Origin: Myxacorys almedinensis A
GTDB taxonomy: Bacteria > Cyanobacteriota > Cyanobacteriia > Leptolyngbyales > Leptolyngbyaceae
Length of the DNA stretch: 64,000 nt
Direction of reading: 5' to 3'
Assembly (NCBI RefSeq): GCF_010091945.1
Contig: NZ_WVIE01000012.1
Coordinates: forward strand, 1 to 64,000
In this document: positions 1 through 64,000 of the stretch, piece by piece
How the letters are laid out: every line of letters starts with the position of its first letter
Numbering within the stretch: position 1 is the stretch's first letter
Translations under genes and position numbers: made by a program
Notes under the pieces: model-generated
Told to the model about the DNA's origin: nothing
The model's input: only the letters and a program-made list of their open reading frames with translations
The model's database searches: none

Positions 1-83
1 ACTGCCACCAACCGAAGAAGCCGTCGATTGCGATCAACGACAATCTCTTGCTCCCGGCTTAACCCGAACTCAGGTTGGTTAGC
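1..83 (-). other. Left-edge fragment, possible coding continuation
   Basis: On the minus strand the 27 codons after the TAA stop of the RCK-domain gene (stop at 84-86) stay open to the window edge and read as ordinary-looking protein (ANQPEFGLSREQEIVVDR and onward). No convincing start codon with a ribosome binding site is visible. It could be the 3' tail of the neighbouring reading frame beyond a recent stop, the start of a downstream gene outside the window, or chance. Confidence 0.2.
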
Positions 84-2081
84 TTAACCGTTGGATGACA
101 ATAGCCGCGCGGCAACTTGCGCTTTGCTTAACTCGCTCACCAACCGTTTTGCTTGGTGGAGATACAACGGGAACGGCAACGGGGCAGGCAACGCTGCCAT
201 TAACGCTCTAGCGGTGCTGATATCGCATCCCGATACTCGCGCGATCGCAGTGGCTCCATCAAACGCAGAATCTTGAGACAGCGCTTTTTGAATTTGCACA
301 ATGTGCGATCGCGGCGCTAGCACACCACCTTCGATGCGTTTGAGTCCTTCGATCGGGGCAATGACGACCATGCGATCGCCAACGTGCAGCCGAATATCAT
401 CAGAGGGCATCAACCGGGCAGGCTGATCGGCGGCTCGCTGATGCAAAATCGGCACAATACCGTATCCGTAGGCAACTTCTGCTAGCAGCAACCCAACTAG
501 AGTATCGGTAGGCTCGACTCGATATTCTGTCACCAGCAGGGTTTGATTGTTGAGCCGAAACACGCTCAGGATGTTTTCGCCAAAAGCAGCGGCGGCAAAG
601 GCTTCGGCAGCAAGAGCATAAGCGCCCAAAACTCGCGCGGTTGGCAACAGTTTTGCAATGTTTTGCTGAAAGCTGGGCTTAAACGTGCGAATCACCAATG
701 TTGCCGTCGGATTGATGGCTTGTGCCCTCAGCGCAACTTCTAAATTAACAACCTCATCATCGGTGACGGCTAATACGCTTCTTGCTGCCGCCAAATTGAC
801 CTTACCAAGAGCAGACTTGAGCGCATCCACAACCAGTGGAATGTGAGCAGGAAGCGCCGGATCAGGGGTGGTTTCATGAACTCCCACAAACGGTTGCTTG
901 AGATCGTGCAGCAGTGTGGCAATGCGTTGCCCAACTCGTCCCAACCCCACTAAAACAACATGATCGTCTTTAGGAATTGGCTGGCGTCGCGTAAATTGAA
1001 ATCGCGCAACCACTACTCGTTCAGTGAGAATCGCATATAAAATACCAATAAAAAGAGTTCCTGAAACGGTTAATAAAATGCTAAAAACATGAAGCCACCA
1101 CGGAACTGGAAATGGCATTTCAAGCTGACCAAAAAGATTATCGTATCCGCCCAGCAGCAAAACTAATGAAACATTTAAAGTATCTTGTAGACCAATTTGA
1201 GGATACTGAAGTTTATAGAGTATTGAGCTACAGATAAACAAGCTGAGCATCACAATACTACTAACGATCGCAACGCGCTGCGTCTGAGTTCCTTGCCGCC
1301 AAACTTGAAGCAGAGCTTGCTCGATCGCGGGTTGGGTGAGGCGAGTTGAGAGGGCTTGCCAAAGCTGTTGAGCCGTCCGAACCGGGCGAGATTGAGCCGA
1401 GCGATATGGCTCTGCGGCTTCGATGTAGACGATCGAATCGCCGCTTTCAACCTTTGTATCTGGTTGCCACCCATGAAACGAGAGAGATGATTGTTGCCCC
1501 CTGGGGGTGTGGCTCAAAAGGCGTCGCGTATTGGTGTTGAGGGTGTGGAGCAAGCGCCGTTCACACCAAGCGTGCTGAGCCTCAATCGTAATACGCACTA
1601 CGCGCAAGAGCCGGTCTTCTAGCGTAAAGAAGCCTCTCGTTTCGCCCGCAAGGGCAGCCAGGGCAAAACTGGGGGCGGGGAGTTGGGTCGCCTCAAACGC
1701 GATGAAGTTTCCCAGGCGGTTGGTGAGCAGGTCGTTGAGGTTGTCTTGAGCAGAGCGGACAATGATGCGGATTTTAGCATTGAGCGATCGCACCGCAAAC
1801 GCTGCTTCAATATTCACCCGTTCGTCGCTAGTGACTAGGAGAATCGCTCGATGGCGCTCTAGTTGGGCTTGTTCTAAAACCGCAATCTGGCAGCAATCTC
1901 CCACAAAGAATTCATCAATCAAGGTTGGCAATTGAGGAAAGTCCCATTGTTGGATGTCTACCACATCGATCGCGTTGACCAAGACGCCAAACTCTTTGAG
2001 AACAGCAACACAATTTTGTCCTAAACTTCCCAGCCCACAGACTAAGAACGCTTCGGCTTCACGGGGTGGCGGCTCTTTCAT
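84..2081 (-). CDS. Two-RCK (TrkA-N) ion-channel-like membrane protein
   Basis: A 665-residue protein that probably gates or regulates cation (K+-type) flux at a membrane. The first Rossmann-like RCK domain begins near residue 12 with the nucleotide-binding turn GLGSLGQN. Two membrane helices follow at about 270-290 and 328-352, and a second RCK domain starts near 375 with GLGRVGQR. A loop between the helices carries LLLGGYDNLFG, where a K+ channel would have its TxGYGD filter; this one is degenerate, so ion selectivity cannot be read from it. The layout (RCK, two helices, RCK) resembles CASTOR/POLLUX-like and cyanobacterial TrkA-N proteins. The ATG start is at 2081. An 18-bp tandem repeat sits just upstream. 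The family call is firm; the transported ion is inference. Confidence 0.8.
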   Translation of the reverse strand: MKEPPPREAEAFLVCGLGSLGQNCVAVLKEFGVLVNAIDVVDIQQWDFPQLPTLIDEFFVGDCCQIAVLEQAQLERHRAILLVTSDERVNIEAAFAVRSLNAKIRIIVRSAQDNLNDLLTNRLGNFIAFEATQLPAPSFALAALAGETRGFFTLEDRLLRVVRITIEAQHAWCERRLLHTLNTNTRRLLSHTPRGQQSSLSFHGWQPDTKVESGDSIVYIEAAEPYRSAQSRPVRTAQQLWQALSTRLTQPAIEQALLQVWRQGTQTQRVAIVSSIVMLSLFICSSILYKLQYPQIGLQDTLNVSLVLLLGGYDNLFGQLEMPFPVPWWLHVFSILLTVSGTLFIGILYAILTERVVVARFQFTRRQPIPKDDHVVLVGLGRVGQRIATLLHDLKQPFVGVHETTPDPALPAHIPLVVDALKSALGKVNLAAARSVLAVTDDEVVNLEVALRAQAINPTATLVIRTFKPSFQQNIAKLLPTARVLGAYALAAEAFAAAAFGENILSVFRLNNQTLLVTEYRVEPTDTLVGLLLAEVAYGYGIVPILHQRAADQPARLMPSDDIRLHVGDRMVVIAPIEGLKRIEGGVLAPRSHIVQIQKALSQDSAFDGATAIARVSGCDISTARALMAALPAPLPFPLYLHQAKRLVSELSKAQVAARLLSSNG

Positions 2082-2438
2082 AGGCTCAGGTTTAATAATG
2101 TTGGTTGGTTTAATAATGTTGGTTCAGCAAGATCGATTCAACAAGGTCGATTTGATCATTTTGGGGCAACTCGATGCAAAGCCAGCTTCCTCGCGATCCT
2201 ACATTTCATCTGATTAATATTCCTGAAGCTATTTGTCTGTAAGAATTTTGCGTTTTTTCAGAAGAATTGTGGGCGATTTTCAAAAAACCATATATTCTGT
2301 TGTGGGTCTCTGAAATTCTCCTGATGAAAAGCAAATTGTTCTGATAAAGGATACAACCCTGTTTTAGCAAACCGTTGTTTGTAGTCTTTTCTTTATCCGA
2401 CGATTACAACCACCGACTACCGACCATCGAATTGCCCC
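2082..2438. other. Divergent intergenic region with 18-bp tandem repeat
   Basis: No gene is visible in this 357-base stretch between two divergent genes, so both promoters must lie here. An exact 18-bp direct repeat (GGTTTAATAATGTTGGTT) occurs twice head to tail at 2089-2106 and 2107-2124, directly upstream of the RCK gene start. The rest is AT-rich, with no other structure I can support. Confidence 0.6.
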
Positions 2439-3362
2439 ATGTTTCCTCCCCCATTCATTGCCCAACCTGACTTTAACGTTGTCTCAAATTCACTAACCCA
2501 AATTGCCCACCATGTCAAAGGACTCGCCCGCGATTCTCACGCATCTCCGAGAGGGCTATCTCCGATTTCCCGGCTTGAGTTTGAGAGTTCGCGCCCTGAG
2601 TTTTCGCGCCCTGAATATTTAGCGCCTCACGATGATAGGGGTGCGCCGCGCACCGGAAGTCAACTTTATGCCCAACGCCTCGCCGCCTTGCGAGTGGGCA
2701 AGCTGTATACTCGCCTATCGATCGATAGCTTTAGAGAAATGTGGCAGCAGGCAGTAGAGCCGCCAACCTATGAGCAATGGCGAAAATTGCTAGCTTTAGA
2801 GGCAAAAGCTGCCGCCGGACGGCAATCGAGCCGCGATCTCTCGGTTTTGCTAGGAGATTCGCTGAGCTTGTGGTTTCCGAGCGATCGCTTGCCGCCATCC
2901 CAAATCTGGCTCAATCAAGGCATTTCTGGGGATACAACTCGGCATATTCTCTCGCGGCTGGCTGCGTTTGAAAACGTCCGCCCGACGCGGATCTATGTCA
3001 TGGCAGGCGTAAACGATTTGAAGTCTGGCGCTAGCGATACAGAAATTGTGTGGAATCTGCAAACCATTGTGCGGCGGTTGCGGGCAGCGCATCCTCAAGC
3101 GCAGGTTGTGGTGCAGTCGATTTTGCCAACGCGATCGCTGACGATTGAAAACGATCGAATTCCGGGTATTAATCGGCGGGTGGCAGCGATCGCGCAGCGA
3201 GAAGGAGCCGTGTATCTAAATTTGTACACCCAGTTTGTGGCGCATGATGGGGAGATGATGCCAGCTTACACGGTCGATGGCATTCATTTAAGTGCCCAAG
3301 GGTATGAGCGGTGGCAAGCGGCAGTGCAGCAGGCAGAATTGCAGATTGCCCAGGGGAGATGA
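2439..3362 (+). CDS. SGNH/GDSL-family hydrolase
   Basis: A 307-residue serine esterase or lipase of the SGNH fold. Block I is LLGDSLS with the nucleophile at Ser141. The Gly block is GISGDTT near 161-167. Block III is GVNDL with Asn192. Block V is DGIHLS with Asp280 and His283. All four catalytic positions are therefore present. Residues 1-130 are a poorly conserved, charged extension without a clear signal peptide, so the enzyme may be cytoplasmic or attached by the N-terminus. It is the first of three co-directional genes, followed by an EEP hydrolase and cardiolipin synthase. A role in lipid or acylated polysaccharide turnover would fit, but the substrate is not readable. Confidence 0.85.
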   Translation: MFPPPFIAQPDFNVVSNSLTQIAHHVKGLARDSHASPRGLSPISRLEFESSRPEFSRPEYLAPHDDRGAPRTGSQLYAQRLAALRVGKLYTRLSIDSFREMWQQAVEPPTYEQWRKLLALEAKAAAGRQSSRDLSVLLGDSLSLWFPSDRLPPSQIWLNQGISGDTTRHILSRLAAFENVRPTRIYVMAGVNDLKSGASDTEIVWNLQTIVRRLRAAHPQAQVVVQSILPTRSLTIENDRIPGINRRVAAIAQREGAVYLNLYTQFVAHDGEMMPAYTVDGIHLSAQGYERWQAAVQQAELQIAQGR

Positions 3363-3423
3363 TAGGGTTTGGGAGGAGCGTTTTCATAAAACGTTACTGA
3401 TTTGCGGTAGTAAATCGCATCCC

Positions 3424-4251
3424 ATGGTAAAACCGTTCCTTCCCTCCCAACGCTTTATCGAGACCGAAGAAACCATCGTGCGGCGCGTTCATCAAAACTC
3501 GTTGCCCTGGTGCAACCCGGCACTGCGGATTTTGAACTGGAACATTGCAAAAAATAATCGTGCTGCCTTTGGCTCTCATCAGCGAGTTCGCAGTTGGCTC
3601 TCTGAGTTTGCCGCTATTTTAGAGCGCTACAATCCCGATTTGATTTTTCTGCAAGAAGTACGGCTCTGTGCCGAGACCCAACACCTAGGCGAACTCACCG
3701 ACATGGGCTGGAACTTTGCCCCAAACTTTATCGATACCTACCACAACTGTTACGCAGGCGTATTAACTGCGGCTAAAGCCTCGTGTCTGACGCGAAAGGC
3801 AGTCAAAACCCAGCATTATGAGCCGGTGACTCAAACGCCGAAAGTCTCGCTTGTGGTCGAGTATCCGTTTCCCACCTCCGCGCAAACCCTGCTCACGATT
3901 AATTCTCACTTGATTAACTTTGTAGATTTGGCAACGTTTAAGGCGCAGTTGCACGCCTTAGAAGGCGCGATCGCACCTCATACAGGTGCCATCATTTTCT
4001 CTGGCGATTTCAATACATGGAATCGATCGCGCTGGCTCATGCTGGCTGGCATGGCAGGTCGGCTAGGGCTAACCCAGGCTAAATTTCCGCCAAAAGATGC
4101 CCAAAATATCAAGCGCTTTTTGCTGTCTCCGCCCCTCGATCACGTTTTTTATCGAGGGTTACATCAAAATATGATCCACGCCAAGGTTCTCAATCATGCC
4201 ATCTCATCCGATCATAAACCTATGATCGTTGAGTTTTCAGGTGAGATGTGA
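3424..4251 (+). CDS. Endonuclease/exonuclease/phosphatase-family protein
   Basis: A 275-residue member of the EEP superfamily (DNase I, exonuclease III and inositol phosphatase fold). Visible signatures are the opening strand LRILNWNIAKNN with the first catalytic Asn, FLQEVRL with the metal-binding Glu, FSGDFNTWN with the Asp and Asn, and the C-terminal SSDHKPMI with the catalytic Asp-His. Substrate may be a nucleic acid or a phosphodiester lipid. I start it at the ATG at 3424, because the longer open frame from 3292 overlaps the upstream hydrolase and reads as low-complexity basic sequence. Its stop overlaps the GTG start of the next gene (ATGTGA), so the two are probably translationally coupled. 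Coupling to cardiolipin synthase hints at phospholipid metabolism, by inference only. Confidence 0.8.
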   Translation: MVKPFLPSQRFIETEETIVRRVHQNSLPWCNPALRILNWNIAKNNRAAFGSHQRVRSWLSEFAAILERYNPDLIFLQEVRLCAETQHLGELTDMGWNFAPNFIDTYHNCYAGVLTAAKASCLTRKAVKTQHYEPVTQTPKVSLVVEYPFPTSAQTLLTINSHLINFVDLATFKAQLHALEGAIAPHTGAIIFSGDFNTWNRSRWLMLAGMAGRLGLTQAKFPPKDAQNIKRFLLSPPLDHVFYRGLHQNMIHAKVLNHAISSDHKPMIVEFSGEM

Positions 4252-5678
4252 ACGAACTATCGCTGTTGAGCATCCTAGTCGTGGGGGTGCATTTGGTCGG
4301 AATTGCCAGTGCTGCCCATGCGGTGATGAATGTGCAATCGTCGCGGGGTGCAGTGGCGTGGAGCATTTCGCTGGTGACATTTCCGTGGATTGCCATCCCC
4401 CTGTATTGGATCTTTGGCAGAAATGAGTTTCAGGGATATGCCGAAGCTCTGCGAAGTGCGTTTGTTGAGCATCAAGACATCGCCCATCAAGCCTATCAAG
4501 AACTGCGCCACCACACGACGACATCAATTCCTCAACCCCTTGCCTCGTTAGGAGAATTGGCAGACCGAGTTGCTGCCATTCCGTTTACTTCTGGCAATCA
4601 GGTTGAACTGTTGATCAACGGTGATGAAACATTTGCGGCAATGCTAGCGGCAATTGAAGCGGCAACGGATTACATATTGCTACAGACTTATACGTTAGGT
4701 GATGATCGAGTCGGGAACGCGTTTCGCAGGGCGTTAGTTGAGAAAGCACAGCAGGGCGTCAAAGTATATCTACTTTACGATGGCATCGGCACTCGAAAAT
4801 TATCGCGAATGTATCGCCAATCGCTGTTGCGGAGTGGCGTGTTAGTTAATGTTTTTAAGAGCACAAAAGGCAAGTGGAATCGCTGGCAAATCAATTTTCG
4901 TAATCATCGCAAAATCTTGATCGTCGATGGTGCGATCGCATTTGTGGGTGGCTTGAACATTGCAGACGAATATATGGGTTACAAGCCGCCTTTAAGCCCG
5001 TGGCGAGATACCCATCTGAGTGTTAGAGGGGCAGCCGTGCAGTGTTTGCAGGGCAGTTTTCTGGGCGATTGGTATTGGGCAACGAGAGAAGTTCCTGAGG
5101 TAAGTTGGGAGGTGCTACCGCGCCAAGGCATCGATCAAACCGCTTTTGTTTTACCAACCGGGCCTGCCGATCGCTTACCAAATTGTATGTTGTTTTTTGT
5201 CAATGCTATCAATCAAGCCAAGCATCGGCTTTGGCTAGCAAGTCCCTATTTTGTGCCAGATGATTCGTTTCTTGCTGCCCTCAAATTAGCCGCCATTCGA
5301 GGGGTGGATGTGCGAATTTTGTTGCCTGAGCATCGGGATCACTTTTGGGTTTATTTTTGTGCCTTTTCGTATTACGAAGAAATGCAGATGGCTGGCGTGA
5401 AGTTTTATCGTTATCAGCCTGGGTTTATGCATCAAAAAGTGATGTTGATTGATGATGCGATCGCAGCCGTTGGCACGGTGAATTTAGACAACCGATCGTT
5501 TTTTCTCAACTTTGAAGCATCGGTGTTTGTGCTGTCGCAGCCGTTTATTCAAGACGTTGAAGCCATGCTATTGCAAGATTTAAAGCAATGCTGCTTGGTG
5601 GAAACGTCAGAGAAAACGCAACCTTTGTGGCTCAGATTTACAGCGAGAGTTGCTCGATTGTTGGCTCCGGTTCTGTAA
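4248..5678 (+). CDS. cls: Cardiolipin synthase (phospholipase D family)
   Basis: A 476-residue membrane enzyme predicted to join two phosphatidylglycerols into cardiolipin. Two N-terminal membrane helices (about 5-25 and 35-56) match the PLDc_N region of bacterial Cls. Two HKD motifs follow: HRKILIVD (His220, Lys222, Asp227) and HQKVMLID (His395, Lys397, Asp402). Length and order match bacterial Cls closely. The start is a GTG that overlaps the stop of the preceding EEP gene, which marks a tight operon. Cyanobacterial membranes are rich in phosphatidylglycerol but poor in cardiolipin, so a different phosphatidyl transfer reaction cannot be excluded. Confidence 0.88.
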   Translation: MNELSLLSILVVGVHLVGIASAAHAVMNVQSSRGAVAWSISLVTFPWIAIPLYWIFGRNEFQGYAEALRSAFVEHQDIAHQAYQELRHHTTTSIPQPLASLGELADRVAAIPFTSGNQVELLINGDETFAAMLAAIEAATDYILLQTYTLGDDRVGNAFRRALVEKAQQGVKVYLLYDGIGTRKLSRMYRQSLLRSGVLVNVFKSTKGKWNRWQINFRNHRKILIVDGAIAFVGGLNIADEYMGYKPPLSPWRDTHLSVRGAAVQCLQGSFLGDWYWATREVPEVSWEVLPRQGIDQTAFVLPTGPADRLPNCMLFFVNAINQAKHRLWLASPYFVPDDSFLAALKLAAIRGVDVRILLPEHRDHFWVYFCAFSYYEEMQMAGVKFYRYQPGFMHQKVMLIDDAIAAVGTVNLDNRSFFLNFEASVFVLSQPFIQDVEAMLLQDLKQCCLVETSEKTQPLWLRFTARVARLLAPVL

Positions 5679-5732
5679 TTTGTAGCTGATTTTGCTGCGA
5701 TCGCTAAGGCTATTTTGCTAAACGAACGGATA

Positions 5733-5945
5733 TTACAATGCTGAAGGCAACTCTTGTGAATACAGGTGAGTACGATAGTTGCCTTTCACTATCTGCCGTT
5801 CGATATCTGCTGGAGTGATAGTGAAAAATTGGCTAAGCCCAAAGGATAATACGCAGATCAAAAAATACCAACATAAAAACGTGAATGCTATGGAGAAATA
5901 AATATCAACGTCATTGGCTCGCTTTACCAAGGTTAAATTTAGCAC
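5733..5945 (-). CDS. Small hypothetical membrane protein
   Basis: A possible 70-residue protein that I do not recognise. It has one strong hydrophobic segment at about residues 16-40, rich in Phe, Leu, Cys and Trp, flanked by a short N-terminus and a polar C-terminal tail. It lies convergently after cardiolipin synthase, alone on its strand. No clear ribosome binding site or homologue supports it. It may equally be a chance frame in AT-rich intergenic DNA. Confidence 0.3.
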   Translation of the reverse strand: MLNLTLVKRANDVDIYFSIAFTFLCWYFLICVLSFGLSQFFTITPADIERQIVKGNYRTHLYSQELPSAL

Positions 5946-6110
5946 TTCCTAAACGCTAGCTGATGGTTAAAGCCTTACAAAGGAGAAGCAATTCAAATCA
6001 GTCTTTGTGAGGATATAAACAGAACAGACAGTAGGCTTACTATAAAAAAGTGCACTTTATAGGAAAGCATTCTATGGAAAAGTCTTGAAATCTAACAAGT
6101 TGCGATCGCA

Positions 6111-6170
6111 CTAAACAAATAGCTAAACAAATAGCTAAATAAATAGCTAAATAAATAGCTAAATAAATGG
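6111..6170. repeat. 12-bp tandem repeat, five copies
   Basis: Five head-to-tail copies of CTAAAYAAATAG, the first two with C and the last three with T at the variable position; the last copy ends TGG. It lies 41 bp upstream of the pentapeptide-repeat gene, in its probable promoter region. Confidence 0.9.
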
Positions 6171-6211
6171 GTAAGCAACTGAATGGGTGATGTATAGATT
6201 GACTAAAAAAT

Positions 6212-6619
6212 ATGGACTCTAGCAAACTTTTAGAACGCTATGCTGAAGGGCAGCGCGATTTTCGCCAAACGGATCTCACAGAGGCGCGGCTTAGCAACGC
6301 GAATTTAAGCAACATAAACCTAGCCGAAACAAATTTAGAAAGGGCGTCGCTCAACGGCGCTAATCTTTCTCACGCCAATCTTCGTGGCGCAAACCTAAGC
6401 GGCGCTGACCTATCGCATTCCAATCTTTGCGGCGCAGATTTACAAGGAGCCTATTTAGGCGCAGCCATTTTATTTGGCGCAAACCTAACAGGAACTCAGC
6501 TATCAGGAGCCGACTTCCGATGGGCATCGTTAATTAATGTTGTTCCCAAGGATCTTGATCTGAGCGAGGTAACGCTGATTCGCACTGTGATGCCTAGTGG
6601 AGGCGTTGCAGAAGCCTAG
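6212..6619 (+). CDS. Pentapeptide-repeat protein
   Basis: A 135-residue protein built almost wholly of A(D/N)LxX pentapeptides from about residue 20 to 108, for example ANLSHANLRGANLSGADL. Such repeats fold as a right-handed quadrilateral beta-helix. It begins with a short polar N-cap (MDSSKLLERYAEGQRDF), a common start in cyanobacterial members, and ends with a non-repeat tail of about 25 residues. No enzyme domain is fused and no membrane segment is present, so it is probably cytoplasmic. Cyanobacteria carry many such proteins, mostly of unknown role; some relatives elsewhere mimic DNA and bind gyrase. The call is structural only. Confidence 0.88.
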   Translation: MDSSKLLERYAEGQRDFRQTDLTEARLSNANLSNINLAETNLERASLNGANLSHANLRGANLSGADLSHSNLCGADLQGAYLGAAILFGANLTGTQLSGADFRWASLINVVPKDLDLSEVTLIRTVMPSGGVAEA

Positions 6620-6677
6620 CAGGCTTCCCTGGTAACGCAGAGAAACGTGACGCACAGAGCCAAAGTTAGAGTGTGCC

Positions 6678-7859
6678 CTAAAATCGCAGAGAAGGGTTGC
6701 TTTGAGCCGCCTGAAGCGTTCGCATGGTAGAAAGAACTTCTGCCTTTGTCATTCCAGTTTGAATGCTAGGGTTATATAACATCTGAATTAGGGCTTTGTC
6801 GATGTCGGCATACTGAGTTACGTCTGTCCAAGGCTGATAAAACATGCTGTTTGAATATCGCTCAGAGTCGCGCATTAGCCCAAGCGACTGAGTTAGTTCT
6901 TCGCGAATCAGATGCGATCGCTCTTTTTGCGTAACATCTCGACTGTTAATTAACACATTTGCTTTATAGATTCTGCCTGTTGCATCCCAACTCGTTGCAA
7001 AAAAGCCGAAATTGGTTGGCACATAGCGAGGCTCATAGCTACGAAATTGTGATTCTGGCACAAAATACATCGTGATGTTTGGATTATTCTGAACAAGTTG
7101 TAAGCGAATTGCTCCACCCGTTAAAGCATTCAATTCATCGATCACTGTATTTAGTGTTGATAAATCTGCTGGCGTTGGCGTGCCAAAATATTGAACTCGA
7201 ACATCACCTTGCCATTTGCGAATCTTAGGATTTGCACCTGCACCATATTCCGAACCCAGCGCAATTTCCATGAAGTAATTAATTTGCTCTTGGGTGAAAA
7301 TAGTGCCATAGTTTGGCATTGTTTCTCTAGCCCCAGAAGGTGCTAGAGGCGGCGCGATCGCAGGTTGAGGGAAAATATCTACAGAGCGGGTTGCAACTTG
7401 GCTAGCAGGCTGATCGATGGCAGATTGGCTTGTTGGCAGGGGTTGATTGACGCGAGGCAGAGTCACGGTGGGCAAATTTACAGCGGCTCGATTGATGCTG
7501 GGCGGAATGATGCTGGGTTGATTTGCCACAGATTTTGGGTCTCGAATCAGGTCACTCCGCACCCAACCCAACACGCCAGAACGATTGAATTTGACATAGT
7601 ACCAAAGCCATTGATCGTCGCCGTGCTGTTGTTGCAAAATTTGCACGCGATCGCCAGCAAAGCCGTAGTGAAGCGCCTGCGATCGCACCGATGGATTAGC
7701 TCGAACATTCACCATACTGCCGCGATCGCTCGTCACCAACTCGGCAGAACGGGCAGCATTCGAGAGGCTACGCAAGCCTAGCCCTGAAACAACGGCTGAA
7801 GCAATTCCCATAAAAATAAGACCACGGCTCGCAGCTTGAACAGCGCTGTTCCAGTTCAT
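6678..7859 (-). CDS. SH3b plus DUF2927 secreted protein
   Basis: A 393-residue protein from the ATG at 7859; a GTG six codons upstream is an alternative. Residues 10-35 are hydrophobic and probably a signal or anchor segment. A bacterial SH3 domain follows (about 40-105, with VNVRANPSVRSQALH and VLGWVRSDLI), then a Pro/Gln-rich linker, and a C-terminal DUF2927 domain (about 190-380). DUF2927 looks like a derived metallopeptidase fold, but where an HExxH helix would lie it reads HLIREELTQSLGL. The zinc-binding pattern is therefore not intact. The SH3 domain suggests cell-wall binding. It is convergent with the pentapeptide gene and stands alone. Confidence 0.75.
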   Translation of the reverse strand: MNWNSAVQAASRGLIFMGIASAVVSGLGLRSLSNAARSAELVTSDRGSMVNVRANPSVRSQALHYGFAGDRVQILQQQHGDDQWLWYYVKFNRSGVLGWVRSDLIRDPKSVANQPSIIPPSINRAAVNLPTVTLPRVNQPLPTSQSAIDQPASQVATRSVDIFPQPAIAPPLAPSGARETMPNYGTIFTQEQINYFMEIALGSEYGAGANPKIRKWQGDVRVQYFGTPTPADLSTLNTVIDELNALTGGAIRLQLVQNNPNITMYFVPESQFRSYEPRYVPTNFGFFATSWDATGRIYKANVLINSRDVTQKERSHLIREELTQSLGLMRDSERYSNSMFYQPWTDVTQYADIDKALIQMLYNPSIQTGMTKAEVLSTMRTLQAAQSNPSLRF

Positions 7860-8529
7860 TGTCTGAGTTCCTTGCACGAAAGGGTAGAAGTGAGAAGACG
7901 GTTTCCTATAAGATTCCCCTGCACATTCTTCTACGATCTAAAGCAATGATATAGATCAAATGTACTGTATTTATAGATGCCGTCACTCTCAAAAGATAAA
8001 TCCTCTCTATTGGACTCCTGATCGGGACAAATTGATCACTTCATCCGAAATTTAAATCGATCGCAGTGAAGTTACTCAATTTGTTTCTCAAGAAAATTGT
8101 GGCAAATACGGTTCTATAAAATTCTGTAATGTGCTTTCTGCAAAAGAAAAGACTGACGTTTTATTCATCAGTCAACAAAAAGCAATTGAGGGGATGGGTT
8201 AGGCAAGATTTTAGGCGATCGCATTAGTAAAACTTGTCGGTAAGCAAAGGAATGAAATGGCATTTGCCCGCACCAAATCGCGAGAACGTATCCTCACGGT
8301 AGGTTCAGCAATAGTTGGCGAACCGCTCCAACCGCCAGAAAGAATTGATGCGATACTAAATTAATCTGTAAATGCTACAGATGTGCGACCTCCCCTAACC
8401 CCTCCTGACCCAGGGGAGATGCCGTAGGCAGGGGGTTCCAGGATCTGTCGCAGTGAAAAATCAATTGGCTACGAGAAGATTGATGCGATCGCAACAGTGT
8501 TGGGTAGCTAGCGGCTCACTCGCGCTTTT
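7860..8529. other. Intergenic stretch with GC-rich dispersed-type element
   Basis: A 670-base stretch between two minus-strand genes with no supportable gene. A 35-codon frame from 8258 lacks any sign of conservation. Around 8388-8442 a pyrimidine/purine-rich segment (CCTCCTGACCCAGGGGAG and flanks) resembles the dispersed non-coding repeats common between cyanobacterial genes. The promoter of the DUF2927 gene should lie just above 7860. Confidence 0.45.
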
Positions 8530-9876
8530 TTACAGCGTATAGGTCAGGTTGTCAACAATCATCCCCGGAACCCAAACGCCGCCCAAGTTTCGGTGCTCGT
8601 AGGTGCCAACGTCTGGAATGAATTCTTGAACGTTTGTTAAGGCAACCAAGTTTTCACCCCAAAACTGATACAAACTGTCATCAAACCGTAGGTTTTCTAT
8701 CGGGGCAACAACCTCACCGTTTTCAACCCAAAAGCAGGCATATCGCGTCATCCCGGTAATACGACCCGTGGGGCGATCGCTCCAGTTTAAGTAGTGCAGG
8801 TTTGAGACATATAACCCGGTGTCGAGTTCGGCAAGGATGCGATCGCTCGGCAAATCCCCAATGGCAAGTTCTGGCGATCGCAGCCCTTCGTCGTGGGTCG
8901 CCCCATTTGCGTTGAGGCTATACTCTTTAGCAGTTTTAGACGAAATCAGCAGGGTGACTAACTCTCCCGCCACGATCAGCGGCAGTTCTGCGGGTGCCAC
9001 TTCGCCTAACTCATTAAATCGAGGAACCAACCCTTGCGTAAAGTTCTCTTTGAGGTGGAACTTCGGCGACAGTTTTTTCTCACCCCGACGCAGCGCCGCA
9101 AAGCAACTTCCGCCTTGCCGATAGGAGGCTTCACTCACGCCGCCCCACGAGAGCATAGCCACTAATTCTGCTACGGCAGCCGGGGCTAAGTAGGTGCGAT
9201 ACTGTCCGCGCTGCATGGGTTTTGCCGCTTTCGTTAGGCGGTTTAGCTGCTCTCTAGACTGCTCAATCTTAGCCGTGTAAGCCGACTGATCCCACTCACT
9301 CCCGGCGATCGTGCCTTTCACAGCTTGCCCCTGGTCGGTAAACAAAGAATAGTCTAGAGAATAGGTATCGGTGGCAAACCAGTGTTTTTGCCCCATCGAA
9401 TCGGCATAGCCACGAATCACGAGTCCGGCGGAGTAAATGCCGGTGAAATCGAGGTCTGCTACTGCCGGAAGAATGGTTGAGGGCACCCGTTCTGTTGCCA
9501 GTAACTTGCCAGAGTGAAGTTCGCGGCTGGTTTCGCGCCCAGACGGCAAGATCAAGTAAGGATTTTCGGGCAGTTGAGCCACTTCCTGCCGCAGGGCATA
9601 GAGCACCTGTTGGGCTTCCTGCCGATCGATGTCTACCTCTCCGGTAAATGGAAAATCTTGATAACTACTGCGCTGATCGTGCATCAGTTTCAGGCGCAAA
9701 ATGCCATCACAGACCGTTCCAGTTTGCCTGACTCTGGCGTGGTTAAACCGCGTAAATTGGCTTTGTTCGCTGGTTAGAGTCAGGGTAAAGTGTTCGCCAG
9801 GGTTTAACCCCGATCGTAGCTGCTCTACCACTGTATTAAAACTCTGTTCCAATGCCCCCAGTTCTACCGTCGTCAT
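8530..9876 (-). CDS. tldE: TldE/PmbA-like subunit of TldD/E metalloprotease
   Basis: A 448-residue protein, close to the length of E. coli PmbA (450). It is the TldE partner of the heterodimeric TldD/TldE protease, which degrades unfolded or modified peptides in the cytoplasm. It has the family's C-terminal architecture but no HExxxH motif, as expected for the non-catalytic subunit. Its ATG overlaps the TldD stop by four bases (ATGA at 9873-9876), so the two are co-translated. TldD/E elsewhere matures microcin B17 and the antitoxin CcdA; no peptide substrate gene is seen beside it here. Confidence 0.88.
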   Translation of the reverse strand: MTTVELGALEQSFNTVVEQLRSGLNPGEHFTLTLTSEQSQFTRFNHARVRQTGTVCDGILRLKLMHDQRSSYQDFPFTGEVDIDRQEAQQVLYALRQEVAQLPENPYLILPSGRETSRELHSGKLLATERVPSTILPAVADLDFTGIYSAGLVIRGYADSMGQKHWFATDTYSLDYSLFTDQGQAVKGTIAGSEWDQSAYTAKIEQSREQLNRLTKAAKPMQRGQYRTYLAPAAVAELVAMLSWGGVSEASYRQGGSCFAALRRGEKKLSPKFHLKENFTQGLVPRFNELGEVAPAELPLIVAGELVTLLISSKTAKEYSLNANGATHDEGLRSPELAIGDLPSDRILAELDTGLYVSNLHYLNWSDRPTGRITGMTRYACFWVENGEVVAPIENLRFDDSLYQFWGENLVALTNVQEFIPDVGTYEHRNLGGVWVPGMIVDNLTYTL

Positions 9877-11312
9877 GCCCCGCCCCCAAACACTTCAACA
9901 TTGGCAAACCGGGCAACCGGCGACCCATGCCCCACCCAAATACATTGATTTGGCTCTCCTTTGCCGCAAAACGGTGTGCCATACATCTGCCAGGTGCTGC
10001 GATCGCCCACGGCAGCAAGGCTGCTCCAAAATTGGGGCGTGATGCCACGATAGTTAGGATTTCGCAAGGTTTTGCCCAGTTTGCCATTTTCGATTAGCTT
10101 GGCATATTCGCAGCTAAATTGAAATTTGTGACGCTGATCGTCAATCGACCAAGAGCGGTTAGCTTCCATGTAAACGCCGCGATCGATGGAACCAATTAGG
10201 TCATTAAACGAGCAATCCCCAGGTTCAAGATTTAGGTTTGCCATCCGATCAATGGGCGGACGATTCCACGAGGCGGCTCGGGTGCAGGCAACACCAGCAA
10301 CGCCACTTCTGCCCTGGCTTTCAAGACTTCCTAACCCCCGTTGCAGCACGCCGTTTTGAATCAAATATTCGCGGGTGGCAGGCGCTCCGGTGTCGTCAAA
10401 CCCATAGCTAGCTAGCTCACCAGACACCGTAGGATCAAAGGTGATGTTCATCAAGGGCGACCCATACACCAGAGTGCCAAAATCTTGAAGCTTCACAAAA
10501 CTGCCGCCAGCGTAGTTTCGCTCATCCCCTAAAATGCGATCGAGTTCTAGGGGGTGCCCAATGCTTTCATGGATTTGCAGCAGCATTTGGTCGGGCGATA
10601 ACACTAGCGTTGTGGTTTCTGTTGGGCATTCTTCGGCACTCAGCAACTCTACCGCTTGTTCTCCCACCTGCTGGACTCGATCCCACAGGTGAGGCGTGAT
10701 GAAATATTCCATGCCGCCTTGGTAGCAGTGGGCCAAAAAGCCGTTGTTAGACCGGCGCTGCACGATCGCGCCCGCTTGAGCCGTTGCCGCATAATCGGTT
10801 CCGATCCGCAGAAAGTTTTGATAGACCTCCGACCCGTTGCTGCTGACAAACCACGATTCGGTTTCGGTGGTGATGGCAGTGGCAGTGGTTTGGACGATGG
10901 CATCCGACCGTTTCAGCGTGTGGCAGATGTTGATCAAGACGTCGTTGATCTCCCCCGGTGACAGCACATCAAACGGTTTCACCCTGGGCGAATGGTATTG
11001 CCCGACTACAGGAGGACGCGCCGAAAGGGGAGTGGGGTGAATTGCCCAGTCTTTTGCTGCGATCGCATGCTGGTAAGCAGCTTCTGCCGCCGCCCGCACG
11101 CTCTGGGCGCTGAGCAAATTAGTCGCCGCATAGCCAATTTGTCCCTGAACGAGCACTTCCACCATCACGCCAGAGGTGCTAGAGGTGCCATTTGTTTCAG
11201 GCATTCCATCGCGGGCAGAACGGTGAGTCGAGGCTTCCCGGGTTGCTCTTAAGCCGACCCAATCTGCGGGAATGTCGAGGGTTGAGAGCAAATGTGTGAG
11301 TTTTGTAATCAT
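9873..11312 (-). CDS. tldD: TldD metalloprotease subunit
   Basis: The catalytic zinc subunit of the TldD/E protease. The HExxxH motif HESIGH is at His248, Glu249 and His253, and the enzyme is 479 residues long from the chosen ATG at 11312, against 481 in E. coli. The frame stays open up to 11477, but that extension overlaps the cysS 3' end and adds 55 residues absent from the family. The ATG at 11312 is preceded by GGGA at a usable distance. It is followed immediately by tldE with a four-base overlap, and lies 124 bases after cysS on the same strand. Confidence 0.9.
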   Translation of the reverse strand: MITKLTHLLSTLDIPADWVGLRATREASTHRSARDGMPETNGTSSTSGVMVEVLVQGQIGYAATNLLSAQSVRAAAEAAYQHAIAAKDWAIHPTPLSARPPVVGQYHSPRVKPFDVLSPGEINDVLINICHTLKRSDAIVQTTATAITTETESWFVSSNGSEVYQNFLRIGTDYAATAQAGAIVQRRSNNGFLAHCYQGGMEYFITPHLWDRVQQVGEQAVELLSAEECPTETTTLVLSPDQMLLQIHESIGHPLELDRILGDERNYAGGSFVKLQDFGTLVYGSPLMNITFDPTVSGELASYGFDDTGAPATREYLIQNGVLQRGLGSLESQGRSGVAGVACTRAASWNRPPIDRMANLNLEPGDCSFNDLIGSIDRGVYMEANRSWSIDDQRHKFQFSCEYAKLIENGKLGKTLRNPNYRGITPQFWSSLAAVGDRSTWQMYGTPFCGKGEPNQCIWVGHGSPVARFANVEVFGGGA

Positions 11313-11436
11313 CGATCCCGTCGGCATAAAACAAAGGTTAGATTTCCCGTTCTGGAGAATTTTATAAGAGAAGACTGACCACAGAAGCTGTGAAGTCAAC
11401 TGTAATGGTGCGTGATTAATCGGGTGTTCTTCTAGT

Positions 11437-12879
11437 TTAGACGCGATGCCAGAGGGTGAGACCCCCCGGTTTATCAATTAGCTGAATGCCTTGAGCCTGC
11501 AACTCATTGCGGATGCGATCGGCTTCGGCAAAGTTTTTGGTTTTCTTGGCTTCGGTACGCTCGGCGATCAAGGCTGCGATCGCGGCTTCAGACAGCGAAT
11601 CTGCCCGCTCCTGAGACTCTGGCTGCGCTTCGAGACCCAGCACCCCGGCAAGGTCTACCAAGGTTAGCCACTGCGACTCTAAAACGGCGGTGGGGTCGCC
11701 TGCTGTGCCTTCATGAATCAGCAAATTTCGGGCGCGCTCTAGCTGTTTTGCCAAACCAAAGAGCACGGCTAACGCACTGGAGGTGTTGAAATCATCATCC
11801 ATCGCCGCTCGAAAGTGCGCGATCGCATCGGCTTGGGGAGCGACGTTGCCTGCCCAACCCAAGCGATCGCCATACTCACCCCCAAACCGCAACCCATCTT
11901 GAAGCACCGCCCAGCCATTTTGAGCGGCGGCAATGCCCTCATCCGTAAAATCGATCGGCTTGCGATAGTTGGCTTGCAGAATAAACATCCGCACTGCCAT
12001 CGGGTCAGGCGCATTGGGCGCATCGAGCATCTGACGAATAGTTGTGAAGTTACCGAGAGATTTAGACATCTTCTCACCATTGACATTCACCATACCATTG
12101 TGAAGCCAATACCTCGCTAACGGTTTCCCGGTCACGGCTTCAGACTGGGCAATTTCGTTTTCGTGGTGCGGAAAAATCAGATCGTTGCCGCCCGCATGAA
12201 TGTCGATCGTCTCACCCAAACGGTCTCGTACCATCGCCGAGCATTCAATATGCCACCCCGGACGCCCATTCCCCCAGGGTGACTCCCAAGCAGGCTCTCC
12301 AGGCTTTGCCGATTTCCACAGGGCAAAATCCGCGGGGTCTTGTTTTTGGGCGTCTTCTGGTTCAGACACGCGCCCACTCGCTCCTGTTTGGCGCTCGTCT
12401 ACTTTTTGCCCCGAAAGCTTACCATAGTCAGCAAACTTTTTCACTGAGTAATAAACATCACCTGCGCTCGGATAGGCAAAGCCTCTGGTTTCAAGTTCGT
12501 GAATCAGGCGCTTGATGCCATCGAGGGTATGGGTTGCCCGGGGATATTCGTCAGCCTCTTTGACATTAAGCCTCGCCATATCTTCAAAGTAGGCTTGGAT
12601 GTAGCGTTCTGCCACGGCTTCCATCGTTGATTTTTCTTGCCGCGATCGCTTCAAAATCTTGTCGTCGATGTCAGTAAAGTTTTGGACATAGCGCACCTCA
12701 TAGCCCCTCCAAACCAAATAGCGCCGCACGACATCCCACACCACACACGCCCGCGCATGTCCGACATGGCAATAGTCGTATACCGTAACACCGCAGTAGT
12801 ACATTCGGATTTTTCCGGGTTCTAGCGGCTCAAACGGCTCTAAGCGACGGCTGAGCGTATTGTAAAGGCTAAGAGGCAT
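11437..12879 (-). CDS. cysS: Cysteine--tRNA ligase
   Basis: A 480-residue class I aminoacyl-tRNA synthetase that charges tRNA-Cys. The HIGH signature is HVGH at residues 38-41, the KMSKS signature is EKMSKSLGNF near residue 268, and the zinc-binding Cys/His set starts with YYCGVTVYDYCH. The C-terminal anticodon-binding helices are present. Length matches bacterial CysRS. There is no T-box leader; the region upstream holds a strong hairpin at 13027-13049 of unclear role. It is probably the first gene of a loose run with tldD and tldE. Confidence 0.96.
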   Translation of the reverse strand: MPLSLYNTLSRRLEPFEPLEPGKIRMYYCGVTVYDYCHVGHARACVVWDVVRRYLVWRGYEVRYVQNFTDIDDKILKRSRQEKSTMEAVAERYIQAYFEDMARLNVKEADEYPRATHTLDGIKRLIHELETRGFAYPSAGDVYYSVKKFADYGKLSGQKVDERQTGASGRVSEPEDAQKQDPADFALWKSAKPGEPAWESPWGNGRPGWHIECSAMVRDRLGETIDIHAGGNDLIFPHHENEIAQSEAVTGKPLARYWLHNGMVNVNGEKMSKSLGNFTTIRQMLDAPNAPDPMAVRMFILQANYRKPIDFTDEGIAAAQNGWAVLQDGLRFGGEYGDRLGWAGNVAPQADAIAHFRAAMDDDFNTSSALAVLFGLAKQLERARNLLIHEGTAGDPTAVLESQWLTLVDLAGVLGLEAQPESQERADSLSEAAIAALIAERTEAKKTKNFAEADRIRNELQAQGIQLIDKPGGLTLWHRV

Positions 12880-13026
12880 GGCGCTAAACAGGGTTGAGGA
12901 CGTAAGGAATAGTTGAGCGGGGGACTACTCAGCAAGCCGATCGTTCTTTAAACCGATGCGGCGTCATGATAATAGTCTAAACATGTAAATATAAACCAAA
13001 TCGCTAAGGCAACTTCCCAGATGTGA

Positions 13027-13049
13027 TCTAGCGGCACTATGCCGCTAGA
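13027..13049. other. Perfect 10-bp hairpin
   Basis: Arms TCTAGCGGCA and TGCCGCTAGA pair perfectly around a CTA loop. No T-run follows on either strand, so it is not a standard Rho-independent terminator. It lies about 150 bases upstream of the cysS start and may be an operator, a leader structure or a small palindromic repeat. Confidence 0.6.
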
Positions 13050-13270
13050 AAACCCATCATTGACATTCCAAAATTCTGAGGGGTGAATATCCCTCAACAT
13101 TTCGACTATTCTGAGGGACTTTGAACATGGCAAAAATGTAGTTTACATGTACTATATTAAATGGGGACGTGAAATTGGCGACCTGCCATCTCGTGCGCTC
13201 AACCGGTTCAACTCTATATACAATAAACCAGTGAGAGAAAAGCGCTCAAAGCCTAGATGCTGAGTGCCAT

Positions 13271-13347
13271 TGTGCTAAACAGTTGTGTGCTAAACAGTTG
13301 TAGTAACCAAGAAAGATTAACCGAGAAAGATAGTAACCGAGAAAGAG
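13271..13347. repeat. Two adjacent tandem repeats
   Basis: An exact 15-bp unit (TGTGCTAAACAGTTG) is duplicated at 13271-13285 and 13286-13300. It is followed by three near-copies of a 14-16-bp unit (TAACCGAGAAAGAT) at 13304-13347. Both lie just before the ATG at 13360, so they probably form part of the 5' leader of that gene. Confidence 0.85.
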
Positions 13348-13359
13348 GCAGAAGGCAGC

Positions 13360-14127
13360 ATGGCGATTATTGCCCTCAAAGCGTGGTATCTAGAACAGTA
13401 CGAACCCATCCGGGAGCTAGAAAAACGTCCCCACGATATGAGACTCAGCAAAAATAGTTTGCTGAAATCAGGGCTGCGAGCCGATTTTTTAGAAGACAGT
13501 TCAGAGGTGAAGCAGTCAGTTTGGTTTCAGCGTTACTTAGAGGGTGAAAGCGTTGAGTTTTACATCGAAGGCAGCGGCGGATACGCCATTTCCAATATCG
13601 ATCTTTCGAGCCACGAGATTTATTTTTCCAAACAAGAAGTTTTAGCATCGCTAGAGCCAGAAATTTTTCTGTGCTACCAAAACGAGTTCTCAGAATCGAG
13701 CGAACTGCTGCGCGATGAGTTAGTCAATATTATCGATAGTTTGAATCGGCGATCGCGCCTCTCCCTCACCCTGAAAGAATCTCATCGGCTCTCAGAAGGC
13801 CCAATTCGGCTTAACAGCAGTTTGATGCGATCGCTGCGTCAATGCCTTTTATTTGTTGCCGATGGGACGGCAATTGCAGAGATTGCCGGATCGCCGTCCT
13901 TGCTCATTCCCAGCCCAAATGTCTGTGTCGAAACAGGATATGCCCTACAAGCCAAGCGCACCGAGCAAATTTTGCTCGCTCAGATGGAGCGCTCAGACCT
14001 GCCGGGGCAGTTTCCGTTTGATCTGCCTAGCCAACATCGATTGGTCTTTAAAGACAAAGCCCAACTGCGGAAACTGTTGCCGAAAGCGATCGAAGCCCAA
14101 CTGCAACGATTTAATCTATTTTCCTAA
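13360..14127 (+). CDS. Hypothetical protein with C-terminal TIR-like nucleotide-binding domain
   Basis: A 255-residue protein with no firm family assignment from sequence alone. The N-terminal part (1-95) is mixed alpha/beta. From about residue 100 it resembles the predicted TIR-like or deoxyribosyltransferase-like fold: strand EIFLCYQNEFSES, an alpha-rich middle, strand CLLFVADGTAIAEI, and the signature SPNVCVETGYALQAK. Related proteins have PNVxxELGYAL here, and the Glu is the candidate catalytic or ribose-contacting residue. Such domains occur in NAD-cleaving immune effectors and in nucleoside hydrolases. Neighbours (cysS, ilvD) give no defence context. Activity is inference. Confidence 0.6.
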   Translation: MAIIALKAWYLEQYEPIRELEKRPHDMRLSKNSLLKSGLRADFLEDSSEVKQSVWFQRYLEGESVEFYIEGSGGYAISNIDLSSHEIYFSKQEVLASLEPEIFLCYQNEFSESSELLRDELVNIIDSLNRRSRLSLTLKESHRLSEGPIRLNSSLMRSLRQCLLFVADGTAIAEIAGSPSLLIPSPNVCVETGYALQAKRTEQILLAQMERSDLPGQFPFDLPSQHRLVFKDKAQLRKLLPKAIEAQLQRFNLFS

Positions 14128-14261
14128 CTCTGCTCCTTTAAGAAAACCCAGCACCCCTACAATCCGCATCCTGAAACGTTCTAGAATAGCGGTCTGTGAT
14201 GGAATGGTTCTGTCGTTATCCAACCCATCCACTGCCGACCTACGCACTACACATTACTACG

Positions 14262-15947
14262 ATGCCGGACAATCTTAAGAGTCAAGCAATCACCCAAGGC
14301 GTGCAGCGCTCTCCCAATCGCGCCATGCTCCGCGCTGTTGGATTTACCGACGAAGACTTCACCAAACCGATTGTGGGAATTGCCAACGGACATAGCACCA
14401 TTACCCCCTGCAATATGGGAATTCAACCTCTTGCAAATCGGGCTGAAGTCGGAATTCACGGTGCTGGCGGCATGCCTCAAATGTTTGGCACAATTACGAT
14501 TAGCGATGGTATTTCGATGGGAACGGAGGGAATGAAATATTCTCTCGTTTCGCGCGATGTGATTGCCGACTCGATCGAAACGGCGTGTATGGGTCAAAGC
14601 ATGGATGGGGTGCTGGCGATCGGGGGCTGCGATAAAAATATGCCGGGTGCGATGATTGCGATCGCCCGCATGAACATTCCCGCCATCTTTGTCTACGGCG
14701 GCACGATCAAACCCGGACACCTAGACGGCACCGATCTCACCGTTGTCAGTTCTTTTGAAGCAGTCGGGCAACACAGTGCAGGCAAAATTACCCAAGAGCA
14801 GATGATGGCCGTTGAGCGCCATGCCTGTCCGGGTTCGGGGTCTTGCGGTGGAATGTTTACGGCAAACACGATGTCTTCTGCCTTTGAAGCGATGGGCATG
14901 AGCTTGATGTATTCCTCTACCATGGCGTCTGAGGATGCGGAGAAAGCAGACAGTGCTGAAAAGTCGGCTCATGCCTTGGTAGATGCGATTCGGCATCAGC
15001 GATTGCCGCGTCAGATCATTACCCGTCAATCGATCGAAAATGCGATCGCGGTGATCATGGCAGTCGGTGGCTCGACCAATGCAGTATTGCATTTTCTAGC
15101 GATCGCCCATGCGGCTCACATTGACTTTACCATTGACGATATCGAAACCATTCGCGCTCGTGTTCCGGTTTTATGTGATCTCAAACCGTCGGGTCGCTAT
15201 GTTGCTACAGATTTACACAAAGCAGGCGGCATTCCTCAAGTGATGAAAATGCTGCTGTCCCACGACTTATTACATCGCGATTGTCTGACCATTACGGGAC
15301 AAACCGTTGAAGAATTGCTTAAAGATATTCCCGCAGAACCGCGCCCCGATCAAGACGTAATTCGCCCGTGGAATCGCCCGATGTATCCGCAAGGTCATTT
15401 GGCAATTTTGAAGGGCAATTTGGCAACCGAAGGCGCGGTGGCAAAAATTACGGGGGTCAAGAATCCGCAAATTACTGGACCTGCACGCGTGTTTGAATCG
15501 GAAGAAGATTGTCTGGATGCAGTTTTAGCAGGCAAGATTCGAGCGGGCGATGTGTTGGTGGTTCGTTACGAAGGTCCAAAGGGTGGTCCTGGAATGCGAG
15601 AAATGTTGGCTCCGACTTCTGCCATTATCGGAGCCGGATTGGGCGACTCGGTTGGGTTGATTACCGATGGTCGTTTCTCTGGCGGGACGTATGGCATGGT
15701 GGTCGGGCATGTGGCTCCGGAAGCCTTTGTTGGAGGTACGATCGCGCTGGTGCAGGAGGGCGATTTGATTACGATCGATTCTCCTGCCCGGCTACTGCAA
15801 CTCAATGTTTCAGACGATGAGCTAGCCCGCCGTCGTGCTGCTTGGGTTCCTCCTGCGCCGCGCTATACCAGAGGCGTGCTGGCAAAATATGCCAAGCTGG
15901 TGTCGTCTAGCAGTTTGGGTGCAGTCACAGATCTGGGTTTGGGCTAG
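14262..15947 (+). CDS. ilvD: Dihydroxy-acid dehydratase
   Basis: A 561-residue iron-sulfur enzyme that converts dihydroxy-isovalerate and dihydroxy-methylvalerate to the 2-oxo acids in valine and isoleucine synthesis. Three cysteines fit the [2Fe-2S] ligand set: Cys50 (ITPCNMG), Cys123 (GGCDKNMPG) and Cys195 ([12 protein letters not shown]). The C-terminal DGRFSGGT loop is intact. I chose the ATG at 14262, which begins MPDNLKSQ and gives the usual cyanobacterial length. A start at 14196 would add 22 residues of unlike composition. It stands alone between unrelated genes. Confidence 0.96.
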
Positions 15948-16221
15948 TGGTCTGTCAAGGCTGAAATGAGGGGTGAATGGGTACCTGGGTGACATCTCCA
16001 GCTACCCTCTCACCCCTCCACACCTCAACGTGAGGCTCTGATGTTGGGAGTTAAGTAAATCGCGATCGCACCCAGCCTGATAGCAACATCATCGTTATGC
16101 GCTGATCGTCATAGATTGCCATCGGGGACGATTCCTTTCGCGGTTTAGCCTGCATTGTTGATTCTTATTGCACTGTGTTTGTTGCCATGTTTTCTCTCCT
16201 TTTCCATTACTTGCTTTTACG

Positions 16222-16638
16222 TTATTCCCCTTCACGCGGGTCACAATTAATCATCCAGGGAGTACCAAACTGATCAACTAGCATTGCAAAACGGGATGCC
16301 CAAAACGTCTCCTGAAGTGCCATTCGGATGGTTCCGTTTTCTTCTAAAGCGTTGAAGATATGTTCTGCTTCAGATGGGTTGGTGAAGTGGAGTGAGACAT
16401 AAAACCCTTGGGCGGCTTCAAACATTTCAGGAGGAGCATCAGCGCCCATCAACTCTTGATCACCTAGCATCAAGTGGGCATGCAAGATTTTGTTACGCCA
16501 TTCTGGAGGGGTCTGCTCTGCCATCGGCGATTCTCCGTAAGTCATCATTGCCGTGATTTTGCCACCTAGACACTTTTCGTAAAACTTAAATGCAGACTCA
16601 CACTGACCATTGAAGAATAGATAAGGATTCAAATGCAT
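16222..16638 (-). CDS. PhnB-like VOC-superfamily protein
   Basis: A 138-residue protein of the PhnB/DUF1338-like branch of the vicinal oxygen chelate fold. It opens with the typical MHLNPYLFFNGQCESAFKFY and has KILHAHLMLGDQELMGAD in the middle and DQFGTPWMINC near the end. Members are annotated variously as glyoxalase or demethylubiquinone methyltransferase-like, but most have no tested activity. It is a single cytoplasmic domain, a convergent neighbour of ilvD, with no operon partner. Confidence 0.8.
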   Translation of the reverse strand: MHLNPYLFFNGQCESAFKFYEKCLGGKITAMMTYGESPMAEQTPPEWRNKILHAHLMLGDQELMGADAPPEMFEAAQGFYVSLHFTNPSEAEHIFNALEENGTIRMALQETFWASRFAMLVDQFGTPWMINCDPREGE

Positions 16639-17288
16639 GAAAACCTCCTGCTAACTTATGGGTGATTGCAAAATGAACTAATGCGATCGCTTTGCGTTAG
16701 TTCATGCGTACTAAGTCTACTACAGATTTAACTGAGAAAATCTATCCTGAGAGGGAATTACAAGCAAGGCAGTTGTGTTGGAGGGTTGTTAGGTCGTTGG
16801 GTAGATGTTTTGACTGAGCAGGGGTTAAAGTCAACAGATGACAGAAATTTACAATTTTACTGGATTACCAATCGCTAGAGTAAACAAGGCTGCTGCTGCA
16901 AGTGCCGCGATTGTCCGAACATGGGCAATCGATTCTGCTAACGTTTGTCCACCATATTCATCGTTTTCAACGTGCACAAAGGTGAGGTCTGTAATCTCAT
17001 GATCCGAAGACTGGTTAGGTAGGGGTCGTGATCATTCATCTTCTCATGGCGTCCGTTGGGTTGAAAGCCAGAATCGAAGATTGTACATGAGAATGCCGAT
17101 GGCATGAATATCAGCCGCCAAGAACTTGCCTATGAGGCGATCGCTGATCGATTTTGCGCTACACCAGTTGAGCAATTTTTTACATTTAAACTGCGTCATA
17201 ATGAACGAGCAGATCTACAAAGCATGGAATCTTCTCAACACCTAAAATCCGCTGAATGAATCGTTAACCTTGCAAGAAAGAGTCAGCG
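16639..17288. other. Intergenic stretch with possible gene remnants
   Basis: A 650-base stretch without a recognisable complete gene. On the minus strand between about 16860 and 17020 a frame without a good start reads like the C-terminus of a protein (YGGQTLAESIAHVRTIAALA, then a hydrophobic tail). On the plus strand at 17104-17259 a 51-codon frame starts MNISRQELAYEAIADRF and stops 29 bases before the GNAT gene. Both look like coding leftovers, but I recognise neither. Confidence 0.35.
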
Positions 17289-17789
17289 ATGGAGATAAAA
17301 ATAAGAAAAGAAGTTAACTCTGATGGTGCAGACATTAAGGCATTGACGACATCTGCATTTCTCAATGCTCCCCATACTAGCCACCGGGAGCCACTTATTG
17401 TGGATGCCTTGCGTGACTCAGGGAATTTGACAGTTTCTCTCGTTGCCGAGGCTGATGGACAAATTGTTGGTCATGTTGCTGTGTCCCCGGTTTCTATTGC
17501 CGATGGCAGCCAGGGTTGGTATGGTCTTGGACCGATCTCTGTAGCTCCGGAACATCAAGGTATTGGAATCGGATCGCGGCTTATGAGACAGGCGTTGGCT
17601 ACTCTACGCGAGCTTGGTGCATCTGGATGTGTATTGCTTGGAGACCCTAAGTACTATAGCCGTTTTGGCTTTAAAGCAGAACCAAATCTTGCTCTACCCG
17701 ATGTTCCACCTGAATACTTCCAAGCTATTTCATTTGGCACGCAACTACCTAGTGGACTCGTCTCATACCATGAGTCGTTTAATGGGTAG
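17289..17789 (+). CDS. GNAT-family N-acetyltransferase
   Basis: A 166-residue acetyl-CoA-dependent acyltransferase of the YhbS type. Motif A is GPISVAPEHQGIGIGSRLM (about 80-98), which gives the Q/RxxGxG/A pyrophosphate-binding loop as QGIGIG. The C-terminal LLGDPKYYSRFGFK block is characteristic of this subgroup. The substrate is not predictable. The ATG at 17289 follows AAGAAAGAG-type purine-rich sequence, a weak ribosome site. It may share a transcript with the VOC protein that starts 129 bases downstream. Confidence 0.88.
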   Translation: MEIKIRKEVNSDGADIKALTTSAFLNAPHTSHREPLIVDALRDSGNLTVSLVAEADGQIVGHVAVSPVSIADGSQGWYGLGPISVAPEHQGIGIGSRLMRQALATLRELGASGCVLLGDPKYYSRFGFKAEPNLALPDVPPEYFQAISFGTQLPSGLVSYHESFNG

Positions 17790-17838
17790 AATTAGCAATG
17801 TTGCAGAAGAACGAACGGGCAATCCGCTCCGATGAACC

Positions 17839-17871
17839 GTCTAAACACTGTCTAAACACTGTCTAAACAGT
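17839..17871. repeat. 11-bp tandem repeat, three copies
   Basis: Units GTCTAAACACT at 17839-17849 and 17850-17860 are exact; the third at 17861-17871 ends AGT. They lie between the GNAT gene and the VOC gene, about 50 bases upstream of the latter's ATG. Confidence 0.88.
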
Positions 17872-17918
17872 GCCAACAGCAAACAAAGTTGATGCATTTT
17901 GTAGTTTGAGAGAAATCT

Positions 17919-18311
17919 ATGCAGATCACCGCTTCAGCAATTTCACTCAATGTCGATGATGTCACCGCATCGGCTACCTTCGTCAAACAACACTTTGGCT
18001 TTAGCGAAGAGATGTCAGCCGACGGCTTTGTGTCGCTCTCGCGACAAGACGCTGGGTTTAACTTAATCTTCTTGCGAACTGGACTAGAGAGCTTTAAGCC
18101 ATCCCATATGCGCGGACATCGAGCAGATGGTCTGCTGATTGCTTTTGTAGTAGATGATATCGACACAGAATATGCACGATTACAAGCCGAAGGGGTGACA
18201 ATTACGACTGCCATTGAAACCGAACCTTGGGGTGAACGGTTCTTTCAAGTTACCGATCCAAATGGTGTTGTGTTGCAACTGGTTCAATGGATGACTGAGC
18301 CAGCCTCTTAG
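17919..18311 (+). CDS. VOC-family (glyoxalase/bleomycin-resistance-like) protein
   Basis: A 130-residue protein with one pair of beta-alpha-beta-beta-beta modules. Typical landmarks are ASATFVKQHFGF near 18-29, GLLIAFVVDDIDTEYARLQ in the middle, and the closing EPWGERFFQVTDPNGVVLQL, where the Glu is a metal ligand in many VOC enzymes. These proteins serve as glyoxalases, dioxygenases or drug-binding proteins, and this one cannot be narrowed further. It follows the GNAT gene on the same strand; two such small modifying enzymes side by side suggest a detoxification role, by inference. Confidence 0.82.
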   Translation: MQITASAISLNVDDVTASATFVKQHFGFSEEMSADGFVSLSRQDAGFNLIFLRTGLESFKPSHMRGHRADGLLIAFVVDDIDTEYARLQAEGVTITTAIETEPWGERFFQVTDPNGVVLQLVQWMTEPAS

Positions 18312-18710
18312 CCGTGAACTTTTGATCGTTATTTCTGAAGTGCAATCAATGCTCTGCGATTCGCTTTGCGAAGCTCTAAACGATCGCGGCTCGTCTTTGA
18401 AGGAAGCGCTGAACGGCGTTGCTGAATCTGAGTATGCATCGCAGATCTGCCCTCTCCCTAGCTCTCTCCCAAACGGAGAGGGAACAAGAATTCTGGCTCT
18501 CTTTTTCTCAAGGAGAAGAGTTGGGGAGAAGGGCAAATCATACTTGCATTTAGCAACGCCCGCTGAACTTCCTGCGATCGCAGATGCTCTTCTACCACAA
18601 CGTAAGTTTGACAGAGTTCCTTCGCTGCGATCGCCGATCCGGAAAGCCCCGCACAACGAAGTAGATAGTCTATATCGAACCCACGTTAATATGTGTCGGA
18701 AAAAACGACG
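18312..18710. other. Intergenic stretch with dispersed repeat
   Basis: Nearly 400 bases with an open frame that I regard as non-coding: low-complexity content, no family resemblance and no start signal. At about 18449-18535 it contains a pyrimidine-rich then purine-rich element (CCCTCTCCCTAGCTCTCTCC, then GGAGAGGGAAC) of a type dispersed between cyanobacterial genes. A related element is seen near 58930-58965. Confidence 0.5.
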
Positions 18711-19253
18711 ATGAGATATCCATTCATCCTACCTTTGGTTGCTGTGGCAATCGTGGGTTCAACCTTGCCCGGAAGTACACAACCCGCTTCAACTCAAAAA
18801 CCTGTCATTGCACCTCTAAACAAAAGCCGCTCCTACATCGGGCTGAAATATCGAGATGTTCCCCAAGGAGTGGACTATATAGGCGGTTGGGTTATTGACC
18901 TTCAGAAAAATGGAGACTTCAAACATGCTGTTACGCATGTGCGGGATCACAATGGAGAAATGCTTTGGTTGGATCGATTCATTAACCACGATCGCGCCAC
19001 AGGCAAGGCAAATTTTCAAGTTGTAGATGTGCTTAAACTACCGCTTATCTCAAAGGCGCAAGTCTTCAGTGCTCATGGGTTTTGTATGAAGAACGGCAAC
19101 CGAGACCCTGACTTGATTGCGATCGCAAAAGCCACAGATACACAGTACCGAACAACCATCTATCGCGCCTGGAAAGCCAATCGAGCCAAAGAAACATTTG
19201 AGGAAATCTCTACTAAAGGAATTACGTGCGAGAATCCGGCTTGGGGCGTCTAA
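18711..19253 (+). CDS. Hypothetical secreted protein
   Basis: A 180-residue protein that I do not recognise. Residues 1-30 form a standard signal peptide: MRYPF, then a hydrophobic stretch, then a small-residue region near GSTQPAST. The mature part is mixed alpha/beta with one Cys pair candidate (GFCMKNG and GITCENP), which fits disulfide formation in the periplasm. I prefer the ATG at 18711 over a GTG six codons upstream because it places the Arg at the head of the signal. Its last four bases overlap the end of the convergent DUF1003 gene. Confidence 0.6.
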   Translation: MRYPFILPLVAVAIVGSTLPGSTQPASTQKPVIAPLNKSRSYIGLKYRDVPQGVDYIGGWVIDLQKNGDFKHAVTHVRDHNGEMLWLDRFINHDRATGKANFQVVDVLKLPLISKAQVFSAHGFCMKNGNRDPDLIAIAKATDTQYRTTIYRAWKANRAKETFEEISTKGITCENPAWGV

Positions 19254-19828
19254 TCGATTGAGTGTGATGTTTGAATTTCAATTAACTCTTCTGCCAGCGT
19301 TTCTTCTAACGCCGTCAGCACCTGTTCAGGATCAGCCGCTTGCTGCATCATCTGAGCTTCCGGATCGTAGCGATTTTTGACATTTGGCAAATCTTCTCGT
19401 AGCTCTTCAATCAAAGCGATCAGTTTGGCAATCTTCTGTTCAGAGAGCAAACTTAGCTGCAAACTCAATTGTGCTCGCTGCTCGGCTAACTTTTCTTGCC
19501 GTTCTTGGCGAATCAGAACGCTAATCGTCATGACGAGCGATGCAAAGCCAAACGCAACATCTAACTCATTAAATGGGGGCGGATCAAACTGAGGCAACCC
19601 CAAGGGCAGCATGTTTACAAATGCCCACAGCAGCACAAACAGCACGGTGCCATAGAGAAAAGTGGGACGGCTGAAGAACCGAGTCATCGCCTCGACGATT
19701 CTGCGATGTCTAGAAAGGCTACGTTCTGCATTGGTATGCATCGCTACGATCGCATCAATATTTTGGCTGATCGGCTCTGGAAGTGGGGCAGTCGGAATGG
19801 AAATAGAGTGTTTACGCTGCTCTGGCAT
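19250..19828 (-). CDS. DUF1003-family membrane protein
   Basis: A 192-residue inner-membrane protein. A soluble N-terminus is followed by two membrane helices at about 54-76 (FLYGTVLFVLLWAFVNMLPL) and 88-107 (LDVAFGFASLVMTISVLIRQ), the DUF1003 signature. A cytoplasmic coiled coil then runs from about 108 to 140 (ERQEKLAEQRAQLSLQLSLL), and the tail is acidic. The function of the family is unknown. It has no operon partner, and its stop overlaps that of the convergent secreted protein by four bases. Confidence 0.85.
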   Translation of the reverse strand: MPEQRKHSISIPTAPLPEPISQNIDAIVAMHTNAERSLSRHRRIVEAMTRFFSRPTFLYGTVLFVLLWAFVNMLPLGLPQFDPPPFNELDVAFGFASLVMTISVLIRQERQEKLAEQRAQLSLQLSLLSEQKIAKLIALIEELREDLPNVKNRYDPEAQMMQQAADPEQVLTALEETLAEELIEIQTSHSID

Positions 19829-19961
19829 AAGGTGCTGCTCTACAAAACAACGGGGATACTCAACATAGCAGCCGTTGAGAGTCCTGCTTCACTACCGTTT
19901 GGAAGAATTATTTTGAGCATGAATCGCAGTGCCGTCAATTTGCACCTGGAAGAAGTATGAG

Positions 19962-22900
19962 GTTTCCATTCAACTGATTTCCCCAGCGAGTGGGGACGAG
20001 AGATTAATCATACGACTCGATCCAATTCTTTCAGTTTCCATTCAACTGATTTCCCCAGCGAGTGGGGACATTGAAAATTCATACTATCCCTCCGAAGGTT
20101 TGATAGAGTTTCCATTCAACTGATTTCCCCAGCGAGTGGGGACCGGAGTGTGATTGGGGTGAGACCAGAGCGCTTCTAATTTGTTTCCATTCAACTGATT
20201 TCCCCAGCGAGTGGGGACCCTGGATAGCTGCGTATGAGCAGGCGATAGAGGTTGGGTTTCCATTCAACTGATTTCCCCAGCGAGTGGGGACTTATATATA
20301 TATATAGCCACGCCTCCCCCCTTACGTGTTTCCATTCAACTGATTTCCCCAGCGAGTGGGGACCTTTTTGACGTGCGGCAGCTTCAGGGCTTGCAAGACC
20401 GCGTTTCCATTCAACTGATTTCCCCAGCGAGTGGGGACCGAAATAAGCTATAACGGAGACCTGCTAACTGAGATCAAGTCGTTTCCATTCAACTGATTTC
20501 CCCAGCGAGTGGGGACTTGGGTTGATTGGATTTTAGGGTCGCTTGGTACGCTTGTTTCCATTCAACTGATTTCCCCAGCGAGTGGGGACCCCAAATTATG
20601 ATGCCAGGATACCCGGAGAATTTAAAGTTTCCATTCAACTGATTTCCCCAGCGAGTGGGGACTTTACTCTGCGCTACGTGCCCGATCGCATTGTCCTGCT
20701 GGGTTTCCATTCAACTGATTTCCCCAGCGAGTGGGGACCTGTTCTTCGGTCTTTGAGACGCAAAGCGCCACCGCGAACAGAGCTAGAAAAACAATCAGTA
20801 TCGTTTCCATTCAACTGATTTCCCCAGCGAGTGGGGACTCTTAAGACAAAAGTCAAACGAAGTCAAGTCAAGAATTATGGGTTTCCATTCAACTGATTTC
20901 CCCAGCGAGTGGGGACGGGACTATGTTCGCGCTAACCGCGACAAGTATTGGGCGTTTCCATTCAACTGATTTCCCCAGCGAGTGGGGACTGTTTAACAAA
21001 TAAGAGGTCTTCCCATGAATATCCAATCTGTTTCCATTCAACTGATTTCCCCAGCGAGTGGGGACTAACCAATCTGCTAGGGCTTGGACGTTTATCCGTC
21101 CGCTGTTTCCATTCAACTGATTTCCCCAGCGAGTGGGGACGACTCGCGATCTGGATTTTTCTACTGTTTCTTTTCTTGATGTGTTTCCATTCAACTGATT
21201 TCCCCAGCGAGTGGGGACCCAGATGACCAGACACCTTCACCCATGGGTTCAGAGTTTCCATTCAACTGATTTCCCCAGCGAGTGGGGACATCGTTGTACT
21301 CGGTAAGGCTGATTGAAAGATTCAGCGGTTTCCATTCAACTGATTTCCCCAGCGAGTGGGGACCCGAAGTTGAAGTAATCAAAAACGGACAGCTAGTTAG
21401 TTTCCATTCAACTGATTTCCCCAGCGAGTGGGGACCCTCGCGGAGGCGCTCGGGTGGCAGCAAGATCTCGAAGGGTTTCCATTCAACTGATTTCCCCAGC
21501 GAGTGGGGACAATGGAGGACACAGTTGATTAGGCTATAAGTCGCGGCGAAGTTTCCATTCAACTGATTTCCCCAGCGAGTGGGGACATAAAAGTTTTAGC
21601 GCTTGAACTCTCCCCACAGAATGTTTCCATTCAACTGATTTCCCCAGCGAGTGGGGACACCCAATGGCTAAATGATTGGCTAACCCAATGGCTAAATGGT
21701 TTCCATTCAACTGATTTCCCCAGCGAGTGGGGACAAAGCTTGCACTAATCCATCAATCACTCTATTCAGCGTTTCCATTCAACTGATTTCCCCAGCGAGT
21801 GGGGACGCCGGGAAGATTGGAACATCTACGGACAAAATGGCACTAGATGGTTTCCATTCAACTGATTTCCCCAGCGAGTGGGGACTCGAGAAGTGAACCG
21901 TAAGCAAACAGATCAAAGTGTGTTTCCATTCAACTGATTTCCCCAGCGAGTGGGGACTGCTGTGGCGATCACGGGCGGCGCAATTAACGGCACCGCGAGT
22001 TTCCATTCAACTGATTTCCCCAGCGAGTGGGGACTTGAATCAGGGTTATCCAGTTGGGAGAACTCGGATATCAAGAGTTTCCATTCAACTGATTTCCCCA
22101 GCGAGTGGGGACATGCGGGGTTGAGTGTTCTACTACAACCTCTAACGCTGGTTTCCATTCAACTGATTTCCCCAGCGAGTGGGGACATTTCATTGAAACG
22201 GAAAGAGTGCAAGAACTATTCAGTGTTTCCATTCAACTGATTTCCCCAGCGAGTGGGGACAATTGGCATCCGCGGGGCGACCGGGGGAGATTTTGAAATG
22301 TTTCCATTCAACTGATTTCCCCAGCGAGTGGGGACCGATGAAGATGTTTATAATCTTCAGGTTACCGTAGGCACTTCTGAGTTTCCATTCAACTGATTTC
22401 CCCAGCGAGTGGGGACATCGGATATAATTTACCGGGAATTGATTTAAGCAAGATCAGTTTCCATTCAACTGATTTCCCCAGCGAGTGGGGACTTCATAAT
22501 CAGGGGGGACGTGAAAGGATTTTCCCAAAGTTTCCATTCAACTGATTTCCCCAGCGAGTGGGGACCATCAACCAAACAAAGGAGAAAAAACCATGCAAGA
22601 TTGTTTCCATTCAACTGATTTCCCCAGCGAGTGGGGACTCACGTTTTGCGTTCAGCAGCAGGAATGCCAAAATCGGTAAGTTTCCATTCAACTGATTTCC
22701 CCAGCGAGTGGGGACGCCCCAAACGACTGTTCTTCCATGATCGAGGCTAAGTTTCGTTTCCATTCAACTGATTTCCCCAGCGAGTGGGGACGGTAGATGG
22801 GGAATATCCGTTACGTCGCGAACCGGTTGAGCTAGTTTCCATTCAACTGATTTCCCCAGCGAGTGGGGACAATCTAGCGGATCTAGCAGCAAGCCTTGTT

Positions 22901-24454
22901 CATTTAAAATTGTTTCCATTCAACTGATTTCCCCAGCGAGTGGGGACACAGACGGAGCCGCCAGCTTTCGCAACGCCGAGCGATCGAGTTTCCATTCAAC
23001 TGATTTCCCCAGCGAGTGGGGACGTGAATGAGTGTTTGAAGCAAGGCGTCACGAACAAGTTTCAAAGTTTCCATTCAACTGATTTCCCCAGCGAGTGGGG
23101 ACAGAGAATCAAAGTCGGCCTGGATTCTGGAATATTGGTTTCCATTCAACTGATTTCCCCAGCGAGTGGGGACTTGCTCTTTCACCCACAGCCCCCAGCC
23201 TGCACCCTTATTTACTGGTTTCCATTCAACTGATTTCCCCAGCGAGTGGGGACCTTCTGGGGGAAACAGGCGGAAGTCGTGACCAACTTCGTCGTTTCCA
23301 TTCAACTGATTTCCCCAGCGAGTGGGGACTTTCCAACCACTGTAGGGTCTCGATCTGATGAAACAGTTTCCATTCAACTGATTTCCCCAGCGAGTGGGGA
23401 CCATTTAGAGAAGCGATCTAAGAACACGCCGCTTAAGGACTGTTTCCATTCAACTGATTTCCCCAGCGAGTGGGGACCAAACTTGAATTTACAGTTAGCG
23501 GCGTCAATCCAAGTTTCCATTCAACTGATTTCCCCAGCGAGTGGGGACCCTGCAACCATCCCTCGGTTACTCGTCCCTGTAAATAAGTTTCCATTCAACT
23601 GATTTCCCCAGCGAGTGGGGACGATAAGACGGATGAAGAAGCACGAACTCAGGAAAGCTTTGTTTCCATTCAACTGATTTCCCCAGCGAGTGGGGACATT
23701 ATACTCTAGCCGGGATTTTGTCTTATATTGAAGGTTTCCATTCAACTGATTTCCCCAGCGAGTGGGGACCTGAAGCTTCAGATTTTTGGCAGTTAATTGA
23801 TCAAGCCATTTCTCGTTTCCATTCAACTGATTTCCCCAGCGAGTGGGGACCTTCAGCAACGCCAATAAGCGCTATGACGCGCCCTTAGTGAGTTTCCATT
23901 CAACTGATTTCCCCAGCGAGTGGGGACCTAGGTCTACATCCTCCCCGGTGCTAGTTTTTTTGAGTTTCCATTCAACTGATTTCCCCAGCGAGTGGGGACC
24001 GAGATTGAAGTAATCAAAAACGAGCAAGTGATTAAAGATGTTTCCATTCAACTGATTTCCCCAGCGAGTGGGGACCCGAATAAAATTGACTCTTTTGACG
24101 GCTAGACTCATAGCGTTTCCATTCAACTGATTTCCCCAGCGAGTGGGGACGACTCGAAACCGCTCCTGTCTCCGTCCCCGATCTCCCGACTTGTTTCCAT
24201 TCAACTGATTTCCCCAGCGAGTGGGGACACCTTTACAAAGGAAATGCAATCATTGTCTACACAAAAGTTTCCATTCAACTGATTTCCCCAGCGAGTGGGG
24301 ACTCGAAAAAGAAATCACGACAATTGTTGAAAAATCTTACGGGTTTCCATTCAACTGATTTCCCCAGCGAGTGGGGACATCAAATTTGACTTTGCGATCG
24401 TCTGTCCGCTCCCTGATGGTTTCCATTCAACTGATTTCCCCAGCGAGTGGGGAC
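19962..24454 (-). CRISPR. CRISPR array, 60 repeats and 59 spacers
   Basis: The 36-bp repeat reads on the plus strand from GTTTCCATTCAACTGATT to CAGCGAGTGGGGAC. I placed 60 copies, from 19962-19997 to 24419-24454, and saw no substitution in any. Spacers are 35-45 nt, except one of 64 nt at 20739-20802. Transcription is assigned to the minus strand: read that way the repeat starts GTCCCC, forms the hairpin CCCCACTCGCTGGGG, and ends TTGAATGGAAAC, the usual form for cyanobacterial type III arrays. The leader and cas genes lie at the high-coordinate end. The newest spacers should therefore be near 24400 and the oldest near 20000. No degenerate terminal repeat is present. Confidence 0.98.
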
Positions 24455-24639
24455 CCCTTTTATTGAACCTGATTAGTAGCAGCTTGTCTAGCCATCGTTT
24501 GCGAAGGATCTTTTTACAAGAGCGTAAACACTGCATCACACACTCCCAAAAACGCTCGAAATCTTCTCCAGCCAAGCCACCGAGGGTTTGAACGAAAACT
24601 CAAGCATCTTCACCGATTCCTCCATCCCCCGCGACCTCA
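24455..24639 (-). promoter_or_regulatory. CRISPR leader
   Basis: This 185-base stretch separates the cas2 stop from the first repeat. On the minus strand it contains TTCGCAAACGATGG about 40-60 bases before the array, similar to the TTCGCAAAC-type element seen in leaders of related cyanobacterial arrays, and an AT-rich run (CAATAAAAGGG) immediately before the repeat. No convincing gene lies here. The crRNA precursor promoter and the Cas1-Cas2 integration site are expected in it. Confidence 0.7.
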
Positions 24640-24921
24640 CTACACCACAATCGACCCCGGCACCTGAGTAATGGGCACCCCGCCCCACGTTTCCACCTGC
24701 CGCAACGTATGCCCAGAAATCGGATAAAACCGTATGCTATCTTCCTGCAAATTCACCCGCTGCCGCATCCGTTGCCGCAACTCCTCATACTTCACCACAG
24801 GCAAAACACACTCAAACACCGAATATTGCACCCGCCGCCCATACCCTTCCAACAGATCCGCCACCTTCTTACGACGGGCATTACATGGAACATCATACGT
24901 CACCAAATAGAGCAACATCAT
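24640..24921 (-). CDS. cas2: CRISPR adaptation protein Cas2
   Basis: A 93-residue ferredoxin-fold protein that bridges two Cas1 dimers in the spacer-integration complex. The diagnostic first strand is LLYLVTYDVPCNARRKKVAD with the conserved Asp after TY, and the second is VQYSVFECVLP. Length is typical (85-100). It overlaps cas1 by four bases (ATGA at 24918-24921), so the pair is translationally coupled. The leader and array begin right after its stop, which suggests that this array is the one this Cas1-Cas2 pair feeds. Confidence 0.96.
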   Translation of the reverse strand: MMLLYLVTYDVPCNARRKKVADLLEGYGRRVQYSVFECVLPVVKYEELRQRMRQRVNLQEDSIRFYPISGHTLRQVETWGGVPITQVPGSIVV

Positions 24922-25913
24922 CGAATCAAATAAGGTTTATAGCCAACCCTGGGATCTCGCACAAAATCTCGATACAACTTCACCTGTCGGTTTAGCAGAT
25001 CCCAACGAGGCTGCTCCTCATCCCCCTCTCCAAGCCGCTCTTCCATGCGCTGAATAAACGATCGTAAAAAGGTCTTCCGCCCCGCATCATTTAGATAGCA
25101 TCCCCCATTATCCGCCCAATCAAAATCTTCATCCACCCGCATCACCCCCCGATTCACCAAATACAACACCAAAGAATCCACGATCGGGGCACGAAACTCC
25201 TCAACCAAATCAGACGCCAACGCCGCATGACGCTCAGAACCCACATGCAAACAGCCCTCGTAGGGATCTAACCCCTGCAACTCAATCAAACTCAGAATGT
25301 GATTCCACAAAATCTGATACCCAAAACTCAGCATCGCATTCACCGGATCTTTTGGGGGACGCCGCGATCGCTCCTCAAACCGAAACGCCTCATTCGTAAA
25401 ACACTGCCCCAACGCCGCAAAATAACACGCCGCGCCCGCCCCCTCAAACCCCATCAACTGCTCGATCGACGTTGCCTGCTCTGCCCGATAGATCAAATAA
25501 CTCAACCCCCGAATCGCAGACGCCATCTCTGCCAACAGAGACTGACGCCGCTGCTGCCGCTGCAACATCACCCGACTATTTTTCAACTTTGCCTGCACAA
25601 TGCTCACCGCACTGCAAAAGCACTCAGCCTCTAATAGCGATCGCTGCTGCCGCGCCAAGGTTCGATATCCCCGCTCGATCGACAACAGCCGCCCATAGCA
25701 ACGCCCCATCCGCGATAGATACACGATCGGAATATTGCGCCACAAACATGCCCGAATCGCCTGAGTCGTCACCTGCGATTGGCTAAAAATCAAAATCTGT
25801 TCTACTAACGGCAGTGCCACATCTTGCAAAACAGTCTTGCCCTGCTTCACCAAAATGTGCTCTTGCTTTAACGACAAGTAACAGCCCGGTTGAGCTACAT
25901 AAAGCGATCGCAT
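24918..25913 (-). CDS. cas1: CRISPR integrase Cas1
   Basis: A 331-residue spacer integrase. The metal-binding triad is visible as Glu157 (MGFEGAG), His223 (CLHVGSERH) and Glu238 (ASDLVEEFR). The N-terminal beta-rich domain includes LWRNIPIVYLSRMGRCYG. The protein has no reverse transcriptase or Cas6 fusion, unlike many type III Cas1 proteins. I take the ATG at 25913; a GTG one codon upstream is equivalent. A dedicated Cas1-Cas2 pair inside a III-B-like locus is notable, since many III-B loci rely on another system for adaptation. About 145 bases of spacer separate it from the CARF-HEPN gene. Confidence 0.96.
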   Translation of the reverse strand: MRSLYVAQPGCYLSLKQEHILVKQGKTVLQDVALPLVEQILIFSQSQVTTQAIRACLWRNIPIVYLSRMGRCYGRLLSIERGYRTLARQQRSLLEAECFCSAVSIVQAKLKNSRVMLQRQQRRQSLLAEMASAIRGLSYLIYRAEQATSIEQLMGFEGAGAACYFAALGQCFTNEAFRFEERSRRPPKDPVNAMLSFGYQILWNHILSLIELQGLDPYEGCLHVGSERHAALASDLVEEFRAPIVDSLVLYLVNRGVMRVDEDFDWADNGGCYLNDAGRKTFLRSFIQRMEERLGEGDEEQPRWDLLNRQVKLYRDFVRDPRVGYKPYLIR

Positions 25914-26061
25914 CACCCTTCAGCCTCTCATGCGTCTACCTCACTGTATCGAGCAGGAAAGACGAGATCAGGAGTGGATTTTGCGGAACTTTGGGCAGTT
26001 AGTACAGAGTTATGTCTGTGAATGTTCTAGGGTTGTAGCTCGTAGGCTGCGATCGCCTTTT

Positions 26062-27570
26062 TTAGAGAGATGCGATCGTGTCTTTCAACTCCTGATGTAC
26101 CTTTGCCATAAAACTAGTAGACTTGATTGATTCAAAATTGCTCGTTGAGTCTACCTGAGCAATAAAGTTTAGGCAGCCTAACAGAACAGCATTCCACTCT
26201 TCAACGTTGGTAGCTTTCCAGGCTTGAAATAAATTCTCTTCTTGCAAGCCTAAGAGCCGATGAAACTGCTGATTTCTCTCATCTTTTGCACTATACAAAA
26301 CCGTCTTTATGTACTTATTTTTCTTAGACTCCGGTCGAACCGTTTCAAAAAGCATGTATAGGCTCTGACTGAATAGTCCTGTACTCAATGGAAGCCCTTC
26401 TTGACCTTTATCTATAGACTGCTGATTTTTTTCACGCTGTTCAGTGAGCCATTTCTTCTGCTTCTCTTCTATTCTCTCCCAGTATTCCGGCAAGATGTCC
26501 TTAATGCGCTCAGTGACTTGAGGAGAGCCTTTTTTGTCATAGACTATATAGTCTTTGTACGTCGTCTCTGCCCAGATACAAATTAGCCCTTCCACGGATC
26601 GAAAGCTATGAAACAATGCATCCACAATACTGCCTTGACGGTGACGAATAACAGCTAAATAGGCAGACTCATAGCCAAAAGACCACCATTTAAAATCTTC
26701 TGCTTTGATAAAATTCGAGTTCAATAGTAAGTCTCGGAAGCTCTGGAAATCCGCCAAATTCCACTGAATTCCCGCATCTAAAAAAACTTGTGTCTGAGTA
26801 TCAAGTGCCCCACCAATCAAAACCTTGACACCTGCATAATCATAGCGATCGAGCAGTGCTTTAGCTTCCTGTAAACGAATTGCACCGAGGTATTTAGAAC
26901 TTGCGATCGTATGAGTTCTATCCTCCCGATACTCACTACTGACGAGGAATTTAACACGATCGCCAAACTTCGCCAAACTCGCAAATTGCACCGCCGAAGA
27001 AATTGCTGGAGTTCCTGCCTGATGGCTCACATAAACCGTCTCTGGTTCAATGTTCAAACTTCTAATTTCCCGCTGCACCAATCCCAGCACCGCATCCCAA
27101 TTATCCAACCCACGATCGACAGAATCTGGTTTTAGCAGCAATGGTGTCAGCAGTGCCTCTGGAAAATGCTCACAAAAGTAGCGCTCCAAAATTGGATAAA
27201 GCAGACAAGTATCCTGCCAGTAGGGAGAGCGGTTTGTGTCGCGTTCCGATTCAGGAAAGACATCCGCTTGATCGCTCATCAGCACGATGATTTGAGTGAT
27301 CTCCACTGCTTGTTTCTTCAACTCCTGCGTAAACCCATCCAACAGCGGAAAGGTGAGGTTGGGTTGAATCGCCTCCGCCAAGCGGTCATAAGCAATCCCT
27401 AGCACCCTTGCAGGCAAGCGATAGGGTTCATTCTCATCATCCGTTGCTCTAGTTGGCTTAAACGGCAGCCTTTGAATCGATTTTTTAATCGTCCGATACC
27501 AATCATTCCAATCCTCATTATTTGTGAGTTGCACATCGCTACTTCCCGTTGTTACTAGCCAAATATTCAT
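26062..27570 (-). CDS. CARF-HEPN ribonuclease (Csm6/Csx1-like)
   Basis: A 502-residue predicted accessory RNase switched on by cyclic oligoadenylate. The N-terminal Rossmann-like CARF domain starts with NIWLVTTGSSDVQL and carries the ligand-loop signature VSHQAGTPAISSAV near 180-195, which matches the GGTPA-type loop of Csm6 and Csx1. The C-terminal helical domain (about 280-502) carries DERNQQFHRLLG, a HEPN Rx4H motif at Arg432 and His437. I start at the ATG 12 bases after the stop of the RAMP gene; a TTG start would overlap it. It is the only effector nuclease gene in the locus. Exact subfamily is uncertain; the domain calls are moderately firm. Confidence 0.75.
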   Translation of the reverse strand: MNIWLVTTGSSDVQLTNNEDWNDWYRTIKKSIQRLPFKPTRATDDENEPYRLPARVLGIAYDRLAEAIQPNLTFPLLDGFTQELKKQAVEITQIIVLMSDQADVFPESERDTNRSPYWQDTCLLYPILERYFCEHFPEALLTPLLLKPDSVDRGLDNWDAVLGLVQREIRSLNIEPETVYVSHQAGTPAISSAVQFASLAKFGDRVKFLVSSEYREDRTHTIASSKYLGAIRLQEAKALLDRYDYAGVKVLIGGALDTQTQVFLDAGIQWNLADFQSFRDLLLNSNFIKAEDFKWWSFGYESAYLAVIRHRQGSIVDALFHSFRSVEGLICIWAETTYKDYIVYDKKGSPQVTERIKDILPEYWERIEEKQKKWLTEQREKNQQSIDKGQEGLPLSTGLFSQSLYMLFETVRPESKKNKYIKTVLYSAKDERNQQFHRLLGLQEENLFQAWKATNVEEWNAVLLGCLNFIAQVDSTSNFESIKSTSFMAKVHQELKDTIASL

Positions 27571-27581
27571 GAGTGCTCTAA

Positions 27582-29225
27582 CTACCAAAGTTTTTCAAAA
27601 TCACTGTTATCCCGCAGAAACTTGAGAAAATCCTGCGTTTTAGAAACCTCATCTGGGTTGCCCGATCGATTTGGGAAAATCGTCAGTAGCTCGACAAATT
27701 GTTCTGTCTTTCGCGGCGGCGTTTTCTCCGCCAGAGGCGGTAAATAGCGGGGATACATCCGATGCCACATTCGCCCAATTTGCCCCATTTTGCCAGTTAG
27801 GTCGGAGCGATAAATTGAGTTTTGTCCATGATAGGCTCCATGAAACCATCTCACCGCTACAGAATCATCCTCATCCTCCGCAATCCGTCCCCAAACTTCG
27901 ACATTCTCTTTGCGCCAGGTTTCCTTCATCGTGACATCAGGGGGTCTAGGCGACAGATCTTTCAACATTGGAAATCCTGCAATTTTGCCCTGCAACCCAT
28001 CTAGAAATCTCGTCACATCTGATAATTGCTTCACCGGAACACAGAAACTCAAGGACTTTTCCAGCAACTCCCAATGACATCCGATCATACATTTGTGTGA
28101 ATCCTCCAAGTACTTTGGAAAAAACAGACGATGATCCGTTCGTCGCCAAGATTTGCCAAAACCTCCTAGTAGCAGTGAAAATTTGATGATCTGAGTTAGC
28201 AAAATTTTAAGGTTTTTGCGTTGCTGCTCTGATACATCTTGCATGACCAATAAGTTAAGGGTTGCTTCTCCCGTGTCATACACTGAAGCGCGATACTGAT
28301 CGCGAAGTTCTAAATCTGGCGCGTTGAAAGCAGTTCCTAACTTACCTGCGATCGCGCCGTCTCTCCCTAAAAAGCCGCCCCACAGTTCCTTAGTAAATCG
28401 TTCTGCCGTTGCTTCATCAACGATTCCACTCAACAATCGGTGGGTATGCCCTCGCAACGCTGCTTTGAATACATTCGGACGAAACTCTCCAGTTTTATCA
28501 ATACGCTGAGAGGCAATACCTTCGCCACACAGCCGCACGGTTAGTAGATTGCTCTCGCCGTGGTTTCTCGTTTGTCCATAGCCTGCACTGACGCGCGAAC
28601 CAATGCCGCGCCCAATCGCCTGCTCCCAAATCTGCCAGATGGTTGCCCATTCTGTTGAACTCAAAACCTTATTGCTAGAGATCCCGAAAACAAACGTAGG
28701 CTGATACAGCGAAATTTGAATAAATGCGCCATTGTTTTTCTGTCCATTTAGCTGCCAGTCTTCTTGCGGATGCACCACATCAACAAGTGAATCATCCAAC
28801 CACTTAGCATCTTTAGGATAGCCGCCGTGAAAGCGCAATAGACCCGGCTGGAGTTCCCCGTCTTTGCCCTTGCCGCCACAAAAGCGCAGCACATCTAGTG
28901 GACAAAGTTGCCTACAAGCTCTCAAAAAAGCACCCTTCATACTAGAGCCAGGAAAATAAGCCCAGCCCCGCTCTCCAATCACCGGACGAATCACCCCCGC
29001 ATCTTGACCGCTGTTTGTCACCATGCGCCAAGTGAATCTGTGCTCACGAGTTTGCACATGTGCCTCAAACGTCGGCACCGTTTTGCGATCGCAGGCTTCT
29101 TGCCATTGCTGCGCCCAGTCATAGGCTTGTTGCTCTGCTTTCTGGCTGGGAATTAACCGTTGAATCTGCGATCGCTCCTCTACTTGCGCCTGAAACATTA
29201 ACGGAACATAGTCATGATCCGACAT
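27582..29225 (-). CDS. Two-module RAMP protein (Cmr6/Cmr1-like) of type III complex
   Basis: A 547-residue protein with two RAMP (Cas7-like) modules. Module 1 (about 60-225) has FPGSSMKGAFLRACRQL, the Cmr6-type motif, and the glycine-rich loop GRGIGSRVSAGYGQTR. Module 2 (about 247-480) has FRPNVFKAALRGHTHRLLSG and its own loop LLGGFGKSWRR, more Cmr1-like. A canonical III-B operon encodes Cmr1 and Cmr6 separately. Neither exists separately here, so this protein probably supplies both, capping the 3' end of the crRNA-bound backbone. It lies 12 bases after cmr5. The fusion interpretation is inference; RAMP membership is clear. Confidence 0.8.
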   Translation of the reverse strand: MSDHDYVPLMFQAQVEERSQIQRLIPSQKAEQQAYDWAQQWQEACDRKTVPTFEAHVQTREHRFTWRMVTNSGQDAGVIRPVIGERGWAYFPGSSMKGAFLRACRQLCPLDVLRFCGGKGKDGELQPGLLRFHGGYPKDAKWLDDSLVDVVHPQEDWQLNGQKNNGAFIQISLYQPTFVFGISSNKVLSSTEWATIWQIWEQAIGRGIGSRVSAGYGQTRNHGESNLLTVRLCGEGIASQRIDKTGEFRPNVFKAALRGHTHRLLSGIVDEATAERFTKELWGGFLGRDGAIAGKLGTAFNAPDLELRDQYRASVYDTGEATLNLLVMQDVSEQQRKNLKILLTQIIKFSLLLGGFGKSWRRTDHRLFFPKYLEDSHKCMIGCHWELLEKSLSFCVPVKQLSDVTRFLDGLQGKIAGFPMLKDLSPRPPDVTMKETWRKENVEVWGRIAEDEDDSVAVRWFHGAYHGQNSIYRSDLTGKMGQIGRMWHRMYPRYLPPLAEKTPPRKTEQFVELLTIFPNRSGNPDEVSKTQDFLKFLRDNSDFEKLW

Positions 29226-29237
29226 TTTGCTTATCCC

Positions 29238-29636
29238 TCAATTTTTAGGTTTCTTGTAGCGCTGCGTCCACCAGACAAGGCTATCGCAAAGCTCAATCAA
29301 AATTGCTAGTGCGATCTTACGTTCCTCAATATCAAAAGCCCACAGCTTTTCTGACATCGCCTTGATTGATCCAGTATTTTGAGGACTCACCTTATCATTG
29401 GGAATCGTGATGCCTGCTTGCTTCATAATTTGGCAAAGCGCATCCCAAGTTGCTTTCCAAAATGCCGCTTTGTCCCGCTCCTTTTGCTCAAGTCGCAAAT
29501 GTTCGCCCCAAAAGCGCTCTAGCCCATAGGCAGTTGTTGCTCGCATCTTGTGGCTTTCGCCTAGCACCTCGCGATCGCGAAACTTTATGATTAGTTCTTG
29601 AGCAATCCGATCGATTTCGTATAGCTTCCAACTCAT
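29238..29636 (-). CDS. cmr5: Small subunit Cmr5
   Basis: A 132-residue, almost wholly alpha-helical protein in the position and size class of Cmr5 (Cas11), the small subunit that lines the target-RNA groove of the type III-B complex. Visible features are amphipathic helices around FWKATWDALCQIMKQAGI and ERKIALAILIELCDSLVWW and a basic end (QRYKKPKN). Sequence conservation in this family is low, so the call rests mainly on size, helix content and location. Its ATG overlaps the cmr4 stop by four bases. Confidence 0.7.
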   Translation of the reverse strand: MSWKLYEIDRIAQELIIKFRDREVLGESHKMRATTAYGLERFWGEHLRLEQKERDKAAFWKATWDALCQIMKQAGITIPNDKVSPQNTGSIKAMSEKLWAFDIEERKIALAILIELCDSLVWWTQRYKKPKN

Positions 29637-30457
29637 GCGGCTACTCCTTCACCCTTCAACGTGATTTGACAATTTCCAAATCCGATTGACTCTAACCCAC
29701 CCAAGTAAATCTCACCACTCTGATTGCCTTCGCCAAAGGGCTTCCAAACATCCTCCGTTTCGCGAATGGCAATCGGAAACACCATCACTGTGCCTTCAGG
29801 TAAAGCTTCGGTATTGAAGAATCCGCCCCTATCCACCACCCGTTTTTCATCATCTTTCAGGTGCACTCGGCTTTGACGATACAGCGCCATGTCGTGAATC
29901 ATTCCAATCTCATCGTCAGCCACAACCACCGCAGGTAATTCTTCACCATCAGGAAACCAATGTTTTAGACTCTCTGTTTTCTTAAGATCCAAAAATCCAA
30001 AGTTAAAGAAGAGTTTCTGTTTACGTTCAACGTTAAGTGTTTTCAGCGTTGATGAACCTGTATATTTTTCTGGCACCCTAGCATTTTTCAGTTCGCCGCC
30101 CACAATGCGCTGATAGCGTTTTAGCAGTTTGGGAGAAGTAACCCAAACTACAGGCTGTCCTGGGCAAAAAACCGGAAGCCATAGCAACGACGCATATTCA
30201 AACTTCACTACCGATTCTGTAGTCGAATCTGACTCCCCTGTTTCCGCAGGCGCACCATACCACTGGTGTTCACTACCTGCCAAATCACGTCGCATCTCCG
30301 ACCTAAAACGTCCGCGAATTGAACTCCCTGGAACAATTCCTGTCTGCGTAAACTGATCGCGAAAAATCAGATTGAGGTTGCCGCTTTCTTCGCCTGCTGT
30401 AGCTCCCACATGCAGCGGGGCTAGGGCTTCGATAATTCCGTAGGCTCGTTTGTACAT
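29633..30457 (-). CDS. cmr4: Cas7-like backbone subunit Cmr4
   Basis: A 274-residue RAMP that polymerises along the crRNA. The N-terminus is typical (ALAPLHVGA near residues 11-19, then GIVPGSSIRGRFR). In Cmr4 and Csm3 the target-cleaving Asp lies five residues before the conserved Arg (DxPIQRE or DNPVIRD). Here the same segment reads GNLNLIFRD, with Leu28 at the Asp position and Arg33-Asp34 conserved. Backbone cleavage of target RNA may therefore be lost. The C-terminal glycine-rich strand (IYLGGLESIGFGNCQITL) is present. It is part of the minus-strand cmr operon and overlaps cmr5 by four bases. Confidence 0.85.
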   Translation of the reverse strand: MYKRAYGIIEALAPLHVGATAGEESGNLNLIFRDQFTQTGIVPGSSIRGRFRSEMRRDLAGSEHQWYGAPAETGESDSTTESVVKFEYASLLWLPVFCPGQPVVWVTSPKLLKRYQRIVGGELKNARVPEKYTGSSTLKTLNVERKQKLFFNFGFLDLKKTESLKHWFPDGEELPAVVVADDEIGMIHDMALYRQSRVHLKDDEKRVVDRGGFFNTEALPEGTVMVFPIAIRETEDVWKPFGEGNQSGEIYLGGLESIGFGNCQITLKGEGVAA

Positions 30458-30468
30458 GACTATTCTCC

Positions 30469-31482
30469 TTATGCGACACCATCAATTTCAACCGGAAGAC
30501 ACAATCCACACCCAAAATGCTTGAGTGGCAGTCCTTCCCTGGGAAACCACTCTTCTGGAAAATCCCACCAGGTTTTTTCCAAGGGTTTCTTAAATACATA
30601 GACTGTCCCTGGTGGCACAGCATAGCGCCCACGCCCTAGTCTGCCTCGCTGTGTTGATCGCTGACCGATGCGATAACGGTAAGGAATCGGTTTATCCGTC
30701 AGCATCTTCATTCCTGCTCGCGGGAATTCAGAATGCTTCGGATAACGGTGGGAGAGATGCTTAGATCCCCAAATCCCAGGAACAATCAAAGCACAGGCTT
30801 TCTGGATCTTGGTGTTGAGTAATTCATAAATCGGGCTGTCGGGCTTGATTTCCTGCGAGCTAATCTCAACCATATGCCCTTCACCCCCAAACCGATACCA
30901 GCCATCCGGCAACGGATAAGTGGATAGATAAACCAAACAATGGTCTTCGTCCATCTGCACTGCGTTCTCTAGAAACAGCCCATCCTGATCTAAAACATGC
31001 CGCTCATCGGACTTCATCTGAGGATGCAGAAACGACACATATTCCCAGGGCACCTTGCTCATTTCCTGATTATTCCGAATCTTTGAAGCGTTGCGTTGCC
31101 ATGCGTCAATGCTTTGCCAGCGATAAGGAATCTCGATATCCTGCTTGGCTGGATCACGTTGCCATTGGCGTTGGGCATTCAGTTTCCATTCATCATCTTT
31201 ATCGTCTTCAATGAGTCGGTGGCGCGGTATTGGCACGTAGAATGTGTCTGGATCATCCTGTTTTGCCCAGAAAGGTCCAGAGACAAATAGCTCATGCTTT
31301 AGAGTTTCGTGCGGCGCGATTTCATGACGCTTATTCTCGCTAAAAAAGAGTCCTGCAAGGGTTGCTGCATCGGGCGGAAATTTAGACCCTGAGCGCCCTA
31401 TTAGGTTTTCGGGCGACAAAAAAGCGCCAGAACTGCCATAAAGAAAGCCCAAAGGAGACACAACAATTAGGTATTTGAACAT
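30469..31482 (-). CDS. cmr3: Cas5-like subunit Cmr3
   Basis: A 337-residue RAMP expected to bind the 5' handle of the crRNA and contact Cas10. Cmr3 features are the N-terminal strand FKYLIVVSPLGFLYG, the central FGGEGHMVEISS (the GGEGR-type motif), and the C-terminal PPGTVYVFKKP strand with FGCGLCLPVE. It starts at the ATG at 31482; a GTG three codons upstream is also possible. The gene overlaps the end of cas10 by 16 bases, so the two are co-translated. Confidence 0.85.
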   Translation of the reverse strand: MFKYLIVVSPLGFLYGSSGAFLSPENLIGRSGSKFPPDAATLAGLFFSENKRHEIAPHETLKHELFVSGPFWAKQDDPDTFYVPIPRHRLIEDDKDDEWKLNAQRQWQRDPAKQDIEIPYRWQSIDAWQRNASKIRNNQEMSKVPWEYVSFLHPQMKSDERHVLDQDGLFLENAVQMDEDHCLVYLSTYPLPDGWYRFGGEGHMVEISSQEIKPDSPIYELLNTKIQKACALIVPGIWGSKHLSHRYPKHSEFPRAGMKMLTDKPIPYRYRIGQRSTQRGRLGRGRYAVPPGTVYVFKKPLEKTWWDFPEEWFPREGLPLKHFGCGLCLPVEIDGVA

Positions 31483-33038
31483 AGCTGCCACCCCACTTGC
31501 ACTAAATCATGAATCCACTGCACAACTGCTGCATCGGTGTTGTCACCAGCTATCGCACGCCACTGACCCTCTTCCTGAGGATGATTTTGAATTTCCTGAC
31601 CTAAATCGTCAAAGTAGAGATCAAGCATAGCTAACGCAATATCTCGATCGATTGGGTTCTGATTGACCTCTCGAAATCGAATCGCATGACGCGATCGCAA
31701 GTGCGCCCAGTCGTTGTATAGATGAGTCCAGTTTCGACAGCGATCTAGAATCGGTAAATGCTGCCAAGGGCAAGTCCATTGCACAAACTGTCCGCTATTG
31801 AAGAGAACTCGAATGGTAACGCGATCGCGCCCTTTATTTTTTGCGATCTTCTCTGCTTCGCGGCAATGCTGAAGAACATCCCGTTGAGGAACTCGATTGG
31901 CAGCCCAGACAAATCCCATGCTGACGTTGATATTCTGACCGTGGGTTTGCCACTGCTGATCAAATTGCTTCAACCAGACCAAGGCTTGATTTGATAAATC
32001 GCTACTCTTAAGTTCAGAGTTGTAGAGAATGCCCAAGAAGTCATCTCCACCAGCATAAACGACCCGACCCAACTTTCTAGGAAAGCCTTTTTTGAAAGCT
32101 TTACCCCAATCCCGCATCGCTTTGCTGAAGATTGTTTGTTCTTCATCAGACGTGATCGTTTTCAGTTTGTCCCCTACTTTGTCGCCATCTCCCATAAACC
32201 AGCCCGTGTTTGCCTCGCGCTTAATTTCTGTAAAGCCTTCTCCTAACGGAGTCATCCCGATGGTCTCGGCGATTGGCGTGTAGGTCACAAGACGTTTAAC
32301 GAGTTCAGGAATGCTGAGACGTTCATTAATAGCAATGTATTTGCCAATATCATCCGGCTTAGATTCCTCATATTCTTTTAATGCTGCTATCGACAACGGA
32401 GGTTTCCCAATGCGCTCATCTGGAGCATCCAGTAGCCAGGATAAACGTCGGTAGAAAAGCTCAAGTTCTTCCCTGAATTGCTGATGTTGGTCGGGTGTCA
32501 AAGATTTTCCTAGATCGCGAACTTCACCCAGACGCGGTCCTGCGATCGCATCGGTTCCACTCAAGCTTGAACTTTCACCCACCCAATTGATTCCTGTCCA
32601 ATCTCGCTTCAGTTTGCGGCGTTCTAGATCCAGCATTGCTTCATCTGGTTCAGATCCCTGTCCCCAAAAGATCTCCCAGGTATATTGTTTCCAGCGTAGC
32701 CATTCTACTTGCCAGCAGAACTGTTCTTGAGGGAATGCTTCCTGCTCTAGCCAAGTCTGGCATGTGACAAGCACATGCTCCCACGCTTTAATCAGTGTGT
32801 TTGTCACCTCATTGCGATTAAAGTCACCTTTAATTAAAATCCGATTTGGCATTCCTTCTTGAACATTGATGAGCGCTGGAGAAATGACGATGAGATCGGG
32901 TGGCTGATCAGCCGCTTCAGCCAGCTTTTGGCTCAGGTAAGACAAAATTAAAGAAGCTCCGTACAAGTCGCGTAACTTACGAGATTTTTCGATGAATCCC
33001 TGTACGGGAGCAAAGCTGATCGCCGTGTACTTGGACAT
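31467..33038 (-). CDS. cas10: Cas10/Cmr2, cyclase-type signature subunit
   Basis: A 523-residue large subunit of the type III complex. The first palm domain starts YTAISFAPVQGFIEKSRKLR, and GDGD is at 283-286. The second palm carries the cyclase motif YAGGDDFLG, with GGDD at 330-333, so cyclic-oligoadenylate synthesis is predicted. It is much shorter than Cmr2 proteins that carry an N-terminal HD nuclease, and I see no HD motif and no zinc-finger cysteines. Target-activated ssDNA cleavage is therefore unlikely. It is the first gene of the cas operon, whose promoter lies in the 244 bases shared with the divergent WYL regulator. Confidence 0.93.
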   Translation of the reverse strand: MSKYTAISFAPVQGFIEKSRKLRDLYGASLILSYLSQKLAEAADQPPDLIVISPALINVQEGMPNRILIKGDFNRNEVTNTLIKAWEHVLVTCQTWLEQEAFPQEQFCWQVEWLRWKQYTWEIFWGQGSEPDEAMLDLERRKLKRDWTGINWVGESSSLSGTDAIAGPRLGEVRDLGKSLTPDQHQQFREELELFYRRLSWLLDAPDERIGKPPLSIAALKEYEESKPDDIGKYIAINERLSIPELVKRLVTYTPIAETIGMTPLGEGFTEIKREANTGWFMGDGDKVGDKLKTITSDEEQTIFSKAMRDWGKAFKKGFPRKLGRVVYAGGDDFLGILYNSELKSSDLSNQALVWLKQFDQQWQTHGQNINVSMGFVWAANRVPQRDVLQHCREAEKIAKNKGRDRVTIRVLFNSGQFVQWTCPWQHLPILDRCRNWTHLYNDWAHLRSRHAIRFREVNQNPIDRDIALAMLDLYFDDLGQEIQNHPQEEGQWRAIAGDNTDAAVVQWIHDLVQVGWQLCSNT

Positions 33039-33282
33039 AGTGCTGCTAAATTTGCCGCGAATAGGGGACAGACCCCTAGTTTTTGATTAACGTCACAAAT
33101 GTAACAAGCAATCTCTGTGATGTCCCAGGAACAAAAAATATGTTCACAAAAGTTTAGATTGCCCATAATGGCTTTTGAGAGAGCGTTTTTTAGAAAAACC
33201 AGTATGTTAGAAATATTCTCTTTTGAATTGACATTTAGATTTTTACAGAAAGCTCCGACACATCTCATACCTACGTTGAGTT
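33039..33282. promoter_or_regulatory. Divergent cas/WYL promoter region with palindrome
   Basis: This stretch separates cas10 (minus) from the WYL regulator (plus). A palindrome TAGGGG-ACAGA-CCCCTA lies at 33062-33078, 24 bases upstream of the cas10 start codon, so it falls in the cas operon leader or promoter. It is a candidate operator for the WYL protein. The remaining sequence is AT-rich and should hold both promoters. Confidence 0.5.
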
Positions 33283-34449
33283 ATGCATCCCTACAGTGAA
33301 TTCAAAGCCTTCACACGATTGCTCTTACTGATTACAACCTTCGTTCAGTATCCGGGAGTGGGTTCGCCCGATCCGTTTGTAGAAGAGGACGATCATGATG
33401 CAATGGAAGCAGTACTAACGCGAATGAAAACAATATCAGAAACGCTAGGAATCGAATTTTTAGATTGCTCTGTACACACATTGCGTAAAGATCTTAAAAC
33501 GCTGCGGCAGTATGGCATTTTAGATCAACGTATGTATCGCTGGGGCTACTATCTGGGCACAGGCGCGCTCGATCGTGCTGAGCTACAAGCGGCATGGCAA
33601 GCGTTACAGATTCAGGCAGAAGCGCAGGGAGATCCGCAAATTCGTCAGGTAGTGAAGCAACTTGAGCAACGGCTGCGAGGGTTGAATCTGGAGTTGCAGG
33701 GCGAACTGTTTTATCCGGTGCGATCGCAGTCCCATCAAGTTATTCTCTACACCGATCCGGATGAGCTTCGACAACGGGGCATCTATGAGCGAGAGACCCT
33801 ATTTGAGTGTTTAGAAGATCTCGAAAGCGCGATCGTCCAGGGGCAAGCGGTCGAGATTTATCATGCACGAGACCCCTACCATCAGAAGCCACGGGGATTT
33901 TTGCAGGTATACCCACTGCAATTGCTCTACCACGATATTGCTTGGTATCTGGTCTATGAGGAGACGGAGACAGGGCAGTTTGTGACGATGCGGGTAGACC
34001 GGTTGGCGGCTCAGTGTCGCAGACTGGAGATGGCACCACGGGGAACCGCGATTCAATTGCAGCAGTTGCGCCGGGTAGAGCAGTTGTTGCGCGATGGGTG
34101 GGGCATCAATTTGGGGGAGCGTGAGGAGCAACAGCAGGAGCTATCAGGACAACCGACGGCAGTGAAGGTAAAGGTGCGCTTTTTTGAACGGGTGGTGCCG
34201 TTTATTGTGGAGGGAAATCGGCGGCATCCGAAACAGACACTTCAGGTGGTGAAGAATGGGGCGGGGCAGGTAGAGGCAGTGGATTATGCGGTGGTGTTAC
34301 CGCGCCGATCGCTGGAGGAGTTTTTTCGATGGGTGAATCGGTTTTTGGAGCAGGCGCAGGTGTTGGCTCCGGTGGAGTGGGTGGAAAAGTATGCGGTGCG
34401 ATCGCAGCAGATGATGGAGCGCTATTCGCAAAGGGGAAGCGGAAAATGA
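33283..34449 (+). CDS. WYL-domain transcriptional regulator
   Basis: A 388-residue regulator. The N-terminus (about 1-90) is a winged-helix DNA-binding part with CSVHTLRKDLKTLRQYGIL. The WYL domain (about 175-275) contains LLYHDIAWYLVYEE. A C-terminal WCX-like extension has VRFFERVVPFIVEGNRRHP. WYL proteins commonly sit beside cas genes and repress or tune them in response to a nucleotide-like ligand; in Synechocystis a WYL-type protein affects CRISPR RNA levels. Its divergent position makes the cas operon the obvious target. Whether it activates or represses is unknown. Confidence 0.88.
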   Translation: MHPYSEFKAFTRLLLLITTFVQYPGVGSPDPFVEEDDHDAMEAVLTRMKTISETLGIEFLDCSVHTLRKDLKTLRQYGILDQRMYRWGYYLGTGALDRAELQAAWQALQIQAEAQGDPQIRQVVKQLEQRLRGLNLELQGELFYPVRSQSHQVILYTDPDELRQRGIYERETLFECLEDLESAIVQGQAVEIYHARDPYHQKPRGFLQVYPLQLLYHDIAWYLVYEETETGQFVTMRVDRLAAQCRRLEMAPRGTAIQLQQLRRVEQLLRDGWGINLGEREEQQQELSGQPTAVKVKVRFFERVVPFIVEGNRRHPKQTLQVVKNGAGQVEAVDYAVVLPRRSLEEFFRWVNRFLEQAQVLAPVEWVEKYAVRSQQMMERYSQRGSGK

Positions 34450-34650
34450 GAGAGCGGCTGATTTCGGGACCAAAGGGAATTCCCTCTAAATGATCCATGC
34501 AACCGGATAAGTCTAATAAGATGAATTTTCTGGTGGATCGCTGCTCTCAAAGCCAACAACAGCAGGGATTTGCGCCGACAACCTAAACCTTGGGAAAGCG
34601 CATAGTCGCGATCGCAAACCTTAGCTCATTGCCGAATCAATGCACGATCG

Positions 34651-35340
34651 CTAGACCTGCCCAGAAGCCATTAAATAGTCGAGAAACGTATTCGCTACGA
34701 TCGCGGCTTGAGTGCGATCGCGCAACTCTAATCGCGTCAAAATATGGCTGATATGATTTCGTACTGTTCCTTCTGATAAAAACAAAGTCTGGGCAATTTC
34801 TCGATTACTCGCACCCTTGGCAATCAGGCACAACACCTCTTTTTCTCTGGCAGTGAGTTCTTTGATTCCGGGTGGTAAGTCGTCGTCGTTCAGCACTTGA
34901 GGCACATGGGCAATCAACCGTTCAAGAATTCCAGGTCCAAATTGGGTATAGCCTTTATGCAGCGATCGCACTGCCTCTGCCAATTCCGCAGCAGGGGTAT
35001 CTTTCAACAAATAGCCCTTTGCCCCAAACCGCAACGCTTCTGAGATATACTTCGCATCATCAAAGGTCGTGAGCATTAAAATTTTGAGGTCAGGATGCTG
35101 CTGACAAATTTGCTGCGTTGCTTTCACACCATCTAGAATCGGCATTCGGATATCCATCAACACCACATCCGGGAAGCGCTCAACCGTCTGTAGCGTGCTA
35201 AGTTGCAAAATGGCGTCTTGTCCATTCCCTGCTTCTGCAACCACTTGCAAATCCGGTTGGAGATCCAAAAGCGTTTTTAATCCTCGCCGCACAATTTCCT
35301 GATCCTCTACTAACAATATACGAATCATCGTACTAACCAT
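34651..35340 (-). CDS. NarL/FixJ-family response regulator
   Basis: A 229-residue transcription factor. The receiver domain (about 5-125) has the acidic pair VEDQ and the phosphoacceptor Asp63 in VLMDIRMP, with the conserved Lys in GYLLKD. The LuxR-type HTH (about 162-220) contains ELTAREKEVLCLIAKGASN. The ATG at 35340 and one four codons in (35328) are both plausible. It lies 34 bases after the kinase gene on the same strand and should be phosphorylated by it. The target promoters are unknown. Confidence 0.92.
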   Translation of the reverse strand: MVSTMIRILLVEDQEIVRRGLKTLLDLQPDLQVVAEAGNGQDAILQLSTLQTVERFPDVVLMDIRMPILDGVKATQQICQQHPDLKILMLTTFDDAKYISEALRFGAKGYLLKDTPAAELAEAVRSLHKGYTQFGPGILERLIAHVPQVLNDDDLPPGIKELTAREKEVLCLIAKGASNREIAQTLFLSEGTVRNHISHILTRLELRDRTQAAIVANTFLDYLMASGQV

Positions 35341-35374
35341 AAAGTAATTTCCTTTACTGTTGCAGATTTATATT

Positions 35375-36394
35375 TTAAGCTTGTAAAGAGAAATAAGCTG
35401 TAATCCGGCAACCATTTCCAGGTTTACTATTAATGTGTAACTGCCCGTTTAGCTTTGCCGTTCGTTCTTGCATTCCTTTTAGCCCAAATCCGGTTCTCGG
35501 TTCATTTACCCAAAAGCCTTTACCATTATCTTCTAGTAAGAGCGACAAACCGGATGCAGAAGCGTGAATTTCTAGTGTCACCGCCGTTGCGTCTGCATAC
35601 TTGCAAATATTCGTTAAGCCTTCTTGCACAATGCGGTACACAACGGTATTCAGCGCATGGGACGTGGGTTGCGTTAGCTCAATGTGATAGGTGGGACGGA
35701 TTCCCGTTGATTGTTGAAATTCTTGCATCAGAGTAGCGATCGCAGTTTCAAATAATGCTCCTTGCAGGGGTTGCGATCGCAAATCCGAAACCGATTCCCG
35801 CACGGCGCTCAGCGCATCAGAACCGAGTTGTTTCGCTTCGACTAAAAACCCATAGGCTTTCTGGGGATGATCCTGCCACAATGCCAACGTTGTTTCGATC
35901 TGGATATTCAACGCCACTAATGCATGTCCAAGAGAATCGTGAATATCACGAGCGATGCGATTGCGTTCTTCGAGGGTGGCTAATTGCTCAACACGCTGAG
36001 TTAGACGGCAAATCGTGAGTTGATTCTCAATGCGGGCTAAGACTTCTTCAGCTTGAAACGGTTTTGTGATATAGTCACTGCCCCCGATCGCAAAGGCTTT
36101 AACCTTATCGATCGCTTCATTCAGCGCACTAATAAAAATGATCGGAATCGATCGCGTGTTGGCGTTTTCCTTCAAGTGCTGACAAACCTCGTAACCGTTC
36201 ATCTCTGGCATATTGATGTCGAGCAAAATTAGATCTGGCGGTTGCGCTTGAACGCCCATCAATGCGGTCGCTCCATCCATCACGCTACGAATGTCGTACC
36301 CTTGCTCACTCAACATGGTAGACAACAATCGGAGATTGTCGGGAGTGTCGTCCACAATCAAAATATCGCCACGAGAAACGGGGTCAGGCATCAT
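35375..36394 (-). CDS. Receiver-histidine kinase hybrid (HisKA_3)
   Basis: A 339-residue cytoplasmic kinase. An N-terminal receiver (Asp59 in LILLDINMPEMNG) leads through a short helix directly into a HisKA_3 dimerisation domain (RIARDIHDSLGHALV, phospho-His152) and a HATPase (EGLTNICKYADA, then LLEDNGKGF and GFGLKGM). No transmembrane or conventional sensing domain is present. Input must come through phosphorylation of the receiver by another kinase or through a partner protein. It is followed by the NarL-type regulator, so this looks like the lower half of a phosphorelay. Confidence 0.9.
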   Translation of the reverse strand: MMPDPVSRGDILIVDDTPDNLRLLSTMLSEQGYDIRSVMDGATALMGVQAQPPDLILLDINMPEMNGYEVCQHLKENANTRSIPIIFISALNEAIDKVKAFAIGGSDYITKPFQAEEVLARIENQLTICRLTQRVEQLATLEERNRIARDIHDSLGHALVALNIQIETTLALWQDHPQKAYGFLVEAKQLGSDALSAVRESVSDLRSQPLQGALFETAIATLMQEFQQSTGIRPTYHIELTQPTSHALNTVVYRIVQEGLTNICKYADATAVTLEIHASASGLSLLLEDNGKGFWVNEPRTGFGLKGMQERTAKLNGQLHINSKPGNGCRITAYFSLQA

Positions 36395-36799
36395 ATCAAA
36401 GACTATAGATTAAAGAATGCAGAGATTAAAGAATGTAGAGCAAATCCTCAGATTAACGGATACTCCAGGCAAGATGGATTTAGAAATTGTTTGCGAAAGG
36501 AAGCGGGAAGAACTGGTGGAAGTTAGAGCAGGGGACGGAGATTCCGAATGAACTTCGAGTCGTGAATGATTAATGTGGGTGACTACTTTGAATGTGGGTG
36601 ACTATCAGACACAGATGATTGAGGGCTATGCGTCAAAACAGTTAAACATTCGAGAGGCGAAAGCGGGAAGTACTGGGTGGGTCGTTTGGAGCGATCGTGT
36701 GTTGTGATGAGCATCTACTGATATAAATGTCAGGCGTTGCTTCTTCAAATTAGAACAATAAGATATGAAACTGATATTATGATGTACTGCTCACCAATG
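36395..36799. other. Intergenic stretch with tandem duplications
   Basis: This 405-base stretch has no supportable gene. Directly upstream of the kinase, a 16-bp unit (AGATTAAAGAATGCAG, second copy with T) is duplicated at 36407-36422 and 36423-36438. A 14-bp unit (AATGTGGGTGACTA) occurs at 36572-36585 and again at 36591-36604. The kinase promoter should lie within or beside the first repeat. Confidence 0.6.
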
Positions 36800-37399
36800 T
36801 TAAGAGTTGCGATGTTGTCTAACTTGATAAAGCAGCAGCATTGTTACAATTAGTCCAACTAATCCAGCCGCGATCGTATTGATCATGGCTTGGATTGCAA
36901 TCATATTCGAGGGTGTAATCAATGTTCCTGATGATCCCACGGTTGTACCTACTTGATTCGGAGTAACGACGGTTGCACCCTGCGGCAACGACAACATTCT
37001 GATTGTTAATTCTCCTACCCGAAATAGAGCAATCAGCAGCGCGATCGTCATAATTCCCGTATTCGCAACAAGTCCGAGTCTCAAATCTCGAATCACTTCA
37101 GATTTCGCAGGACGTAGATCGCGATCCTCTAACTTACTTGCAAGTCGGGTATAGCGAAAACACCAGTAGATACTGAACATGAGAATGAATAAGCAAGCGA
37201 TCGCCATCCATAAGCCCAACGAAAACGCCCCGGTTTGCTGCCGTCCTGGTTGAATGAGAACATTCGCAACCACAACTAAAATCGGGATGAACCCTAGCGC
37301 ACATTGCAGCCCAAATCCGATCCAGCCAAGCCAGAGAAAAGATCGGGCAATCTGTCGAGGCGTTAGGCTGGATGCTTCAGGATCAAAGAAGTTGAACAT
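36800..37399 (-). CDS. DUF3611-family membrane protein
   Basis: A 199-residue cyanobacterial membrane protein with four hydrophobic helices (about 17-45, 52-75, 105-126 and 170-192). It opens with the family pattern SLTPRQIARSFLWLGWIGFG. I take the ATG at 37399; a longer frame from 37504 overlaps the upstream gene and adds a cysteine-rich leader not typical of the family. Homologues occur in cyanobacteria and plant chloroplasts, where they are probably thylakoid or envelope proteins of unknown role. A small membrane protein is encoded 46 bases upstream. Confidence 0.8.
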   Translation of the reverse strand: MFNFFDPEASSLTPRQIARSFLWLGWIGFGLQCALGFIPILVVVANVLIQPGRQQTGAFSLGLWMAIACLFILMFSIYWCFRYTRLASKLEDRDLRPAKSEVIRDLRLGLVANTGIMTIALLIALFRVGELTIRMLSLPQGATVVTPNQVGTTVGSSGTLITPSNMIAIQAMINTIAAGLVGLIVTMLLLYQVRQHRNS

Positions 37400-37445
37400 A
37401 GGACAATTTCGATTTAAGGTTAAAAATATCGACTCTTCAAATTTT

Positions 37446-37691
37446 CTACGCAAGTAACCCACTGATACCAGAGCGCAAGAAATACAGACCGAAAACAATC
37501 GCAACAGCGATCGTGATTGAGCGGCTATGTTGGGTCAACCAGCCTGAAAGATTGGTGAGGAAATACTTCGAGCGTTCGGGCATGAGGATACGAATCAAGA
37601 TAAGGAGCAGCAACAAACTGATGATGATTTGTATGGGTGAGACAGCAATGCCGATAATATAAGGTAGGAGCGAAATGAGCACGGTTTCCAT
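37446..37691 (-). CDS. Short GAP/Sap-like membrane protein, probably internally deleted
   Basis: An 81-residue protein with two hydrophobic blocks. The N-terminus (METVLISLLPYIIGIAVSPI) matches the start of the GAP/Sap family, whose members usually have about 220 residues and six helices. The C-terminus (GWLTQHSRSITIAVAIVFGL) resembles that family's end. The middle four helices are missing with the reading frame kept, so it looks like an internal deletion. A natural short form cannot be excluded. It is followed by the DUF3611 gene on the same strand. Confidence 0.55.
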   Translation of the reverse strand: METVLISLLPYIIGIAVSPIQIIISLLLLLILIRILMPERSKYFLTNLSGWLTQHSRSITIAVAIVFGLYFLRSGISGLLA

Positions 37692-37879
37692 AGAATACTT
37701 TCTATCTAGTGATAGGACTTACAACTCACCAATCCTTTGATGAAGAGAAGAAATTGTGCTTATGGTCACGATAGCGATTAGACGATCGAGCGTAATGCAA
37801 GCATAGATCACTAAACTATGAAACTGATATGAAAGATTCAGAAATAGAATGGCTTCCTTACCATTGCGCTCATAGTGCT

Positions 37880-39007
37880 TCAGAAGCGGAATATTGCACC
37901 AAGTAACAACCCATTTTGGCGCAAATTCAACTTGGTTCGCGACAAACCCGAACCATCCTCGAAATCAAAATTGTTAAAGCGGTAGCTCAGTTGCAGCGAT
38001 GTATTAGGAGAAAGTTGATATTGAGTACCAATTAGCAGATTCCAGGTCAAGTTTCTGTCAGCATAGAGATTAAATCCAGAGACATCACCCCGGATGCCCA
38101 CTGACCAGCGTTCAGATAAATCTAATCCAATCCGTGCGCCGATCAGGGGTTCAACCGTTGTTCGATTTGTGCGAAAGTTCTGATTTACTGGAGGCGGAAC
38201 TGGAATCGGAAGATTGCCGACAGGAATATTGTTCAGGCGAACGTTATCTACTTCTAGTTTTTGACTCAAAATGCGGAGTCCTACGATCGGATCAACAAAG
38301 AGTCGAGGGAAGCGCCTGGTCGCTGCTGAATCGCCCAATGTTGTATCAACAACGCGATAGGCTGCTGCCAAATCGATGACTCCTTGGCGAACGGATAGGC
38401 TGGCATCAGCACTTGCCCGCACCGGGATAGAAATCCCTGCTGCGACTCCTGGCAAACTCCCTGGAGGAAACGTTACCCCAAGGTTGCCGCTGTTTTTGGC
38501 AGACACATAGAATCCATCCAAAATCAGACCTAATCGCTCTTTTTGAGCTTCAAACCGAATTCCAGCATCAAACGCCCGATCGAAATTTAAAATGCTCCCT
38601 CAGCCCAAATTGATCGAAGCGGAGCGTCCAGCAACTGTGGCATCCGCCTTCACACTTAAGGGAACAAAGAAATAGGGTTCGACTGAATATTGCCAGCGAT
38701 CGCTGGTCGTTCTAGAAAACGGTTCAGAGGGCGGTGATGTGGGCGTCTCTGTCTGAGCGATCGCAGTGTGCGGAAAAGCTGGCTCCACAGCAGCAAGATT
38801 GCGCGACTCAATCGAAACAGGCTGAGGCAGTAAACTAGCAGACTGTTTTAGAGCTTCTGCGGAATGAACATATTCTTGATTGAGCTTAGGGGTTGAATTG
38901 CTAGAAGGAGGTAACTGATCTTCCGCATGAATAGGTGTACCTGAAAGTACGATTGCGATCGACAGATTGCTGCTGATACATAACAAAAAAGGCTTTGGTT
39001 TTAACAT
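37880..39007 (-). pseudogene. Outer-membrane beta-barrel protein interrupted by in-frame TGA
   Basis: Two open segments (39007-38600 and 38599-37880) are in the same frame, separated only by a single TGA at 38602-38600. Reading through gives one 375-position protein. It has a signal peptide (hydrophobic 5-25, then PIHAED), a low-complexity Pro/Ser/Thr linker, and a barrel of about 270 residues with alternating strands. It ends in a terminal Phe (LLLGAIFRF), the usual outer-membrane insertion signal. Around the stop the text runs SASINLG, stop, GSILNFDRAF, which fits a conserved LG-x-LxFD region. Loss of function, readthrough or a sequencing error are all possible. Confidence 0.75.
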
Positions 39008-39162
39008 AACCCTAATGTTTACTCCTCTTAAGCTTTTGTCATCACTATAGTATTTCTTACATATCCCAACACCGTTAAAAATTTGTTAGGGGATTAGCAC
39101 TTCGGCTGGCTTAATGTAATCTTCAGATTAGATACAGTACATCTACGATCGAAGGCTCTCTT

Positions 39163-40266
39163 ATGTTGCAATTTGCATTAGATTTTCATCTGGATCTCAA
39201 GACACTATTAGATGCTTTGACGGACTCGTTAACAGGGCTGATGACGATCCCGATCGTGCTAGGCTGTACCCGCGCAGTGTATCGAGGACTCGAAGATTTA
39301 GTCATTACCGGGCGCACGATGGACTGGCTCAATGATATGAAGAGCAACATTTGGGCTTTCCCACGCGGTATCGAGCGCGACGGTGCTGCTGGAGCAAATT
39401 CGATCCGCTGGATTTCAAAATACGGCAGTGTAGGAGTCTCAGGCTGGGATGTTGGCATTGCTGACGGGATGAATGAGCAGGGATTGTTTGCCAATCTGCT
39501 TTATCTCGTCGAAACCCAATACCCAACTCCCACAGATTCTCGTCAGACTTTGTGCTTGTCGCTGTGGGCACAGTACATGCTAGACAACTTTGCCACCGTG
39601 AGTGAGGCGGTTGCCGCGATTAGCGCAGAGCGCAACTCCGAAGGAACCGGGCAAGAACCTTTTGATGTTGTGCCTGCGATATCGCCAGATGGCAAGCCCG
39701 GAACGATACACCTCTCGCTTTCAGACGCATCAGGTGATTCCGCCATCATTGAGTATGTTGAGGGCAAGCTGATGATTCACCACAGCCCTGATTATCAAGT
39801 AATGACCAACTCCCCAATCTATAGTCAGCAGATGGCGCTGAATGAATACTGGCGATCGGTTGGTGGCACAACAATGCTGCCGGGGACAAATCGAGCCGCC
39901 GATCGATTTGTTCGCGCTTCGTTCTACATCAATGCCATTCCCAAAACGGCGGATGCGATCGAAGGCGTTGCAGGTGTATTTTCAGTGATTCGGAATGCGT
40001 CGGTGCCGATGGGCATTAGTACCCCTGATCAGCCTAATATCTCCTCAACCATCTGGCGAACCGTTGCAGATCATAAAAACAACCGCTATTTTTTCGAGTC
40101 GGTTCGCAGTCCGAATGTCTTTTGGGTGAATCTGAACAATCTGGATTTCACAGCAGGCAGTCCGGTCAAAAAACTGACGCTGACAGATGGCTCGGTCTTC
40201 GCAGGCGATACTTCAGCCCAGTTTCAGCCGACTGAACCCATGAAGTTTTTACAGGTAAACCCTTAG
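39163..40266 (+). CDS. Choloylglycine hydrolase/penicillin acylase-like Ntn hydrolase
   Basis: A 367-residue linear-amide C-N hydrolase. The expected nucleophile is Cys35 in IVLGCTRAVY. It is followed by the family hallmark GRTMDW, which provides the Arg and Asp of the active site. In this superfamily the Cys must become the N-terminal residue. Here it follows a hydrophobic leader of about 34 residues, so signal-peptide or autolytic cleavage just before Cys35 is implied, and the mature enzyme would be periplasmic. Possible substrates include acyl-homoserine lactones or penicillin V. The MFS gene starts 10 bases downstream. Confidence 0.87.
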   Translation: MLQFALDFHLDLKTLLDALTDSLTGLMTIPIVLGCTRAVYRGLEDLVITGRTMDWLNDMKSNIWAFPRGIERDGAAGANSIRWISKYGSVGVSGWDVGIADGMNEQGLFANLLYLVETQYPTPTDSRQTLCLSLWAQYMLDNFATVSEAVAAISAERNSEGTGQEPFDVVPAISPDGKPGTIHLSLSDASGDSAIIEYVEGKLMIHHSPDYQVMTNSPIYSQQMALNEYWRSVGGTTMLPGTNRAADRFVRASFYINAIPKTADAIEGVAGVFSVIRNASVPMGISTPDQPNISSTIWRTVADHKNNRYFFESVRSPNVFWVNLNNLDFTAGSPVKKLTLTDGSVFAGDTSAQFQPTEPMKFLQVNP

Positions 40267-40276
40267 CCCGAATGCA

Positions 40277-41953
40277 ATGATTGAACCAACGGCAAACCAT
40301 CCTCAGCTATTGAGCCGCAATTCCCCCTTCAGGATCATTGGGCTGACGGTCTGGATGGTTTCGTACAACCTTGGGGTGCTGCCCGCGATCATGCCTGCAA
40401 TTGTACGTGATTTTGACTCAAGCATTGGCTCGATTCAGACTGTTCTAGTCCTGTTTTCGCTCACGACTGCCGCCTTTGCACCCACGACCGAAAATCTCTG
40501 CCGCTATTTTGGTCGCACCCCGGTCTTCCTGGCTGGACTGTTGCTTTATGGAATTGGCATCAGCTTAACGGCTCTGAGTCCTTCGATCGCAATCCTAGCA
40601 ATCAGTTTTGCTGTACTCACAGGTCTAGCAGCAACGCCCCTCGTCAGCACTCCCTGGACATTCGTAGATCTCATTTACAGAGGCAAAACTGAAGAGCAGG
40701 CAACCGTTGGGTTGATTGTTGTCTCTACCCTGGGTAGCTTGATGGGATCGCTGCTCGGTGGTTTCCTTGCCTCTAGGATTGGTTGGCGCTGGGCGTTTGT
40801 GCCATCGCTCGTCGCCTTGATTGGGATCTGGTTTCGGCGGCGATCGCTCCCCAACCTCAGCCTTTACTGCGAGCAGCCGATCGATTGGGTCGGTGGGCTA
40901 CTGTCCTGTTTAGGGTTGGGATCGATTCTCAGCGGGGTGAGTCTGGCGATGGAGTTTGGCTGGTGGGAGCCGAAGCGGGCATTTTCGATTGGTGGAGTCG
41001 TACTGCCACCGTTTCCTTTGTCGATCGTGCCACCTCTGATTGCAGTGGGATTGATTCTGCTCGGCTTTTTTGGCTTTTGGCAGCGGCGGCAGGCAAGAAA
41101 AGGCGAAGCTTCGATTCTGCGGGCTGGACTGCTGCGACAGCCGGGATTTGTGCTAGGAATGTTAGCGGCGATGCTCCATACGCTGATCATTGCTGGGGTA
41201 CAATTTAATCTATTTCAGTATGTCCCACTGGCGCTGGCGCTTGACCCCTACCAAACAGCGCTGACCATTATGCCCTTGAACATCACGAAAATTCTAGTAG
41301 TGATTGGGTCACTTAAACTGCTCAGGCTAGGGAGCAACCGCAATGGAGCCACACGATTTCAGCGGTTATCCCCGAAATCGATCGTGTTTATCGGACTGGC
41401 GCTTCTAGCGATTGGAATCTTGATGCTGTATCGCAGTCTCACGCTGCAAGTATCGTCGATCAATTTGCTACCAGGGCTGTTGGTCATGGGTATTGGCTCA
41501 GGTTTGTTTTCCCCTTACGTCAGTCGATTAACTTACTCAACCGCAGAGAACGGCAGAGTCGAAGGAACAGGAATCTACAACCCAGCGCAGAATTTAGGCA
41601 GTTCGTTGGGTAAAGCCATTCTGGGGACAGCGCTGATCTTTTATGCTTCACGGGATATTGTGGACGGTGTTTTACAGCAGATCGGGCAGACGGTCACTCC
41701 TGCAAATCGCGTCCGATTGATTGCCACGCTGCAAGAAATGATTCAAACGATGTCTCGGCAAGAAGTCAGTGCAGAGATCGTCAACCAAGTGCCCCCCTCG
41801 GTTGTGCCTTTTCTGCGCCAGATTAGCCAGGAAGCGACGACTTCAGGACTGCGAACTTCTCTGCTGCTGGCGCTGTTGCTCACCGGACTTTGTTTTCTAC
41901 TTGCGACCACCCTCCCCAAATATCCATCACGTCCTGCTGAAGAGAATGCCTAA
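40277..41953 (+). CDS. MFS transporter, DHA2-like
   Basis: A 558-residue multi-pass permease with about 14 hydrophobic helices, consistent with the 14-TM drug:proton antiporter branch. The loop between helices 2 and 3 carries NLCRYFGRTPVFLAG, in the place of the MFS GxLxDrxGrR motif, and the helix-5 region has SLMGSLLGGFLASRIGWRWAF, the DHA2-type motif C neighbourhood. It starts 10 bases after the acylase gene and is probably cotranscribed. Together they could hydrolyse and export an amide compound, but no substrate can be named. Confidence 0.85.
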   Translation: MIEPTANHPQLLSRNSPFRIIGLTVWMVSYNLGVLPAIMPAIVRDFDSSIGSIQTVLVLFSLTTAAFAPTTENLCRYFGRTPVFLAGLLLYGIGISLTALSPSIAILAISFAVLTGLAATPLVSTPWTFVDLIYRGKTEEQATVGLIVVSTLGSLMGSLLGGFLASRIGWRWAFVPSLVALIGIWFRRRSLPNLSLYCEQPIDWVGGLLSCLGLGSILSGVSLAMEFGWWEPKRAFSIGGVVLPPFPLSIVPPLIAVGLILLGFFGFWQRRQARKGEASILRAGLLRQPGFVLGMLAAMLHTLIIAGVQFNLFQYVPLALALDPYQTALTIMPLNITKILVVIGSLKLLRLGSNRNGATRFQRLSPKSIVFIGLALLAIGILMLYRSLTLQVSSINLLPGLLVMGIGSGLFSPYVSRLTYSTAENGRVEGTGIYNPAQNLGSSLGKAILGTALIFYASRDIVDGVLQQIGQTVTPANRVRLIATLQEMIQTMSRQEVSAEIVNQVPPSVVPFLRQISQEATTSGLRTSLLLALLLTGLCFLLATTLPKYPSRPAEENA

Positions 41954-41963
41954 GCGGGGTAGT

Positions 41964-42932
41964 TTATTCTGTCTCAGAAGATTGATTCAAACTCTGGCGA
42001 CGACGGCTGCCGACTAGATGAGCATAAACATAGGAAAACACGCAGCCAAACAGAAAGATCTGGCAGGTGAGAAAAATCCACAGCAGCAAAATCATCACTC
42101 CGCCGATCACACCATACGACAGAAAATGGCTCCCGATCGAGATCACGCTATTGCTCACCAGTTGTTGAAGTCCAACCAGCAGCAAGGCAACCAGTAGCGC
42201 ACCGAGCCAGACATCGCCCCAGGATACATAAACGGTTGGCAAAATTTTGTACAAGATGCAAAGTGCGATCGCCAGAATCAAGAACGACGAACCAGTTTGT
42301 AAACTTCGAGTTAGCAGAAATTCGTCAAGCTGAATCCAGGAAAACGCCTCTTGAAATGTTACAACCAGTTTCAGAATCGCTTTGATAGCAATATTAGAAA
42401 TCAGTGAAGCAAACAGTAGCAAGCCAGTTCCAAACACTAATAGAAACGAAAACAGCTTGTTTGCCACAAAGAAAAGCACCATTTTCGTTGCTGATCCTGT
42501 TTCAGAAACACGACTGGGCAGTTGCTCCGCAGTTCCCCGAAGGGGTAAACGCCAAATCTTATTCACAGAACTTCTGAGAATGTCAAAGACTGCACTTGCT
42601 GTCCATAGCAAAACACTAAATCCAACAATCCCAGCCCCCACGCGATTTTCACTGAGCGAAATCACTGTCTCTTTGATCAAGCCGTGTACTTCGGGCGGTA
42701 AATGTCGCGCTACCGCTCGCTGAATCTCTTGAAACGCATCTGTTCCCGGTGCAATCAGCCTGCCGATAATACTGAGCATGACTAGCAGCAAAGGAAACAA
42801 GGAAAACAGCGCGAAATACGATAGCGAAGCCGCCATTCCTGAACAGTTATCTTGATCCCACTTCATTCCAGTCTGAATGAGAAGTTGGGCAGGTTTAGAG
42901 GGGATCAGAGTCGATCGAATATAGTGCAGCAT
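41964..42932 (-). CDS. YihY/virulence factor BrkB-family membrane protein
   Basis: A 322-residue inner-membrane protein with six hydrophobic helices. It begins with the family region KWDQDNCSGMAASLSYFAL and continues with SLFPLLLVMLSIIGRLI. The APGTDAFQEI loop and the closing ILLLWIFLTCQIFLFGCVFSY helix are typical of the family. It was once called ribonuclease BN, but that activity belongs to another protein. Function is unknown. It lies 10 bases after the 1237-residue gene on the same strand, so the two are likely one transcript. Confidence 0.88.
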   Translation of the reverse strand: MLHYIRSTLIPSKPAQLLIQTGMKWDQDNCSGMAASLSYFALFSLFPLLLVMLSIIGRLIAPGTDAFQEIQRAVARHLPPEVHGLIKETVISLSENRVGAGIVGFSVLLWTASAVFDILRSSVNKIWRLPLRGTAEQLPSRVSETGSATKMVLFFVANKLFSFLLVFGTGLLLFASLISNIAIKAILKLVVTFQEAFSWIQLDEFLLTRSLQTGSSFLILAIALCILYKILPTVYVSWGDVWLGALLVALLLVGLQQLVSNSVISIGSHFLSYGVIGGVMILLLWIFLTCQIFLFGCVFSYVYAHLVGSRRRQSLNQSSETE

Positions 42933-42942
42933 AGGACATCGC

Positions 42943-45900
42943 TCACAATGTCATTGGCGCGATCGGTTCGATATCTGGATCGTATCCCCCAACCTGATTC
43001 GTCCGCAGCACCCAAACCGATGCTCCCTGCTCTAAAAATGCTTTGACGATCGCGTCGCTTGCTTTCCGAGGAAGAAGCGATCGCCAACTGCCCAAACCAA
43101 TCCATAGATTTCGGAGCGGCTCATCTTCAAGCGTTGTGCCAAGCTTGAATTCGTTCGTTTCCCAATCCGAACGGGGTGAACCAAACATCTGCAATTGTGA
43201 ATTGAGTTTATCTTTGACCGTTAAAAGTTGCTGATACCGCACTGCTTGATCCGGATTCTGACTGAGCCAGAGTTGTAAGCGAGATTCGTTTGCGGCAATT
43301 TCGTTCGAGAGCGATCGAATACTCGCAAACAGAGCTTGGTTAGCATCCTGGGCGCAATTGTTCGCGGGACCGACATAAGTTGCACCTGTTCCATCTCCGA
43401 TGCGATAGCGAGCCGTCATCGCTTCAAGCTGATGAATCATCGTATCTAGTGGCGATCTCGAAGAGGCATCTGCGGCAGCAGATCGACGAACTCCATTGAG
43501 GTCAAAACTACCAGTAAACGGATCGAACTTCACCAAAATATCGCAAACTGGACGCCCACCCAGCCAGCCAAATTGACGATCGCCCATGTAGTGCGACCAG
43601 TGCAGTGTTCCTGCTGTTAAGCCATCGGTGTTGTGCGTGTAGACCTGGTAATACTGAATCTCAAATCGCCGCTCGTCGCTAATCGGATCGTGAATCACCG
43701 TTGCAACGCCATAGGCAAAGTGACCAAAAAAGATCGGAGTGGCTGCCGCAGGTTCTTTTTTATTGCCGCCAATTCCACCATAAACATGCAGCAGCAACGC
43801 GCGATCGCCAACTTTCCACTCATCGATTGCCCCGAAGGGGGAACTGCTTCGCATCGCACCTTGAATTTCCTCAGATTGCCGACCCACACAAAGCACCGAT
43901 GAAATTCTGCCTTTTTGTTCAACCGCCTTTGCCCAAGATTCTTGTCGAATGTAGCGATAAGCGGCTTTTCTGCCAAACACAACGCGATCGGGCTGAAGAC
44001 GCAACAGCGATCGAGGTGCGAGAGATCGCACAACAAACGTTCCGGTCGCATCCTTCGCGCCATAGATATACCAGCCCATTTCATTGAGCGGCGATTGTTC
44101 TAACTTGTTCGTGGTCGAAGGAAAGCTACCGGAGCACTGAGCAACCACGACTTCAGGTAAGCGTACTTGCTCTGTCCATCCGTCAAAGTCGCGCGTTGCT
44201 CGATTAAAGTGTTTGACCTGAAAACGATCTGTTCTAGCGATCGCACCGTCAAAGCGAACTAAGCCGTAATAGCGTCCGGTAATTTCTGAGGGAGGATGGT
44301 GGACGTAAAGCGCAGGAAGATCAACTTCAACAGGGTCTTCGAGCATGACGATCAGATCGTCAGCAGGATGTGAGGCTGCTAGAGATTCGAGCGGATCGAC
44401 TTGTTGCCAGTGATTCAAGCGATCGGGATGAATCGTACCTCCATACTGACTGGAATATTCTGCATCAACACTGAAATGAACATCGCGGGTAACAGCTCGA
44501 ACCCATTGCTTGACAGTAGGATTATCTGCCCAGCGCAGCATTACGTTTTGTCCGATCAGCGATTCATAACCAGCAGGCGCGTGATGAACTTCAAACCAGA
44601 CCCCGCGAACCTGACGACGCTCTAAGGGTTGAGGCAGAATCAGGCGACCCATCCACGGCGCGATCGAGCGATACCATTGTGAATCGATCCTTTGATCCAG
44701 TGGATAGTAAGTGTAATTGTTAAAGTCTGCTTGCTTGTAAAGTTCGTAGTTGCTGATTGTCCTAGATCGAGGAGGTGTATTGATGAGAAAATCCCCGTTC
44801 AGAATAGAGCGAACTTGAGCGATCGTATAACCTAAATGGCTCTGTCCATCCGGCGAATAAGCATTTGGGTCCATAATGCCGCCTGGAACTTGATGTCCCA
44901 TTGGACCGAGTGAAATTTCGCTGATCTTGCCTTTCCGCAGTGCCCGATTCCAATAAGACAGCGGAAACCATTTGCGCCGACCCGGAAACAGCAGAGGACC
45001 CAGAGCAGCAACCCCATCCTTATCTCCAACCAGATGGTAAAGATGCTCCAGCTTCAAAAAGTTATTATTTGCACTTATCACCCCACCGAGCGAAATCACT
45101 TCGATCTCGGTTCCGAGAGCGCGTCTGAGGTGAGGAGCCGATGCCACAGCCATCTGAGCGCCGCCGCTATAACCAATCAGCGTAATCGGTGTGCCTTCTT
45201 TCGGCTGATATCCTCGACCCATTAAGCCGTTATAGATAACCTGAGCAATGCCTTGGTTATAAATCGGTCCATATCGCTTATCCGCAGAAACCGCCACAAT
45301 CCAAGTGTTTCGGATATTCACCATCAGTCCTAGCAATGCCATTGGGTTGTCCCAGCGCATTCGATCGGCAAGTCGCCACAGCCACGATAAAGGACGATCA
45401 GATACCAGCGCTTGATTTCGCACCGAGTAGAGCATTAGCCCTCTGACTAGCTCCATCCGTTGAGGTAAAGCAGGCTGAAGTGCGGCTAGAAAATCCTCAA
45501 CATCAGGCGTATATGCTTCCCCGGACTGGCCCACACCATCCAGATAAACCACATAGCGATCGGGACGTGTCACTCGTCGGGGGGCTAGATTAATGGTTGA
45601 ACTCCTAGATAAGTTTGCAGTTTCTACTTCCTCACCAAACCAACCTGCCCACCATCCCAATGTTTCTAAAGGAGCAAGCAATCCAGCAAAGATGAGCGCA
45701 ACAATACCAATCCAAGTCAGATCAAATGTCCACCGCACGGGGCGCGGTAGCGTTTCATACCAGCCAAACAGACTCAGACGAATCGGGCGCAGGAGCAGAG
45801 CAACCACGACAAAGAGCAGCAGCATCCCCAATAGCATTAACCCCAGGCGGATTGCTTGAGGAATGCCCTGAAATCGATTCTCCAAACGAACGCCGACTGT

Positions 45901-46656
45901 TGTTGTCTCCTGAGTGGGAAGCTGAAGGGCAGCCGTTTCACTGAATTGAGCTACGCTAAGAGATTCATCCGGAACCGTTTTAGCCAGACGACTCGCAGAT
46001 TGTGAGCTAGGAATCCGCGTCTCTAAATCAGCTTCCACTCGTGCGGCGATTTGCGATCGCTGCTTCACCAAATCCACCCCTGCCACTTTGCGATCGAGCT
46101 TCTGTCCCAACCGAGCGATCGGCTGCCCGATCGTGCCTTGAAGCAGTTGCAGCATCGCCCAGCCTAATGCAACATGAGTAAACGCAGTCGCACCGCCCAC
46201 CTGCCCAACTGCACTCACGGCAGTTACCATCTGGAGCAAATGCCAGACTGATAGCACGTTGAGAATCGGACTCCCCAGATAAGGCAATGCCCCCAAAAAA
46301 CCAAAAAGGAGCGGTGTATAGCTCAATCCAAAGGCTTCGACTAAATTGCCCCAGGCGATTTGCACAAACCCAGGAAGTAAGCCAATTAGCCAAGTGCTAA
46401 ACACCAAAAACAGAAACCCGAAGGCAAACAAAATCGCATTCAGCAGCAAGCTCAAAATAAATCGAACTGGCTTGACTCGGTTTGCAAACAGAATCACGCT
46501 TTGCCCAATGCCTAATGAAAGTCCAGCAAGTAGAACGACTAGAAGCGCGATCGCTTGTCCTTGGGGAATGCGAACGACTCTCTGGAAGGCATCCTGACCA
46601 AAGAAGAATGCACCACTGATTAAATCGCCGAGTTGATTGAGGAAGGAATCAACCAT
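42943..46656 (-). CDS. Large membrane protein with internal alpha/beta-hydrolase domain
   Basis: A 1237-residue protein that I do not recognise as a named family. A membrane cluster at about 33-60, 65-100, 112-145 and 155-175 is followed by a charged linker and two more helices at 268-290 and 312-333. Residues 365-640 look like an alpha/beta hydrolase: strand RYVVYLDGVGQSG, nucleophile Ser497 in LIGYSGGAQMA, a likely acid in VGDKDG (about 544-548) and His588 in MGHQVPGG. The last 600 residues are soluble, mostly beta-rich, and include YVGPANNCAQDANQALF near 1110, which resembles a papain-like Cys site. YihY is encoded 10 bases downstream. Envelope location is likely. Confidence 0.7.
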   Translation of the reverse strand: MVDSFLNQLGDLISGAFFFGQDAFQRVVRIPQGQAIALLVVLLAGLSLGIGQSVILFANRVKPVRFILSLLLNAILFAFGFLFLVFSTWLIGLLPGFVQIAWGNLVEAFGLSYTPLLFGFLGALPYLGSPILNVLSVWHLLQMVTAVSAVGQVGGATAFTHVALGWAMLQLLQGTIGQPIARLGQKLDRKVAGVDLVKQRSQIAARVEADLETRIPSSQSASRLAKTVPDESLSVAQFSETAALQLPTQETTTVGVRLENRFQGIPQAIRLGLMLLGMLLLFVVVALLLRPIRLSLFGWYETLPRPVRWTFDLTWIGIVALIFAGLLAPLETLGWWAGWFGEEVETANLSRSSTINLAPRRVTRPDRYVVYLDGVGQSGEAYTPDVEDFLAALQPALPQRMELVRGLMLYSVRNQALVSDRPLSWLWRLADRMRWDNPMALLGLMVNIRNTWIVAVSADKRYGPIYNQGIAQVIYNGLMGRGYQPKEGTPITLIGYSGGAQMAVASAPHLRRALGTEIEVISLGGVISANNNFLKLEHLYHLVGDKDGVAALGPLLFPGRRKWFPLSYWNRALRKGKISEISLGPMGHQVPGGIMDPNAYSPDGQSHLGYTIAQVRSILNGDFLINTPPRSRTISNYELYKQADFNNYTYYPLDQRIDSQWYRSIAPWMGRLILPQPLERRQVRGVWFEVHHAPAGYESLIGQNVMLRWADNPTVKQWVRAVTRDVHFSVDAEYSSQYGGTIHPDRLNHWQQVDPLESLAASHPADDLIVMLEDPVEVDLPALYVHHPPSEITGRYYGLVRFDGAIARTDRFQVKHFNRATRDFDGWTEQVRLPEVVVAQCSGSFPSTTNKLEQSPLNEMGWYIYGAKDATGTFVVRSLAPRSLLRLQPDRVVFGRKAAYRYIRQESWAKAVEQKGRISSVLCVGRQSEEIQGAMRSSSPFGAIDEWKVGDRALLLHVYGGIGGNKKEPAAATPIFFGHFAYGVATVIHDPISDERRFEIQYYQVYTHNTDGLTAGTLHWSHYMGDRQFGWLGGRPVCDILVKFDPFTGSFDLNGVRRSAAADASSRSPLDTMIHQLEAMTARYRIGDGTGATYVGPANNCAQDANQALFASIRSLSNEIAANESRLQLWLSQNPDQAVRYQQLLTVKDKLNSQLQMFGSPRSDWETNEFKLGTTLEDEPLRNLWIGLGSWRSLLPRKASDAIVKAFLEQGASVWVLRTNQVGGYDPDIEPIAPMTL

Positions 46657-47059
46657 TAAGTCAGGTAGTGTGAATTTAAAGCTAGTGTGTGACTCTTCTA
46701 AGTCAATCTTTGATAGTTTTTGATGTTCTTCAGTAACATTGGGACTGCCGACTACAGCGAGTCCGAAGGTTTAGAGGTCGCTGAAATGACATGCTATCAC
46801 GATAGAACAAGAAAATATGCAACTCATAGGATGCGAAATCCTATGGGTTGTTGCTTTCACCTAAACCGGATTGCTTTTAAGATGAGGATGTTCCGTTCTG
46901 AGTGTTCTTCAGGCCGACGACCTCAATGTGCGTGCCTTTAGTAATGGACTCAAGAATGTACTCAGGGTTGAGAGAATAATAGATTATTGAATATCATTTA
47001 CAGAAAGCTTAACCCTCGAAACCCCGTGAAATCAAGGCTATGAGAGACTTCTATTAGAA
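46657..47059. other. Intergenic stretch with palindrome
   Basis: This 403-base stretch has no gene that I can support. A stem CATAGGAT-GCGAA-ATCCTATG lies at 46825-46845, extended by partly pairing CAAC and GTTG flanks. No clear T-run follows, so its role is unclear. The promoter of the 1237-residue protein should lie near 46660-46760. Confidence 0.5.
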
Positions 47060-47131
47060 AGCGGGTAACGCGATTCGAACGCGCGACATTCACCTTGGCA
47101 AGGTGACGCTCTACCACTGAGCTATACCCGC
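47060..47131 (-). tRNA. tRNA-Gly (GCC)
   Basis: On the minus strand the acceptor arms GCGGGTA and TACCCGC pair fully with discriminator T. The D-arm region is TAGCTCAGTGGTAGAGC, the anticodon stem-loop is CACCTTGCCAAGGTG with anticodon GCC, and the T-loop has GTTCGAATC. The 3' CCA is not encoded. It is about 72 bases long. Confidence 0.96.
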
Positions 47132-47319
47132 ATTTGACAGCTTTTTAATTATGCCTAACTTTGGTCTCCATGTCAATCTATGTTGGGCAAAAAGTTTCTA
47201 GGTCTATCAGAAGATTACGCTTCTCTTTCTCTCATGGCAGGGTTTCGGGGCTAAGATCAAGAGGAATGGATCATTATTCCTTTCTGCCAAAACTTTTTAC
47301 TATTGATCTGTAGCGCCTC

Positions 47320-47868
47320 ATGGTTCAGTATACTCTTGCTCAAAGCCCCGAAATTGTCTTGACGGTTCCTGGCAAAGATTCATCTAAAGCCCGTGAAAAG
47401 GCGATGGATCAGTTAATGGAACTCATGGATGAAGGAAAATTACCCACCGATTTAGCCGATGGGTTTGGTCCTCAAAACTTCATCGAGATTCACAATTCCG
47501 CTGCGATCGCATCTGGTGGTGAAGATTCTATTAATCAAGCCGTTCAAATTCTCAGCGCTTTAGCTACCCTCAAACTCAAAGCTCAAGAAACCCGCACCGA
47601 AGCCCTGCAAGTTCGCAAGCAGATCGATGTACTGTTTACAGATGAGCCGGTGAGCGAAGCCGAAATTAATCAATTAAAAGAAGGATTTAAGGTTTTAAAG
47701 AACTACGCGCAAACAAATCTGCGCTATCGAGAGGCGCGTTCTCAAGCTGAAGATGCTCGTGCTGTGCTAGACCAAGCTCTCCAGTCTTCCGATTCAGATA
47801 CTAAGCCAGATGCCAAGCCAGACGCCAAGCCAGACGCCAAGCTAGACGCCAAAAAAGTCGGAAAATAG
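47320..47868 (+). CDS. Conserved hypothetical protein with KPDA repeats
   Basis: A 182-residue cytoplasmic protein without a recognised domain. The first 60 residues include a mixed segment (PEIVLTVPGKDSSKAREKAMD). Residues 70-155 are strongly helical and probably coiled coil (LKLKAQETRTEALQVRKQID). The tail from about 160 is a short tandem repeat, KPDAKPDAKPDAKLDA, encoded by near-identical 12-bp units. It has the look of a cyanobacterial structural or phage-tail-like scaffold protein, but this is only an impression. An alpha/beta hydrolase starts about 100 bases downstream. Confidence 0.55.
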   Translation: MVQYTLAQSPEIVLTVPGKDSSKAREKAMDQLMELMDEGKLPTDLADGFGPQNFIEIHNSAAIASGGEDSINQAVQILSALATLKLKAQETRTEALQVRKQIDVLFTDEPVSEAEINQLKEGFKVLKNYAQTNLRYREARSQAEDARAVLDQALQSSDSDTKPDAKPDAKPDAKLDAKKVGK

Positions 47869-47966
47869 ACGCCTGACTGGTTGCGCCCTGCCTCAAAGGA
47901 GTTGCTGAAATTAGTGTGTCCAAACTACTATGATGAAGATATCTTAAGAAAACTTCATGTAAAACT

Positions 47967-48851
47967 GTGACCACTGAACAACGGCTGACTCCTATCACCT
48001 TCGAGAAGATGACTTGGGACTGGAAAGGTCATCAGATCCAATACACCGTGCAGGGAACTGGGCGTCCCTTAGTTTTAATTCACGGGTTTGGGGCGTCGAT
48101 CGGGCACTGGCGTAAAAATATCCCTGTTTTGGCTGAGGCAGGCTATCAAGTGTTTGCGCTGGATTTGTTGGGCTTTGGCGGGTCTGCAAAACCAGCGATC
48201 GCATATACGGTCGAACTCTGGACAGACCTGATCAAAGATTTTTGGAGCGCTAAGATTGGTCAGCCTGCCTATTTTATTGGTAACTCAATCGGCGGTTTAC
48301 TTTGTCTGATGGTGCTTGCAGACTATCCAGACATCGCCGCAGGAGGCATTTTACTCAATCCGGCGGGAGGTCTCAACCATCGCCCCGACGAACTGAACCT
48401 ACCACTCCGGCTCGTGATGGGGACATTCACCAAACTGGTGAGTTCCAAAACGTTTGGCTCTTGGTTGTTTGATCGAGTACGGCAAAAAGCGCGCATCCGC
48501 AGCAGTTTGCAGCAGGTCTATCGCGATCGTGACGCTATTACTGACGAACTCGTAGAGTTACTCTACACGCCTTCTTGTGATCCGGGTGCTCAGAAGGTCT
48601 TTTCAACGATCCTGACCGCACCTGCTGGACCGAAACCAACCGATTTGTTACCTCGCATTCAAAAGCCGCTCCTCGTCGTGTGGGGAGAAGCTGATCCGTG
48701 GACGCCGATCGCGGGTGCTGCAATTTATCAGGGTCTGACGGCATCGCATGATGTCAAATTTGCTGCGATTCCAGATACAGGGCATTGCCCCCATGATGAG
48801 CGCCCTGATGTAGTAAATCCTCTGATTTTGAAGTGGCTAGCAGAGCGATAA
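47967..48851 (+). CDS. Alpha/beta-fold hydrolase
   Basis: A 294-residue hydrolase with a complete triad: oxyanion strand VLIHGFGASIGHWRK, nucleophile Ser in IGNSIGGLL (about residue 108), Asp in VVWGEADPWTP, and His in DTGHCPHDE. The family includes esterases, epoxide hydrolases and haloalkane dehalogenases; cyanobacterial and plastid relatives act on pheophytin or related esters, so that is one possibility. The start is a GTG at 47967. An ATG 14 codons downstream (TWDWKGHQIQ) is an equally good candidate. No signal peptide is seen. Confidence 0.85.
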   Translation: MTTEQRLTPITFEKMTWDWKGHQIQYTVQGTGRPLVLIHGFGASIGHWRKNIPVLAEAGYQVFALDLLGFGGSAKPAIAYTVELWTDLIKDFWSAKIGQPAYFIGNSIGGLLCLMVLADYPDIAAGGILLNPAGGLNHRPDELNLPLRLVMGTFTKLVSSKTFGSWLFDRVRQKARIRSSLQQVYRDRDAITDELVELLYTPSCDPGAQKVFSTILTAPAGPKPTDLLPRIQKPLLVVWGEADPWTPIAGAAIYQGLTASHDVKFAAIPDTGHCPHDERPDVVNPLILKWLAER

Positions 48852-49301
48852 GAAGAAAACAGAAGTCTGAAATTGGCAGTAGATTGGGTAGCAGACGCCT
48901 GCGGCAACGCTTCGCGAGGAGCGGATAGATAAATCAGCAAAGCTGAGCAGACTTCCCTTCTCGCTCACTACCGATCCGTTTCATTTGCCACTCATCGGCT
49001 GCCACCCAGACATTTTTGGCTAGCTATCAGAACTTTCGCACCCACTATTTCAACCCCAGAAAGACCGCTTGCAAAGCGTTACAGCTATTCTTGCCTGAGA
49101 AGACATTCCCAAAGCTGCCATTGCCTCACCCTGCTTATTCTTTATAAATCGTTTAAGAATTTAATTATTTAGAAAATATCTTAGAAATATGCCGGAAAAC
49201 CTGAAATTCTACTGAGCATCCCTTCGTCTTAAAGAAGTTAAGCTCTGGATGTTATGTTCCTGGAATCATCGGAAGCCATTCGGAAGGGTGAGTGTTGAGA
49301 G
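48852..49301. other. Intergenic stretch with dispersed GC-rich repeat
   Basis: This stretch of 450 bases has no supportable gene. At about 48893-48925 it holds GACGCCTGCGGCAACGCTTC and CGCGAGGAGCGG, a type of dispersed element found at many intergenic sites in cyanobacteria. The rest becomes AT-rich around 49140-49220, where the promoter of the TPR gene may lie. Confidence 0.45.
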
Positions 49302-50366
49302 ATGAGCAACTGCCACAGCAATCAAAATCCAGGGATTGAGGCGTCACACCATGAGCGCGATACTCTCACCCCAACTGTTAAACTCGACCTTCTTAGTTCT
49401 AGAGAAACTAACGACGATCGCAAGTTAGAAGCCGATCGTTTGCTGACTCAAGGCATAGAAGACTACCAGCAAGGACAACTTCAGACGGCGTTGCATACTC
49501 TGCAAAAAGCGCAACTGATCTACTGGGAACTTGAAGATCAAGTAGGGGCTGAAAAAGCGCTGAATTATCTGGGTTTAGCCTGTTATGGCTTAGGGGAATA
49601 CGGCAAGGCGATCGATTACGCTCAGCGCAGTTTGGCGTTAGCAGAACAGATTAAAAATTACCTCAGCCGCGTGCATGTGTTGGGGACGATGGGGAATGCC
49701 TATCGTCATCTTGCCGATCATGGGAAAGCGATTGAGTATCAGCAGGAAAGCCTTGTGCTGGCTCAGCATCTCCAGGATCGACCAGGAGAGATGGCAGCCT
49801 TGAATAACCTGGGTTTAGCCTACAAAGCGGCGGGTCAGTCGGATTGTGCGATTGGATGTAAACAAGCTGCCCTTGCGATCGCACAAGATTTAAATGACTA
49901 TAAAGCTCAAGGACAGATTCTTAAAAACTTAGGCAATGCGTTTTATGCTCAAGGCGACTATGATTTGGCGATCGCCTATTACCAGCATCGGTTGGTGTTA
50001 GCTCAAACTGTTCAGGATCAACGCCTCGAAGCTCAAGTGCTGCGAAATTTGGGCAACGCTTACTATGTTTTAGGCAATCATGACCAAGCCATTACTTACA
50101 ATCGGCAACGTCTTACCCTAGCGATCGCGCTCAAGGATCTGCGATCGCAAGAAAACGCGCTGGCGAGTCTCTGTGTTTCTTACGATGCGTTGGGGCAGAT
50201 GACCGAAGCCATTGAGTGCTATGAGCAGCGATTGAGGTTGGCTCAGCAAATTGGTGACTGCCGATTGGAAGAACACATTTTAGGCAGCCTCAAGAGGGCT
50301 TGCTTTTTGCTGGGCGATTATGCAAGAGCGAATCGGTATAGCCAACGGGAAGCCATAGTTTTGTAG
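49302..50366 (+). CDS. TPR-repeat protein
   Basis: A 354-residue protein made of seven to eight tetratricopeptide or Kinesin-light-chain-like repeats of 40 residues from about residue 45 to the end. Typical unit text is ALNYLGLACYGLGEYGKAID, followed by YAQRSLALAEQI. The first 40 residues are polar and disordered. There is no membrane segment or effector domain. Such arrays act as protein-docking scaffolds; in cyanobacteria similar proteins serve in signalling or photosystem assembly. No partner can be deduced from the neighbours. Confidence 0.88.
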   Translation: MSNCHSNQNPGIEASHHERDTLTPTVKLDLLSSRETNDDRKLEADRLLTQGIEDYQQGQLQTALHTLQKAQLIYWELEDQVGAEKALNYLGLACYGLGEYGKAIDYAQRSLALAEQIKNYLSRVHVLGTMGNAYRHLADHGKAIEYQQESLVLAQHLQDRPGEMAALNNLGLAYKAAGQSDCAIGCKQAALAIAQDLNDYKAQGQILKNLGNAFYAQGDYDLAIAYYQHRLVLAQTVQDQRLEAQVLRNLGNAYYVLGNHDQAITYNRQRLTLAIALKDLRSQENALASLCVSYDALGQMTEAIECYEQRLRLAQQIGDCRLEEHILGSLKRACFLLGDYARANRYSQREAIVL

Positions 50367-50497
50367 CAGGCAAGCTGGGGTTCTAGAACTTCGGCATTGC
50401 GAAATACTTGAAACATTTTTGTGCGATCGCTTGACTCTCCAGCCTAGTGGAGGGTTCATCATACAATTATCAACTCAAATTCATCACCATTGAGACC

Positions 50498-50692
50498 ATG
50501 ACCTTACAACTTACGGTTTCTGATATGGCTTGCTCAGCCTGTGAAACGTCGATCACGAATGCTATCAAAGCGGTCGATGAGCGCGCGATTGTCAGCACCG
50601 ATCCCAAAACCAAACGGGTGAGCGTTGAAACTCAAGAATCTGAGACCGCTATCAAAGCCGCGATCGCAGCAGCAGGTTATACCGTCACTTAA
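50498..50692 (+). CDS. Copper chaperone-like HMA-domain protein
   Basis: A 64-residue single heavy-metal-associated domain, the Atx1 type. The metal site is MACSAC at about residues 9-14, in the MxCxxC pattern. The rest has the expected beta-alpha-beta-beta-alpha-beta pattern and ends in [12 protein letters not shown] use the ATG at 50498, because the upstream extension from 50447 adds residues not found in the family. It ends 10 bases before the P-type ATPase gene, so the chaperone probably hands copper(I) to that pump. Confidence 0.88.
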
Positions 50693-50702
50693 CCCCTTTT
50701 GT

Positions 50703-53006
50703 ATGGAAACTAGTACGTTCAAACTTCAGGGCATGAGTTGTGCCTCGTGTGCAAGCAACATAGAAGATGCCATTCGCTCGGTTCCGGGGGTGAGCAACTG
50801 CAACGTTAACTTTGGAGCAGAGCGAGCGGCTATTGAATACGACTCTAAGCGCGTCAATTTAGGGCAAATTCAGCATGCGATCGCGGAGGCTGGCTACTCA
50901 TCGGTTCCGTTGCAAGATCAAGAATTGATCACGGGTGAAGACGATGCCGAAAAAACGCAGCGATTACGAAAGTTTCGTCACCTGCGACAGAAAACCATTG
51001 TTGCTGGCATTATCAGCGTTATTCTCATCGTTGGTTCCCTTCCGATGATGACCGGATTGGCACTTCCATTCATTCCCATGTGGCTGCACAATTACTGGTT
51101 TCAATTAATCTTGTCAACGCCTGTGATGTTCTGGTGTGGTGCAGAATTTTTTATCAATGCTTGGAAAGCCTTCAACCGCCACACTGCAACCATGGATACT
51201 TTAGTTGCTTTGGGAACCGGATCAGCCTATCTATATTCACTAATTGCGACCCTTTTTCCTGGCTTTTTTCTTGCCCAAGGATTGCCCCCCGATGTGTATT
51301 TCGAGGCGGCTAACGTGATCATCACGCTGATTTTGCTGGGGCGCTTGCTGGAAATGCGGGCAAGGGGGCAAACTTCAGAAGCAATTCGCAAGCTGATCGG
51401 GCTGCAAGCGCGAGATGCACGCATTATTCGCAACGGGCAAGAACTGGAAGTGCCCATCCAAGAGGTGCAGATCGACGATGTGGTGATGGTGCGTCCGGGG
51501 GAAAAGGTTCCGGTAGATGGCGAAGTGGTTAGCGGAAGCTCGACGATTGATGAATCGATGGTGACGGGCGAAAGTGTGCCCACCAAAAAGCAGCCCGGTG
51601 ATGAAGTGATCGGAGCAACCCTCAACAAAACCGGGAGCTTTCGATTTAGAGCAACGCGCGTGGGCAAGGATACGGTGCTGGCTCAAATTGTCAAGTTAGT
51701 GCAGCAAGCACAAGGCTCGAAGGCTCCAATTCAGCGATTGGCGGATCAAGTGACGGGGTGGTTTGTGCCAGTGGTGATTGCGATCGCCATCCTAACCTTT
51801 ATCGTCTGGTTCACCGTTATGGGCAACGTGACCCTAGCGCTGATCACAACGGTTGGAGTGTTGATTATTGCTTGCCCTTGTGCGTTGGGTTTAGCCACTC
51901 CGACCTCGGTGATGGTAGGAACGGGTAAAGGGGCAGAGAACGGCATCTTGATCAAAGGGGCCGAAAGTTTAGAGTTGGCGTACCAGATTGAAACGATCGT
52001 TCTCGACAAGACAGGAACCATCACGGAAGGCAAGCCAACTGTGACCGACTTTATCTCTAATGTTGGCTCAGCCCATGAACTCAATCTGCTAAAACTGGTG
52101 GCATCCGTTGAACGTAACTCAGAGCATCCCTTAGCCGAAGCCGTAGTTTGCTATGCCCAAACACAAGGCGTGAGTTTAGAAGAGGTGCAAGAGTTTGAAG
52201 CGATCGCGGGGAGCGGAGTCCAAGGTAGAGTTGCCCATGAGATGGTGCAGATTGGCACGCAACGCTGGCTGAGCGAGTTGAACATTGATGTTCAGTCGAT
52301 GCAAGCCGAAAAAGATCGATTAGAATCTCTTGGGAAAACGGTAATTTTGATTGCGATCGCAGGCAAACTGCACGGGTTGATGGGCATCTCAGATGCGCTA
52401 AAACCGTCTTCGATTCAAGCGATTCGAGCCTTGCAACGGATGGGACTCGACGTTGTGATGCTCACAGGAGACAACCAGCAAACTGCCAACTCGATCGCCA
52501 ATCAAGTTGGTATTCAAACCGTTATTGCCGAAGTTCGACCAGAGCAAAAAGCAGCCGTTATTAAATCGATTCAAAACGACAAGCTTGGTCGTTCAAGACC
52601 AAACCCAAAAGGGCGGCGGCATGCCAAATCAACGATTGTGGCAATGGTGGGAGACGGCATCAACGACGCCCCAGCCTTGGCGCAGGCAGACGTGGGCATT
52701 GCCATCGGAACCGGAACCGACGTTGCGATCGCGGCGAGTGATATCACGCTGATCTCTGGTGATCTACACAGCATTGTCACTGCAATTCAACTGTCTCGTG
52801 CCACCATTCGCAATATTCGCCAAAATCTTTTCTTCGCTTTCATTTACAACACATTGGGTATTCCCATTGCAGCAGGCGTTCTCTTTCCTATTTTCGGTTG
52901 GCTCCTTAACCCAATTATTGCTGGCGGCGCGATGGCGTTTAGCTCGGTGTCTGTTTTAACAAATGCACTGCGGTTACAAAACTTTAAACCAAAAGCAATT
53001 CTATAG
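50703..53006 (+). CDS. Copper-type P1B ATPase
   Basis: A 767-residue metal-transporting ATPase. In order it has an HMA domain with GMSCASCAS, transmembrane helices, the actuator motif MVTGES, the membrane metal site [10 protein letters not shown] (CPC, copper type), the phosphorylated Asp in [10 protein letters not shown], the SEHPLAEA nucleotide-binding motif, and [14 protein letters not shown] start at the ATG at 50703, just before the HMA domain. Just upstream of GDGIND there is a basic insertion of about 13 residues ([16 protein letters not shown]), absent from relatives I know, whose DNA contains a perfect hairpin. Direction of transport (CtaA import or PacS-like thylakoid delivery) is not decidable. 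Confidence 0.93.
52585..52602. repeat. Hairpin inside the copper ATPase gene
   Basis: TTGGTC-GTTCAA-GACCAA forms a perfect 6-bp stem with a 6-base loop. It sits in the segment that encodes the extra basic residues between the helix ending IKSIQND and the [10 protein letters not shown] motif. The location fits an in-frame insertion of a small palindromic element. Confidence 0.6.
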
Positions 53007-53027
53007 TTTCCCCTCGCGTTGATCATC

Positions 53028-53249
53028 ATGTTGAGAAAAGTATTGCTCGCAAACCTTGTCGGCATTGGTTTATTCTTGAGCGCAAGTCCTGCCGCTACTC
53101 AAATGCCGATGAACCATTCTCAGCCTACAGCCCCGCAGTTTCAGCGCATTGATCAACCGATCGGATCAAAAATTGGGGTCATCGCGGGTGGGCTGGCACT
53201 CATTGGTCTAGAGCTTTGGTGGTTTTTATATAGCAGAAAAAAAGCTTAA
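53028..53249 (+). CDS. Small membrane protein next to the copper pump
   Basis: A 73-residue protein with an N-terminal signal or anchor segment (LLANLVGIGLFLSASPA), a short Met/His/Gln-containing middle (QMPMNHSQPTAPQFQRI) and a second hydrophobic helix (IGVIAGGLALIGLELWWFL). The MNH-type residues could bind copper. The last part resembles the C-terminal anchor of cyanobacterial cupredoxin-like proteins, so it may be a shortened member. It starts 22 bases after the ATPase and is probably in the same operon. The start is the ATG at 53028. Confidence 0.55.
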   Translation: MLRKVLLANLVGIGLFLSASPAATQMPMNHSQPTAPQFQRIDQPIGSKIGVIAGGLALIGLELWWFLYSRKKA

Positions 53250-53397
53250 GCAGACGATGCACCAGAGGGTGTCTCTTTAGCGCATCGCATCGGAGGACGA
53301 CCAAGCTCACCGAAGGCAGATTGCCTTTGCTCTCACCTGACATGTAACAGCGCTTTAGGGCAGCGACTTGTTAGACCTGCTGAACTCGGTTGTATGA

Positions 53398-54027
53398 TTA
53401 AGCTTTTGTTATCAACAATACTCCAACAGCAATCATTACACTGCCAGCAGCCGTGTTTATGCCTTTTCTGAGCTTGGAACTAACTAGCAATCTAGTTCTA
53501 TCTGCCATGAATGCATAACCAAGTTTTACGCCGCCTACCGCAACTGTCGTGATTGCTATAATCGTAGCGATATCAAAATAAGATACTTTAGAAATATCAA
53601 GAAAAGCTGGGAAAAACCCAAGATAGAAGAAGGTCGCTTTTTGGTCGCCCAATGTAATAAACAATCCAGTCAGAAAACTGGACATCAAAGAGGCGTTAAC
53701 GACCTCCTCCGTCTTCACATCTCTTGATTTTGCCCGACATAGCCTTATTCCCAACCCGATAAGATAAGCTCCACCAAGGTATCTTATTAGGACAAAGAAA
53801 CTTCCCATCGTTTCAGCCAGAAGCGACAGACCCCAAAGAGCGATCGCGATGAAAACGATGTCGCCTGCTACTATGCCTAGGGTTGTGAAAGCGCCATGAA
53901 TAAATCCAAATGTAGCTGATCGTGTGGAGACTGCTAATACGCTGACACTGGGCATAGCAGCCAAGACAACCATGGCACTGAATAATGCAACAATGCTGCT
54001 GAATGTCATAGTGCTGTGCATCGACAT
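53398..54027 (-). CDS. LysE/RhtB-family exporter
   Basis: A 209-residue inner-membrane protein with six hydrophobic helices, typical of amino-acid exporters. The first helix has the family pattern VVLAAMPSVSVLAVSTRSATFGFIHG, written here only in outline (MPS to GFIHG), followed by TTLGIVAGDIVF. The middle has the YLGGAYLIGLGIRL helix and the FLTGLFITLGDQKATFFY motif. It may export amino acids or their derivatives; the substrate is unknown. It is alone on its strand, between the copper operon and a tRNA gene. Confidence 0.87.
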   Translation of the reverse strand: MSMHSTMTFSSIVALFSAMVVLAAMPSVSVLAVSTRSATFGFIHGAFTTLGIVAGDIVFIAIALWGLSLLAETMGSFFVLIRYLGGAYLIGLGIRLCRAKSRDVKTEEVVNASLMSSFLTGLFITLGDQKATFFYLGFFPAFLDISKVSYFDIATIIAITTVAVGGVKLGYAFMADRTRLLVSSKLRKGINTAAGSVMIAVGVLLITKA

Positions 54028-54066
54028 ATCAATTATGTGAGAATTATAAACATGGAATGGGCAAAA

Positions 54067-54111
54067 GCATTCAAACTACTGTGTTATAATTAAAGGCAGT
54101 AGTTTGAATGC
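54067..54111 (+). promoter_or_regulatory. tRNA-Gly(UCC) promoter framed by 15-bp inverted repeat
   Basis: A perfect 15-bp inverted repeat (GCATTCAAACTACTG at 54067-54081 and its complement at 54097-54111) encloses a 15-base loop. The loop contains TATAAT at 54085-54090, a good -10 element. The right arm ends 3 bases before the tRNA. The arrangement could be an operator around the promoter or a palindromic element inserted next to a tRNA. Confidence 0.7.
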
Positions 54112-54114
54112 CTT

Positions 54115-54185
54115 GCGGGCATAGTTTAGTGGTAAAACCATAGCCTTCCAAGCTATTGATGCGAGTTCGATTCTCGCTGCCCGCT
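54115..54185 (+). tRNA. tRNA-Gly (UCC)
   Basis: Acceptor arms GCGGGCA and TGCCCGC pair fully with discriminator T. The D-region is TAGTTTAGTGGTAAAACCA, the anticodon stem-loop is TAGCCTTCCAAGCTA with anticodon TCC, and the T-arm is GCGAGTTCGATTCTCGC. It is about 71 bases long with no encoded CCA. TTTTT follows, which may end the transcript. Confidence 0.95.
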
Positions 54186-54333
54186 TTTTGAGAAAGTTAC
54201 TGCCATATGTAGCTTTCAGAGACTTTATAGATTAAATATTTTAGAAATTATATTCAGCGCATCTAATATTCTCTCGGTGTTGAGTACATCGGTGAGTCCA
54301 GTAGTGTGATCTCACTGACATATTGGATTAATA

Positions 54334-54603
54334 ATGAAACGATCTTTAAAGACCGATAAAGGGCGAGTGGGATTAGAAATCAGAAATAATAGGATTAGGT
54401 TGAATTTACCCCGTGCCTGGTTTGATGGGGATCAGAAGAGGTTTGTGTTAGGTTTAGCAGATCTACCTGAAAATAGGATTAAATCTGAGCACATAGCTAG
54501 CTGTGCGGCAGTAACGAACAGGCACGCTGGTTCAGTAAGGTTAGCCTGGAGATGCAAGGTGTCGGATGTTTGCCGTTTAGAAGATAGCTTAATAGCACCG
54601 TAG
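54334..54603 (+). pseudogene. Tyrosine-recombinase N-terminal fragment
   Basis: An 89-codon frame whose first 55 residues resemble the start of cyanobacterial phage-type integrases (GRVGLEIRNNRIRLNLPR, then KRFVLGLADLPENRIKSE), the Arm/SAM-like DNA-binding part. After about residue 58 the similarity stops and no catalytic R-H-R-Y region follows. It lies 149 bases downstream of tRNA-Gly(UCC) and points away from it, the usual place of an integrase at a tRNA attachment site. I read it as the decayed remnant of an integrated element. The 100 bases after it hold no clear gene. Confidence 0.6.
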
Positions 54604-54710
54604 CGGCAGTATTTCTAGCCACGATCGCCTTTACGGGTTTCGGCTGAAACTGCTTCGACCAAACCAAACCTTTCAGTTGGCTACTGCTGGGCGCTGCGAT
54701 CGCTACCTCG

Positions 54711-55802
54711 CTATTGACCCAGGTAACAGTGGCAATCCGGCTTTTCGATGAGCGATTCCACCAGTGCATTCAAAGCAGTAGCAGCAAGTAACCCACCCCC
54801 TAACGTGCCTTCCACGGTGATAAAGGGAACGCCGGATGCCATCAGTTGACGCTTCGCAGCCGGGGCATGACTAAAGCCGATCGGCATTCCAATCACTAAC
54901 GCAGGTTGAATAATGCGCTGGTGAATGGCTTCACAGACTGCCAGTAGCACGGATGGGGCATAGCCGATTGCGATCGCACACCCGGTTGGCAGTTGTTGCA
55001 AACGGTCTTTCCACGCATGATTTTGCCAGAATGCGTGTTCCGCTTCGGCAGCACTGGTGATATGAGGATTGTCAATCAAAATTTGCACCGGACAACCCAG
55101 GTGAGCCAGTCGAGTTTGGTCGATTGCCCCGCTTACCGTCAGCACATCCACCACTACCTGACAACCCGACTTGAAAGCGGTGCGGCTCGCAGCGAGGACT
55201 TGATTTCCCAGCCTCACAAATTGCACTAAACTGACATCACCACACGCCAGCACTAGCTTGGAGAGCAAATCTACCTCAATTTCCGATCGATCGGACAGGT
55301 CAGGCAGCAACCGCTGAAGCGATTCTTGAAAGGCTTCCGGATGGGCATGAACTTGAGCATCCAATCCGTGCCAAAGTTTTTCCAATCCACCCAGCCGTGT
55401 TTCAACTTCCAGCAGCTTCAGTTGGGATAGAACTTCGGCTTGGGTGGTTTGACAAGGGCGATCGCGCCCTAACAACCCCTCTAATGCCGATGCCGTCTGC
55501 CGCAGTTGCGCCATTTGCTGAATGATAGAGCGATACTGCTGCTGAAGTTGCGCCATTAACGTTGCTTGCTCCGCTTCCGGCTCCGCTTCCAGCAGTTTGT
55601 GAATGTGGGAAAGCTGAAAGCCTTGCTGTTTCAGCGCCACAATGCGTTGCAGTCGTTGCACATCTTGGTCGCTGTAGAGGCGATAGTTTCCGGGCGATCG
55701 CTCTGGCTGCGGCATCAATCCTAACTGGTGATAGTGTCGCACCATGCGGGGAGTGATGTCGCTGCCCACTGAGTCCGTCAGTTCTTTGATGGTTAGTGTC
55801 AT
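54711..55802 (-). CDS. coaR: CoaR-type MerR regulator with precorrin isomerase-like domain
   Basis: A 363-residue fusion that senses cobalt. Residues 1-75 are a MerR-type winged helix (ITPRMVRHYHQLGLMPQPER), followed by a dimerising coiled coil to about 140. Residues 155-355 resemble CobH/CbiC precorrin-8X methylmutase (IEVDLLSKLVLACGD, then AIAIGYAPSVLLAV). The C-terminus carries DCHCYLG, with the Cys-His-Cys motif known to be needed for cobalt sensing in Synechocystis CoaR. It is divergent from the cobalt pump gene and should activate it through the shared dyad at 55912-55939. Confidence 0.94.
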   Translation of the reverse strand: MTLTIKELTDSVGSDITPRMVRHYHQLGLMPQPERSPGNYRLYSDQDVQRLQRIVALKQQGFQLSHIHKLLEAEPEAEQATLMAQLQQQYRSIIQQMAQLRQTASALEGLLGRDRPCQTTQAEVLSQLKLLEVETRLGGLEKLWHGLDAQVHAHPEAFQESLQRLLPDLSDRSEIEVDLLSKLVLACGDVSLVQFVRLGNQVLAASRTAFKSGCQVVVDVLTVSGAIDQTRLAHLGCPVQILIDNPHITSAAEAEHAFWQNHAWKDRLQQLPTGCAIAIGYAPSVLLAVCEAIHQRIIQPALVIGMPIGFSHAPAAKRQLMASGVPFITVEGTLGGGLLAATALNALVESLIEKPDCHCYLGQ

Positions 55803-55911
55803 GGGAGTGGAGAGGTAGGAGAGTGGATGAGTGCGAAAGTGGATGAGTGCGAGAGTAGCTCATAAACCCCTCCACCTATCATTTCAACTTTGACAAATAA
55901 CTGGAGCCAAC

Positions 55912-55946
55912 ACCTTGACATTAACACTAATGTCAAGGTTTAGGGT
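55912..55946 (+). promoter_or_regulatory. MerR-type operator-promoter of coaT
   Basis: A perfect 12-bp inverted repeat with arms ACCTTGACATTA and TAATGTCAAGGT is separated by ACAC (55912-55939). It contains a -35-like TTGACA at 55915-55920, and a -10-like TAGGGT lies at 55941-55946, giving a 20-bp spacer. Over-long spacers with a dyad between the boxes are the hallmark of MerR-activated promoters. The dyad is the expected CoaR binding site. Confidence 0.85.
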
Positions 55947-55971
55947 AAGAATGTTCTCTCATTCACGGCTC

Positions 55972-57882
55972 ATGCTTCAGCGATCGCGGCTACCCCAACT
56001 GGCAGAAAAACACTCAGAAGCTTTTGCGGCTATCCTCTGTAGCGGATTGCTTCTCCTCGGATGGATCGCACTACAGTTCGGATGGATTGGGCTGGCATTG
56101 CTAATTCTGCCTGCGGCTTACGTCGCTGGAGGGTATGAGAGCGCCCGTGAAGGTCTAACTACCCTCTTCAAAGAAAAAGAACTGGATGTCGATCTGCTGA
56201 TGATTGTGGCAGCCCTGGGAGCCGCCGGACTGGGCTTGTGGCGGCAGGAATATTACCTGATCATTGATGGCGCGGTGTTGATTTTGATCTTTGCGATCAG
56301 TGGCGCATTGGAAGATTATGCCATGCAGCGCACCGATCGCAGCATTCGCAGCTTGATGAGTCTGACGTCTGATACGGCACAAGTGTTGCGATTGGGCAGA
56401 GAAGTATCCGTGCCGATTGACCAACTAGAGTTAGGTGATCAAATTGTGGTCAAACCGGGAGAGATCATTCCGACCGACGGGCTGATTTTGGAAGGATTTA
56501 GTACATTGAATCAAGCCGCAATTACAGGGGAATCAATTCCGGTTGAAAAGACGATCGGGGATGAGGTCTTCGCCGGAACGCTCAACGGCAATGGCGCTTT
56601 AAAGCTCAAAGTTCATCAACCGCCAGAGAGTAGCCTGCTGCGGCGCGTGATTCGCTTAGTAGAGCAGGCACAAACGGAGACACCACCCTCTCAACAATTT
56701 ATTGAACGCTTTGAACATGGGTATGCTCGCGTCATTGTTGGGGCTGGAATCTTGCTGGCAGTGCTGCCGCCCTTCCTGCTGCACTGGAGTTGGGAAACGA
56801 CGATTTATCGAGCCTTAATTTTTCTCGTCGTCGCGTCGCCCTGTGCGCTCATGGCGGCGATTATGCCCACGTTGTTATCGGGTATCGCCAATGGTGCGAG
56901 ACAGGGAATTTTGTTCAAGAATGGTGCCCAGTTAGAACAGATCGGTAGAGTACGGGCGATCGCGTTTGATAAAACGGGGACGCTCACGACTGGACAGCTA
57001 AAAGTTTGCGAAGTCATTCCGGTAGCAGGCTTTGACACAGCAGCGGTTTTGCAAGTTGCCACTGCCCTGGAATCTAGCTCAGAACACCCCATTGGGGCGG
57101 CGATCGTTCAAGCCGCACAAAAGCTAGACTGGTCACGCGCCACAGAGGTACAGGCATACCCTGGTCGAGGCATTGCAGGCAGTTGGCGGCAACAATTGGT
57201 GTTTGTTGGCACGGCTGATTTTGTGAAGCAATTCGTCACTCATCTGCCGCTTGAACTGGGGCAGTGTGCGGATTTGCTAGAGCAAGATGGAAAAACGGTT
57301 GTCTGGGTGGCTCAAGCGCAACAGGCGATCGGGGTGATTGCGATCGCGGATCATGTGCGACCCGAAGCCGCAAGAGCGATCGCGCAACTCAAAAAGCTGG
57401 GCATCGAGCAAATCATCATGCTGACGGGCGACAACCAGCGCACCGCTCACAGCATTGCTCACGCAATCGGAGTTGATCAGGTTTATGCCGAACTGTTGCC
57501 AGAAGATAAGCTGCACATCATTCGGCAACTGCAAACCCAATACAAGACGGTGGCAATGGTTGGAGATGGGATTAATGATGCGCCCGCGCTGGCGCAAGCC
57601 TCTGTGGGCATTGCGATGGGTGTTGCTGGAAGTGATGTAGCTCTAGAAACGGCTGACATTGTGTTGGTGGCAGATCGGTTAGAGAAGATTGCGGCAGCCG
57701 TCAAATTGGGGCGGCGATCGCACCGAGTCGTTAAACAAAATATTGGGTTTGCGATCGGCTTTATTGTGTTGCTAATCGCAGTCAATTTTGCAGGCAATAT
57801 TACGCTGCCTATCGGTGTGGTGGGGCATGAAGGATCGACGGTACTGGTCATTTTGAGCGGGTTGCGATTGCTTAGAAACTAG
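55972..57882 (+). CDS. coaT: Cobalt/zinc-type P1B-4 ATPase
   Basis: A 636-residue metal efflux pump. Unlike the copper pump it has no N-terminal HMA domain, and its membrane metal site is VASPCALMAA (SPC), the P1B-4 cobalt class. Other motifs are AITGESIP, FDKTGTLTTG, SSEHPIGAAI and [14 protein letters not shown] choose the ATG at 55972. A frame opening at TTG 55915 and ATGs at 55930 and 55951 lie within or at the promoter and dyad, so they are unlikely to be translated. It is divergent from coaR and should be induced by excess cobalt. Confidence 0.93.
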   Translation: MLQRSRLPQLAEKHSEAFAAILCSGLLLLGWIALQFGWIGLALLILPAAYVAGGYESAREGLTTLFKEKELDVDLLMIVAALGAAGLGLWRQEYYLIIDGAVLILIFAISGALEDYAMQRTDRSIRSLMSLTSDTAQVLRLGREVSVPIDQLELGDQIVVKPGEIIPTDGLILEGFSTLNQAAITGESIPVEKTIGDEVFAGTLNGNGALKLKVHQPPESSLLRRVIRLVEQAQTETPPSQQFIERFEHGYARVIVGAGILLAVLPPFLLHWSWETTIYRALIFLVVASPCALMAAIMPTLLSGIANGARQGILFKNGAQLEQIGRVRAIAFDKTGTLTTGQLKVCEVIPVAGFDTAAVLQVATALESSSEHPIGAAIVQAAQKLDWSRATEVQAYPGRGIAGSWRQQLVFVGTADFVKQFVTHLPLELGQCADLLEQDGKTVVWVAQAQQAIGVIAIADHVRPEAARAIAQLKKLGIEQIIMLTGDNQRTAHSIAHAIGVDQVYAELLPEDKLHIIRQLQTQYKTVAMVGDGINDAPALAQASVGIAMGVAGSDVALETADIVLVADRLEKIAAAVKLGRRSHRVVKQNIGFAIGFIVLLIAVNFAGNITLPIGVVGHEGSTVLVILSGLRLLRN

Positions 57883-57998
57883 GTGGCAGCTTATACTCCA
57901 TTACCACTATTCCTCCAATACCCATTTTAAATTTGAAACCGTTTTGATAGTTATTCGCATTAAGCTTTGTGATAAACTACCGATGATATTTGCATTAC

Positions 57999-58068
57999 TT
58001 GACTGTCATTTATTTGAATGGCAGTCAAATTTAACAGTTATCAAATTTAACAGTTAATTTAACAGTTA
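57999..58068. repeat. Imperfect inverted repeat followed by 12-bp direct repeats
   Basis: TTGACTGTCATT (57999-58010) and AATGGCAGTCAA (58017-58028) pair with one mismatch. Directly after come three copies of ATTTAACAGTTA at 58029-58040, 58045-58056 and 58057-58068. They lie 15 bases before the ATG at 58083, so they are probably in the promoter or leader of the phosphatase gene. The hairpin could also end the coaT transcript. Confidence 0.75.
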
Positions 58069-58105
58069 AAGGTGGAGTAGCTATGAGTCAAGGCAAGCTA
58101 AAAAT

Positions 58106-58861
58106 GTGGATGGGTGTTGGTCTTATCTGCTGTGTGGTGTGGCTTCAACGGTGATTGCGACCCAGAAGATCCCTGCTGCTGCTAAGAGCATTGATTTATT
58201 ATCCCAGCCAGGCTCAATCGACGCGATCGCGCCTAGTCCCTTTAGGCTGTTAGCGACGGAGCAAGGTGGTACAGTCAGTCAAGGCGGTGACCAGAAGCCA
58301 GAGTTTAAAAGTAAGGTCAGTGGTTCAGCCTTAGGCAGTGCACTTCAAGAAGGAGGGCATATTATCTTCTTCCGCCATGCCCAAACTGATAAAGATTATG
58401 CTGATCAGGCTGATCCCAAGATCGATTTGAAAAGTTGTGCAACCCAGCGCACCTTGAGCGAGGTAGGGTGGAAGCAGGCGAGAATGATCGGTCAAGCATT
58501 TCAAACGTTGAAGATTCCGGTTGGCAGAGTCTTTGCTAGTGACTATTGCCGGGCGTGGCAGACGGCAGACCTTGCATTCGGGCGCTATGAAAAAAACTCA
58601 AGGCTTAATTTCTTACCCTTTGAAGACTACACGGATGCTCAGGTTGCACAGATGAAAGCAGCAATCATGCCACTCTTGACGGCTGTCCCCGCTACTGGCA
58701 CGAATACGGTTATTGTGGGTCACGATGATGTGTTTGAGTCTGCAACCGGAATTTATCCTGAGCCTCAAGGGGTTGCCTACATCCTCAAACCAAATGGTCA
58801 GGAAGGTTTTGATCTGATTGCCAACGTCATGCCCGATGCATGGGACAACCTGAAGCCTTAG
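58106..58861 (+). CDS. Histidine phosphatase-family protein, start region apparently frameshifted
   Basis: A 251-residue branch 1 histidine phosphatase. The phospho-His motif is IIFFRHAQTDKDY and the second active-site His is in VIVGHDDVF. The frame can begin with a GTG at 58106, giving a poor signal-like leader. The better start signal is upstream: AGGTGGAG followed by the ATG at 58083, which reads MSQGKLKMWMGVGLICC in another frame and stops after 23 codons. Joining the two with a one-base frame change restores a normal signal peptide ending near STVIATQKIPAAA. So the gene has either a recent frameshift, a sequence error, or the GTG start. The substrate is unknown. Confidence 0.7.
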   Translation: MDGCWSYLLCGVASTVIATQKIPAAAKSIDLLSQPGSIDAIAPSPFRLLATEQGGTVSQGGDQKPEFKSKVSGSALGSALQEGGHIIFFRHAQTDKDYADQADPKIDLKSCATQRTLSEVGWKQARMIGQAFQTLKIPVGRVFASDYCRAWQTADLAFGRYEKNSRLNFLPFEDYTDAQVAQMKAAIMPLLTAVPATGTNTVIVGHDDVFESATGIYPEPQGVAYILKPNGQEGFDLIANVMPDAWDNLKP

Positions 58862-59195
58862 AGGAGTGAAATCCAGGACATTCTGAACTCAGGATCGAGA
58901 GCCGCCTATCTTGCCCACGTTTGTTTACCAAAATTCCCTCTCTCGGGTTTGGGAGGGGGAACGTGGCTCTTTTGCACTGAAGCTTTTGCCATCGATATAG
59001 CTTTGGGGAATCTACACTGCTGTGCATCGGGGATGTACTGTTTTTTGACGATTTCCAGGGGTTAGTAGCTCAATTGCACCACTCAAATCCTGCATAAGTG
59101 CAAAAACGAAAAGAATGCAGAAAGACTGAGCGCGATACACACTCAGTCAGATTTGCTCAGATCTACTCAGATTTGCCTAATTGCTGGACGCCAGT
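58862..59195. other. Intergenic stretch with dispersed repeat
   Basis: There is no gene in this 334-base stretch. At about 58930-58965 a segment CCCTCTCTCGGGTTTGGGAG resembles, in reverse, the pyrimidine/purine element near 18460. Around 59145-59180 the sequence CAGATTTGCTCAGAT and ACTCAGATTTGC forms a short imperfect direct repeat. Confidence 0.45.
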
Positions 59196-59741
59196 TTATT
59201 TGCCAAAAAAGCCTTTGATGGCGTCCATCACATTCTCACCCACATCGCTTGCAGCAGTTGTGGCATTCTTCGCTGCGAGCTTTGCTTTCACCAAATTCAT
59301 CTTCATATCGATGCGATCGCTAGCTGTGTCTAAAGCACCTTTTGCCTTATCCATGCCAAACTTGGCGCTATCTGTAGCAGTGCCCTGATCGATTTTCATT
59401 TGGATGCGATCGCTTGCGGCACTCAGGGCATCTTTTGCTCTACCGATGCCAACTTTTGCATTCCCCTTAACCTGGTTTGCCACACCTTCTCCTTGCCCAG
59501 TCACCTTACCGACTTCTTGCTGAGCTTTGCCCATTGTTGCGTCTGCCTGCCCCTCGATCTGCTCAATCATTCCCGACGCTGCCAGAACAGGAGTAGATGA
59601 TAGCGGAGCCGCGATCGCGGGAGAAGCTGCGTTAAAAACGGCATTTCCCCATATTCCAAACCATAGCGAAACACAGCAAATGGATACAAAAAATCTTCTC
59701 ACAGTCTCAGAGTTAGCAATGACAGACTTCTTACCTAGCAT
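59196..59741 (-). CDS. Secreted CsbD-like protein
   Basis: A 181-residue protein. A signal peptide covers residues 1-45 (FFVSICCVSLWFGIWG, then NAASPAIAAP). The mature part contains CsbD-like segments (MIEQIEGQADATMGKAQQEV, then GQGEGVANQVKGNA), then two related helical repeats with ASDRIQMKIDQG and ASDRIDMKMNLV. CsbD proteins are stress-induced and of unknown mechanism; export of such a domain with added repeats is less common. Amphipathic helices suggest membrane or surface binding. It has no operon partner. Confidence 0.72.
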   Translation of the reverse strand: MLGKKSVIANSETVRRFFVSICCVSLWFGIWGNAVFNAASPAIAAPLSSTPVLAASGMIEQIEGQADATMGKAQQEVGKVTGQGEGVANQVKGNAKVGIGRAKDALSAASDRIQMKIDQGTATDSAKFGMDKAKGALDTASDRIDMKMNLVKAKLAAKNATTAASDVGENVMDAIKGFFGK

Positions 59742-59870
59742 GATGATCTCCTAAACGCCTTGTACTCGACTCTAGACATAGCAATATACAGATCAATAAC
59801 GGCATCTGTTGATACCAACAGCACAATTTACAAAATAAAGACAATTGATGCAGAGTCAGTACTGTGAGGT

Positions 59871-61025
59871 TTAAAATCGTAGAATTTCGCGATCGTAAAA
59901 ATCTGGCAGGGGTTCAATCTCCCAAATCAGCGCATCCCCAGGACTCAGGCAAACTTCGAGGTAAAGCTGAGCGATCGCACTGGTGGCACTATCTTCATTA
60001 TTTTCAAACGGCATCAAATCTTCGGTTAGCAACCGCAGCTTAAATCCACCCGGAACCAAGCCCCCGATCGCAGCACTTTGCAACTCAAATCGCCACACCG
60101 CTTCGCTCTGTTGAAACACGCGAAACTCATACAGGTTTCCCGCGATCGTTAAGTGCCGAACTAGCCCATTCGCAGACCCATAGCTTGAGCCACGGGCAAG
60201 GGCAGCTTGCAGATTCATCGTGCCCCATCCCAATTGTTGAGCAAACCCTGACATTTCGGTTTGCAGCCACTGCCGCACCGATCCGGGTTCGGGAAGCTTG
60301 AGACGATGCTGATACAGTTGTTGTCGCCAGCCTCCGTGCTCTACCAAAGCGCCCCACACTTCAAACGGCACGGCTAAGCGAGGCACCACGAGGGTAGAAT
60401 CGCCCAACCGCTCGATCAGCGCCTTAGCGCGTTCTAGGGGCAGCGAGGGCAGAGGCGCGATCGCAGCTTGCAACCCTTCATTGGGGCAGAGGCGACGCGC
60501 CGTCCACAGCACATTGAAATCGCAGAGCAGATCCTCAGACGCAATGCTGTAGGTGCGATCGCGGGGATCATAGGTTCCCTGCTGCTTGAGGGTGTGATGG
60601 GTGACATAGCCCAACACCCAAATTTCACCATCATCAGGATTTACATAAACCGGCACATAATAATGTCCTGCCCAACTGGGCAGATCGACCCACTCCTGCG
60701 GCACGCGCAGTTCCTCAAAGTCGCTCGCGGCGGTTGGAATGATGATCAAGCGCTGCTGACCCAGCGCGATCGCACTACCGTTCACCACTTCCCAAATGCT
60801 CGGCATTGCCGCCGGGTTGATCCAGGCTTGTGCGTTGGGCGCGTGGGTGTCCCGAATCCACGGTAGCAAGGTGTCTAGGCACATTTGGTTGAGCGAGGCA
60901 AGCCAGCGAATACCGTTGGCTGAAAACGCCGAGGGTGGCTGCCAAAACCGCTCTGCTGATGCGGTTGGAATCTCAAGTTGGAGGTAGGGAATATCAGAAG
61001 CCATGGGCGACATAGAAGAAATCAT
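59871..61025 (-). CDS. DUF1822-family protein
   Basis: A 384-residue cyanobacterial protein of unknown function, assigned to DUF1822 by its general layout (beta-rich, with YVPVYVNPDDGEIWVLGYV in the middle and ALIWEIEPLPDF at the end). The start is set at the ATG at 61025, which overlaps the stop of the sigma factor by four bases (ATGA). That coupling suggests joint expression. DUF1822 genes next to a sigma factor recur in cyanobacteria, so a role as partner, perhaps regulator, of that sigma factor is a fair inference. Confidence 0.8.
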   Translation of the reverse strand: MISSMSPMASDIPYLQLEIPTASAERFWQPPSAFSANGIRWLASLNQMCLDTLLPWIRDTHAPNAQAWINPAAMPSIWEVVNGSAIALGQQRLIIIPTAASDFEELRVPQEWVDLPSWAGHYYVPVYVNPDDGEIWVLGYVTHHTLKQQGTYDPRDRTYSIASEDLLCDFNVLWTARRLCPNEGLQAAIAPLPSLPLERAKALIERLGDSTLVVPRLAVPFEVWGALVEHGGWRQQLYQHRLKLPEPGSVRQWLQTEMSGFAQQLGWGTMNLQAALARGSSYGSANGLVRHLTIAGNLYEFRVFQQSEAVWRFELQSAAIGGLVPGGFKLRLLTEDLMPFENNEDSATSAIAQLYLEVCLSPGDALIWEIEPLPDFYDREILRF

Positions 61026-62236
61026 AAACTTGCCTCGGCGGACGAAGGAAGGTCTGGATGGCTGTAATGCACCTTTAACCAATCCTCCAAAATTGCACTC
61101 ATAGCATTCAATACGTTTGAGTCGAGGGGGTTATGCAGGGTAGTCTGGCTCCAGTCGCCCAACCCATCTAAAAGCCCTTGGCGCAAGGACGTGAGCCGCC
61201 GAGAAACCGTGTATTGTTTGGTTTCTAATTGTTTTGCAATGTCTTGCTGAGTCAGCCCTTGCCCGTAGTAAAGCTGTAAGAGCCGTTGAGATTGCACATC
61301 AAGTTTCACGAGCGATCGCAACAACACGGCGTTGAGTTGCGATCGCTGTTCGTCTCGCTGCTTGGCGTCTTCTTCGGCAATCACCACGCCCAGCGATGAT
61401 TCTTGAAACGTAAACTCAAAATCATCTAGCAGTTCGCCGCTTTCTTGCCCAGAGGCTGAGGCATCTGCCGACACTAACAGGGGGTAGAGAAACGATCGCG
61501 CTGCTTTTCCACAGGTGGTCAGCCATTGCTCGGTTAAAGCTGGAGTGGCAGCGGTGGCTGACGCGCCCACCGTGGTGATGCGATCGCGGTTATAGACCTG
61601 TGCGATCGCGGCAAAGGCGGCGGCATCCGGTTTAGAGAGCTTGCGAATTTTGCCATCGGTGGGGGCATACAGCAGTTTAAACGCTTCCCAAATGGCGGTG
61701 TAGGCGGCGATCGTGTCAGCATTCAAGCCATAGGTTCTTAACGATTCTACAAACCGTTTGTGGCTGAGTTTGTGCAGTAGTGCCCAGTCTGTACAAATAT
61801 CGACTTCTTGCCGCAGGCGCAACGAGTCTTTAATAATATTGCTAAATGCTAAGCTCGCATAGCTTCGTAACCCCGCACTGTGCTGCGGATTAAAGCCCTT
61901 TAGTACCCGATCGAGTTTCGCGATCGCAATTTGAAAAAAATCGGCTAACGATTGCCCGGTCGTCAGGTTGAGCGCCAGTTTTCGGGCACTCCAATAACAC
62001 ACTTCCTGTAGATAAGCGGCGAGGTGCCCGGTGGCAAGCGTAGCCGTTTCGGTTTGCCACTGTTTGTGCCAATACAGCGCCCAAAACGTCTCCGATGGCT
62101 CAGGCATCGGGGCTTGATCGAGATGTGCCTGCATATGACGACGCAATCGCGCATCGACAAGCCAACCCTTTGCAGAGTCACTCTCAAATTGCAAAAAGGT
62201 TGAGAACAGATCCAGCAGGCTTTGACGGGGGCGCAT
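61022..62236 (-). CDS. Sigma-70-family RNA polymerase sigma factor
   Basis: A 404-residue alternative sigma factor of a cyanobacterial type. The C-terminal region 4 helix-turn-helix is LLQLYYGQGLTQQDIAKQL, then KQYTVSRRLTSLRQG. An internal region-2-like part has SYASLAFSNIIKDSLRLR. I take the ATG at 62236 (MRPRQSLLDLFSTF), since the frame before it is unlike the family. Region 3 is replaced by a long variable linker with an acidic stretch near EESSL-like text. The gene is coupled to DUF1822 downstream. Its regulon cannot be inferred from this window. Confidence 0.85.
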   Translation of the reverse strand: MRPRQSLLDLFSTFLQFESDSAKGWLVDARLRRHMQAHLDQAPMPEPSETFWALYWHKQWQTETATLATGHLAAYLQEVCYWSARKLALNLTTGQSLADFFQIAIAKLDRVLKGFNPQHSAGLRSYASLAFSNIIKDSLRLRQEVDICTDWALLHKLSHKRFVESLRTYGLNADTIAAYTAIWEAFKLLYAPTDGKIRKLSKPDAAAFAAIAQVYNRDRITTVGASATAATPALTEQWLTTCGKAARSFLYPLLVSADASASGQESGELLDDFEFTFQESSLGVVIAEEDAKQRDEQRSQLNAVLLRSLVKLDVQSQRLLQLYYGQGLTQQDIAKQLETKQYTVSRRLTSLRQGLLDGLGDWSQTTLHNPLDSNVLNAMSAILEDWLKVHYSHPDLPSSAEASL

Positions 62237-62345
62237 TGGACTTAAGAACCTTGGCTGATGACTGTTGCTTATTATTCCGTCCCTTTCTGAGCCTGTCAAA
62301 CGCAGGCATCCGTTAGATTGCAAGATAATAGATTGAAAAACAAGG

Positions 62346-63329
62346 CTACGGCGGTGGGCTATCTAGCGCAGGCGATGCGGGCAGACCCGACGCGGGCGCG
62401 ACAGGAGCAGGAGCAGAGAATGGCTCAGTAGAGGCTTGGGCAGCAGGATCGCTATCGTTAAATAGACGGACAGGCTTTTGAGTCAGCAGGGCGGCTCCTT
62501 CTGAGGTGTCGGCGGGAAAAATGGTTCGCACCCGTTCTACCACGGAGATCATGTATTTATAATCTGGAATCGCGCCATTGGGCACAATTCTAGCCTCTTG
62601 CGCGACTACCGAAGGGATTTCACGCAGTATCTTTTGAATGGAGTCTTGCAAGGTGCGATCGATGGTCGGGCTAAGCAGCACCAACCCAGACGGCACGTTG
62701 TGAGTATCGGTAAAGAGCACCCGGAATTCGGCTTGGGTCACTTGGGCTTTGTAGGTGTTAAATTCTTCCATCGATAAGGCTCCGACATCGGCTTTTCCTT
62801 GAGCGATCGCCTCTAAGATGCCTTTAGGATTTGGGGAAATTTCCAAGTTTCGTAAGGTTAGCCCGTAGAGATTGAAAATCGGAAAATAATAGCCGACGGC
62901 TGATCCCGGCTGCCCGATGGCGAGGGTTTTTCCGGCTAGCGATCGCAGGTCGTCGTAAGGACTGTCGCTTTTCACCACCAGCACCGATCGCAAACTATTA
63001 ATGCCTTCTAGCGGACAGAGCGGTATATATCGATGCTGGGTCATCGCGATCGCGGCTAATCCGGGTGGGGCAAACACGATTGCCCACGCTTGCGCTGCGA
63101 TTCGCTCTAGGGCTTTCCGCTCATTGTAAGCAGGCTCAAGCTGCACCACAGCTTGCAGCTTTTCTCCTAGATAGCGGTTAAAGCGCTCATACTGCGCGAT
63201 GGTGCGATCGCCATCGCCGTAGCTCACGGTTCCCAACACAAGTTGGTTTTTTTGGATAGGGCGCGTTTTCCCGCAGGCGGTCAGCACGAAAAGGGCTAAA
63301 AATAAGCGACGAGATAACTTAAATGACAC
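62346..63329 (-). CDS. PhnD/SsuA-like substrate-binding lipoprotein
   Basis: A 327-residue periplasmic-type binding protein. The N-terminus (LFLALFVLTACGKTR) is a lipobox signal with Cys at about residue 19, so it is membrane-anchored. The body has the PhnD family features LVLGTVSYGDGDRTIAQYER, WAIVFAPPGLAA and GKTLAIGQPGSAVGYYFP. The C-terminus is Pro/Ala-rich. No permease or ATPase gene is near. Instead a DUF3365 sensor gene is divergent from it, so it may present a ligand to that sensor rather than feed an ABC transporter. It starts with GTG at 63329. Confidence 0.85.
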   Translation of the reverse strand: MSFKLSRRLFLALFVLTACGKTRPIQKNQLVLGTVSYGDGDRTIAQYERFNRYLGEKLQAVVQLEPAYNERKALERIAAQAWAIVFAPPGLAAIAMTQHRYIPLCPLEGINSLRSVLVVKSDSPYDDLRSLAGKTLAIGQPGSAVGYYFPIFNLYGLTLRNLEISPNPKGILEAIAQGKADVGALSMEEFNTYKAQVTQAEFRVLFTDTHNVPSGLVLLSPTIDRTLQDSIQKILREIPSVVAQEARIVPNGAIPDYKYMISVVERVRTIFPADTSEGAALLTQKPVRLFNDSDPAAQASTEPFSAPAPVAPASGLPASPALDSPPP

Positions 63330-63603
63330 AGCGTATAGAACGAATTTAAGGATTCATTTGCGTACAAATGTTATTGTTTCACAAGTTTCTCTGTTTTAAG
63401 CACGGTCGTATTTCTTAAAACTTTAGATTTTATTTAGTTTTGCGCCCTTTTTCTATCTTTTCTGAGCCTCAATATCAGATATTTTTGTAGTAGAGTTTCT
63501 GCCAACTTGCGATCGCACCCAACCGTCACGATCACCCTTTTCGGTTACACATTTATCGATATATCTTTATCAACTCATCTTCTCTGCATCGAGGCTGGTA
63601 AAC

Positions 63604-64000
63604 GTGTTTTTACAACGACTTAAGCTAGGACCAAAGTTCAATTTATTGTTAGCACTCGTATTTATTGGAGGCTTCATCATCAGTGGGCTTGCTTTATCAA
63701 ACGTATTAGAAAGCCGCGCTAAGAACGAAGTGACTTCAAAAGCATTGATCCTCATTCAAACTATGAATTCGGTGCGCGATTATACGAGTACTAATCTTCA
63801 ACCTCTGCTCAATCCAAGGCTAGACACCGATTCTACGTTTATTCCTGAAACGGTTCCTGCCTATTCTGCCACAGAGGTGTTTCAGCGCGTCCGCAAAACC
63901 GATCCCTACAAAGATTTCTTTTATAAAGAAGCAACGTTAGATCCTACCAATCTGCGAGATAAAGCCGATTCTTTTGAGGCAGATTTAGTCGATAAATTTC
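63604..64000 (+). CDS. DUF3365 (Tll0287-like) sensor protein, truncated by window edge
   Basis: The first 132 codons of a longer protein cut by the window end. From the GTG at 63604 (GAGG ribosome site nine bases upstream) it has a basic start (FLQRLKLGPKFN), a membrane helix (LLLALVFIGGFIISGLAL), then the DUF3365 domain: LIQTMNSVRDYTSTNLQPLL, TFIPETVPAYSA and YKDFFYKEATLDPTNLRDKA. In the family this domain binds c-type heme in some members and precedes PAS, HAMP, kinase or cyclase modules. It is divergent from the PhnD-like lipoprotein. The output domain lies outside the window. Confidence 0.85.
   Translation, partial: MFLQRLKLGPKFNLLLALVFIGGFIISGLALSNVLESRAKNEVTSKALILIQTMNSVRDYTSTNLQPLLNPRLDTDSTFIPETVPAYSATEVFQRVRKTDPYKDFFYKEATLDPTNLRDKADSFEADLVDKF

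Follow-up and report, generated by a model that had tools for sequence, protein, structure and literature searches.

Spacers 19 and 54 of a 60-repeat CRISPR array are related at the DNA level; this much is certain from a common run of 18 nt in otherwise differing sequences. The array belongs to a type III-B (Cmr) locus in the 64-kb window (the whole stretch of DNA analyzed). The origin of the pair is quite probably two acquisitions, in which spacer 19 would have been captured first and spacer 54 later, from a diverged homologue of the same stretch; the likeliest source is a related phage or plasmid carrying the same gene. The features on which this account draws are as follows.

19962..24454, minus strand: CRISPR array of 60 identical 36-nt repeats and 59 spacers of 35-64 nt
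21364..21399, minus strand: spacer 19, 36 nt; its plus strand reads EVEVIKNGQLV
21370..21387, no strand assigned: common 18-mer in spacer 19, exact match
24000..24039, minus strand: spacer 54, 40 nt; its plus strand reads EIEVIKNEQVIKD
24005..24022, no strand assigned: common 18-mer in spacer 54, exact match
24455..24639, minus strand: probable leader, placed by position only in the interval from the array to cas2
24640..24921, minus strand: cas2
24918..25916, minus strand: cas1, 332 aa, without a reverse transcriptase match
26062..27588, minus strand: Csx1-type CARF-HEPN protein
27582..29225, minus strand: cmr6
29238..29636, minus strand: cmr5
29633..30457, minus strand: cmr4
30469..31491, minus strand: cmr3
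31467..33038, minus strand: cas10/cmr2, 523 aa (PADLOC Cas10b, E 7.7e-197)
33283..34449, plus strand: WYL-domain protein; L161-L163 likewise have a WYL gene next to the module

The spacer pair and its type III-B locus

The sequence-only reading, which singled out these two spacers for an 18-mer that they share while differing elsewhere, gave the coordinates of both exactly, and its description of the pair is confirmed. Two copies of the 18-mer, TTGAAGTAATCAAAAACG, are present in the 64-kb window against a chance expectation of 0.02, and no third match was found there at up to 3 mismatches. The run occupies positions 7-24 of spacer 19 and 6-23 of spacer 54. The two spacers can be aligned over 35 columns, of which 8 (4, 5, 24, 25, 28, 29, 31 and 32) differ, and the identity is uneven: 18 of 18 core columns agree, unchanged codons among them, as against 9 of 17 flank columns, all 8 differences falling in the flanks. 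The spacers are offset by 1 nt at their left ends and by 5 nt at their right ends. When all 59 spacers were compared with each other on both strands, the next longest run common to any pair was 10 nt, and the longest across 2000 simulated arrays was 15 nt. The length of the common run, set beside these values, speaks for two acquisitions, as do the unequal spacer lengths (36 and 40 nt) and the shifted ends.

The array is adjoined by a type III-B module with cas1 and cas2, all on the minus strand. Its assignment follows from the presence of Cas10/Cmr2, Cmr3, Cmr4, Cmr5 and Cmr6 with an array that has its own cas1 and cas2; no Cmr1 was found among the proteins scanned, which were a minority of the window's open reading frames. 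The 332-aa cas1 product matches Cas1 families only, its gene neighbors are cas2 and the gene for the Csx1-type protein, and no reverse transcriptase is fused to it or encoded next to it, which sets the locus apart from the RT-Cas1 type. With no reverse transcriptase match in cas1, RNA-based spacer acquisition was dropped as an explanation.

Comparable loci are seen on Nostoc and Anabaena plasmids (L161-L163) and on pSYSA of Synechocystis 6803 (L165), all of which have a 36-nt repeat starting with GTTTCCA and an array beside cas2 and cas1 with Cas10/Cmr2 nearby, as in the window. The Nostoc and Anabaena plasmids further share with it the order array, cas2, cas1, and a nearby WYL gene. However, csx18 lies beside cas1 in all four, whereas the 145-nt gap between cas1 and the Csx1-type gene in the window is too short for it; additionally, the placement of Cas10 (523 aa in the window) differs, since L161-L163 have it across the array and L165 has it on the opposite strand. 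Given the parallels with L161-L163, the locus is of a type that is familiar among cyanobacterial III-B loci.

The array repeat, GTTTCCATTCAACTGATTTCCCCAGCGAGTGGGGAC, is unchanged in 60 of 60 copies (2160 nt), which argues for low point drift within the array, and no further copy was found in the genome at up to 3 mismatches. Its reverse complement has GGAAAC at its end, and the 5′ tags of cyanobacterial crRNAs tend to end in the same six bases. This end of the repeat, along with the layout, indicates that the array is transcribed from the minus strand. The position of the leader can be approached through three arrays of two relatives, L041 and L044 (both of G185) and L042 (of G413), whose 185-nt flanks toward cas2 resemble each other (97% identity for L041 against L044, 68% for L041 against L042). 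Changed repeats lie at the end far from cas2 in L041 and L044, both changed repeats of L042 being internal. Since the cas2-side flanks are alike and the changed repeats of L041 and L044 are at the far end, the leader in all three is placed on the cas2 side. The cas2-side flank of the window has no similarity to the leader-side flank of these relatives, so the polarity of its own array rests on layout; the layout and the relatives suggest a leader on the cas2 side here too. Spacer 54 would then be the sixth newest of the 59 and spacer 19 the 41st, and spacer 19 is probably the older copy and spacer 54 the newer. The proposal that the two acquisitions were far apart in time is thus plausible on array position, given a polarity that is taken from the relatives and the layout.

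Coding frame and the search for a source

The plus frame is open in both spacers, with the translations EVEVIKNGQLV for spacer 19 and EIEVIKNEQVIKD for spacer 54, as quoted in the sequence-only reading. Six codons differ, two of them silently, three conservatively (V/I, L/V, V/I) and one non-conservatively (G/E); five of the six changed codons are thus silent or conservative, which favors conservation at the protein level. The argument is nonetheless weaker than the sequence-only reading put it. Eight random substitutions in the flanks score at least as high as observed in 7.7% of 20000 trials (P = 0.077). By protein score the plus frame shares first place among the six with an antisense frame, which is interrupted by a stop in spacer 19, and a second antisense frame with a lower score is also open in both spacers. 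Further, in a translated all-against-all comparison the pair scores 39 and an unrelated pair, 31/44, scores 35. Strand bias across the 59 spacers is uninformative because nearly all of them are open on both strands (58 of 59 in a plus frame, 57 of 59 in a minus frame). Overall, a coding relation between spacers 19 and 54 is likely, in contrast to their relation as DNA, which is certain.

No protospacer was found for either spacer in the phage, plasmid or IMG/VR collections, nor in the two genome sets searched, one with a single representative of each of 84,980 species and one with 386 members of the phylum. By blastn, the lowest E-value for spacer 54 was 0.2 among the best 20 of 71 phage records and 0.1 among the best 20 of 115 plasmid records, with no cyanobacterial name among those listed in either case. 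For spacer 19 the 25 phage records had a lowest E-value of 1 and the 12 plasmid records one of 0.03, the best plasmid match being 27 nt in a pilM gene of an Anoxybacillus plasmid. A search with the whole array returned 9 phage records (lowest E 1) and 20 plasmid records, 18 of them cyanobacterial, which we take to be matches to the repeat; seven of the eight cyanobacterial plasmid loci examined contain an array, L168 being the one that does not.

The 18-mer itself was found in one IMG/VR stretch, with unlike flanks. In 42 genomes of the family (own genome included) there was one other match at up to 1 mismatch, in G185, antisense within a 692-codon open stretch and again with unlike flanks. 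The 16-mers of the right halves gave 8 and 18 stretches in IMG/VR, none of which extended, and the best ungapped match among L009-L072 (excluding the window's own four loci) was 27 of 36 bases, 16 of them forced by the query. Hence the common gene that the sequence-only reading proposed to look for, by searching both spacers and the 18-mer in phage, plasmid and metagenome data, was not among the matches.

Degenerate peptide patterns matched 9 stretches in IMG/VR, a variant matched 5 (4 of them the same contigs) and a shorter pattern 1; among the genomes of the 84,980 species they matched 6 bacterial or archaeal contigs, and among the 386 phylum genomes the window itself only. The 15 matches (9 from IMG/VR and the 6 contigs) comprise 4 tail-collar proteins, 2 copies of one other protein and 9 others, and because they are such a mixture of proteins, a peptide match alone names no gene. 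Two families that carry a similar peptide can be regarded as leads only. Family A1 is a large phage protein of unassigned role with the motif GYDxxxWTTGxQQ, of which at least 408 relatives occur among 600 listed IMG/VR stretches, 80 being kept; within this family L021 carries EVEIIKNDQILES, and KNGQ is found close to the same place in L083. Family A2 is a tail-collar fibre N-terminus, M-[AS]-R-T-E-[IV]-E-I-I-K-D-G-K-[IV]-V, seen in four of the nine IMG/VR stretches that match the peptide pattern. Relatives of A2 account for 7 of 278 IMG/VR stretches, and its first 66 residues reached a lowest E-value of 1 among the best 40 of 347 phage records. In 42 genomes of the order, a search run without a positive control gave no match for A1 and one weak match for A2, in G422. 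Agreement with spacer 19 reached at most 26 of 36 bases in either family, and neither was adopted as the target gene. Tail fibre genes are less often targeted by spacers than expected, 19 against 28, in the data given in the available part of PMC6401485.

Diverged pairs in related arrays and the weighing of explanations

The frequency of such pairs was assessed first in 452 spacers of 8 arrays, namely the 59 spacers of the window and seven arrays of four family relatives; the set includes one single-spacer array, 180 of the 181 repeats of G401 are in the stretch taken from it, and the G185 arrays are a lower bound. A BLAST E-value of at most 1e-4 is reached by 12 pairs; 7 are identical and the other 5 diverged or overlapping, each pair lies within a single array, and none of 20 simulated sets yields a pair at this threshold. 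Relaxing the threshold to 0.01 gives 10 non-identical pairs, 2 of which run across arrays (L042 spacer 63 with L046 spacer 36, and L045 spacer 8 with spacer 27 of the window), and by our estimate these two are near chance level. A wider comparison, with seven arrays from named cyanobacterial plasmids added, covers 703 spacers in 15 arrays, and each of its 20 simulated sets has 0 pairs. At E-values of at most 1e-4 each of the 4 diverged pairs lies within a single array, while within-array pairs are 29046 of the 246753 possible. The chance of this under random placement is about 0.0002, a figure for pairs that are not fully independent as two of them share one array. The pair 161/43 of G401 dropped out of the list in the wider comparison, presumably from the rise of E-values with set size.

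Three of the 4 diverged pairs are on the same strand and one on opposite strands. The clearest parallel to the pair 19/54 is G401 spacers 109/132, which are 80% identical over 40 nt on the same strand, with a frame-keeping 3-nt gap and left ends 1 nt apart. The third same-strand pair, L045 spacers 14/22 of G185, is offset by about 11 nt. Because each of the 4 clear diverged pairs lies within a single array, hosts seem to resample their own parasites, at a rate of a few pairs per hundreds of spacers. A long-standing local parasite, as suggested in the sequence-only reading, is made plausible by these pairs and falls short of proof.

Separate acquisition from diverged copies, the core of that earlier reading, is well supported by the lengths and ends of the spacers, the unchanged repeats and the pairs in relatives; its extension to the same gene in related phages or plasmids has the open common frame in its favor, set against weak statistics and the lack of a common gene in the collections searched. 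Some observations fit less readily with a gene sampled twice: the contrast between core and flanks goes beyond what even synonymous divergence of a gene would give, the P-value for frame conservation is only 0.077, and 2 of the 10 looser pairs cross arrays. The same contrast, with every difference confined to the 17 flanking columns, and the non-significant conservation at the protein level would suit a stretch conserved as nucleic acid and not as peptide, for instance a mobile repeat or an element with a regulatory or structural role, and here the route of acquisition would overlap that of the preferred account. Nevertheless, such an element is rather improbable, as the plus frame is open in both spacers, joint best of six and mostly silent or conservative in its changes, and the 18-mer recurs once in IMG/VR and once more in the 42 family genomes (at up to 1 mismatch), each time with unlike flanks. 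A somewhat better, if still low, probability is given to a single parasite genome with two diverged copies of the sequence, either as paralogues, such as tail fibres that share an N-terminus, or as a domain that is repeated. Fibre genes can occur as several copies, and the tail-collar N-terminus accounts for four of the nine IMG/VR stretches matched by the peptide pattern; however, no contig appears twice among the matches listed for these patterns, and members of the fibre family, which is no more than a lead, agree with spacer 19 at 25 of 36 bases at best.

Duplications do occur in such arrays: G401 has a block of six consecutive spacers duplicated exactly and one further identical pair, and Synechocystis 6714 one adjacent identical pair. 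It is nonetheless very unlikely that either spacer arose as a within-array duplicate of the other and drifted by mutation, because those duplicates are exact and keep their length and ends, whereas spacers 19 and 54 differ in length (36 against 40 nt) and in both end points (by 1 nt on the left, 5 nt on the right). Moreover, changes affect 8 of their 35 columns in an array with 2160 unchanged repeat nucleotides. Finally, a chance resemblance of unrelated spacers could appeal to nothing beyond the AT-rich core, and with 0 of 2000 simulated arrays above a common run of 15 it is hardly credible.

Guide mismatches, known parallels and meaning

If the pair does derive from two acquisitions, its functional consequence can be approached by numbering the spacer part of each crRNA from its 5′ end and mapping the 8 alignment differences onto it by arithmetic. 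Guide 19 on target 54 is mismatched at positions 4, 5, 7, 8, 11, 12, 31 and 32. For guide 54 on target 19 the mismatches are at positions 9, 10, 12, 13, 16, 17, 36 and 37, positions 1-5 of this guide lying outside spacer 19. The 18-mer covers positions 13-30 of guide 19 and 18-35 of guide 54, and neither combination has a mismatch at positions 19-29. For the Cmr complex of Thermus, the available part of PMC8376896 reports that mismatches in segments 1-5 and 7-12 abolish cyclic oligoadenylate, that binding depends on segments 19-23 and 25-29, and that in a shorter complex the seed shifts to segments 3-4 (13-23). By these rules, each guide should keep a matched seed on the target of the other, with mismatches in the signaling region. 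The prediction is firmer for guide 19, because guide 54 has mismatches 13, 16 and 17 within the segments 3-4 seed of the shorter complex. The rules may not transfer to the Cmr complex of the window, with no Cmr1 among its scanned proteins.

On this basis the old guide 19 would bind the RNA of the new relative without raising the alarm, and a second spacer would pay because the old guide should bind yet not signal. Both crRNAs, transcribed from the minus strand, would be antisense to the open plus frame, the orientation required by a Cmr complex that senses transcripts. For type III systems of Thermus that lack a reverse transcriptase, the available part of PMC7515739 reports that spacers were taken up across the whole phage phiFa genome with no strong strand bias, that selection retained those sensing early transcripts, and that for phiKo spacers against all gene classes were protective. 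Unguided uptake followed by selection of this kind is enough to explain two overlapping spacers of the same orientation. We attach very little credence to a type III counterpart of priming, in which the seed-matched old crRNA would silently bind the relative's RNA and steer re-acquisition nearby. Compatible with steered acquisition are the position of the 18-mer over both presumed seeds and the left ends lying 1 nt apart both here and in G401 109/132; against steering by left ends stands the offset of about 11 nt in L045 14/22, and chance with detection bias is an equally adequate explanation.

The available parts of three studies offer parallels. Acquisition in Thermus thermophilus (PMC7515739) likewise proceeds without a reverse transcriptase and shows selection-kept resampling of one phage region, but its phages are known, unlike the diverged targets here, which have no identified source. 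Viral genes under several spacers (PMC6401485) present different spacers against one viral ORF, as proposed here, in a metagenome-wide survey as opposed to two overlapping diverged spacers in one array. The III-B spacers of Spirulina (A. platensis) have virtually no identifiable source (PMC5513706), as in the window, but that system is linked to a reverse transcriptase, and none was matched in the cas1 of the window.

The pair 19/54 is most likely a real but ordinary trace of repeated infection, one more clear example that brings no new principle. It suggests that a single host encountered diverged versions of one parasite on two occasions. Pairs of this kind are short aligned samples of the evolution of an unseen parasite, and they allow a concrete test of the mismatch that a type III-B guide tolerates before a new spacer pays.

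Diverged, overlapping and duplicated spacers in relatives

Beyond the related spacers 19 and 54 of the window array, three further pairs of diverged or overlapping spacers were found in arrays of family relatives, namely 63/67 and 109/132 in the array of genome G401 (L040) and 14/22 in an array of genome G185 (L045). The members of pair 63/67 lie on opposite strands, whereas pair 109/132 shares one strand and aligns with a gap of 3 nt (SAGGSMLYRELQ and SAGGNMLTYKQLQN). The G401 array also carries exact duplications: a six-spacer run is repeated in tandem without change (spacers 44-49 = 50-55), and the widely separated spacers 15 and 123 are identical.

The window array and its surroundings

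Spacer 11 of the window array (20739-20802) is 64 nt long, the remaining 58 being much shorter at 35-45 nt, and spacer 23 (21659-21698) contains an internal direct repeat, with two copies of ACCCAATGGCTAAATG. The presumed leader (24455-24639) is without similarity to the leader-side flank common to three same-repeat arrays in two relatives. The Cas10/Cmr2 protein (31467-33038) is short, at 523 aa, and no Cmr1 turned up among its scanned neighbour proteins.

A large phage protein

Pieces of 190 residues from the GYDxxxWTTGxQQ protein of L012 and L021 did not reach any Pfam cut-off; across these and L073-L152, the motif marks a large, widespread phage protein.

Follow-up and report, generated by a model that had tools for sequence, protein, structure and literature searches.

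A predicted single-chain Cmr6-Cmr1 cap in the type III-B CRISPR effector complex of Myxacorys almedinensis

We report on a gene encoding a 547-aa protein in a CRISPR-Cas locus of the cyanobacterium Myxacorys almedinensis A, located on a 64,000-nucleotide stretch of DNA (positions 1 to 64,000 of contig NZ_WVIE01000012.1, assembly GCF_010091945.1), which we refer to as the window. The open reading frame (ORF) is intact, starts with ATG and lacks internal stop codons. It is the fifth gene of an operon on the minus strand with the order cas10-cmr3-cmr4-cmr5-RAMP-CARF/HEPN-cas1-cas2 (cas2 being probable), which is followed by an array of 60 repeats (Table 1). The genes cas10/cmr2, cmr3, cmr4 and cmr5 are all present in this single operon, which assigns the system to type III-B. 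No HD domain was detected with Pfam in the 523-aa Cas10. In the 36-nt repeat, a GC-rich stem precedes a 3' part that is rich in AU; the repeat of another Myxacorys locus (L006) is identical, and two further loci (L014 and L015) have similar repeats in which the stem sequence differs while the 3' end, GAATGGAAAC, is the same. Subtype III-Bv is defined by crRNA maturation through RNase E, giving a 5' handle of 13-14 nt. The repeat architecture in the window resembles the RNase E substrate of III-Bv, yet the genome does have a cas6 gene, which is absent from the operon and located on another contig.

Table 1. Features of the type III-B locus in the window and of the protein encoded by its fifth gene.
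Feature	Coordinates	Strand	Evidence
WYL-domain regulator, divergent, upstream of cas10	33283..34449	+	Pfam WYL E 2e-7, PADLOC WYL
cas10/cmr2, 523 aa	31467..33038	-	PADLOC Cas10b E 8e-197; GGDD palm present; Pfam Cmr2_N and palm2 only
cmr3	30469..31491	-	Pfam Cas_Cmr3 E 3e-10
cmr4 (backbone Cas7), 274 aa, without canonical slicer Asp	29633..30457	-	TIGR02580 E 6e-26, over cut-off
cmr5 (small subunit)	29238..29636	-	PADLOC Cmr5 E 1e-62
RAMP ORF, 547 aa	27582..29225	-
N-terminal Cmr6 module (predicted), residues 1 to about 225	28551..29225	-	Pooled profiles, PDB profile search
Glycine-rich loop 1, GRGIGSRVSAGYG, residues 205-217 (Cmr6 loop)	28575..28613	-	Aligns with Cmr6 GVGAKTSLGYG
C-terminal Cmr1 module (predicted), residues about 225 to 547, two RRM domains	27585..28550	-	AlphaFold2 model against PDB
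Glycine-rich loop 2, LLGGFGKSWRR, residues 352-362 (first Cmr1 domain)	28140..28172	-	Aligns with GG(I/V)GxGxRR of the Cmr6-Cmr1 class
CARF-HEPN effector (Csx1/Csm6-like)	26062..27588	-	PADLOC CARF1--CARF_HEPN E 1e-130, Csx1 E 2e-104
cas1	24918..25916	-	TIGR00287 E 2e-73
Probable cas2, 93 aa, overlaps end of cas1	24640..24921	-	ORF position, length, N-terminus
CRISPR array, 60 exact copies of the 36-nt repeat GTCCCCACTCGCTGGGGAAATCAGTTGAATGGAAAC (read on the minus strand)	19962..24454	-

Domain libraries recognise the 547-aa protein only in part. The Pfam RAMPs model scores under its cut-off (E 0.03) and NCBIfam, the Cmr1 model included, gives no match. The PADLOC model PDLC01212 'Cmr6' (499 positions) matches the whole protein (E 6.6e-202), but its name covers the N-terminal half only and leaves the other half, which we identify as Cmr1 below, unnamed. 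Members of the family and its relatives are annotated as 'Cmr6' or 'RAMP protein'.

Structure predictions were based on seven or eight sequences only, and the full-length AlphaFold2 model, computed on seven relatives, has a mean pLDDT of 55. Plain Foldseek with this model gave no match with E below 0.001. When the same model was nevertheless compared with the PDB using VIA-align, the three best matches were all Cmr1 chains, two from A. fulgidus (9l7c_A, Z 15.0, rmsd 4.2 over 265 residues, and 4l6u_A, Z 14.9) and one from S. islandicus (6s6b_J, Z 11.2), and the fourth dropped to Csm3 (Z 7.5). These Cmr1 matches span model residues 220-547 and the full length of Cmr1; by its predicted fold the C-terminal half is therefore an entire Cmr1, both RRM domains included. 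The pooled profile of this half likewise matches Cmr1 (E 2e-12) and none of Cmr6, Csm5 and Cmr4, while the profile built from the 547-aa class alone stays below significance against Cmr1.

For the N-terminal half the evidence comes from profiles. Its model is poor (pLDDT 45), and the best matches are generic Cas7 folds with Z 3.7, Csm3 chains among them; Cmr6 chains are absent from the short list of matches to this model. A profile made from the 547-aa class alone gives Cmr6 with E 0.002, weaker than Csm5 (E 5e-5), and when the PDB was searched with this family alone, by phmmer or by profile, no Cas relatives came up. The identification of this half as Cmr6 therefore depends on a bridging class of cyanobacterial ORFs of approximately 650 aa, with which the 547-aa family aligns along the greater part of the chain (E 3.5e-31), N-terminal half to N-terminal half (4.5e-18) and C-terminal half to C-terminal half (9.4e-17), without cross-match. 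Both the Cmr6 and the Cmr1 profile match in 34 of 40 of these long ORFs, with Cmr6 first every time. With both classes pooled, the N-terminal profile matches Cmr6 with E 6e-17, nine orders of magnitude ahead of Csm5 (8e-8) and Cmr4 (9e-8), and does not match Cmr1. Moreover, when the pooled-family profile was searched against the PDB, the best five matches were all Cmr6 chains, on the N-terminal part (E 1e-19 to 6e-12), and Cmr1 chains also turned up, on the C-terminal part.

A first-pass annotation made from the DNA letters had proposed that one two-module RAMP protein, with a glycine-rich loop in each module, stands in for both Cmr1 and Cmr6. Both loops are where it placed them, loop 1 aligning with the glycine loop of Cmr6 and loop 2 with that of Cmr1, and both contain many invariant columns among the relatives. 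The replacement of Cmr1 and Cmr6 by one chain likewise holds up, with Cmr6 as the N-terminal part (profiles) and Cmr1 as the C-terminal part (fold and profiles). The count of two needs revision: the model predicts three RAMP folds in the chain, because the Cmr1 part alone accounts for two RRM domains. Of the fold comparison that it suggested for each half, the C-terminal one points clearly to Cmr1 and the N-terminal one reaches only the generic Cas7 level given above.

We also searched for stand-alone counterparts in the M. almedinensis genome (4.96 Mb in 85 contigs, with completeness listed or estimated as 100%). TIGR01894 (Cmr1) and TIGR01898 (Cmr6) gave zero matches across the genome, PF03787 found only cmr4 and the 547-aa ORF, and no second copy of the cap gene was found. 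One weak second match (C11, E 0.026) was discarded as a sensor histidine kinase that is not a RAMP protein. Between cas10 and the array there is no separate cmr1 or cmr6, in agreement with the first-pass annotation, and in the relatives that were inspected with their surroundings none was detected beside the gene, the operon order being the same. Of 388 cyanobacterial genomes sampled, 107 carry a member of the 547-aa family or one of its more distant relatives; a scan of viral contigs for relatives found none.

Both parts show homology to their proposed counterparts, the C-terminal one has a predicted Cmr1 fold, the gene stands in a Cmr operon, and separate cmr1 and cmr6 genes were not found. 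Taken together, this argues that the gene product caps the 3' end of a type III-B (Cmr) effector complex as a single chain, with an N-terminal Cmr6 fused to a complete two-domain Cmr1; we put the probability of this reading at roughly 0.9. The protein could alternatively be a long Cmr6 with an unrelated C-terminal extension, the Cmr1 function being missing as in Csm complexes, which end in a single Csm5. The full-length PADLOC model bears the name Cmr6, NCBIfam finds no Cmr1, and a 2025 paper detected only a Cmr6 domain in two Microcystis proteins of similar length and left open whether these fill the role of Cmr1 (PMC11855584). The same question arises for the window protein, but its C-terminal half was found to have the fold of a full Cmr1 (Z 15 over 265 residues) and to be homologous to the C-terminal half of ORFs that do score as Cmr1, and we consider a mere extension very unlikely.

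The identity of the N-terminal half could also be questioned, either because both halves are Cmr1-like or because the first is a Cas7 of the Csm5 or Csm3 type, as might be read from the slightly higher Csm5 score of the 547-aa class alone and from the Csm3 chains matched by the weak model. Once the bridging class is added, however, Cmr6 leads by the nine orders of magnitude given above and Cmr1 gives nothing, the best five PDB matches are Cmr6, and the operon with its cmr3, cmr4 and cmr5 is of type III-B; hence such an assignment appears highly improbable. Specifically, the combination of two Cmr1-only halves with a cmr6 elsewhere is not what the genome contains, the N-terminal half matching Cmr6 and no other cmr6 being found. 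Finally, a frameshift or an assembly error might have joined two genes locally, and some relatives are indeed broken or split: one gene closely related to that in the window is disrupted (L012), and in Synechocystis sp. B12 (L013, CP101712.1), which also carries a long-class cap gene, the short-class operon is broken with cas10, cmr3 and the cap gene in pieces. A local accident is nevertheless contradicted by intact ORFs of equal length and layout in many genomes of different families, and we give it hardly any credence.

Fusions of Cmr6 and Cmr1 are common in cyanobacteria and have been described, and the arrangement is thus largely known. In Microcystis aeruginosa FACHB-524 (cluster 4, type III-B) a 'Cmr1-6' fusion was named and purified in 2025; it co-purifies with Cas10, Cmr3, Cmr4 and Cmr5, and gave E. 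coli protection against T4 (PMC11855584). As in the window, one chain carries Cmr6 and Cmr1 within a cyanobacterial III-B operon, and it is for the Microcystis relative only that the fusion was shown to be a stable subunit of the Cmr ribonucleoprotein (PMC11855584). The homologue of M. aeruginosa NIES-2481, used here as a stand-in for the FACHB-524 sequence, belongs by length and score to the approximately 650-aa class, whereas the window protein belongs to a shorter and more diverged class with about 20% identity to the long one. In this homologue, and in that of Synechocystis sp. PCC 6803 on pSYSA, the Cmr6 and Cmr1 models match one chain. The III-Bv system of Synechocystis 6803 (CRISPR3, Sll7085-Sll7090) has cas10, cmr3, cmr4 and a small subunit followed by a 649-aa Cmr6-Cmr1 ORF, the same order as in the window, and its products reportedly form a single native protein assembly (PMC9880817). 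It differs in that Cas10 has 979 aa compared to 523 aa, that a peptidase gene interrupts the operon, and that the CARF-HEPN gene adjoins the cap gene in the window system only. We had considered Synechocystis III-Bv as a carrier of the short class and dropped this, pSYSA holding the approximately 650-aa class. Because the Microcystis Cmr1-6 and the Synechocystis 6803 fusion precede it, we regard the window protein as a diverged form of a fusion already known.

Compared to the canonical Cmr complexes of P. furiosus, T. thermophilus and A. fulgidus, the window protein shares the Cmr6 and Cmr1 folds, present 1:1 at the crRNA 3' end, but the window has neither the separate cmr1 and cmr6 genes nor the catalytic Asp of Cmr4. 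It also differs from gRAMP and the III-D and III-E systems, where backbone Cas7 subunits are fused; here only the caps are joined and cmr4 remains a separate 274-aa ORF. Solved structures of Cmr complexes place the Cmr1-Cmr6 pair at the 3' end of the crRNA, with a proposed role in positioning the 3' seed (PMC8376896), and the fused chain would be expected to act as this pair does, with its Cmr6 module next to the last Cmr4 and its Cmr1 module outermost. The first-pass annotation had further suggested that fusion fixes a stoichiometry that canonical III-B complexes lack. This does not hold, as the Cmr complexes of T. thermophilus, whatever their size, contain exactly one Cmr1 and one Cmr6, and only the numbers of Cmr4 and Cmr5 vary (PMC8376896). 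The fusion alters covalent linkage and leaves the 1:1 ratio of canonical complexes as it is; it may hold both cap subunits together during assembly, and the added linkage would therefore couple their synthesis and assembly.

The Cmr4 proteins that accompany the fused caps share a further feature. Where P. furiosus Cmr4 reads GVVDQPIQRE, the window Cmr4 reads GNL-NLIFRD, such that the catalytic D26 is missing and no acidic residue is present from that Gly to that Arg. The same motif is present in about 38 Cmr4 loci of the window's class. In the approximately 650-aa branch, 26 Cmr4 loci likewise lack the Asp, and 25 of these share a contig with the fused ORF; the Asp is missing as well from Cmr4 of Synechocystis 6803, Microcystis NIES-2481 and Nostoc 7524. 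It is kept in three cyanobacterial Cmr4 that share a contig with a stand-alone cmr6 (GVVDLPIQRE) and in a fourth of canonical type. Beside fused caps (loci L006-L046 and L127-L152) the alignment has a one-residue deletion, reading GNL-xGIARE or GNL-NLIFRD. The D26A substitution in VmeCmr abolished target cleavage (PMC8682760), and in the Microcystis paper Cmr4 was assumed to slice by means of this kind of Asp (PMC11855584). From the alignment we infer that slicing may have been lost in the Cmr4 proteins without this Asp, although another residue could substitute for it.

A short Cas10 with GGDD and no HD seen, together with a CARF-HEPN gene, is the make-up of a signalling-type III-B system. 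The output of the window system is likely to be cyclic-oligoadenylate signalling, because Cas10, although without HD, retains GGDD and the operon continues with a CARF-HEPN gene. On a wider view, which we judge to have about an even chance of being correct, the Cmr6-Cmr1 fusion marks a large cyanobacterial III-B branch in which the slicer Asp of Cmr4 was lost by a one-residue deletion, and in the window's sub-branch Cas10 is in addition without HD; the complexes would then neither slice RNA nor cut DNA and would only raise RNA-triggered cyclic-oligoadenylate alarms, which would need another off-switch.

Homologues that domain databases see as Cmr6 only thus also carry a full Cmr1 fold, and the cyanobacterial III-B systems tallied as 'cmr1-less' would largely be annotation artefacts. 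The fused cap is moreover a ready single-chain test piece for the positioning of the 3' seed by Cmr6 and Cmr1, and the loss of the Cmr4 Asp, if confirmed biochemically, would define a non-slicing branch of type III-B.
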